This document shows positions 1-33,143 of a DNA stretch of 33,143 nt, in pieces; within the stretch, counting starts at the first letter, position 1; every line of letters begins with the position of its first letter. Location: NCBI GenBank assembly GCA_029866005.1, contig JARXAE010000014.1:1-33143 (forward strand), in the 5' to 3' direction. The stretch comes from Fimbriimonas sp. (GTDB taxonomy: Bacteria; Armatimonadota; Fimbriimonadia; Fimbriimonadales; Fimbriimonadaceae). Both the position numbers and the translations under genes were made by a program. A model generated the notes under the pieces. It was not told where the DNA came from. It did no database searches and saw nothing but the letters and a program-made list of their open reading frames with translations.

Positions 1-2118
1 GAGCAGTACAAGGCTCACGTTCTCAAGGTCACCGGAAAAGACTTCCCACAAGATCCGTTCGTTCAGATGAAGGAAGCCGTCGAGGCTGTCTTCCGCTCGT
101 GGAACAACGACCGAGCAATCGTTTACCGACGCAAGGAGAAGATTCCAGACGAGATCGGAACTGCGGTTAACATTCAGGCCATGGTCTTCGGAAACCGGGG
201 CGACGACTGCGGAACCGGCGTTGCTTTCACTCGAAACGCAGCAACGGGCGAAAACGTCGTCTTTGGCGAATACTTGATGAACGCACAGGGCGAGGACGTC
301 GTTGCTGGCGTTCGCACCCCGCTCGAAATTGCCGATCTGAAGAGAGCCAATCCGGCGATCTATCAAGAGTTTGATGACACATGTAAGAGGCTCGAAGCTC
401 ACTACAAGGACATGCAGGACATCGAGTTCACCATCGAGCACAACAAGCTGTTCATTCTGCAGTGCCGATCCGGTAAGCGAACTGGCCCAGCGGCGATCAG
501 GATCGCGGTTGACCAGGTCAACGAAGGACTCATCACCCGAGACCAGGCTCTTCTTCGAGTCGATCCTGAGTTGTTGAACCACTGCCTTCTGCCGGTCATC
601 GCTCCGGGAACCAAGTACGCAACCATCGCCAAGGGTCTTCCCGCTGGCCCAGGTGCAGCTACCGGAATTGCAATCTTCGACTCCGAACGAGCGGCTGAGC
701 TTGGAAAGGGCGGACTTGGTCAGAACGTGATCTTGGTTCGTGCCGAGACCTCGCCAGACGACCTCAAGGGCATGCTCGCCGCGCAGGGCGTTCTCACCGA
801 AAAGGGTGGAATGACCTCGCACGCAGCACTCGTAGCTCGTGGTTTTGGAATCCCAACCGTTGCTGGTTGTTCCGAAATTTCTGTCAGCGCCGCGAAGAAG
901 GAATTCACCTACGCAGGCGGAACGATTAAGGAAGGCGATCTGATCTCCCTTAACGGAACCCTTGGTGAAGTCATCAACGGTAGCGTCCCCGTTGAGCCTC
1001 CAATGATGACCGGCGAGTTCGGCACCTTCCTTGGATGGGCCGACGAAGAGCGAACGATGGGCATTCGCACCAACGCCGACACCCCAGAGGACACCGAGCT
1101 TGCGATCAAGTTTGGCGCCGAAGGAATCGGTCTTTGCCGAACCGAGCACATGTTCTTTGAAGGCGAGCGACGACCAGTCGTTCAGCGAATGATCCTTGCT
1201 GAGAACGATGCCGAGCGAAAGGCTGCTCTTGACGAGCTTCTCGTCTTCCAACGCGAAGACTTTAAGGGAATTTTCGAAGCCCTCAAGGGAATGCCGATGA
1301 CGGTTCGCCTCATCGACCCACCTCTTCACGAGTTCCTCCCATCGCTTGCTTCTCTTATTGAAGAGACCGCAACGGCTAAGGCACTCGGCAAGCCAGATAC
1401 GGCGAAGGAAGAGCTTCTTCACACCGTTGAAGGAATGCACGAAATCAACCCGATGATGGGACTCCGAGGCTGCCGACTCAGCATCGTGTTCCCTCAGATC
1501 GTTGAGATGCAGACCCGAGCGATCCTCGAAGGTGCTGCCGCCGTCATCAAGGCTGGCGGAAAGGCTAAGCCTGAGATCATGATTCCTCTCGTTGGCCACG
1601 TGAACGAGCTTCGCTTCGTTCGTGAGCGACTTGAAGCAACCGCTAAGAAGGTTGTCGAAGAGCAAGGCGTCGAAATTCCTTACGAGTTCGGCACCATGAT
1701 CGAAGTTCCTCGCGGCGCTCTCACCGCTGACGAGATCGCAGCTGAGGCTTCGTTCTTCTCGTTCGGAACCAACGACCTTACGCAGATGACCTTCGGCTTC
1801 TCGAGAGACGACTCGGACAAGTTCCTCAAGCCATACGTGGCGCAGAAGATCCTCCCTGGCGATCCGTTCGAGTCTATCGACCAGACCGGCGTCGGCCTCC
1901 TCATGGAGATCGCCGTCGAGAAGGGTCGAAAGGTTCGACCAGGCCTCAAGATGGGAATCTGCGGCGAGCACGGCGGCGAGCCACGATCGATTGCATTCTG
2001 CAATAAGATTGGCCTCGACTACGTCAGCTGCTCACCGTTCCGAGTACCAATCGCACGACTCGCCGCGGCCCAAGCCGCCATCCTTGCCAGCAAGGGCGGC
2101 GCTGAGCGCGACAAGTAA
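1..2118 (+). CDS. ppdK: pyruvate phosphate dikinase (3' part, start lies outside the window)
   Basis: Interconverts pyruvate, ATP and Pi with phosphoenolpyruvate, AMP and PPi in the cytoplasm. The frame is open from base 1, so 705 codons are visible. Family members are about 870-900 residues, so roughly 180 N-terminal residues (most of the nucleotide-binding part) lie upstream of the window. Visible in order: the end of the ATP-grasp region; the swivelling phosphohistidine domain with LTEKGGMTSHAALVARG (catalytic His encoded at 820-822); and the PEP-binding TIM barrel with GIGLCRTEHMFF, MMGLRGCRLS, FFSFGTNDLTQ and GICGEHGGE (catalytic Cys encoded at 1960-1962). The His-to-Cys spacing (380 residues) matches the family. 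No frameshift is seen. Arginine is mostly encoded by CGA. Followed by a strong terminator. The family call is certain; the physiological direction (glycolytic or gluconeogenic) cannot be read from sequence. Confidence 0.98.
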   Translation, partial: EQYKAHVLKVTGKDFPQDPFVQMKEAVEAVFRSWNNDRAIVYRRKEKIPDEIGTAVNIQAMVFGNRGDDCGTGVAFTRNAATGENVVFGEYLMNAQGEDVVAGVRTPLEIADLKRANPAIYQEFDDTCKRLEAHYKDMQDIEFTIEHNKLFILQCRSGKRTGPAAIRIAVDQVNEGLITRDQALLRVDPELLNHCLLPVIAPGTKYATIAKGLPAGPGAATGIAIFDSERAAELGKGGLGQNVILVRAETSPDDLKGMLAAQGVLTEKGGMTSHAALVARGFGIPTVAGCSEISVSAAKKEFTYAGGTIKEGDLISLNGTLGEVINGSVPVEPPMMTGEFGTFLGWADEERTMGIRTNADTPEDTELAIKFGAEGIGLCRTEHMFFEGERRPVVQRMILAENDAERKAALDELLVFQREDFKGIFEALKGMPMTVRLIDPPLHEFLPSLASLIEETATAKALGKPDTAKEELLHTVEGMHEINPMMGLRGCRLSIVFPQIVEMQTRAILEGAAAVIKAGGKAKPEIMIPLVGHVNELRFVRERLEATAKKVVEEQGVEIPYEFGTMIEVPRGALTADEIAAEASFFSFGTNDLTQMTFGFSRDDSDKFLKPYVAQKILPGDPFESIDQTGVGLLMEIAVEKGRKVRPGLKMGICGEHGGEPRSIAFCNKIGLDYVSCSPFRVPIARLAAAQAAILASKGGAERDK

Positions 2119-2136
2119 GCGTTCAGATTATCAAAC

Positions 2137-2178
2137 AAAAATCCCCCAGTGGTTGAACCACTGGGGGATTTTGTTTTT
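2137..2178. terminator. bidirectional intrinsic terminator
   Basis: A perfect inverted repeat ATCCCCCAGTGG / CCACTGGGGGAT (plus TT/AA at the tip) is flanked by A4 on the left and TTTTGTTTTT on the right. The T-rich tail serves the dikinase on the plus strand. The A-rich left flank gives a T-run for the minus-strand lipoprotein gene that ends at 2189. It therefore separates two convergent genes in both directions. Confidence 0.93.
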
Positions 2179-2188
2179 GGGGAGTTGT

Positions 2189-2827
2189 TTAGAGCGAGGT
2201 GTAGACTTTTGCGCCCGATCCGCCCTTGTAAACGACGACCGCGGTTCCGCCGGAGGTTCCCAGGTTGATGGGATCGGATGTGCCGACGACGGTGGTGCTT
2301 CCAGGCGTCGTGAACAGAACTCGGTAACTGCCCTTCGTGAGGATGACCTCGCCGAAGTTTAGCGACGCGAGCGATTTCCAATCATTAAAGGACGGCGTGA
2401 CTGTCGAGCTAAGCGACGAGACCAAGTAGGCGTCGACTGCACTTCCGGTTCCGTTGAAAACGGCGATGAAAGCCTCATCTGTCGTTGGCCCACGGAACGG
2501 CTTATAGGATGCGGTTGCCGAATTGAGGAAAACGCGGAAGGTAGGCGCCGAAGCGGAAATCGTCACGGTTTCATTAAGTTGGTCGGTTGAGCCCCCCACA
2601 AACCGATACCGAGCAGCAAACGATCGAGCCTCCAGCATGAAGGTTCGGCTCTGGTCGGATGCATCGGTGCCAGAACTTACGGTATCGAGGAACGTCTCAA
2701 GAGTCGAACTAGACGCGTTAACTACGATCAGTTTGCCGGTGGCAGCTGATGTACCGGTGCCGCCTCCTCCACAGGCAAGAACTGTGACGACTAACGCGGC
2801 TAAAGAGAGGACTTTGGCGAATCTCAT
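2189..2827 (-). CDS. DUF4397-like lipoprotein
   Basis: Predicted exported lipoprotein of 212 residues. The N-terminus MRFAKVLSLAALVVTVLAC is a lipoprotein signal peptide with the acylated Cys at 19, followed by a Gly/Ser/Thr-rich linker. The rest is Ser/Thr/Val-rich beta-type sequence with two similar halves. Each begins with a VNAS or AVFNGTGSAVDAYL type strand and ends with a statement of value and gain (for example KGSYRVLFTTPGSTTVVGTSDPINL), as in DUF4397 proteins found on bacterial surfaces. No catalytic motif is visible. It converges on the dikinase across a shared terminator and stands alone on its strand. The family assignment comes from pattern memory and is moderate; that it is a real exported protein is well supported. 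Confidence 0.85.
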   Translation of the reverse strand: MRFAKVLSLAALVVTVLACGGGGTGTSAATGKLIVVNASSSTLETFLDTVSSGTDASDQSRTFMLEARSFAARYRFVGGSTDQLNETVTISASAPTFRVFLNSATASYKPFRGPTTDEAFIAVFNGTGSAVDAYLVSSLSSTVTPSFNDWKSLASLNFGEVILTKGSYRVLFTTPGSTTVVGTSDPINLGTSGGTAVVVYKGGSGAKVYTSL

Positions 2828-2898
2828 ATCGACAGAGATTTTATCCCGAAGCTCCGTTACAACACTTAGTTAGACGTGAGTGTCCGCAATCACAAACG

Positions 2899-2938
2899 AA
2901 TCGGCTTGCCACTAGCGTCCGCTGAGCGCGACAAGTAA
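2899..2938. repeat. chimeric patch copied from the 3' ends of two flanking genes
   Basis: Bases 2920-2938 repeat exactly the last 19 bases of the dikinase gene (2100-2118, CGCTGAGCGCGACAAGTAA), in the same orientation. Bases 2899-2925 match 24 of 27 bases of the 3' end of the minus-strand Gfo/Idh gene (3807-3833), again in the same orientation. The two copies share CGCTGA (2920-2925). On the minus strand the left part reads SADASGKPIRL followed by a stop, against SADAGGKPIRL in the intact gene. There is no plausible intact gene here; it looks like a recombination or template-switch scar in the 170-bp gap between 2828 and 2997. Confidence 0.75.
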
Positions 2939-2997
2939 TCGGAGAAATTCACGACCTCAGGTCGCCCGGCTGGATTCCAGCTGAGCGTTCTGCATTT

Positions 2998-3801
2998 TTA
3001 AGAGAGTGTGGCCACCACCGCGAAGACGGGTAGAGCTTCCGTGTGGTGTTGATTTGCACGGATAGCTTCAACGATCGGTAGAAGTCTTTGATCAGCACCC
3101 GGCCGCGCCGCTGCTTCGAGGCACATCTGAATCTCCCATTTCCCATCAGAGAGTTCTGGCTGGTTGAAGAGGGCTTCGGAAGTTGGGTGCCATCCTGCAG
3201 ACCTCATCAGTTCCTTGATCGCGTCTTTCGAGAGGGCGTTTCGGATATTGAGTTCTGCGTCAGCATAGTGGGCGGAGCAGAGCTGGGCGAATTGGACAGA
3301 TAGAAAGTGGCCAAGTTGGCTGAGGTGCCGTGGGTTAGCGTCCCATTCGGAGAACAACAGTTTTGGCGCCAGGTAGCCGACCTTTTTCAGCAAGTCTCGA
3401 AGCTGATCGGCGTTTGTGAAGTACCAACTGCTGTTCGCTGGCACGACCAAATCAAAATCGGAATCGGGTCCGAGAGATTCGTAATCAGAAAAGTTGTATC
3501 GGAATTCAATCGCAGGCCCTAACACCGAATTCTTTATTGCCGCCGCCGAGTCTCCCAGCGACACTGGCGAACCGTAGGATTCGTCTGCCGAGTCGACTGC
3601 GAGCACATAACCTGCCGACCCGACTGCGTCCGCAAGCACGGCAGTCATGTCGCCCTGACCGCAACCGATCTCTAGAATCCGCTGTCCAGGTTGGATTCCC
3701 CACCATTCGACGAGTTGCCGACGGAACTTGATCTGCCGTAGTTGCTCTTCGGGCGACACCTTGTATGCCGCCATAATCCTTGCAACTTCCAGGTCCGTCA
3801 T
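2998..3801 (-). CDS. class I SAM-dependent methyltransferase
   Basis: A 267-residue protein with a Rossmann methyltransferase core. Motif I is RILEIGCGQGDMTAVLA (residues 41-57), followed by an acidic strand end (VLAVDSADES) that would hold the SAM ribose, and FDLVVPANSSWYF at the motif IV position. The substrate is not identifiable; the closest general resemblance is to small-molecule (ubiE/menaquinone-like) methyltransferases. The start codon overlaps the Gfo/Idh stop as ATGA (3798-3801), so it is probably translationally coupled as the last gene of a three-gene minus-strand operon. The family call is strong; the substrate is unknown. Confidence 0.9.
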   Translation of the reverse strand: MTDLEVARIMAAYKVSPEEQLRQIKFRRQLVEWWGIQPGQRILEIGCGQGDMTAVLADAVGSAGYVLAVDSADESYGSPVSLGDSAAAIKNSVLGPAIEFRYNFSDYESLGPDSDFDLVVPANSSWYFTNADQLRDLLKKVGYLAPKLLFSEWDANPRHLSQLGHFLSVQFAQLCSAHYADAELNIRNALSKDAIKELMRSAGWHPTSEALFNQPELSDGKWEIQMCLEAAARPGADQRLLPIVEAIRANQHHTEALPVFAVVATLS

Positions 3802-4871
3802 AGCCTAATCGGCTTGCCGCCTGCGTCCGCTGAACGTAGGATGGCGTCCATGATCCGCACGTCTCGGAGGCCCATGTCGCCACCGGTTTTGAGAGTCATT
3901 TTGGGGTCACGGATGCATTGGCTGAGGTGGTCCATTTGGAGCGCCCACTGGTTGGCTTCCTTGGGGATCATTGGTTGGCCGTTCAGGGTGAATTGGTGGT
4001 TTTCGTAGCCAGTGGCTGGCTCGGCGTCAATGCGGCCGGCATTGCCGTAGATGCGGACATTGTTTGCATTCCAACTGTAGCTGGTGGCACCTTGGCCGGT
4101 GATGCCGTTGGGGAAGACGAGGGTGAAGTGGTTGGAGTCTTCGACCTCTTTGAAGAGCTTGTTGCTGCTCTTGTCGCGGGTTCCGACGACCTCGATGGGG
4201 TCGGCTCCGGCGAACATGCACATGGCTTGGATCGCGTAGATTCCAATCTCGCTGATTGCGCCGTAACCGCCGATGGCGCGTACATGGTGCCAGCGGCTCC
4301 AGTCACCAAGCGTGAAGCCGTGGTCGCTTCGGATGTAGCGGATGGTGCCGAGCTTGCCCTCTTTGCACAGTCTCATAGCCTCGAGGTTATGCGGCTCGAA
4401 GTGGCAGCGGTAGCCGACGCCGAGTCGCTTGTTTCGCTTCTTGGCTTCTTCGACCATTTCGATGGCCTGCTTCAAGTCGCCCGTCATCGGCTTCTCGCAG
4501 CTAACGTGCTTGCCTGCCTTGAGGGCTCGCATGACGAATTCGTGGTGGGTGCCGGGAGGAGTGATGACGTAGACGACGTCGATATCTGGGTCGTTGGCGA
4601 TCTTCTCGAGGTTCTTGTAGTCGTAAATCTTGTTCTCGGGAATGCCGTACTGCGCGCCGTACATCTTCCCCTTCTCCGGCGAACCCGTGATGAGCGAAAC
4701 CAGCCGACTGTGCTTGCAGTGCTTGAAGTTCGGCATGATGTTGCGGGTGGCATATCCGCCGAGACCGAGGACGGCCCAGCCAATGGGCTTTTCTTGTCCG
4801 AGGTTGCCGAAAGCAGCGGCGCCCGCGGCAGCGCCAGTAGCAGCGAGAAGTTCGCGTCGAGAGAGGTCCAT
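3798..4871 (-). CDS. Tat-exported Gfo/Idh/MocA family oxidoreductase
   Basis: A NAD(P)-dependent sugar or cyclitol dehydrogenase-type protein resembling glucose-fructose oxidoreductases. The chosen ATG at 4869-4871 gives MDLSRRELLAATGAAAGAAA, a twin-arginine signal. A longer reading frame exists, up to an in-frame ATG at 4910, but it overlaps the upstream gene and puts charged residues before the signal. The Rossmann motif is WAVLGLGGYA (about 32-41), and the family motif CEKPMT follows at 125-130 (Lys 127 is the catalytic/cofactor lysine position). The C-terminal domain contains GGYGAISEIGIYAI. It lies 10 bp downstream of the DUF2314 gene and overlaps the methyltransferase by 4 bp. Substrate cannot be assigned. 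Confidence 0.92.
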   Translation of the reverse strand: MDLSRRELLAATGAAAGAAAFGNLGQEKPIGWAVLGLGGYATRNIMPNFKHCKHSRLVSLITGSPEKGKMYGAQYGIPENKIYDYKNLEKIANDPDIDVVYVITPPGTHHEFVMRALKAGKHVSCEKPMTGDLKQAIEMVEEAKKRNKRLGVGYRCHFEPHNLEAMRLCKEGKLGTIRYIRSDHGFTLGDWSRWHHVRAIGGYGAISEIGIYAIQAMCMFAGADPIEVVGTRDKSSNKLFKEVEDSNHFTLVFPNGITGQGATSYSWNANNVRIYGNAGRIDAEPATGYENHQFTLNGQPMIPKEANQWALQMDHLSQCIRDPKMTLKTGGDMGLRDVRIMDAILRSADAGGKPIRL

Positions 4872-4881
4872 AGGTCGCAGT

Positions 4882-5382
4882 TTACGCTTCAACATCTGGC
4901 AAAGGAGCAAACATCGCCATCAATTGCTCATATTGCGCTTTGCCCATGGTGTGTGGCTTTGCCAGAACTCGGGCGGTGTAGTTGCCGTGCATCTTGTCAC
5001 CTTCTGAATACATCCAGTCGGAGATTTTTGACTCCGGGACCGTCACCAGTTCGCCGAATTTCACATTCTTGACAATTCCTGGGTCATTGCCGATTTCGCC
5101 TTTCACGGTGTCACCTTCGACTACGGGATGAGTGAGCCAGAAATGCTCAATCATTTCGCCGTCTTCTATCGCAACTTTGACCATGTAGTCCTCGGGGTTC
5201 AGGGCTGAGGCTCGTCTATCCCAAAAATACGGCAGCGTCTTGCGGGCGCTGGCAACGGCTTCAACCATTTCGGGACTATTGGAATCAACTCTGGTCAGGG
5301 TCTCAGGCATGGAGCGCATTCGAACAAAGTTCATGAACACAAGAAAGAAGACAACACCCAAGGCGATCCAGACCGCTAACAT
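4882..5382 (-). CDS. DUF2314 family protein with N-terminal membrane anchor
   Basis: A 166-residue protein. Residues 2-18 are hydrophobic (LAVWIALGVVFFLVFM) and probably form a single membrane segment or uncleaved signal. The remainder fits the DUF2314 pattern: a helix with AVASARKTLPYFWDR, a strand YMVKVAIEDGEMIEHFWLTHP, then GEIGNDPGIVKNVKFGELVTVPESKISDWMY and a Gly-Asn-Tyr region. The molecular function of DUF2314 is not established. It is the first gene of the minus-strand operon with the Gfo/Idh protein and methyltransferase (10-bp gap), though the three have no obvious shared pathway. Confidence 0.85.
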   Translation of the reverse strand: MLAVWIALGVVFFLVFMNFVRMRSMPETLTRVDSNSPEMVEAVASARKTLPYFWDRRASALNPEDYMVKVAIEDGEMIEHFWLTHPVVEGDTVKGEIGNDPGIVKNVKFGELVTVPESKISDWMYSEGDKMHGNYTARVLAKPHTMGKAQYEQLMAMFAPLPDVEA

Positions 5383-5509
5383 GGGCGCATTCTACACCCC
5401 AACCAAGATCTTGGCAACCCGGCGGAACTGGACGAACGAAGCAGAAGTCGCTATGATGAGTGAAAAGCTATGGATATGATAAGTCGAGTGAAGTAATCTG
5501 CGTCTTAAC

Positions 5510-6979
5510 ATGACCCTCGTCGCACTCGCCCTTGCCCTTTCCTTTGCTCCGCAGTCAACCGACGATGTTGTCGCTAAGATGATCACTGAGGCGAAGACTA
5601 ACTCTCAGGCGATGAAGAGCCTGCAGGATTTGACCTCAAAGTTCGGCCCCCGGCTTACTTCGTCCTCTAACCTTGAGAAGGCAGAAAAGTGGATGATGGA
5701 CCAGTTTAAGCGGGCGGGTTGCACCAACGTTCACCTCGAAGCTTGGGGCTCTATTCCAGTAGGGTTTGATCGAGGTCGAAGCTCGTTCGGCCGAATGAAT
5801 AAGCCGGTCGCTCGGCAGTTTGAGTTCACGTCCCCAAGCTGGACCGAGGGCACGAAAGGGGCGATGAAAGGATTGGCAGTAGTTTGCCCGAAGGACAAGA
5901 CCGAACTTGAGTCAGCTAAGGAAAAGCTGAAGGGGGCTTGGGTGGTGATGGATCGCCAGCCTCGTCGGTCTCGACCGGGTGCGGAAGCACCATCAGCAGA
6001 AGTGCAGGCGCAGATCGATTTGGATTCAGCGATTGATGCCCTCGGAATTGCAGGAAGGGTTTATGGGTCGCGAAGCGAGTTGGTCATTACGTCAGGCAGC
6101 TTCCGAGATAAGACTTTTGAGAAGCACCCGATGGACCGGAGTGTGACGATTCGGAAGTCGGACATGGACGCGCTGAAAGCGTCGATGGCGGAAGGCAAAT
6201 CGGTCGAACTCGAATTCAACTTGGACCAGAAGTTCCGAAAAGGGCCGGTTGTTCAGCACAACGTGATCGCCGAGATTAAAGGGACCGAGAAGCCGGACGA
6301 GGTCGTCATCATCAGCGGGCATATCGATAGCTGGGACGGTCCTGGGGCAGTTGGCGCTTCGGATAATGGAACCGGATCATGCACTGCGCTTGAGGCAGCA
6401 AGGTTGCTCCTCAAGGCGGGAGCAAAGCCGAAGCGCACGATCCGTTTCATTCTGTGGGGCGGAGAAGAGCAAGGGCTTTACGGCTCGCGCAGCTACGTCA
6501 TTCAGCACGAGAAGGAGATGGACAAGATCAGCGCGGTCTTCGTTGACGACGGTGGTAGTAACTACATCGGGGGCTACAACGGTCACCCAGATATGAAGCC
6601 GATGCTTCAGAAAGGAATGGATCAGGTCGTTGCCGCATTCCCTGATTTGCCCATGCGCTACACCGAGCGAGCGAACCCTCGCACCCAGATCGGTTCGGAT
6701 CAGGACAGCTTCAACGCCGTCGGCGTTCCCGGGTTCTTCACCCTCGAGACTGGCTCCGAAAAGTACGGGACGCAGGATTACAACTTCATCCACCACACCC
6801 AGCACGACACCATGAAGTACGTGATCCCCATGTACATGGTCCAGTCTTCGGTCGCCCACGCGGTGGTTGGCTTGCAGGTTGCGAACGCCGACACCATGCT
6901 TCCCCGCTATCCGAAGTTCGAGTACAAGCTCAATCCGGATGGAGTTCCGGGACTTGCCGAGCTTTTGTTGAAGAAATAG
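5510..6979 (+). CDS. secreted M28 family zinc aminopeptidase
   Basis: An exported metallopeptidase of 489 residues, expected to remove N-terminal residues from peptides outside the cytoplasm. A short hydrophobic signal (MTLVALALALSFA) is followed by an alpha-helical N-part. A middle segment (about 85-245) replaces or resembles a PA-type insert. The catalytic domain holds the two-zinc ligand set of M28: SGHIDSW (His271, Asp273), ASDNGTG (Asp285), WGGEEQGLYGS (Glu319-Glu320), VDDGGS (Asp346/347) and a late His in HHTQHD. ATG 5510 is the only ATG start after an in-frame stop at 5489. I see no clear ribosome binding site. It precedes the histidine leader by only 48 bp, on the same strand. The family is certain; the exact substrate is not. 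Confidence 0.93.
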   Translation: MTLVALALALSFAPQSTDDVVAKMITEAKTNSQAMKSLQDLTSKFGPRLTSSSNLEKAEKWMMDQFKRAGCTNVHLEAWGSIPVGFDRGRSSFGRMNKPVARQFEFTSPSWTEGTKGAMKGLAVVCPKDKTELESAKEKLKGAWVVMDRQPRRSRPGAEAPSAEVQAQIDLDSAIDALGIAGRVYGSRSELVITSGSFRDKTFEKHPMDRSVTIRKSDMDALKASMAEGKSVELEFNLDQKFRKGPVVQHNVIAEIKGTEKPDEVVIISGHIDSWDGPGAVGASDNGTGSCTALEAARLLLKAGAKPKRTIRFILWGGEEQGLYGSRSYVIQHEKEMDKISAVFVDDGGSNYIGGYNGHPDMKPMLQKGMDQVVAAFPDLPMRYTERANPRTQIGSDQDSFNAVGVPGFFTLETGSEKYGTQDYNFIHHTQHDTMKYVIPMYMVQSSVAHAVVGLQVANADTMLPRYPKFEYKLNPDGVPGLAELLLKK

Positions 6980-6985
6980 GCACCG

Positions 6986-7148
6986 TTGACAACGTAGGAT
7001 TCAGCATGCAAGACTAGAGGGGTCTTGATGCTGAATCTTCACCGTCACCACCATATCCATCGTCATTGCGCCTAAGTTGCCGCAGTGACGTTCTTGGTTT
7101 GCCGTTCCGCGCGAGCCAACTTTCCCCGAATCTTCCAAAAATTTGAAT
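6986..7148 (+). promoter_or_regulatory. histidine operon leader / attenuator region
   Basis: This 5' region of hisG has several parts. There is a TTGACA hexamer at 6986-6991 with only a weak -10 match (AAGACT, 7010-7015). Hairpin A has arms 6998-7014 and 7022-7037, complementary over 16 pairs with one bulge; its loop and first 3' base hold AGAGGGG. The leader ORF is 7028-7075. Hairpin B pairs CGTCATTGCG (7061-7070) with CGCAGTGACG (7081-7090): ten pairs, one a G-U. Its 5' arm covers the last His codon and its loop holds the stop. Hairpin C pairs 7094-7102 with 7111-7119 (nine pairs, two G-U). AAGTTG (7074-7079) could alternatively pair with CAACTT (7117-7122), which would break C. None of these stems has a run of T after it, so control could be translational rather than by classical termination. 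Structures were folded by eye. Confidence 0.8.
7028..7075 (+). CDS. hisL: histidine-rich leader peptide of the his operon
   Basis: A 15-codon ORF reading MLNLHRHHHIHRHCA, then TAA. Six of the nine residues 5-13 are His, encoded by a mix of CAC and CAT. It is preceded by a good Shine-Dalgarno sequence (AGAGGGG, 7016-7022) five bases before the ATG, and ends 73 bp before the hisG ATG. By analogy with enterobacterial hisL, ribosome stalling at the His codons when charged tRNA-His is scarce would change the folding of the downstream RNA and raise expression of hisGHF-AIE-D. The peptide itself is expected to have no other role. His-codon density, position and ribosome site together make chance unlikely. 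Orthology to hisL is analogy, not homology. Confidence 0.88.
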   Translation: MLNLHRHHHIHRHCA

Positions 7149-8003
7149 ATGAATCTTAAACTTGCCCTCCCTACTGGGCGCATCCAGCAAAACGTGTACA
7201 AGCTTCTTGAGGAAGCAGGAATCCGCATTTCGGGTGGACCGCGCTCCTACCGTCCGACCCTCAGCGCAGACGGGTTTGACACCAAGATTCTGAAGACGCA
7301 GAATATCGTGGAGATGCTCGCGATTGGTCGCCGAGACATCGGTTTTGCCGGGCACGACTGGGTTCGAGAGAAGCGGGCGGACGTCGTTCATCTGCTCGAC
7401 ACAGGGTTTGATAAGGTTCGAATTGTTGTCGCGGCGCCTTCCGGATTTCCGTCGGCGGAGGCTTATCAGGGTCGAACTTTGGTGATTGCGACGGAGTATG
7501 TTCAGCTCGCGCAAGATTGGATTGATCTCAAAGGGATGGATGCGAAGGTCATTCGGAGTTACGGAACGACCGAAGTCTTCCCACCCGAAGATGCGGATTG
7601 CATAGTTGACAACACTTCCACTGGTGAGACGTTGAAGGCTTCTGGTTTGCAAATCATTGATGAGCTGATGCAGTCGTCGACGGCACTTTTTGCCAGCCAA
7701 CAAGCCATGGCTAATCCGGATTTACGCGGACGGATTGAGGACTTTGTTCTCCTCATTCAGTCGGTTCTGGATGCTCGGGATCGGGTGATGGTCGAGGTTA
7801 ATGTCAGCCGAGAGTCGCTTGAGGCGGTCGCCGCTTGCTTGCCGTCGATGCGTCAGCCGACAGTTGCGGCGCTGCATGGCGACGCGGGCTTCGTAGTGAA
7901 GTCGGCGGTGAAGCGAACTGATCTGCCAACTTTAATCCCGTTGATCAAGGCGAAAGGGGGCACCGATATCGTGGTATCTGCGATATCGAACGTGATTCCA
8001 TGA
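7149..8003 (+). CDS. hisG: ATP phosphoribosyltransferase, long form
   Basis: Catalyses the first step of histidine synthesis, ATP plus PRPP to phosphoribosyl-ATP. The 284-residue length and a C-terminal ACT/PII-like regulatory domain (about 215-284, ending GGTDIVVSAISNVIP) identify the long, self-sufficient, His-inhibited form that needs no HisZ. The N-terminus LKLALPTGRIQQNVYKLLEEAGI and the PRPP-loop region DCIVDNTSTGETLKASGL are typical. I start at ATG 7149; a TTG at 7143 would add two residues. No convincing ribosome site precedes it, so its translation may depend on the leader structures. The stop overlaps the hisH start (ATGA, 8000-8003). Confidence 0.97.
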   Translation: MNLKLALPTGRIQQNVYKLLEEAGIRISGGPRSYRPTLSADGFDTKILKTQNIVEMLAIGRRDIGFAGHDWVREKRADVVHLLDTGFDKVRIVVAAPSGFPSAEAYQGRTLVIATEYVQLAQDWIDLKGMDAKVIRSYGTTEVFPPEDADCIVDNTSTGETLKASGLQIIDELMQSSTALFASQQAMANPDLRGRIEDFVLLIQSVLDARDRVMVEVNVSRESLEAVAACLPSMRQPTVAALHGDAGFVVKSAVKRTDLPTLIPLIKAKGGTDIVVSAISNVIP

Positions 8004-8590
8004 GCCGAGTCGTCGGGGTGATCGATACCAAGGTGGCCAACACCGCCAGTATTTTTGCTGGGTTGCGCAGGGCGGGTTTGGAGCCGATTGCGGTTGGGTC
8101 GACCTCGGATTTGGCGGGGCATGAGGCGGTGGTTCTCCCTGGAGTTGGGGTCTTCGCGGCCGGGATGGCGGCGTTGGAACGGATGTCTCTCGTCGAACCA
8201 TTACAGGATTGGATTGCAGCGGATCGACCATTCTTATCAGTCTGTTTGGGAATGCAGCTGCTGTTTGAATCTAGCGAGGAGTCGCCAGGTGTTCGAGGGT
8301 TGGGCGTGGTTTGCGGAGCCGTGACTCGTTTTCCGGATGGAGTCGTGATTCCTCACTTCGGCTGGAACCAGATTGAGTCATCGTCTGACTTCTTCCCTGC
8401 TGGCGACGTGTATTTCGCAAACTCCTTCCGGGCGACCTCGGTGCCGGAAGGGTGGGAAGTCGCGACGTGCGATCATGGCGGTCCGTTTTTGGCAGGCATT
8501 AGCAAAGGCAAAGTTGCGGCGGTTCAATTTCACCCAGAAATTTCGGGACCGGTCGGCGCCACGATTCTGGAGATGTGGGCACGGTGGTAA
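8000..8590 (+). CDS. hisH: imidazole glycerol phosphate synthase, glutaminase subunit
   Basis: Glutamine amidotransferase subunit that supplies ammonia to HisF for making imidazole glycerol phosphate and AICAR. It is a 196-residue class I amidotransferase with nucleophile Cys82 in SVCLGMQLL and His178/Glu180 in VQFHPE completing the triad. VLPGVGVF is the oxyanion-strand region and IPHFGWN is conserved. The N-terminal strand is unusual: VGVIDTKVANTASI where most HisH proteins have a DYGxGN motif. The start overlaps hisG by ATGA and the 3' end overlaps hisF, so subunits would be made together. The family is certain. Confidence 0.96.
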   Translation: MSRVVGVIDTKVANTASIFAGLRRAGLEPIAVGSTSDLAGHEAVVLPGVGVFAAGMAALERMSLVEPLQDWIAADRPFLSVCLGMQLLFESSEESPGVRGLGVVCGAVTRFPDGVVIPHFGWNQIESSSDFFPAGDVYFANSFRATSVPEGWEVATCDHGGPFLAGISKGKVAAVQFHPEISGPVGATILEMWARW

Positions 8591-9336
8591 CCAAACGCAT
8601 CATCCCTTGCCTCGATTGCCGCGATGGTCGCGTTGTGAAGGGGGTCAACTTTCAGGGATTGCAGGACGCAGGATCTCCGGTCGAACTTTCTCTGCGCTAC
8701 CAGGAAGAAGGCGCCGATGAGATCGTGATTCTCGATGTCGGCGCAACAGTCGAGGGCAGACAGAATCAACTAGAAACGATTCGGGCAGTGCGTGCGGACC
8801 TTGCGATTCCGTTGACAGTGGGTGGCGGGGTGCGTGAGCTTCGAGATATTGAGGCGCTGCTAGAAGCCGGGGCGGATAAGGTTTCGATCAATACGGCTGG
8901 GGTTGATCGCCCGGAGTTTATTCGGGAAGCTTCGGAGGCTTTCGGCGCGCAATGCACAGTAGTCGCCATTGACACCAAGTGGACCTACAACCGATGGAGC
9001 GTATTGACCCGAGCCGGCCGAGATGTTCGAGATATCGATACTCTTGAATGGTGCCGCCAGGTCGCCGAGCTTGGCGCCGGGGAGATCCTACTCACCAGTT
9101 TTGACCGAGACGGCACAAAGGAGGGTTACGATCTGAAGCTTCTTCGGGCGGCCAGTTCTGCGGTCAGTATCCCCATCATCGCCAGCGGCGGGGCTCGGGT
9201 TGCCGACGACCTTTATGACGCCTTCGAGGCGGGAGCCAACGCGGCGCTTGCTGCATCGATTTTCCACTACGACAGCCTGCACATTTCTGACATCAAAGCG
9301 CATCTCGCCCAACGCGGAGTCACGGTAAGACAATGA
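8584..9336 (+). CDS. hisF: imidazole glycerol phosphate synthase, cyclase subunit
   Basis: TIM-barrel cyclase that uses ammonia from HisH to turn PRFAR into imidazole glycerol phosphate and AICAR. With the GTG at 8584 the protein begins MVTKRIIPCLD, which aligns with usual HisF N-termini and places catalytic Asp at 11. The second catalytic Asp is in VAIDTK, and LLTSFDRDGTKEGYD plus IIASGGA are the phosphate-binding regions. A GTG at 8575 would add three residues and cannot be excluded. It overlaps the hisH stop by 7 bp and the next gene by ATGA (9333-9336). Confidence 0.97.
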   Translation: MVTKRIIPCLDCRDGRVVKGVNFQGLQDAGSPVELSLRYQEEGADEIVILDVGATVEGRQNQLETIRAVRADLAIPLTVGGGVRELRDIEALLEAGADKVSINTAGVDRPEFIREASEAFGAQCTVVAIDTKWTYNRWSVLTRAGRDVRDIDTLEWCRQVAELGAGEILLTSFDRDGTKEGYDLKLLRAASSAVSIPIIASGGARVADDLYDAFEAGANAALAASIFHYDSLHISDIKAHLAQRGVTVRQ

Positions 9337-10592
9337 TTATTCCAAGCATCGACCTTCAAAGCGGCAAAGCCGTTCAGCTCATCGGCGGAAAGGAGTTTGC
9401 CCTTGACGGCGGCGACCCGATGGCGTGGGCGAGAGAGTTCGGGATTGCCGGAGAGATTGGGGTTATCGACCTTGATGCAGCCCTCGGCACTGGCAATAAT
9501 CGCGAGACCATTTTAGGCATTTTGAAAGATCATCGCTGCCGAGTCGGCGGCGGCATTCGAACTATTGAGGATGCTCTGTTTTACTTGGATCACGGTGCAT
9601 TGCAAGTGATCATCGGAACCAAGGCAACGCCTGAGTTCTGCGCTCAACTCCCTCGCGAAAGGGTGATGGCGGCTTTGGATACCGTGTATGGCGAGGTCGT
9701 GGTCGACGGATGGCAAACCAACACAAAGAAGCCAATTGAAGAGCGCATCGCTGAATTACGCGATCATGTTGGCGGCTTTTTGGTGACCTTCGTTGAGCGC
9801 GAGGGAAGGATGGTGACCATGGATATGGATCGCTGCCGGGCTTTGAAGGAGCTTTGTGGGGATGTTCCGCTAACGGTTGCTGGCGGGCTTTCGACGGTTG
9901 AGGAAGTTGCCGAACTCGATGCGATGGGCATCGATGTCCAAGTGGGAATGGCTCTCTACACGCGCAAGATTGACTACATCGACTGTGTGCTTTCTCCAAT
10001 CAAACGACGGCTTCCAGATCAGCTTTGGCCGACGGTTGTTGCCGATCAGCAAGGCCGGTCGCTCGGGTTGGTTTGGAGCAGTGAGGAGTCAGTGCGACTT
10101 GCAGCGAAGGAGCGAAGGGGAACCTACTACTCCCGATCACGACAGGAGATTTGGCGCAAGGGCGAGACCAGTGGCGCGGTTCAGGAGCTTTTGAGGATCG
10201 ATTTGGATTGTGATCGCGACGCGCTTCGGTTTACGGTTCGGCAGACCGGCTCTGGGTTCTGCCATCACCAGACTGACTCATGCTGGGGTGACCTTGGCGG
10301 GTTACCTGCTCTTCAATCGACGCTTATGGCTAGAAAGCAGGATGCTCCTGTGGGTTCGTATTCGGCTCGTCTCTTTAACGAAGAAGGCTTGCTTGAGAGC
10401 AAGTTGACCGAGGAGGCGCAAGAGTTGGCGGATGCGATAGGGCGGGAGCACATCATCGCCGAGGCCGCCGACCTGATCTATTTCGCCACCGCGAAACTGG
10501 TGCAGAACGACATCTCGCTTTCAGAGGTCGAAAAAGAGCTTGATCGGCGCAGTAAAAAGATCAGCCGGCGAGGAGGCGACCGGAAGGCATGA
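9333..10592 (+). CDS. hisA/hisI/hisE: fused HisA isomerase - HisI cyclohydrolase - HisE pyrophosphohydrolase
   Basis: A single 419-residue reading frame carrying three histidine enzymes. Residues 1-225 are HisA (ProFAR isomerase), a TIM barrel with MIIPSID (Asp7), VGGGIR, ALDT (Asp116) and TVAGGL; the usual TDIxxDGT loop is changed to TFVEREG, but the Thr is kept. Residues 228-320 are HisI (phosphoribosyl-AMP cyclohydrolase), with SRSRQEIWRKGETSG at 267-281, the metal motif DCDRD at 292-296, and CHH (310-312) with Cys317 for zinc. Residues 325-415 are HisE (phosphoribosyl-ATP pyrophosphohydrolase), with EEAQEL and EAADLIYF. Catalytic residues of all three look intact and no stop or frameshift separates them. 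It overlaps hisF and hisD by ATGA on both sides. HisIE fusions are common; a HisA-HisIE fusion is not one I know as standard. Confidence 0.95.
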   Translation: MIIPSIDLQSGKAVQLIGGKEFALDGGDPMAWAREFGIAGEIGVIDLDAALGTGNNRETILGILKDHRCRVGGGIRTIEDALFYLDHGALQVIIGTKATPEFCAQLPRERVMAALDTVYGEVVVDGWQTNTKKPIEERIAELRDHVGGFLVTFVEREGRMVTMDMDRCRALKELCGDVPLTVAGGLSTVEEVAELDAMGIDVQVGMALYTRKIDYIDCVLSPIKRRLPDQLWPTVVADQQGRSLGLVWSSEESVRLAAKERRGTYYSRSRQEIWRKGETSGAVQELLRIDLDCDRDALRFTVRQTGSGFCHHQTDSCWGDLGGLPALQSTLMARKQDAPVGSYSARLFNEEGLLESKLTEEAQELADAIGREHIIAEAADLIYFATAKLVQNDISLSEVEKELDRRSKKISRRGGDRKA

Positions 10593-11911
10593 TCTCGATA
10601 TACAAATACGCAGAGCTCGGGGAGGCGGATCGAAAGCGGCTGATGCGGCGGAGCCAGGCTTCGCTGGTAGAGATTGCGCCCACGGTTCAGAACTGGCTTC
10701 TACGGGTCGAGGAAGAGGGTGATTATGCAGTTCTTGACTATCTCAAGACCTTCGACCTGAAGAACGAGAGACTTGGATGGCAAGCTGTCTCTGACTTCCG
10801 ACTTGAAGTCTCTGCTGAAGACGTTGATCGAGCTTACGCGGACCTTGACACGGACTTGATTGAGGCGATTAGGAAACAAGTCGAGTTATCGCGGAAGTTT
10901 CACACCGAGTATGCCGCGACCCTTTTGGGTGATTGGGAAACGGTTCAGTCTGAAGGTGTTCGAGCGGGCTATCGTCGGGTGCCAATGGCTCGGGCAGGTT
11001 TGTACGTTCCGGCCGGAAAGGCTGCGTTACCAACGGTGGCACAAATCCTCACGGTTGCGGCAAAAGCGGCTGGAGTAGGGACAACCGTCGTGACATTCCC
11101 ACCCTGCCCTTGGGAGAGTGAGGCAGCGATCATTGTTGCCGCCAAGGAAGCTGGAGCGGATCGGCTGTTTCGGATTGGCGGAATTGCTGCTATCGGTGCC
11201 CTTGCGTTCGGAACGGAGTCCGTTCCTCAAGTTGATAAGATTGCGGGACCGGGGAACCTGTATGTTCAGGCAGCCAAGCTGTTTGTTTCGGATCGTGTCG
11301 GAATCGACATGTTTGCGGGACCAAGCGAGGCGATGTTTATCGCCGATGAGACTGCCAATCCAGCATTTTTGGCGGCGGATGTTCTTGGTCAATGCGAGCA
11401 CGGACCAGATTCGGCCGGAGTCGTTGTAACGACCTCTGAGTCGATGGCAAAAGCTGTTCAGTCTGAGATTTCCTTGCAGTTGAGTCAACTTGATCGAAAC
11501 GCGTATGCCGCGACGGCACTTGAGCGATACTCTGCGATCCTTGTTTTTGAAACTGAGGCCGCGCTTCTCACCTATGTCGACGAATACGCTCCGGAACACC
11601 TGGAGATCCAGACGGCAGACCCACAAGAGATTCTTGGCAAGCTCAGAAATGTCGGATCGGCCTTCCTAGGTCAGTTCTCCCCAATTGCGGCTGGAGACTA
11701 TGCCACCGGGACAAACCATACTCTCCCGACTGGTGGTGCGGCGCGATATGCCTCGGCGGTGAGCCCAGAGACGTTCATGCGAACGATACAGTTCCAAGAT
11801 GCGACTCAAGCTGGATTGAAGAGTCTTGAGTCGATCGTGACTCCGATTGCAAACGCCGAGGGACTGACCGCACACCGAGATTCAGTAAAAATACGAAACA
11901 CCTCTGCATGA
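10589..11911 (+). CDS. hisD: histidinol dehydrogenase
   Basis: Last enzyme of the pathway: zinc-dependent, two-step NAD oxidation of L-histidinol to L-histidine. The 440 residues include GLYVPAGKAALPTV, KIAGPGNLYVQAAK and IDMFAGPSEAMFIAD. Zinc ligands are Gln268 and His271 in GQCEHGPDS (most family members have SQAEHDP), Asp370 in AAGDYATGTNHTLPTGG, and His429 near the C-terminus. The catalytic Glu336-His337 pair lies in YAPEHLEI. It is the last gene of the his cluster, overlapping the fusion gene by ATGA. No terminator is visible in the 27 bp before the next gene. hisB, hisC and the histidinol-phosphatase are not in the window. Confidence 0.97.
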   Translation: MISIYKYAELGEADRKRLMRRSQASLVEIAPTVQNWLLRVEEEGDYAVLDYLKTFDLKNERLGWQAVSDFRLEVSAEDVDRAYADLDTDLIEAIRKQVELSRKFHTEYAATLLGDWETVQSEGVRAGYRRVPMARAGLYVPAGKAALPTVAQILTVAAKAAGVGTTVVTFPPCPWESEAAIIVAAKEAGADRLFRIGGIAAIGALAFGTESVPQVDKIAGPGNLYVQAAKLFVSDRVGIDMFAGPSEAMFIADETANPAFLAADVLGQCEHGPDSAGVVVTTSESMAKAVQSEISLQLSQLDRNAYAATALERYSAILVFETEAALLTYVDEYAPEHLEIQTADPQEILGKLRNVGSAFLGQFSPIAAGDYATGTNHTLPTGGAARYASAVSPETFMRTIQFQDATQAGLKSLESIVTPIANAEGLTAHRDSVKIRNTSA

Positions 11912-11938
11912 GTTGTAGGGTGATGTAAAGTACGAGAG

Positions 11939-13129
11939 ATGAAAAAGAGCCTGCTTGTTCTTGGTCCAGTCTTGCTGTTTGGATGTGGGGGCTCAGGCTC
12001 AACTACTACGGGGACAACGGTCGCAAAGCAGGTGATTGCCAGCGGGCTGAATCAGCCGATGCAGTACAAAGCAGTTCCGGGCCAGCCGACGCTGGCTTAC
12101 GTTGTGGAGCGCGGCGGCGTGATTAAGGTCTTGGTCAACGACGCCATTCAAGCGACTAATTTGATCAACATTTCGACTCTGCTGAGTACAGCCGGGGAGG
12201 GCGGGTTGCTGGGGATGGCATTTGACCCAAGTTTTGCGACGAACAGATACATTTATCTGCACTTTTCGACCGGGGTCGATGTGGATACCACCATCGTTCG
12301 GTACACCATTAACCCGACGTTCTTAACCGCGAGTACCGGTTCTAGCCAGCCCATCCTCAAGATCTCACAGGCACCTCACGATAACCATAAGGGCGGCTCA
12401 ATCAACTTTGGCGGAGATAATTTGCTGTACGTTGCCATGGGCGACGGGGGGAGCGGGAACGACCCGTTGAACCGATCTCAGGACAAGACAACGTTGATCG
12501 GAAAGATGTTGCGGATCAACCCGACCGGTGATGACTACCCAACTGATTCGGACAACAACTACTCGATACCCGCTGGAAATCCGTTCCTCTCTGATACAAC
12601 TGTTCGACCAGAGATTTGGGCGTTTGGGCTTCGAAATCCTTTCCGCTGGAACTACGACTCGGTGCTCGGTGGATTCTTGATTGCGGATGTAGGGCAGGAC
12701 GCCTATGAGGAAGTGAGCTATGTCGGGCTGGCTAGCGGCGGACGCAACTTTGGTTGGCGAGTCCGGGAGGGCAAGCATGCAACCACAAACTCAGGTCCAA
12801 CATTCGGATCCGCGTTTGCCGATCCTTTCGTCGAATATGGCCACTCGCAAGGGCGATCGATTACGGGGGGATTCGTCTACCGTGGCACCGCCTTCCCCGG
12901 TTTGAGTGGACGCTACCTCGTTGCCGACTTCGTGCTCGATGGCTTCTGGGCGGTTCCGGTCACCCTGTCGGGCGGCGAGGCAAACTCCGTCTTGATTCCA
13001 TCTCAAACACCGATTTCCGGTGGACTCAATGGAGTGGTATCAATCGATCCCGATGCAAATGGCGAAGCGGTGGTGACGGAGTTGAGTGCCGGAACGGTCT
13101 CAAGACTCGTTCCGGCTCTAACACCTTAG
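11939..13129 (+). CDS. PQQ-dependent sugar dehydrogenase family lipoprotein
   Basis: A predicted envelope-anchored beta-propeller of the soluble aldose dehydrogenase (GDH-B/sorbosone) family, which oxidises sugars with PQQ. The lipoprotein signal MKKSLLVLGPVLLFGC is acylated at Cys16 and followed by a Ser/Gly/Thr linker. Family features are GEGGLLGMAFDPSF, APHDNHKGGSINFGGDNLLYVAMGDGG (the His in DNHKGG is the expected catalytic base), IWAFGLRNPFRW, IADVGQDAYEEVSY and GGRNFGWR. The N-terminal catalytic-pocket residues look right, but PQQ use cannot be proven from sequence. It is preceded by GAGAG just before the ATG and lies 27 bp after hisD, so read-through from the his operon is possible. 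Confidence 0.9.
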   Translation: MKKSLLVLGPVLLFGCGGSGSTTTGTTVAKQVIASGLNQPMQYKAVPGQPTLAYVVERGGVIKVLVNDAIQATNLINISTLLSTAGEGGLLGMAFDPSFATNRYIYLHFSTGVDVDTTIVRYTINPTFLTASTGSSQPILKISQAPHDNHKGGSINFGGDNLLYVAMGDGGSGNDPLNRSQDKTTLIGKMLRINPTGDDYPTDSDNNYSIPAGNPFLSDTTVRPEIWAFGLRNPFRWNYDSVLGGFLIADVGQDAYEEVSYVGLASGGRNFGWRVREGKHATTNSGPTFGSAFADPFVEYGHSQGRSITGGFVYRGTAFPGLSGRYLVADFVLDGFWAVPVTLSGGEANSVLIPSQTPISGGLNGVVSIDPDANGEAVVTELSAGTVSRLVPALTP

Positions 13130-13165
13130 GTCTAGCTTTCATACGGCGGGGTAACTTGTACCTAA

Positions 13166-14074
13166 GTGGCATCCAAGAAATCTAAGTCAATTTCCGCACG
13201 CTTTAAGCAGTATGTTGTTCCTGTACAACAAACTCTTAAAGATATGGGTGGAGTCGGCACCCCAGCAGAAGTGACAAGCCGTGTCATTTCATACCTTGGG
13301 CTCTCGGAGCAGGAGCAGATCGCACGTTCAGCTACCGGAGTCACGTTGGTTCAAAACGACATCGCTTGGGCGAGGAACTTACTTCGGGAGAACGGAATCA
13401 TCAGCAATGCACAACGTGGCCTCTGGAAACTGACCCCTCTTGGATTTGTTTTTCAGATTGACGAACAAACCCTTGACAAGTGGATCCGCGAATCGAGGAC
13501 GAGAAATGCAGAAAATCGTAAGCTAAAATCTGGCTCACCTCCTGTTCCGACACTTCCTTATGCACAGGATCCTTTGAAAGTAGAGGAACTGGAAGAACCG
13601 GAAGAGCCGGAAGAGATTTTCGATGAGCAAGTGCTACGGTTACTGAGTTCCATGACGGCACTTGGCTTTGAGCGATTCTGCCAAGCCTTACTCCACAGGT
13701 GTGGACTGAGAAATATTGAGCTAACGCAACAGTCTGGAGATGGAGGTGTTGACGGATTTGGCGAATTGGAAGTGGCACACCTAATACGGTTTAAGGTCAT
13801 TTTCCAATGTAAAAAATATGACACGAAACCAGTTGGATCGCCTGACATTCGAAACTTTCGTGGCGCAATGGATGGGCGTACGGACAAAGGAATATTTCTA
13901 ACCACAAGCACGTTCACGCCTGATGCAAAGAAAGAGGCAGTCAGAGATGGGGCCAAACCCATTGAACTGGTGGATGGGCAAAGGCTAGTCGAATTTTTGA
14001 AGGAATTTCAGCTTGGACTTACCCCTGTCACCGCATACGAAATTGATCACACGTACTTTAGAAATTTTCAATAG
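13166..14074 (+). CDS. mrr: stand-alone Mrr-type restriction endonuclease
   Basis: A 302-residue protein of the Mrr (type IV, modified-DNA) family. The N-terminal winged-helix Mrr_N part (about 14-100) includes GGVGTPAEV and GLWKLTPLG. A charged linker with ELEEPEEPEE follows, then a PD-(D/E)xK nuclease domain (about 160-285): ALGFERFCQALLHRCG, SGDGGVDGFG (Asp196) and FQCKKY (Gln214, Lys216). The start is GTG 13166. No methyltransferase or partner gene is adjacent, as expected for a modification-dependent enzyme. The gene reads AT-richer than its neighbours, which suggests acquisition. It converges on the phosphomutase gene with 8 bp between. Target modification is unknown. Confidence 0.9.
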   Translation: MASKKSKSISARFKQYVVPVQQTLKDMGGVGTPAEVTSRVISYLGLSEQEQIARSATGVTLVQNDIAWARNLLRENGIISNAQRGLWKLTPLGFVFQIDEQTLDKWIRESRTRNAENRKLKSGSPPVPTLPYAQDPLKVEELEEPEEPEEIFDEQVLRLLSSMTALGFERFCQALLHRCGLRNIELTQQSGDGGVDGFGELEVAHLIRFKVIFQCKKYDTKPVGSPDIRNFRGAMDGRTDKGIFLTTSTFTPDAKKEAVRDGAKPIELVDGQRLVEFLKEFQLGLTPVTAYEIDHTYFRNFQ

Positions 14075-14082
14075 TGTTCGCG

Positions 14083-15429
14083 CTAGGCCCGAATAATCGC
14101 GAGCAATTCTTCTGTCTTTTCAACCATCAGTGCGTGATCGCCTCGGGTCTCGACGTTGAGCCGGATGACTGGTTCGGTGTTCGAGCCTCGGAGGTTGAAT
14201 CGCCAGTTGGGGTACTCGATGGAGAGGCCGTCGATCCGGGTGATTGTTCCACCAGGCGCGTACTTCTCCTCGACTGCGGCAAGGATGGTTTGAACATCCG
14301 ATACTTTGGAGTTGACTTCACCAGAGCATGGGTAGTTCGCGACCATTTCTTCCACGAGGTCTCCGAGGGACCGACCGGTTGAAGAGACTAACCGAGCGAT
14401 GAGCAGGAATGGGATCATGCCGCTGTCGCAGTACCAGTGATCCTTGAAGTAGTGGTGAGCGGACATTTCGCCTCCGTAAGTGGCGTCCTCGGCACGCATC
14501 TTCTCTTTGATGAAAGCGTGGCCGGACTTGCACATGACCGCCCGTCCGCCGAGCTTTTCGACGATGTCGAGGGTGTTCCAAGTGAGTCTTGGATCGTAGA
14601 CGATGGTGGCCGTTGGATCGGCTTGGAGAACCGCTTGGGCAAGCAGACCAACGATGTAGTAGCCCTCAATGAAGTTGGCATGCTCATCGAAGAAGAAGCA
14701 GCGATCGTAGTCGCCGTCCCAGGCGACGCCGAAGTCGTACGAACCTGCCTTCATATCGGCGATGGCGCCGGCTCGGGCTTCCTCAAGAATCGGGTTTGGA
14801 ACGCCGTTCGGGAAGTTGCCGTCGGGAGTGAACAGTCGGTTGGTTGACTCCAGCGGGAGGTGAGGAAGAAGTTGCTCAAGAGCAACACCTGCGGCACCGT
14901 TTCCGACATCACAGAGAACCTTCAGCGGCTTCAGCGAGGACGGTGAAACGATGTTGAGAAGGTGATCGATGAAGTCCTTGTAAACATCTTGCTCGATGCG
15001 CTTCCCTTCTCCGGTTCGCTCCCACTTTTGCTCATGGGCTCGTCGCTCGATCTCGTTCAGTCCAGTGTCGGAAGAAACTGGGCGGCTCTCTTGGCGGACC
15101 ATTTTGAGTCCGTTGTACTCGGGCGGGTTGTGGCTTGCGGTGATCATGCAGCCGCCGTCGTAGCCATAGAACGCGGTGGCGAAGTAGACCATCTCGGTTC
15201 CGACGAGGCCGAGGTGGACAACATCGACTCCAGCATCGTTAAGTCCACGGGCAAAAGCGTCGTACAGTTCTGGTCCCGAGAGGCGGATATCGTAGCCTAC
15301 ACAGACCGTTTTGGGGTTCAACTCATCGGCATATGCCCGACCAACTCGGTACGCCACTTCGGGGTTGAGTTCGGTGGGAACAATCCCGCGGATGTCGTAA
15401 GCTTTGAATGCTGGAAAATATTTGCCCAT
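14083..15429 (-). CDS. phosphomannomutase/phosphoglucomutase
   Basis: An alpha-D-phosphohexomutase interconverting the 6- and 1-phosphates of mannose and/or glucose, feeding GDP-mannose or UDP-glucose synthesis. The four-domain pattern of 448 residues is complete. The N-terminus is FKAYDIRGIVPTELN. The phosphoserine loop TASHNP has Ser99. The metal loop is DGDYDRCFFFDE, the sugar-specificity loop is GGEMSAHHYF, and the C-terminal phosphate-binding loop is RGSNTEPVIRL. The GEMSAHHYF form is typical of PMM/PGM (AlgC/ManB-like) enzymes. AAGGGA precedes the ATG by four bases. It is divergent from endonuclease IV across a 62-bp gap. Confidence 0.95.
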   Translation of the reverse strand: MGKYFPAFKAYDIRGIVPTELNPEVAYRVGRAYADELNPKTVCVGYDIRLSGPELYDAFARGLNDAGVDVVHLGLVGTEMVYFATAFYGYDGGCMITASHNPPEYNGLKMVRQESRPVSSDTGLNEIERRAHEQKWERTGEGKRIEQDVYKDFIDHLLNIVSPSSLKPLKVLCDVGNGAAGVALEQLLPHLPLESTNRLFTPDGNFPNGVPNPILEEARAGAIADMKAGSYDFGVAWDGDYDRCFFFDEHANFIEGYYIVGLLAQAVLQADPTATIVYDPRLTWNTLDIVEKLGGRAVMCKSGHAFIKEKMRAEDATYGGEMSAHHYFKDHWYCDSGMIPFLLIARLVSSTGRSLGDLVEEMVANYPCSGEVNSKVSDVQTILAAVEEKYAPGGTITRIDGLSIEYPNWRFNLRGSNTEPVIRLNVETRGDHALMVEKTEELLAIIRA

Positions 15430-15491
15430 GAATCCCTTAGTTCTTACCTTATGGTTGGCAAATTGTGCAGTCTCTTAACCATCATAGATGA

Positions 15492-16337
15492 ATGCCAGCA
15501 GAACTTCTAGGTGCTCACACCCCCATCAAAAATGGTCTCGGAGGGGCTCTATGCGAGGGTAAGCAGATCGGATGTACGGCGGTGCAGGTGTTTACCAAGA
15601 GTCCGCAACTTTGGAAAGCGAAGGAGATTTCGGTGGAGATGGTGACTGATTTTAAGGCGGCTCAGGCGGAGACGGGGATCACCGAGGTCGTTGTTCATGA
15701 CTCCTATTTGATCAACATGGCATCGGCTGCCGAAGAAGGGCGAGAGAAATCGATTCTGGGTCTGACGGATGAGCTGAACCGATGTGCTCAATATGGGATT
15801 CGGTATTGCAATTCGCACATGGGCGCGCATGTTGGGCAGGGCGTTGAGGAGGGTCTTCGATTGCTTGTGGAAGGGGCGAAGCGGGTTCTGGCTAGCTCTG
15901 ATCCTTCGGTGATGCTTTTGATGGAAACCACGGCGGGTTCAGGGTCATCGTTAGGCTCGACGTTTGAGGAGCTGCAGGCGGTTTTGGACGGTCTTCACGG
16001 CGACGCGAGGGTGGGGGTTTGCGTGGATACTTGCCATATCTTCGCCGCTGGTTACGACCTTCGGACCGAAGAGACTTACCTGGAGACCTGGGCGAAGTTC
16101 GAGTCGGTGATCGGCTTTGATCGGCTGAAGGCAGTTCATTGCAATGACTCCCTGAAGCCGTTTGGATCGCGCAAAGATCGCCACGCTCAGCTCTCGGAAG
16201 GCGAGATTGGCGAAACGCCGTTCCGGTTGATGGTCAACGATGAGCGATTCCGGCGCATCCCGATTCTACTTGAGACTCCGATTGAGGACGACGGGCATGA
16301 GCGAGACTTGGCAAAACTGAAGAGCTATATTGCCTGA
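15492..16337 (+). CDS. nfo: endonuclease IV (apurinic/apyrimidinic endonuclease)
   Basis: DNA base-excision repair enzyme that cuts 5' of abasic sites using three zinc ions. The 281-residue TIM barrel has the expected ligand-bearing motifs in order: LLGAHTPIKNG, VVHDSYLINMA, NSHMGAHVGQG, MLLMETTAGSGSSLG, CVDTCHIFAAGYD, VHCNDSLKPFGSRKDRH (a hallmark motif) and ILLETP. The ATG at 15492 is the first that keeps the LLGAH strand near the N-terminus. The 3' end overlaps the convergent nucleotidyltransferase gene by 13 bp. Confidence 0.96.
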   Translation: MPAELLGAHTPIKNGLGGALCEGKQIGCTAVQVFTKSPQLWKAKEISVEMVTDFKAAQAETGITEVVVHDSYLINMASAAEEGREKSILGLTDELNRCAQYGIRYCNSHMGAHVGQGVEEGLRLLVEGAKRVLASSDPSVMLLMETTAGSGSSLGSTFEELQAVLDGLHGDARVGVCVDTCHIFAAGYDLRTEETYLETWAKFESVIGFDRLKAVHCNDSLKPFGSRKDRHAQLSEGEIGETPFRLMVNDERFRRIPILLETPIEDDGHERDLAKLKSYIA

Positions 16338-16870
16338 CCCACTCTGACTAAGAAATGAGCGAGCCTTTCTTCAACTCGCTCATCTTTCCCCCAACTGCGA
16401 ATCTTATCATAGTCGATTTGGCCACCAAGGTTCTTCGCGATAGCTACTGCTTGCGACAACGCCGAAAAATCAGCTCGATTACCGAACAGGTACCAAGCCA
16501 GACGATCCCGGACGCAGTCCGTTGGCGAAATGATGTCAAGCTGTTGCCCGCTTTGCTCATCCGTCAGGCGCACTGGTTTAATGCCGTAGTCTTCTCCAAT
16601 TGCCAGCGGCCCTGGCGGAAACTCCAAAGTGAAGATCGTGTCCGGATGTCGATACATCCCGGACTTGTAGCTAAACCCAAGCTGTTCGATGACGTGCGCC
16701 GCCCCGCCGCCAAACGATAAGATGAAGTCAAGATCCTGGGACTGATACACACTCGGTGCGTACACCTCGGCAGCCCCGCCTCCCGAAAGGACTGCGGTTC
16801 TCTCCGCTTTGATAAAGGCGTCGCCGACAATGAATGCCAATTCCCGAATACTTGTGAGATGTGAGATCAT
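16325..16870 (-). CDS. nucleotidyltransferase-fold protein, putative toxin (AbiEii/DUF6036-like)
   Basis: A 181-residue protein with the polymerase-beta-type nucleotidyltransferase signature: LSGGGAAEVYAP (Gly-rich, 29-38), QDLDFIL (Asp46, Asp48) and a third acidic position in FTLEFPPGP. The C-terminal half is helical, with SPTDCVRDRLAWYLF, which resembles AbiEii/DUF6036 proteins. Such proteins may transfer nucleotides to tRNA or other RNAs. It is translated from an ATG overlapping the stop of the upstream winged-helix gene (ATGA, 16867-16870), the usual arrangement of antitoxin/regulator and toxin. Toxicity is inference; the fold and metal residues are visible. Confidence 0.82.
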   Translation of the reverse strand: MISHLTSIRELAFIVGDAFIKAERTAVLSGGGAAEVYAPSVYQSQDLDFILSFGGGAAHVIEQLGFSYKSGMYRHPDTIFTLEFPPGPLAIGEDYGIKPVRLTDEQSGQQLDIISPTDCVRDRLAWYLFGNRADFSALSQAVAIAKNLGGQIDYDKIRSWGKDERVEERLAHFLVRVGQAI

Positions 16871-17208
16871 GCGATTTCCTTACCGATCCGTCTTGGCCTG
16901 CGGCGTTGTTGGGCAAGTTTGTCTTGGAGTTCAACCTCATGAATCGTCAGAGCTTGGAGTAGGGCTCGGAGCTCTTTCAGGGCGATGTACCGCGGATTGA
17001 GGGTGACTCGACGTGCAGCTCCATCAGGCCAAGTCGCGACAAGCCCTGCACGCTCAAGACCCTCGATCGACTTCTGGACCGGTGTTAGGCTTTTGCCGAG
17101 AAGTCTGGCGAGTTCTCGAGGGTACGTCTGTTCAAGAAGATAGATCGCCATCAAGATCTCAGACCTAGCTGTGGAGCCAAAGGCCCCTTGATTGTTCAGT
17201 TCATTCAT
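16867..17208 (-). CDS. winged helix-turn-helix regulator, putative antitoxin
   Basis: A 113-residue DNA-binding protein. The start of the wHTH resembles ArsR-like regulators that pair with nucleotidyltransferases: GSTARSEILMAIYLLEQTYPRELARLLGKSLTPVQKS is the helix-turn-helix, and ERAGLVATWPDGAARRVTLNP is the wing. A basic C-terminus (QQRRRPRRIGKE) follows. I prefer the ATG at 17206-17208. A TTG at 17259 would add 17 residues but lies inside the palindromic operator and gives an unlikely N-terminus. It heads a two-gene operon with the nucleotidyltransferase and probably represses itself through the phased operator just upstream. Confidence 0.83.
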   Translation of the reverse strand: MNELNNQGAFGSTARSEILMAIYLLEQTYPRELARLLGKSLTPVQKSIEGLERAGLVATWPDGAARRVTLNPRYIALKELRALLQALTIHEVELQDKLAQQRRRPRRIGKEIA

Positions 17209-17230
17209 GAGTTCATTATGACCTATTTTA

Positions 17231-17279
17231 TAGTTCACTTGACCTACAATGTAGTTCAAGTGAACTATTTATTAGTTCG
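17231..17279. promoter_or_regulatory. palindromic, 21-bp phased operator upstream of the wHTH/nucleotidyltransferase pair
   Basis: TAGTTCACTTGA (17231-17242) and TCAAGTGAACTA (17256-17267) are exact inverted repeats. Their 13-bp centre itself contains CTAC-AAT-GTAG, so 37 bp are nearly one dyad. TAGTTC recurs at 17231, 17252 and 17273, exactly 21 bp apart (two helical turns), and a further AGTTCA lies at 17210. The minus-strand sequence also holds TATAAA/TAAAAT (about 17224-17231), a possible -10 for the regulator gene. The site is well placed for autoregulation and could also affect the plus-strand J-domain gene. Confidence 0.75.
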
Positions 17280-17355
17280 GAACTGATTCACTAAAACCCG
17301 TACTCGAAGCGAGACTTCCGACCCCGAAATCTGCCAAAATTGAACCTGAAATTCT

Positions 17356-18507
17356 TTGACCACCTCCGCACCAACCTTTTATGACATCCTGGGTGTGGGG
17401 CCCGTTGCCGATCCCGAGACGATTCGTCGTGCGTATCGACGACTCGCCCAGAAGCACCACCCGGACGTGAGCGACTCCCCAGACGCTCACGAAAACATGG
17501 CGCGGATTAATGAGGCGTTTGAGACCCTGACCGACAAGAATCGGCGGGAAGAGTATGACGCGCTGCTCGCGGGAGGGAGCCAAGAGCCGGAGCACGCAAC
17601 GCCACAAACGCCGGTGATGGTGCGCCTGATCAAGCGCCTTCACGGACACAAAACCCCGGTTTACGCCCTGGCCTTTGCGCCGGATAGCGGTCAGCTGATG
17701 TCGGTTGGGTTTGATAACGAGCTCATCTGGTGGGCTGAAGAAGGTGAGACAACTCGCCAGACCAAGCTCGAAAGTGGCGCGGTTTCGACCCTTCGTGCAT
17801 TCTCTGGTGGAAGGGTGATGGCAGCGGGGTCAACTGAGAGCCATGTGAACGTCTGGCGGCTGGATGGCGAAGAAGTTAAGAACTGGAAGGGGGTTCAGGA
17901 GGAGTGGGTGAGCTGTGTCGCCATCTCAGGAGATGGCTCGTCGATCGCCGCCGGTTCGGTTCATGCTCAGCTGAGAGTTTGCGATTCAGCGACAGGAGCC
18001 GCGATGTACACGCTGCGAAGTGCCGATGCTAGTGTTACCGCCGTCGCTTTCAGCGCCGATGGTCGTCTGCTAGCTGGCGGTACGGCGGATGCCCGCGTAA
18101 CAATTCGTGAAGCCAAGACCGGGCGCTGGGTTCGGACGATTGAGCGGCTCAGATCTATGGTCACCGCAATCGCTTTTAGCGCCGATAGTGAGTACCTGGC
18201 AGTCGCCGGGGTTGACCTTAGTATTCGTGTCTTTGAACTCTCAACTGGCAACCTCCTCAAGATGGTTTACGGGCACTCAAAGCCGATAGAGGCACTTGCG
18301 TTTCACCCCAATGGCTGGCTCTTTGCCTCAGGTTCTCGCGACGGAACCATAGGTCTTTGGAACGCAGCGAAAGGCATCGGAAGCGTGCGCATCGAGGCGT
18401 CATCCCGCCCAATCTCGTGCGTTGCGTTCAACTCAGACGGCTCAAGACTAGCCGCAAGCGGGCAGGACAAGCTCGTGCGGCTGTTCGAGATTACAGCGAA
18501 AAGCTGA
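17356..18507 (+). CDS. J-domain (DnaJ) protein fused to WD40 beta-propeller
   Basis: A 383-residue fusion. Residues 7-70 are a J domain: FYDILGVGPVADPETIRRAY, the essential HPD at 35-37, then ARINEAFETLTDKNRREEYDALL; it would stimulate an Hsp70 (DnaK) ATPase. After a short linker (70-90), residues about 92-380 form roughly seven WD40 repeats, for example HGHKTPVYALAFAPDSGQL, SVTAVAFSADGRLLAGGTAD and KPIEALAFHPNGWLFASGSRDGTIGLW. This propeller is a likely client or partner platform. There is no zinc-finger or G/F region, so it is not a canonical DnaJ. TTG 17356 is chosen because the J domain starts only six residues later and no ATG is available. The 3' end overlaps the convergent thioredoxin-like gene by 17 bp. 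Confidence 0.9.
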   Translation: MTTSAPTFYDILGVGPVADPETIRRAYRRLAQKHHPDVSDSPDAHENMARINEAFETLTDKNRREEYDALLAGGSQEPEHATPQTPVMVRLIKRLHGHKTPVYALAFAPDSGQLMSVGFDNELIWWAEEGETTRQTKLESGAVSTLRAFSGGRVMAAGSTESHVNVWRLDGEEVKNWKGVQEEWVSCVAISGDGSSIAAGSVHAQLRVCDSATGAAMYTLRSADASVTAVAFSADGRLLAGGTADARVTIREAKTGRWVRTIERLRSMVTAIAFSADSEYLAVAGVDLSIRVFELSTGNLLKMVYGHSKPIEALAFHPNGWLFASGSRDGTIGLWNAAKGIGSVRIEASSRPISCVAFNSDGSRLAASGQDKLVRLFEITAKS

Positions 18508-18946
18508 GAGTACAGCCAATCGGCGTTGTCTCTTTCACTTTAGGTGCTTGACCGCTCAGGGCAGCCTTGATGGCGTTCCTTAGGTCGGGCGACTTCGGCT
18601 TTCGCCACTTGAAATCCGAGCCGTAGGCATCGTCGATCCGGCCCCTATAGACCAGTTTTGAACCTACGTATACGACCGCCGTAGGGACCACCTTCGCTCC
18701 CGCACGGCTTGCCTCAACGCCTTTCGGGTCAAGCAGAAATGGGGCGAGAATGTTGAACTCTTTTTGATGTTGCTTGGCTACATTGGCTGTAATCCCCGGC
18801 TGCGAGTACACCATTCGAAACTTCGCCTTCGGAAACTCCCGCACGATCCGATTCATCTCCGGCGAGTAGCGCCGGCAAATCGGGCAGTCGGAGGTGATGA
18901 AGAAATCGACCTTGATAGCAGGGGCAAAGAATGGAAGCATGTACAA
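18491..18946 (-). CDS. thioredoxin-like (redoxin) protein with CPIC motif
   Basis: A 151-residue thioredoxin-fold protein. The redox pair is Cys21/Cys24 in FFITSDCPICRRYSPEM. The cis-Pro region is GAKVVPTAVVYVGSKLVYRGRIDD. The C-terminus TTPIGCTLSF carries an extra Cys, as in redoxin-like domains of several soil bacteria. It would carry out thiol exchange. A short hydrophobic N-terminus (MYMLPFFAPAI) might be a remnant signal or anchor, so location is uncertain. The ATG at 18946 lies directly after a 10-bp hairpin; an alternative ATG is two codons in. No ribosome site is obvious. Confidence 0.82.
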   Translation of the reverse strand: MYMLPFFAPAIKVDFFITSDCPICRRYSPEMNRIVREFPKAKFRMVYSQPGITANVAKQHQKEFNILAPFLLDPKGVEASRAGAKVVPTAVVYVGSKLVYRGRIDDAYGSDFKWRKPKSPDLRNAIKAALSGQAPKVKETTPIGCTLSFSL

Positions 18947-18949
18947 GTT

Positions 18950-18974
18950 GAACGCCGGAGGACATCCGGCGTTC
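18950..18974. terminator. GC-rich hairpin between two minus-strand genes
   Basis: GAACGCCGGA (18950-18959) and TCCGGCGTTC (18965-18974) form a perfect 10-bp stem with a 5-base loop. It lies just downstream (minus strand) of the P5C dehydrogenase stop and 4 bases before the thioredoxin-like ATG. Neither side has a long T-run, so it may be a weak terminator, an RNA-processing stem or a translational control element. Confidence 0.55.
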
Positions 18975-18981
18975 TAGGAAT

Positions 18982-20616
18982 TTACTCGCTCGCTAGGAAC
19001 GGGTAGCGGTAGTCGGTAGGTGGAACAAAGGTTTCTTTGATCGTTCGAGCAGAGAGCCAGCGGTAGAGGTTGAGCGCTGAGCCCGCCTTGTCGTTGGTTC
19101 CACTTGCCCGGGCTCCGCCAAAGGGCTGTTGACCAACGACAGCACCGGTTGGCTTATCGTTGATGTAGAAGTTTCCAGCGGCGTTTCTCAGCATCTTCGT
19201 AGCAGTCTCGACCGCGTAGCGATCCTGGGAGATCACCGCGCCGGTAAGAGCATAAGGGGAAGTTTCGTCAACCAGCTTAAGCGTCTCTTCCCACTTGTTT
19301 TCGTCGTAGACCAAAAGGGTCAAGACCGGCCCAAAGATCTCTTCGCACATGGTTCGGTACTTCGGATCGGTGACCTCGATGACGGTTGGCTCGATGAAAT
19401 AGCCGACGGACTTATCGTATCCTCCGCCGACCAGGATGTTCTGACCATCGGCTTTCGCCTTATCGATGTAGGCGGCAATGTTGTCGAAGCTCTTCTCATC
19501 AATGACCGCGTTGACGAAGTTTCCAAAGTCTTCGACCGAGCCTTGTTTAAACGACTTCGCACCTTCAACCAGGAGCTCTCTCACCCGAGGAGCGATGTTG
19601 GACGGGATGTAGCAGCGCGAGGCAGCCGAGCACTTTTGACCCTGGTACTCAAACGCACCGCGTAGCAGAGCGGTGGCGACCACAGCGGGATCAGCCGACT
19701 TGTGAGCAACAACGAAGTCCTTTCCTCCCGTCTCTCCGACAATGCGAGGGTACGTGCGATAGATGTTGTTGGCAAGACCCTCGCCGATCTGCTTCCACAT
19801 CGTGTTGAATACACCGGTTGAACCCGTGAAGTGAACTCCAGCGAAATCTCGGTGATTGAAGCAGACTTTGCCGATGGTCGGACCATCGACGTAGATGAGG
19901 TTGATAACGCCATCAGGTAGCCCGGCTTCCTTGAGGACTCGCATGAACATCTGCGCACTGTAGACCTGGGTGTTAGCCGGCTTCCAGACGACGACGTTTC
20001 CGCACATTGCCGCCGAGGTAGGCAGATTTCCGCCGATGGCGGTGAAGTTGAACGGCGTCACGGCGAGAACGAAGCCTTCCAGAGGTCGATACTCGAGGCG
20101 GTTGTGCATTCCGGGTCCGCTAATCGGCTGTTGGGCATAGATTTCGCTGAGGAAATGAACATTGAACCGAAGGAAGTCAATGATCTCGCAGGCGGCATCG
20201 ATCTCAGCCTGAAAGGCGTTCTTCGATTGTGCCAGCATGGTCGTGCCGTTCATGTAGGGGCGGTACTTGGTGGCGATCAGGTCGGCAGCGCGGAGGAAGA
20301 TGTTTGCGCGGCTCTCCCAGCTCATGTTGCTCCAGGCTTCGCGTGCGGCGAGGGCGGCATCGATGGCTTTTTCGACGTGACTCGCGTCTCCGGCGTGGAA
20401 GACTCCAAGCGTGTGCGCCCGCTCGTGCGGCGGGTGCATAGTGACCGCCTTGCCAGTGCGAACTTCGTCACCACCGATGTACATCGGGACATCGACTTGA
20501 GACGCTTTGAGTTCAGCGAGAACTTCCTTCAATCGAGCTCGCTCAGACGTCCCTGGAGCGTAGCTCAGGACGGGTTCGTTGACAGGCAGAGCGTAGTGAA
20601 AATCACCGAAGTTCAT
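18982..20616 (-). CDS. pruA: L-glutamate gamma-semialdehyde (1-pyrroline-5-carboxylate) dehydrogenase
   Basis: Oxidises glutamate semialdehyde (from proline or ornithine) to glutamate with NAD+. The 544-residue length and motifs match the ALDH4 family: VTPFNFTAIGGNLPTSAA, FTGSTGVFNTMW, VGETGGKDFVVAH (general base Glu295), FEYQGQKCSAASRCY (nucleophile Cys329) and QQPFGGARASGTNDKAG. It is more like stand-alone eukaryote-type P5CDH than the C-terminal half of PutA. No proline dehydrogenase gene is adjacent in the window. The upstream oxidoreductase operon is separated from it by a strong terminator, so it probably has its own promoter in the 77-bp gap. Confidence 0.96.
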   Translation of the reverse strand: MNFGDFHYALPVNEPVLSYAPGTSERARLKEVLAELKASQVDVPMYIGGDEVRTGKAVTMHPPHERAHTLGVFHAGDASHVEKAIDAALAAREAWSNMSWESRANIFLRAADLIATKYRPYMNGTTMLAQSKNAFQAEIDAACEIIDFLRFNVHFLSEIYAQQPISGPGMHNRLEYRPLEGFVLAVTPFNFTAIGGNLPTSAAMCGNVVVWKPANTQVYSAQMFMRVLKEAGLPDGVINLIYVDGPTIGKVCFNHRDFAGVHFTGSTGVFNTMWKQIGEGLANNIYRTYPRIVGETGGKDFVVAHKSADPAVVATALLRGAFEYQGQKCSAASRCYIPSNIAPRVRELLVEGAKSFKQGSVEDFGNFVNAVIDEKSFDNIAAYIDKAKADGQNILVGGGYDKSVGYFIEPTVIEVTDPKYRTMCEEIFGPVLTLLVYDENKWEETLKLVDETSPYALTGAVISQDRYAVETATKMLRNAAGNFYINDKPTGAVVGQQPFGGARASGTNDKAGSALNLYRWLSARTIKETFVPPTDYRYPFLASE

Positions 20617-20634
20617 GCTCAGAGTTTACCGGGC

Positions 20635-20685
20635 AAACAAAAAGCCCTCGCTTCTGCGCCAGGATTGGCGAAAGAAGCGAGGGCT
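20635..20685 (-). terminator. intrinsic terminator of the Gfo/Idh-DUF1080 operon
   Basis: On the minus strand the arms AGCCCTCGCTTCT and AGAAGCGAGGGCT form a perfect 13-bp stem. An inner CGCCA/TGGCG stem caps it, and a T-run with one G follows (plus-strand ACAAAAA at 20636-20642). It begins 8 bp after the stop of the oxidoreductase gene. A classical rho-independent terminator. Confidence 0.93.
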
Positions 20686-20693
20686 AAATGGAA

Positions 20694-22016
20694 TTAGACC
20701 TTGACTGAGAAGCCAGGGCGGAAGTCGGGCTTGATGAGGCCATCAAACTCGGTTGATCCCTTGACCTTCATGTTCTTCGAATCCCACTCGAGGCGAGGAC
20801 CGTCGGCCCAGATCGCGAGGTTTCCGAGGAGAACGGCTTCGGTAAGCGGTCCTGAGTAGTTCGGGAAGTTGGAGACGGCTTGGGTGCCGGTCATGCAAGC
20901 GTTGACCCACTCCTTCATGTGCCCAGGAGATTGAACGACTTCAGTGTCTGGAATCGGGTTTCCGCTAACCAGGCTGAAGCGAGTATTGCTCTCGTCAGCA
21001 CCGAAGATGGTGTCCTTTTCGCAAACAACAATCACTCCGTTTCCGCCAAATGTGAATAGCTCAGCGAGCTCCTGCGGCGGCTTCTTGCCTCCGTCATACC
21101 AGTGAAGCTTGAACGGATCCATCTTCCCTTTCGCTCCGTACTCGTAGGTGACATGAGCCCAGTTCGGGAAGGACTCCTTGTTGTGTCCGCTGGTTTCAGC
21201 CTGTACGGCAAGAGGGGCATCAAGGCCGAGGGCCATGTGCGGCATGTTGAAGATGTGGCAGCCCATATCGCCAAGGGCTCCGGTGCCGAAGTCCCAGAAG
21301 CCGCGCCATGAGAAGTGGTGGTAGCCGTCTGCGTAGTCTCGCATTGGTCGAGGGCCAACCCACATGTCCCAATCGAGTCCCTTTGGAACTGGCTTGGATG
21401 CGGGGCGAGGAATTCCTTGCTCCCAATACACCTTTGCTCGGTCGGTCCAGAGATGAATCTCTTTGACCTTGCCCCAGGTTCCCGCGGCGAGGAGCTTAGC
21501 GACCTTGCGCATCTGCGTGCTCTGGGTCGAGTTGTTGCCCATCTGGGTGATTGCCTTCTTTTTCTTAGCAAGAATAGCAAGCTGGCGAGCTTCCCAAATC
21601 GTTCGGCAAAGCGGCTTTTCGGTGTAGGTGTGCATTCCGGCATGGAGCGCAAGAACGGTTGCCGGAGCGTGGTGGTGATCTGGAGTGCTGATGATGACAG
21701 CGTCCATCTTCCCCTTCATCATTGCGATCATCTCGCGATAGTCGTCAAATGCGTTTGCCTTGAGGTGCTCCTTTTGAGCCTTGATGCGATCTTCGAGGTC
21801 AACGTCACACACAGCAACGACTTCGGCACCCGCCTGAACGGCTTGCTCGCGGCCGCTCCAGCCCTTTCCTCCGCAACCAATGATGCCCACTCGGAGCTTC
21901 TGCCCCGGAGCCATTGGCTTCTGGGCTTCACCAAGCGCCGAAGCGCCTAATCCCAGACCAACCGTGGCGGCAACGCCGCCCCGCAAAACGTCTCTTCGTG
22001 AATAATTTCCGCTCAT
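20694..22016 (-). CDS. Tat-exported Gfo/Idh/MocA family oxidoreductase
   Basis: A 440-residue NAD(P)-type sugar dehydrogenase family protein exported folded. The Tat signal is NYSRRDVLRGGVAATVGLG (residues 4-22). The Rossmann motif is RVGIIGCGGKGWSG (42-55), and the EKP motif is in YTEKPLCRT (131-139). The C-terminal region has GALGDMGCHIFNMPHMAL, typical of the planctomycete/Armatimonadota paralogue group, and a DFRPGF tail. It lies 18 bp downstream of a DUF1080 gene in the same operon. That pairing suggests oxidation at C3 of a glycoside or a related extracytoplasmic sugar reaction, but the exact substrate is inferred only. Confidence 0.93.
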   Translation of the reverse strand: MSGNYSRRDVLRGGVAATVGLGLGASALGEAQKPMAPGQKLRVGIIGCGGKGWSGREQAVQAGAEVVAVCDVDLEDRIKAQKEHLKANAFDDYREMIAMMKGKMDAVIISTPDHHHAPATVLALHAGMHTYTEKPLCRTIWEARQLAILAKKKKAITQMGNNSTQSTQMRKVAKLLAAGTWGKVKEIHLWTDRAKVYWEQGIPRPASKPVPKGLDWDMWVGPRPMRDYADGYHHFSWRGFWDFGTGALGDMGCHIFNMPHMALGLDAPLAVQAETSGHNKESFPNWAHVTYEYGAKGKMDPFKLHWYDGGKKPPQELAELFTFGGNGVIVVCEKDTIFGADESNTRFSLVSGNPIPDTEVVQSPGHMKEWVNACMTGTQAVSNFPNYSGPLTEAVLLGNLAIWADGPRLEWDSKNMKVKGSTEFDGLIKPDFRPGFSVKV

Positions 22017-22034
22017 AACCAGACCTCCCCGATG

Positions 22035-22721
22035 TTACTCCGAACCCTTTGTCGCCTTCACTTTCAGCGGGCGAATTTTGATGTTTTTGAAGGAAACCAA
22101 ACCGTGGTCACCTTGGATGGCGATGTGTCCGTTTCCGGCTTTTCCGAACTCGGGATACGCACGGAACTTGCTCTTCGCGACTCGCTCCAAGAAGTCGGGG
22201 CTACCGAGCACGAAATCGTAGTAGCGGACTCCGTTAACTTCGACAAAGCACTTCTTCGGGTCAATCATGATGCGGAATCGGTTCCACTCACCAATCGGCT
22301 TCACAGCGTTTTTATCGGACCGATAGAGTTCGTAAAGGAATCCGGCAAGTTGGCCCTTCGGGTCCACCGCAGTGTCCATGATCTGGATTTCAGGGCCGCT
22401 GAACCAAGGTGCCCCGCCTGAGTCGAGAACGTGGAACATGACGCCGCTGTTCTGTCCAGCGGGCATCTTCCAGTCGAGTTGGAGTTCAAACCAGTCGTAC
22501 TTGTCGTCGGTGAGGATGTCTCCCGCGTTGTGCGGATCCTTGCACTGGAGTTCGCCGTTCTCGATCACCCAACCTGAATTGACTCCCTTACCCTTAAAGT
22601 TGTGCCACCCCTTAGTGCTCTGGCCATCAAAGAGGAGTTTCCAACCCTGCTGAGCCTCTTTTGAGGAGAGCGTGTTGTCAGGAGCAAACAAAAAAAGGGC
22701 GCATAGTGCAGAAGCAACCAT
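22035..22721 (-). CDS. DUF1080 protein (3-keto-disaccharide hydrolase family)
   Basis: A 228-residue secreted protein with a short hydrophobic leader (MVASALCALFLFA) and a concanavalin-like fold. The family start is GWKLLFDGQSTKGWHNFKG, followed by FELQLDWKMPAGQNSGVMFHV, GPEIQIMDTA, GEWNRFRIMI and a C-terminal GHIAIQGDHGLVSFKNIKIRP. Members of this family have been described as hydrolases of 3-keto-glycosides, which fits its position directly upstream of a Gfo/Idh oxidoreductase in one operon. It would cleave the oxidised sugar in the periplasm. I cannot distinguish an active enzyme from a purely binding member. Confidence 0.9.
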   Translation of the reverse strand: MVASALCALFLFAPDNTLSSKEAQQGWKLLFDGQSTKGWHNFKGKGVNSGWVIENGELQCKDPHNAGDILTDDKYDWFELQLDWKMPAGQNSGVMFHVLDSGGAPWFSGPEIQIMDTAVDPKGQLAGFLYELYRSDKNAVKPIGEWNRFRIMIDPKKCFVEVNGVRYYDFVLGSPDFLERVAKSKFRAYPEFGKAGNGHIAIQGDHGLVSFKNIKIRPLKVKATKGSE

Positions 22722-22773
22722 GCGCCAATTCTACTCCAGAGACGAAACCAACAGGTTCAATTACAAACGATAC

Positions 22774-22983
22774 TTAACGCTTGCCGGCCAGGCCTGGCTC
22801 GGCCATTCCTCGGGCAACTTCGGGTGAAATCCCGCGATCCTGCTGAGCCTTTGCTTCTGACACACCTGGTTTGATAGGGGCATCAAGATAAGCACCCTTG
22901 GTTTCCTCGCTGCCCGATCCGCTGCAACCAAGCAGCGGAACGGACAGGGTGAACAGGCAGAGAGCGATCAGTTTCCTGCCCAA
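22774..22983 (-). CDS. small lipoprotein of unknown function
   Basis: A 69-residue lipoprotein. [20 protein letters not shown] is a signal with lipobox LLGC (Cys20). The remaining 49 residues are polar with several Lys, Glu and Gly and no recognisable domain. The start is a TTG at 22981-22983 that overlaps the 3' end of the prepilin-like gene by 16 bp, so it is probably coupled to it. Such small lipoproteins often follow prepilin-like genes in this type of genome, from memory; the function is unknown. Confidence 0.75.
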
Positions 22984-23828
22984 GATGCTCCCCAGAACTT
23001 GACGATATCTTTGTCAACGAGCTTCTGGCAGTACTGAGCCGTACTGGAAGCCTCGGTGAGAGCTGGGTTGATGGCTGAGTAGCCAACGAATTTCTCCCGA
23101 CCGTACTTGCCAGCGTGACCATCGGCAAATGCTCCGCTGAACTTACCTTCCCATCGCTTTCGGGCGTCCCAGCTGAGGGCGTACCAGCTGAAAGTGTCGG
23201 TGTATTGATCAATGTAAGGCCATGCACTTTCGTATCCGCGGAAGTACATCCAAGAGAACGGAAGGGTTCCGTATTGCGTTGGCTGAAGCATGATTCGGTC
23301 GGCAACGCTTTCAATCGCGGTGAGCGACTTCATGCTGTTGTAGCGACTTGGAGCAGTGCAAGATCCCGAGCCATTGTATGCGAAACCATCTGAGTTAAGG
23401 CTCAGGTTGGTGACCCACTGCCAAGCGTAGTAGTAGGCACCGCCACCCGTTGGACAGGTGTCGTAATACTTGTCGCAGTAATAAGCGGTCGTGCCGATTC
23501 GAGCATCTTCTTTCGGCTCAGGGACTGTTGGATCGAAGAAGATGGCTCGGCTCTTAACGTAAGGGAAAACTCGACCAACCCAGGTATCCGTGTTGTGATA
23601 CTGGTTAGGATCGGTGGGAGTTCCGGTTCCGTAGTGAGGAACCGCCATGTCGTCCACGTCAATTGCGTACGTGAGGACGCCAAGCGCGTTCTGCTTCATG
23701 TTCGAAAGGGCCGAGGTCTTCTTTGCCGCAGTTTTGGCTTGAGCAAAAACTGGGAACAGAATGGCGGCCAGGATGGCGATGATTGCTATGACAACAAGTA
23801 GCTCGATGAGTGTAAACGCTCTTCGCAT
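22968..23828 (-). CDS. prepilin-type N-terminal cleavage/methylation protein (DUF1559-like)
   Basis: A 286-residue type II/IV pseudopilin-like secreted protein. The ATG at 23826-23828 gives [20 protein letters not shown], a class III signal cut before Phe and followed by the hydrophobic helix, then [24 protein letters not shown]. The C-terminal region carries [18 protein letters not shown], the H-X9-DG type motif of this family. A TTG two codons earlier is less likely. The middle is Tyr/Trp/Gly-rich ([11 protein letters not shown]). Substrates or structures assembled by this family are poorly known. The [10 protein letters not shown] segment is the main clue to an Armatimonadota host. Confidence 0.93.
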
Positions 23829-23879
23829 AACCAATTCTTTCTGTTGACGGTTAGGACACGGTTAAGCCAGTGTTTAGAT

Positions 23880-24854
23880 TTAGTTATTAACAAAATCCGG
23901 TTCCAACCAAGCCATGAGTTCCTTAACTGTCTCTGCCCGCTTGACACGCTGAAACACATCGAGGGATCCGTGGCGATAGGCAATATTGAGCCACTGCTTT
24001 AGCCGAGCCAACGTCCGCCGCTCAGTTCCGGGATGAAATTGATCGCACCAATAAATCAGCCTTGAGAGCCATGTGTTCCAACTCTCGAACTCTGACCCCG
24101 CCGTTGGTTCTAACCCCAAGTTCACGCTGATCTGCCTGGCTAACCCTGGCACCGCCAGGGCCCCGCGCCCGACCATGAAATGCTCACACCCCGTCGTCTC
24201 TCGGCATTTCTGAAAGTCGTCAAACGAGAAGATATCGCCATTAGCCACCACCGGAACTCCGATCAGCTCATTCACCCGCCGCAGATGTGGCCAAAACACG
24301 GGAGGCTCGTACCTTTGAGTTCTGGTGCGAGCATGCAAAGTGAGCCAAGCCGCTCCGCCCTCAACCGCCATCGGGGCATTCTCAAAAATGTCGTCGATCG
24401 ACTCCCAGCCGAGCCTCAACTTTGCGGAAACCGGGATTTCCGGTGGTAATGCATCCCGCACCGCCCGAACCACTTCTCGAATTCGGCAAGGTGTACGCAA
24501 TAGAGAGGCCCCACCGTCGTTCCCATTCACCGTCGGCGAAGGGCATCCGAAGTTGATGTCAATCGACTTGGCTCCGGCCCGAACGGCAGCTAGAGCCGAG
24601 AGTGCCATCCGCTCTGGATGGCCCCCAAGAATCTGCACCTGCACCGGTAGCCCAGTGACCGTTTTGCAATCCGTCGCGACCTCGGGAACTTCCCGCCGGA
24701 ACACCTTTGCCGGCAACGCCTCCCCACTTACCCGGACAAACTCGGTGACGGAATAACTAAAACACCCCCACTCACCCACCAACGCTCGCATTGGGGCATC
24801 GGTGATGCCATCCATTGGAGCAAAGACCAGAGCAGGGGTTCCGGCGCGAATCAA
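23880..24854 (-). CDS. dus: tRNA-dihydrouridine synthase
   Basis: FMN enzyme that reduces uridines in the D-loop of tRNA. It is a 324-residue TIM barrel with FAPMDGITDAPMRALV at the N-terminus, the substrate Cys104 in DINFGCPSPTVNGNDGGASLL, SAKLRLGW, LTLHARTRTQRY, VVANGDIFSFDDF and FMVGRGALAVPGL (FMN phosphate site). The motif forms resemble DusC/general bacterial Dus; which position it modifies cannot be read here. It is 18 bp downstream of the CoA-transferase gene and 51 bp upstream of the prepilin-like gene. Confidence 0.95.
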   Translation of the reverse strand: MIRAGTPALVFAPMDGITDAPMRALVGEWGCFSYSVTEFVRVSGEALPAKVFRREVPEVATDCKTVTGLPVQVQILGGHPERMALSALAAVRAGAKSIDINFGCPSPTVNGNDGGASLLRTPCRIREVVRAVRDALPPEIPVSAKLRLGWESIDDIFENAPMAVEGGAAWLTLHARTRTQRYEPPVFWPHLRRVNELIGVPVVANGDIFSFDDFQKCRETTGCEHFMVGRGALAVPGLARQISVNLGLEPTAGSEFESWNTWLSRLIYWCDQFHPGTERRTLARLKQWLNIAYRHGSLDVFQRVKRAETVKELMAWLEPDFVNN

Positions 24855-24872
24855 GATATGAGTAAACCCGGT

Positions 24873-26129
24873 TTAGCTTAATGCTTCGGTGAGAGATTCG
24901 CGATGATCCGGGTGGGCGATCTCGATCAGCGCCTTTGCTCTCTGCCGCAAGTTCTTACCTTTGAGATACGCGACGCCATACTCTGTCACAACATAGTGAA
25001 CATGCGCCCGGGTGGTCACGACACCAGCTCCTTGTTGAAGTCTGGAGACGATCCGGGAAGCTCCCGTTTTGGTTGTGGATGGCAGAGCAATGATCGGTTT
25101 TCCACCCTCCGAGTGGCTCGCACCACGAATGAAATCCATCTGTCCACCCACCCCCGAATAGAGCCTTGAGCCAATCGAATCGGCGCAGACCTGGCCTGTG
25201 AGATCAACTTCTATGGCCGAGTTGATCGCGGTCACTTTTGGGTTCTTTCGGATGACAGCGGTGTCGTTGACGTAAGCCGCATCCAGCATCTGGATAAAGG
25301 GATTATCATCGACAAAGTCGTAGAGCCGGCGGGTTCCGATCACGAACGTCGCGACAATCTTTCCAGGGTGGATCTTCTTGTTTTCATTGGTAATAATTCC
25401 TTTGTCAACGAGATCGATAACCCCGTCCGAGAACATTTCTGTGTGAATACCGAGATGCTGATGCCCGGTGAGAGCCGCCAAAACTGCGTCCGGGATAGCA
25501 CCAATTCCCATCTGGAGGGTGGCTCCATCTTCAACTAATCCCGCAACATTTCGCCCGATTGCTAACTGCACCTCAGTCGGAGTGCAGTGGGGGTGCTCGG
25601 CAATGGGCTCGTCATGCTCTACCAGATGGTGGATCTGACTTGCGTGAAGAAGAGCATCCCCGTGAGTTCGCGGCATGAAGCTGTTCACCTGAGCAATCAC
25701 GATCTTTGCGGTCTGAACCGCCGCGCGCGTCGCCTCAATCGACGTACCGAGCGAGTAGAAGCCATGTTTATCCGGCGGCGAAACCGTGATTAGAGCAACA
25801 TCTAGCGGAAGAATGCCCTGTCTGAACAGGGCAGGGGCTTCGCTGAGGAAGACGGGGACATAGTCAGCACGGCCCTCGTCGACCGCCTTGCGAACGTTTG
25901 CCCCTACGAACAGCGCGTTCACCCGGAAACTCTGGGCATGCTCAGGATCAGCGTACGGCGCAGGTCCCTCGGTGTGCAGTTGCACAATCTCCACATCCCT
26001 CAGCTCATCAGCTCGCGCGACCATTGCCCGAATCAGAGCCTGGGGGGCCGCCGCCATGCCATGGACCCAAACTCGGTGACCACTTTGTATCGCGCGGACT
26101 GCGTCTTTGGCGGAAATGGCTTGGGGCAT
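24873..26129 (-). CDS. acetyl-CoA hydrolase/transferase family protein (4-hydroxybutyrate CoA-transferase-like)
   Basis: A 418-residue family I CoA-transferase-like enzyme moving CoA between short acyl groups or hydrolysing acetyl-CoA. The catalytic Glu231 is in LGIHTEMFSDGVIDL. The CoA-binding glycine loop is YSGVGGQMDFIRGASHSEGG, and VVTEYGVAYLKGKNLRQRAKALI is the C-terminal signature. The DEGRADYVPVFLSEAP segment is typical of 4-hydroxybutyrate CoA-transferases. The exact acceptor is uncertain. It is divergent from recQ across about 140 bp. Confidence 0.93.
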   Translation of the reverse strand: MPQAISAKDAVRAIQSGHRVWVHGMAAAPQALIRAMVARADELRDVEIVQLHTEGPAPYADPEHAQSFRVNALFVGANVRKAVDEGRADYVPVFLSEAPALFRQGILPLDVALITVSPPDKHGFYSLGTSIEATRAAVQTAKIVIAQVNSFMPRTHGDALLHASQIHHLVEHDEPIAEHPHCTPTEVQLAIGRNVAGLVEDGATLQMGIGAIPDAVLAALTGHQHLGIHTEMFSDGVIDLVDKGIITNENKKIHPGKIVATFVIGTRRLYDFVDDNPFIQMLDAAYVNDTAVIRKNPKVTAINSAIEVDLTGQVCADSIGSRLYSGVGGQMDFIRGASHSEGGKPIIALPSTTKTGASRIVSRLQQGAGVVTTRAHVHYVVTEYGVAYLKGKNLRQRAKALIEIAHPDHRESLTEALS

Positions 26130-26223
26130 TGATCAGTTTTACCGTTTGCGTCACTCCCGAAAGACATCTGCAAATTAAGTTCATGACAATGATTACGCAT
26201 TGAACATTTTCTGTAGAATTGCA

Positions 26224-26252
26224 TTGACAACTAGTAGATTCTTGTCTATACT
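26224..26252 (+). promoter_or_regulatory. near-consensus sigma-70-type promoter of recQ
   Basis: TTGACA (26224-26229), a 17-base spacer, and TATACT (26247-26252). This is a perfect -35 and a 5/6 -10 at the optimal distance. The predicted start of transcription is about 26259, leaving about 10 bases before the ATG at 26270 or about 30 before the next ATG at 26291. A second GCATTGA copy lies 28 bp upstream (GCATTGAAC versus GCATTGACA). Confidence 0.85.
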
Positions 26253-26269
26253 TTTCTCGAGTCAAGTTG

Positions 26270-28444
26270 ATGGTAGCTGAGCAAAGTTTGATGGATGGGT
26301 TGAGTGAAACCCTCAAGCGGATCTGGGGATTCGAGTCTTTGCGACCATTGCAGCAGGAGGTTGTAGAGTCGTCGCTAGCAAACCGCGATGCGGTTGTGGT
26401 GATGCCGACTGGCGGGGGAAAGAGCCTCTGCTTTCAACTTCCTGCCCTGCTCTCGTCTTCTCTGACCGTAGTGATTTCACCTTTGATCGCCTTGATGAAA
26501 GATCAGGTGGATGCCCTTCGCGTGGTTGGCGTTGAGGCCGCCGCGCTCAACTCTTCAATGGATGAAGAAGAGGAGGCGGATACTCGGCGAAAGGTTCTGC
26601 GCGGGGAGATGCGCCTTCTGTATGTCAGCCCTGAGCGGCTGCTTTTGTCTTCCACCTTGGAGTTGTTGCGACAGGCCAAAGTCGCTCGCTTTGCGGTCGA
26701 TGAGGCGCATTGTATCAGTGCATGGGGACACGATTTCCGACCTGAATTTCGGCAACTGGGACGACTGAAGGAGTTGTTTCCCGGGATTCCAGTGCAGGCC
26801 TTTACGGCAACTGCAACGCCACAGGTTCAACGAGATATCGCGATTCAGCTTCGAATGGAGCGACCTCGACGGTTTGTCGGCGTCTTTGATCGTCCGAACC
26901 TGACGTATCGGATCGTGGCTAAGGACGATGCCGTTCGGCGAACAATCGAGGCCGTCCAGCGGTATCCGAACGAGGGAGTGATTGTTTACTGTTTGTCACG
27001 CAAGGACACAGAGACGATTGCCAATGCTCTGGTTGCGAACGGGATTGAGGCAGTCGCGTATCATGCCGGACTGCCAAACGAGACTCGACGCCGGATAAGC
27101 GAAGATTTTGCCCAGGAGCGGGCGAACATTATTGTTGCGACGGTTGCCTTTGGGATGGGTATCGACCGCGCTAACGTGCGTTGCGTAATCCATGAGTGCT
27201 TGCCAAAAAGCATGGAGGGGTACCAGCAGGAGACGGGACGCGCGGGACGAGACGGGATGCCGAGCGAGTGCGTGTTGCTTTACAACCATGGCGACGTGAT
27301 TCGGCTCAAGCGGCTACTGGATGGGTCTGACCGTGAGTTGGTCGAGCATCAGAATCGACTTCTGGAAGAAGTTCGTCGGTTCGCGACCAGTCACCAGTGC
27401 CGGCACAAATCGCTGAGTGAATACTTTGGTCAGGAATATGTCTCCACCGAAGAAGGCGGGTGTGGGGCTTGCGACGTTTGTCTCGGTGGGATGAAGCTAC
27501 TGGAAGGTTCAACCGAGATTGCCCACAAGATACTTCGTGCGATTGCCAGTTTACGGATCAATAATGGCGTTGCATTTTGGGCGGCGGTCCTCACCGGATC
27601 TCGAGCAAAGCGGATCACCGACCGAGGTGCAGACCGCGCTGAAGGCTTTGGATCATTCTCGTCGGAAACGACCGACCGGGTGACAACATGGATTCACCAG
27701 CTTCTCGATCTTGGACTGCTGGTTGCTGAGGAGGGTCAGTACGCCACGATCTCGATCACCGAAGAAGGGCGGCAGGTGTTGGCATCCGAGGCGGACGTCG
27801 AACTCATCGAGAACTCAGCCCTGATCCAGCCGGCAAAGGCGAGAAAGTCTAAATCGGGAACGGTCACCGAAGTCCCCGGAATGGATCATGCACTCTTCGA
27901 GCGCATGCGCGAGTGGCGTAAACAGACTGCTCAAGAGCAATCCGTTCCTGCCTACGTCATCATGCACGACCTCACGCTGATGCGCCTCGCCGCGATTCGT
28001 CCATCAAGCATCGATGGGCTCAAAGAGATACCAGGAATTGGATATCGTCAGTCGGAAAACTACGGTCAAGCACTCCTCGATCTCATCGCGGCAAGTGGAC
28101 TCCCCACCGATCAAGATAAACCCGGAGCCACCGCTCGACCAAAGCAAACCGCACTCCCAAACAAGACCGCGAGCTATGCCACAGGCTTCCAAGCGGGATT
28201 GTCGGTGGCCGAAATGGCTGAGAAAAACGGGACAACGGAGCGCACCATGTGGGATCACCTCGCCACCTGGGTTGAGGTGGCGAGACCCGATTCGATCTCC
28301 ACTTGGGTTCCCGTCGAGATTCAAGAAAAAGTGAAGAAGGCCATCGGCAAAACTGGCGAGGACCTTCTGAAGCCGATCTTCGAGGAACTCGGAGGAGAAA
28401 TCTCCTACGAGCACATCAAAGTCGTTCGGGCAAGCCTAGGGTAG
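26270..28444 (+). CDS. recQ: ATP-dependent DNA helicase RecQ
   Basis: A 3'-5' helicase of recombination repair, 724 residues. The helicase core has MPTGGGKSLCFQ (Lys51), ISPLIALMKDQ, VDEAHCISAWGHDFRPEF (DEAH 144-147), FTATAT, IVYCLSRKDTE and QQETGRAGRDG. The RecQ zinc-binding region has Cys377, Cys398, Cys401 and Cys404. A winged-helix domain (about 405-525) and an HRDC domain (about 540-620) follow. A C-terminal HTH domain (about 632-724) carries TASYATGFQAGLSVAEMAEKNG-like sequence. ATG 26270 is chosen; a TTG at 26267 and ATG 26291 are alternatives. It has its own strong promoter. The 3' end overlaps the convergent reductase gene by 9 bp. Confidence 0.97.
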   Translation: MVAEQSLMDGLSETLKRIWGFESLRPLQQEVVESSLANRDAVVVMPTGGGKSLCFQLPALLSSSLTVVISPLIALMKDQVDALRVVGVEAAALNSSMDEEEEADTRRKVLRGEMRLLYVSPERLLLSSTLELLRQAKVARFAVDEAHCISAWGHDFRPEFRQLGRLKELFPGIPVQAFTATATPQVQRDIAIQLRMERPRRFVGVFDRPNLTYRIVAKDDAVRRTIEAVQRYPNEGVIVYCLSRKDTETIANALVANGIEAVAYHAGLPNETRRRISEDFAQERANIIVATVAFGMGIDRANVRCVIHECLPKSMEGYQQETGRAGRDGMPSECVLLYNHGDVIRLKRLLDGSDRELVEHQNRLLEEVRRFATSHQCRHKSLSEYFGQEYVSTEEGGCGACDVCLGGMKLLEGSTEIAHKILRAIASLRINNGVAFWAAVLTGSRAKRITDRGADRAEGFGSFSSETTDRVTTWIHQLLDLGLLVAEEGQYATISITEEGRQVLASEADVELIENSALIQPAKARKSKSGTVTEVPGMDHALFERMREWRKQTAQEQSVPAYVIMHDLTLMRLAAIRPSSIDGLKEIPGIGYRQSENYGQALLDLIAASGLPTDQDKPGATARPKQTALPNKTASYATGFQAGLSVAEMAEKNGTTERTMWDHLATWVEVARPDSISTWVPVEIQEKVKKAIGKTGEDLLKPIFEELGGEISYEHIKVVRASLG

Positions 28445-29353
28445 GACGTTGCCGGCGGCGCGGTAAATCTCGTACCAGTGTGGTCGCGAAAGATTGATTT
28501 GGCACGCAACCGCCACCTGGCGAATCCGATCTGGGTTGGTGGTGCCAAGGACGGTCTGCATTTTCGCCGGGTGCCGTTGAAGCCAAGCGATTGCCAATCC
28601 CGTCGGTGTGATAGAGTATTCCGCCGCCAAAGCAGAAAGAACTTTGTTGAGTTCAGGGAACTTCGGGTTATCAACGAAAACGCCCTCAAAGAAACCAAAC
28701 TGGAACGGCGACCAAGGCTGGATCGTGATCTTCTTCAACCTACAGTAATCCAAAATCCCTCCGTCTCGGTCGACCGAGGTTTCCCACTTCATGTTCGCGG
28801 CGATTCCTTGATCAATCATGCCGGTGTGCATGATGCTCATCTGTAGCTGGTTCGCATGAAGGTGCATTGGCAAAGCGGATTGAAGAAGCTCAATCTGATT
28901 CGGCGTCTGGTTACTCACTCCAAAGTGCCGAACCTTTCCGGACGCGACCAGTGAGTCAAATGCCGAAGCAACTTCCTCTGGCTCAACTAGCGTGTCCGGC
29001 CTGTGAAGGAGTAGGAAGTCCAGGTAGTCGGTGTCGAGGCGAGTAAGAATCGCATCGACCGAAGTCAGAATGTGCTCCTTAGAGAAGTCAAAGAATCCCT
29101 TCCGGATGGCGCACTTGCTCTGAATCAGAATCTTTTCCCGTGCGATGCCAAGCCGTTTGACTGAGGCCGCAAAGACTTCTTCGCACTTTCCGCCGCCATA
29201 GATGTCGGCGTGATCGAAGAAGTCGATCCCAAGATCAAGCGCCGATGAGACCAGCTTGTCCAGGTCCGCATTCGACATCCCCCCGATGCGCATGCACCCA
29301 ATGGAAACCTCCGACGCCATCACCCCAGAAGTGCCAATCTCAATTCGATTCAT
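28436..29353 (-). CDS. aldo/keto reductase (YdhF-like)
   Basis: A 305-residue NADPH-dependent TIM-barrel reductase. The catalytic tetrad is visible: Asp47 and Tyr52 in FFDHADIYGGG, Lys80 in ILIQSKC, and His117 in FLLLHRPD. GKVRHFGVSNQTPNQIELL and a C-terminal TVLGTTNPDRI nucleotide-binding region complete the fold. It overlaps the fucosidase gene by ATGA (29350-29353), so it is translationally coupled to the carbohydrate genes and probably handles a released sugar or uronate. The specific substrate is unknown. Confidence 0.94.
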   Translation of the reverse strand: MNRIEIGTSGVMASEVSIGCMRIGGMSNADLDKLVSSALDLGIDFFDHADIYGGGKCEEVFAASVKRLGIAREKILIQSKCAIRKGFFDFSKEHILTSVDAILTRLDTDYLDFLLLHRPDTLVEPEEVASAFDSLVASGKVRHFGVSNQTPNQIELLQSALPMHLHANQLQMSIMHTGMIDQGIAANMKWETSVDRDGGILDYCRLKKITIQPWSPFQFGFFEGVFVDNPKFPELNKVLSALAAEYSITPTGLAIAWLQRHPAKMQTVLGTTNPDRIRQVAVACQINLSRPHWYEIYRAAGNVLP

Positions 29354-30390
29354 CCCGCCGAGTCTACTAGAATCTTTCCAAGTCGCTCCAGAATCGCGGC
29401 ATGTTCGGGATCTATGCGCCCGTCGGGCATCGGCCCAATTCCTAGCAAGAAGTTGCCCCCGCGCTCGTTGGCGTACCGAATCTCTGCCGCGACAGTTTCG
29501 GCATCCTTCGGAGTCTGTCCGTCAACGTACTTCCAGTCTGGGCACAACGGAAGGCAAGCCTCCCAAGTGGACGGCAGGGCCTCATCCGGAATTTCCCGTT
29601 CGGGAGTCACAAAGTCTTCGAACTCGTCGCCAACCGCGCGGTTGGCGACGATAAGTCCAGGCTGGAGCGACCGAGCCATCGTCACCAACTCTGACATCCG
29701 GATGTCCTCGGCTCCGCGAACCCAGCCACCGTCGAGCCAGAGAATGTCAACGGGACCGTAGTTCGTCATCAGTTCCCGGATCTGCTCATGGGTAAAAGCG
29801 ACAAACTTCTCCCACTTTTCTGGGTCATCAACCGTATTTGCACGTTGCGAAGTCGGATTCAAAGCCGGGTCCCAATAGTGCTCGCAATGCCAGTCGGGCT
29901 TCGAAAAGTAAACCGAAATCGCTAAGCCAGCACGGCGGCAAGCGTCGAACACCTCGCGCGTCACATCGCGCCCGAATGGACAAACTGATCCTGTAATCTT
30001 GTAGTCCGTCGTCGCGGTATCCCACATGCAGAATCCGTCGTGGTGCTTCGTCGTGAAGCAGACATACTTCGCTCCCGCGGAGACGAACGCCGCTACCCAC
30101 TCGTCAGCATCGAACTCAGTCGGGTTAAACGTTCCGGGCAGCGCCCAATAATCAGCCTGATAACGGTCAAGATCGCGATCCCGCTCGACCCAACACTTGA
30201 TCTCGTCCCGCCGCGACCACTCACAGTCCGGTACCAGCGTCCAACTCTCGCAGCAGTCCCACTGCGCATACGGCCCCCAATGAACAATGATCCCGAACTT
30301 TAGCGACCGAAACCAGTCAAGCCGCCCCTCCAACCAATCAGGCTTCTCGTACTTCTGACCCTTCGTGTAGCTGACAACGTCTTGGCGCAT
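29350..30390 (-). CDS. GH29 alpha-L-fucosidase family glycoside hydrolase
   Basis: A 346-residue retaining glycosidase of family GH29. The start ATG at 30388-30390 (MRQDVVSYTKGQKYEKPDW) sits 2 bp after the preceding stop; a longer frame upstream would run inside the glucuronidase gene and has no support. Motifs are FGIIVHWGPYAQWD, AKYVCFTTKHHDGFCMWDT, ISVYFSKPDWHCEHY and ILWLDGGWV, with the Asp as expected nucleophile; a fold-typical RGGNFLLGIGPMPDGRID closes the catalytic domain. There is no obvious signal peptide, so it may act in the cytoplasm on imported oligosaccharides. Confidence 0.92.
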   Translation of the reverse strand: MRQDVVSYTKGQKYEKPDWLEGRLDWFRSLKFGIIVHWGPYAQWDCCESWTLVPDCEWSRRDEIKCWVERDRDLDRYQADYWALPGTFNPTEFDADEWVAAFVSAGAKYVCFTTKHHDGFCMWDTATTDYKITGSVCPFGRDVTREVFDACRRAGLAISVYFSKPDWHCEHYWDPALNPTSQRANTVDDPEKWEKFVAFTHEQIRELMTNYGPVDILWLDGGWVRGAEDIRMSELVTMARSLQPGLIVANRAVGDEFEDFVTPEREIPDEALPSTWEACLPLCPDWKYVDGQTPKDAETVAAEIRYANERGGNFLLGIGPMPDGRIDPEHAAILERLGKILVDSAG

Positions 30391-30392
30391 GA

Positions 30393-32504
30393 CTAACCCG
30401 TGTGAGTATTCCCCGGAGCATACGGATGGAAGATCGATTTGTAGTAATCCAGCGAATGCTCGGGAACATCGAAGCCCTTCGGAAGCGGCAAGCCGTTCAG
30501 GCTTTGCCAATAGGGAATGGATGCATCTCGCCACCACTTAGCTTCCTTCTCCTGAATCTTAAGGAACTCGGAGATCTGCAAATGGCGAGAAGCATCAATT
30601 TTCCCTTTGAGCTTCGCCCACTCGGCTCGCATCGTGGCGACTTCAGAAACTCCGTGGGTGTAGCGGGCAACCATCTCCTCCCAAACAGTCTTGCCTGAAA
30701 GCAACCGATACGACCAGGGAACGTGGTGGAACCATAAAAGCAAGTTCTCAGGCGCCGTCTCGGGTTTGCCCCAAATTTCTCGCCAACCAGGGGCATACTG
30801 CTTCAGAGTCCCGGCGCCGACCCGATCAAAGCCGATCCCATCGCGATCTCCGCGATGGAAGTAAACCGGGTTCCAGTCCGCCCGACCAAGATTATCCACC
30901 CAAGGTCCTGGACCGTAGTGGTGCCCAGTCGCCATCAGATGCGTCAGCCCAAGAGGTCCGGTGTAGTCAACAACTGCCTCTCGCGAGCGGATCATCATCG
31001 ACACGACCGGCTTCGCCACCGCAGTGCCAAAAGTCAGGCGCGCCCACTCATCGGCGACCTTCGTGGCCCCAAGAGTCGGCTCCCAAGCCAGGCGCCCAAG
31101 CGCGTACCAGTTCGCCTGGTCGAAGTGCGACCCGCACCAGTTGCGATCTGACCCAATATTCGAAACACCTGCGATCCCGGTCAAGGTGTCCAGAACTTTC
31201 TCTTTCCCTCGGAGCCGAGTCGGAGAAGCCAGTGCCTCTTGCCACATTGTTCCCAGGTAGGCGAGGTGCGTCGCGAAGCCCAAATACTCCTTGGTCACCT
31301 GAACCTCCATCAAGGCAGGAGTCTTGTCCAGTGCCCCGAACAAAGGGCTGAACGGCTCGCGTGGCTGAAAGTCAATCGGCCCGTTCTTCACTTGAACAAT
31401 CACGTTGGAGCGGAACTTCCCGTCCAGTGGCTTGAATTCGTTGTACGCCTGCGCCGCCCGATCGACTGGAGTTTTGTCGTCATAGACAAACGCCCGCCAC
31501 ATCAAGATTCCGCCCTCGAGTGCGAGGGCATCTGCGATCATATTTGCTCCCTCGGCATGCGACCGTCCATAGTTTTGCGGCCCGGGCTGGCCCTCAGAGT
31601 TCGCCTTGACGACGAAACCCCCAAAATCATGTATCTCACGGTAGATTTCCGCAACCTTGTCCTTCCACCACTGCTGAACTTGGGGGTCAAGAGGGTCGGC
31701 CGTTTTCAACCCGCCAAGTTCAATCGGAGCCGAAAATCGGGCCGTGAGATACACCTTAATCCCGTAGGGACGCAAGGTATCCGCAACGGCCTTAGTCTTT
31801 TGGATGTAATCCGCGCGCAGCACCATCGCATTCGCGTTGACGTTGGTCAAAACAGTCCCATTGATACCGATTGAGGCATTCGCGCGAGCGTAGTCGATGA
31901 TTCGCGGATCAACATAGTCGGGCAATTTGTGCCAATCCCAAATCGACTGACCCGCGTAACCCCGTTCGACCGAGCGATTGAGGTTGTCCCAATGGTTCAG
32001 CAAACGGAGCTTGTATCGTGGAGCTGAATAGTAGCGCTTGTTTGGGAGGGGTTTGCCGCTCTGCAATTGTCTCAGAAACCAGAATGCGCCGTACAACACG
32101 CCGAGCTGATCCTGACCTGTAATGACGTGGACTCGCTTGCCGTTGATCGTCGTTGGCAGATAAACGAATGCTTCGTCGTTGAAGGGTCGCAGGTCAACGT
32201 TCAAACCCGCGATAAACTCGTTCGAGAGGGCAGTTCCGATGACTAATCCGTCTTGCTTTGTGAGCTTATCACCAACTTTTACGGAGTACCCGAGCATGGA
32301 CTCCAATCCAGTTTTCAACTCGGAATGGGCCTCCTTCAGATGTCGATCTGTCGGATTTGGGCAGACAATCTGACTGATAGCAACCCGTTTTGACTTGGGC
32401 AGGAGTCGATAACGCATCCACAGTTCGTATCCGTCTTCGGCAAGCAGAGACGACGAAGCGGCGACAGTCAGCATAAGCATCAAAAGGCGGCGGAAGAGCA
32501 CCAC
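30393..32504 (-). CDS. GH67 alpha-glucuronidase
   Basis: Removes 4-O-methyl-glucuronic acid from xylo-oligosaccharides. The mature catalytic region includes LLNHWDNLNRSVERGYAG, the acid-bearing VVKANSEGQPGPQNYGRSHAEGAN (catalytic Glu), MWRAFVYDD, NVIVQVKNGPIDFQPREPFSPLFG (catalytic Asp/Glu) and a long C-terminal helical domain. The frame extends to an ATG at 32558, but a GTG at 32502-32504 (or the next, 32499-32501) gives a good signal peptide, FRRLLMLMLTVAASSSLLAED. It also avoids overlap with the divergent transporter start, so I chose it (703 residues). It is 2 bp upstream of the fucosidase gene, in one operon. Confidence 0.95.
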   Translation of the reverse strand: MVLFRRLLMLMLTVAASSSLLAEDGYELWMRYRLLPKSKRVAISQIVCPNPTDRHLKEAHSELKTGLESMLGYSVKVGDKLTKQDGLVIGTALSNEFIAGLNVDLRPFNDEAFVYLPTTINGKRVHVITGQDQLGVLYGAFWFLRQLQSGKPLPNKRYYSAPRYKLRLLNHWDNLNRSVERGYAGQSIWDWHKLPDYVDPRIIDYARANASIGINGTVLTNVNANAMVLRADYIQKTKAVADTLRPYGIKVYLTARFSAPIELGGLKTADPLDPQVQQWWKDKVAEIYREIHDFGGFVVKANSEGQPGPQNYGRSHAEGANMIADALALEGGILMWRAFVYDDKTPVDRAAQAYNEFKPLDGKFRSNVIVQVKNGPIDFQPREPFSPLFGALDKTPALMEVQVTKEYLGFATHLAYLGTMWQEALASPTRLRGKEKVLDTLTGIAGVSNIGSDRNWCGSHFDQANWYALGRLAWEPTLGATKVADEWARLTFGTAVAKPVVSMMIRSREAVVDYTGPLGLTHLMATGHHYGPGPWVDNLGRADWNPVYFHRGDRDGIGFDRVGAGTLKQYAPGWREIWGKPETAPENLLLWFHHVPWSYRLLSGKTVWEEMVARYTHGVSEVATMRAEWAKLKGKIDASRHLQISEFLKIQEKEAKWWRDASIPYWQSLNGLPLPKGFDVPEHSLDYYKSIFHPYAPGNTHTG

Positions 32505-32548
32505 GAGTTGGGTGATTTTACGAGAAATCTGATAAGATTTGGCGAGCC

Positions 32549-33143
32549 GTGGCAACAAAGTCGTCTACCACCCCCACAAACATACGCTGGACCGTTTGCG
32601 CCCTGCTGTTTTTTGCCACGACGATCAACTATCTTGACCGGCAACTCTTCTCCAACCTCGTCCCCTACCTGGAAGACGACCTCCGCCTTGGCCCCGTTGA
32701 TCTTTCGTTGATCAATGTCAGTTTCCTGCTCTCTTACGGGTTGGGGATGCTGTTTGTAGGACGGCTGATTGACACCGTTGGAACCAAGAAGGGCCTCGGA
32801 ATCTCCTTCCTACTCTGGAATGTCTCGGCAATGCTCCATGGACTAGTCGGTGGATTTGGTGCACTCGCGGCGGTTCGCGCGTCGCTTGGAATTACGGAAG
32901 CTGCCAACTATCCTGCTTGCGTCAAGACCGTCGGCGAGTGGTTCCCTAAGCGTGAGCGAGCCACGGCCAACGGTTGGTTTAATGCAGGTTCGAATATTGG
33001 TGCGGTTCTCGCCCCTCTCCTCGCAATATCCCTTGCAGAAGCGGTTGGCTGGAAGCTCTGCTTCTTCATTCTTGGAGGCGCAGGCTTAGTTTGGATTTTC
33101 TTCTGGCGACGCCTTTACTACTCCCCTGCTGACGACCCAACGG
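32549..33143 (+). CDS. MFS hexuronate transporter, ExuT-like (5' part, runs off the window)
   Basis: Only the first 198 codons are visible. The GTG at 32549 gives MATKSSTTPTNIRWTVCALL, then FFATTINYLDRQLFSN, the hallmark first helix of the anion:cation (ACS) and hexuronate MFS transporters. It continues with FLLSYGLGMLFVGRLIDTVGTKKG (loop 2-3 motif) and RASLGITEAANYPACVKTVGEWF in helix 4, with further helices after that. Expected substrate is glucuronate or a related uronate, consistent with the divergent alpha-glucuronidase. A TAAGAT at 32533-32538 lies close upstream as a possible -10, so the transcript would have a very short leader. Confidence 0.9.
   Translation, partial: MATKSSTTPTNIRWTVCALLFFATTINYLDRQLFSNLVPYLEDDLRLGPVDLSLINVSFLLSYGLGMLFVGRLIDTVGTKKGLGISFLLWNVSAMLHGLVGGFGALAAVRASLGITEAANYPACVKTVGEWFPKRERATANGWFNAGSNIGAVLAPLLAISLAEAVGWKLCFFILGGAGLVWIFFWRRLYYSPADDPT

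Follow-up and report, generated by a model that had tools for sequence, protein, structure and literature searches.

In the accessible portions of the sources cited here, the descriptions of histidine (His) attenuation concern gamma-Proteobacteria and certain Firmicutes (PMC9413887, PMC2965389). Among the latter, His attenuators occur in the Bacillus cereus group, Peptostreptococcaceae and Erysipelotrichales (PMC9413887), and a hisS leader is reported from bacilli (PMC2965389). According to Naville and Gautheret, hardly any attenuator in Acidobacteria had an assigned function (PMC2965389). His-containing leader peptides in Actinobacteria were presented in a conference paper (cited in PMC4833913). 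Mycobacteria carry leaderless short open reading frames (ORFs) with polycysteine runs (Canestrari et al. 2020, cited in PMC9031893), candidates for which were first reported in PMC4633059. Our full-text literature search, from which subscription papers were mostly out of reach, returned no His leader in Armatimonadota and no leaderless His leader.

The window, a 33,143-nucleotide stretch of Fimbriimonas sp. DNA, contains a short ORF whose peptide of 15 residues holds six His at residues 5-13. Its ATG is at 7028 and its TAA at 7073-7075, and 73 bp (7076-7148) separate this stop codon from the hisG ATG at 7149 (Table 1). The original prediction had described this ORF, judged its His density improbable by chance and called it a hisL analogue. 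Direct reading of the sequence matched the description. The two strands of the window together hold 612 short ORFs of 8-60 aa, among which only the His leader had six His in nine residues; the next best, a single ORF, had four, and none had five. Given the base composition, the probability of at least six His in nine codons was about 5e-8. A genome-wide count of CAYCAYCAY gave 407 matches and was dropped as evidence, because so common a motif is uninformative. Judged from sequence comparison, the ORF is a genuine His leader, and “hisL analogue” is the right functional reading because such leaders are conserved in relatives and far beyond the phylum.

Table 1. Features of the leader region and his operon in the window, and leaders of related genomes
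Feature	Position	Strand	Description
Predicted -35 box	6986-6991	+	TTGACA; part of the top-scoring sigma70-like promoter found within 60 nt of the leader start; conserved in L003 and L004
Inverted repeat	6998-7037		Arms GATTCAGCAT (6998-7007) and ATGCTGAATC (7028-7037); inner AAGAC/GTCTT; spans the -10 box and the leader start
Predicted extended -10	7007-7015	+	TGC + AAGACT (hexamer 7010-7015); 18-nt spacer to the -35 box
His leader ORF	7028-7075	+	MLNLHRHHHIHRHCA, then stop; read directly; counterparts in L003-L009, L112, L114 and many other phyla
Hairpin 1:2	7061-7090	+	5' arm codons 12-15 (CGT CAT TGC G); loop containing the stop codon; 3' arm GCAGTGACG
Hairpin 3:4	7094-7119	+	TTGGTTTGC...GCGAGCCAA; -11.6 kcal/mol
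hisG	7149-8003	+	Long form (HisG + HisG_C, Pfam); start from alignment with relatives; first gene of the operon
hisH	8000-8590	+	Named from domains and operon position
hisF	8575-9336	+	Named from domains and operon position
hisA-hisI-hisE fusion	9333-10592	+	HisA, HisI (PRA-CH) and HisE (PRA-PH) in one 419-aa protein
hisD	10589-11911	+	Last gene of the operon stretch 8000-11911
L003 leader			MLSLHHHHHIHHHCA; before hisG, Fimbriimonadales
L004 leader			MLNLLHHHHIHHHCA; before hisG, Fimbriimonadales
L005 leader			MSGFFRHHHHSGHHHA; before hisG, Fimbriimonadales
L006 leader			MTGFFRHHHHSHHHHA; before hisG, Fimbriimonadales
L007 leader			MNGFFHHHHTSHHLA; before hisG, Fimbriimonadales
L008 leader			VSRNEVFQGHHHHGLDEAGS; before hisG, Fimbriimonadales
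L009 leader			...VGFVHHHHSDLRPV; before hisG, Fimbriimonadales
L112 leader			MFVLGHHHHAHSPAG; before hisG, Fimbriimonadales
L114 leader			VTKSRFANQHHHHHHV; before hisG, Fimbriimonadales

We screened 113 genomes, taken to be Fimbriimonadales from the labels of near relatives (Fimbriimonas sp., Armatimonadetes), 13 of which carry the window's hisG type. A His-rich short ORF preceded hisG in 10 out of these 13 genomes, the window included, and L010, L011 and L113 had no His-rich leader before hisG. Alignment of the hisG upstream regions, the check proposed along with the prediction, revealed His leaders at the equivalent site in relatives, with CAC and CAT interchanged: the L003 and L004 leaders differ by three synonymous CAY changes, and those of L005 and L006 by one. 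The other hisG type in Fimbriimonadales is about 33% identical to the window's type, and no leader was found directly before it among the Fimbriimonadales loci examined. Six further Fimbriimonadales genomes carry a His leader before hisI (L012, L013, L208, L211, L212 and L213). No leader was found at the hisI loci L175-L204, and a further hisI set included four genomes with one. We also observed that hisI is immediately preceded by a GC-rich hairpin and a U-run in L208 and L211-L213, and that a GC-rich hairpin and its U-rich tail follow the leader in L012 and L013.

Sampling the GTDB genome set for 80 loci with the window's hisG type revealed many more His leaders, in Planctomycetota (mostly Phycisphaerae), Sumerlaeota, Myxococcota/Deltaproteobacteria, Acidobacteriota, Spirochaetota, Actinomycetota and others, the phylum names being those on the records of metagenome-assembled genomes (MAGs). 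Across the sampled loci, we counted 46 dense-His short ORFs upstream of hisG, a few of them duplicates from the same genome sampled twice, compared with 4 in a control made up of the reverse strand and downstream sequence. A large Geminicoccaceae-type clade with the window's hisG type had no leader among the loci examined. The leader regions of L095 (labelled Coriobacteriia) and L096 (labelled Gemmatimonadetes) are identical; therefore, the taxonomic label or the binning of at least one of the two must be wrong.

The genes of the operon, hisGHF(AIE)D, overlap at their ends. PRA-CH lies in a frame of 420-600 aa in exactly the 13 Fimbriimonadales genomes that have the window's hisG type; elsewhere its frames are shorter, G027 (472 aa) being the one exception. 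In a quick HisG tree with many weak forks, the Fimbriimonadales rows were scattered among other phyla. This scatter, together with the long hisI frame tracking the window's hisG type, suggests that the his operon and its leader moved as a unit, which we treat as a lead given the weak resolution of the tree.

The predicted promoter of the window places the expected transcription start at 7022-7024. Its -10 box lies 12 nt before the leader ATG, a spacing that exceeds that of most leaders and predicts a 5' untranslated region of about 4-6 nt. In L005-L007, TGC + AATACT occurs ten nt before the leader ATG. We surveyed 38 non-redundant leaders, setting start codons by a fixed rule and scanning a 70-nt range in each for its best sigma70-like promoter. 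The -10 box ended 6-13 nt before the leader start codon in 30 out of 38 leaders. By eye, several of the remaining leaders (for example, L009, L066 and L108) have an alternative start codon at this distance, which in L009 is the ATG of MRSMVGF, 7 nt after TATCAT. Promoter scores in the 6-13-nt slot reached p ≤ 0.05 in 26 out of 34 leaders when compared with other upstream positions and in 25 out of 34 when compared with shuffles (Fisher, about 1e-25). No Shine-Dalgarno signal preceded the 38 leaders, the anti-Shine-Dalgarno energy being equal to that of shuffles. The leaders before hisI from the further hisI set agree with this pattern and have, by eye, TATCTT, TAACTT, TAAGTT or TAAAGT 8-9 nt before a start codon.

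The motif AGAGGGG (7016-7022), which the original prediction had taken for a good ribosome site, probably is not one. The -10 box precedes it and the expected transcription start comes at or just after its end, so that it falls mostly outside the predicted mRNA. We rejected a Shine-Dalgarno-led leader as the likely reading because the motif precedes this start, is altered to ACAAGGG in L004 and has no counterpart in L005-L007. The promoter position points to a leader ORF that is leaderless or almost leaderless, and a leaderless start looks like a family-wide trait of His leaders. A TANACT-like box also stands a few nt before the ATG of the other hisG type in L016, L018, L020, L021, L023, L025 and L030, promoters hinting that leaderless mRNAs are common in Fimbriimonadales. 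Upstream of the his promoter, an M28 peptidase gene ends at 6979, 7 nt before the start of the -35 box, with no terminator between the two (6977-6991), and transcription from this gene could possibly read through into the leader.

At most loci outside the window's clade, we found a GC-rich hairpin and U-rich run starting 24-38 nt after the leader stop codon. The common form of this terminator-like hairpin is ACGCCGGCC...GGCCGGCGT, followed by the U-rich run. The d'Aubenton-Carafa score was positive in 16 out of 38 cases, and most hairpins beat composition shuffles. In the predicted antiterminator, the last part of the ORF, stop codon included (for example, GGUCGGGUGAUGGU), pairs with ACCAUC..ACGCCGACC, the 5' arm of the terminator, with an energy of approximately -15 to -25 kcal/mol for the majority of the wider family. 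The pairing was better than shuffles (p ≤ 0.05) at 13 out of 36 loci, all outside the window's clade, with a mean energy of -17.3 for native pairs versus -14.9 for swapped pairs. By these predicted folds, the wider family has the layout of classical His attenuation, with a terminator and an alternative antiterminator: a ribosome at the stop codon would allow the terminator to form, and one stalled at the His codons would allow the antiterminator to form.

In the six-species clade that includes the window, hairpin 1:2 was the top-ranked terminator-like hairpin from the leader to hisG+220 in six out of six members. Its energy in the window is -15.2 kcal/mol and its tail TTCTT (7091-7095; d = -15.3); the tail is T6 in L003 and L004 (d = +12.6) and poorer in L005-L007 (d negative). 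Hairpin 1:2 is probably a pause or terminator hairpin. Hairpin 3:4 (d = -46.8 in the window) is followed by a pyrimidine tract, CTTTCCCC (7120-7127), C/U-rich and G-free, instead of a U-run. This hairpin is invariant in L002-L004, and the sequence 3' of it diverges. We detected one compensatory pair in hairpin 1:2 (AU to GC, between L003/L004 and the window) and one in the counterpart of hairpin 3:4 (L006 versus L005/L007), single changes among three sequences per subclade that did not rise above shuffles and are only suggestive.

Between the leader and hisG, the window has no canonical terminator, that is, no hairpin with d > 0. A terminator hidden in early hisG was likewise rejected, as none with d > 0 was found up to hisG+220. 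The missing U-run terminator after the leader is no genome-wide habit, because U-run terminators occur (2138-2172 in the window). We also rejected a classical antiterminator for the clade: the best pairing in the six members (-3.8 to -8.8 kcal/mol) was no better than that of shuffles (p = 0.55-0.995).

By its anatomy, ribosome-mediated, His-responsive attenuation is well supported as the predicted function of the leader. For the window, we consider it likely that the leader acts as a His-starvation attenuator of hisGHF(AIE)D on an mRNA that starts a few nt before the leader ATG. From the ORF, its conservation, the promoter spacing and the hairpins, we infer the following course of transcription start, translation, stalling and, in the clade, termination. 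RNA polymerase would start a few nt before the leader ATG, and because of this start, the first ribosome, loading on a leaderless or near-leaderless mRNA, would trail the polymerase closely. With ample charged His-tRNA, the ribosome would pass the His codons to the stop codon, and transcription would usually stop within the leader. A shortage of His-tRNA would make the ribosome stall on the His codons and disrupt the hairpin that they form with the sequence after the stop codon, whereupon the polymerase would continue into hisG. The sensing half of this scheme is well supported in the window's clade and the output half is less certain there. The end signal in the clade may be either the stop-codon hairpin, whose U-run is good in two species and partial in the window, or hairpin 3:4 with its pyrimidine tail, perhaps assisted by Rho or other factors.

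The output could be organized differently. One possible but doubtful form for the clade is a two-state attenuator with a leaderless leader and no antiterminator, in which the last His codons, the stop codon and their complement would form the terminator; here, a stalled ribosome on the 5' arm of the hairpin alone would block termination. An unlikely alternative is that the leader senses histidine and acts on the translation of hisG or on its coupling, through re-initiation or access to the start, and not on termination. Such a control would suit a clade that lacks a canonical terminator or antiterminator and a hisG that begins only 73 nt past the leader stop codon with no clear Shine-Dalgarno site, and attenuators that sequester the ribosome-binding site are known (PMC9413887). 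However, when we folded the six clade members with the ribosome at several positions, the hisG start was mostly open for every position (unpaired 0.59-0.96, near-constant within each member). A sequestered start was therefore rejected, with no obvious sequestrator predicted, and the terminators carried by the wider family and by other Fimbriimonadales also argue against translational control.

Control could also lie outside the RNA. The inverted repeat, with 10-bp arms and a 5-bp inner repeat over the -10 box and leader start, is possibly the operator of some regulator, as its conservation would allow: the arms are perfect in L004 and have one mismatch in L003, and they are kept in L004 although the -35 gap and the loop differ. 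It is nevertheless very unlikely that a DNA-binding repressor at this repeat mainly rules the operon, leaving the leader secondary or vestigial. The repeat is absent in L005-L007, which still have a His leader, the His codons persist through synonymous change, and the right arm of the repeat doubles as leader coding sequence. As for the His run being chance or the by-product of an RNA hairpin, and untranslated, the CAY repeats could be kept for pairing because the 5' arm of a conserved hairpin is made up of the final His codons. But the in-frame start, His codons and stop codon are kept across distant phyla whose hairpins differ, and both the excess over the control and the standing of the leader as the only such ORF in the window speak against this explanation, to which we give almost no credence.

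The leader is not a member of the Rfam His_leader family (RF00514): there was no Rfam match in the window or in 16 related loci, and neither gathering nor relaxed thresholds brought up anything meaningful. No T-box match from Rfam was found in the window. Like enteric hisL (RF00514), the leader is a small ORF immediately upstream of hisG that contains a run of His codons, and these codons form hairpins with downstream sequence, with a terminator and antiterminator predicted in the wider family. Unlike hisL, it coincides with or adjoins the predicted transcription start and has no Shine-Dalgarno site, and the window's clade has neither a canonical terminator nor a canonical antiterminator. The Firmicutes attenuators likewise combine a His-rich leader peptide with a terminator and an antiterminator before his genes; the leaders reported here belong to other phyla, and leaderless leaders are not mentioned in the accessible portions of the Firmicutes sources (PMC9413887, PMC2965389).

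By analogy, the closest parallel for the leader start is provided by the mycobacterial leaderless polycysteine attenuators, in which, according to secondary accounts, a short leaderless ORF containing repeats of one codon attenuates its cognate operon. Those ORFs encode cysteine and belong to Actinomycetota, whereas the present leaders encode histidine and are accompanied by terminators in most of the family. His attenuation can now be traced to Armatimonadota and to MAGs of several other phyla with the same hisG type. This distribution suggests that leaderless initiation may be a general way to put a ribosome right behind the polymerase for attenuation, in which case leaderless attenuation would be no peculiarity of mycobacteria.
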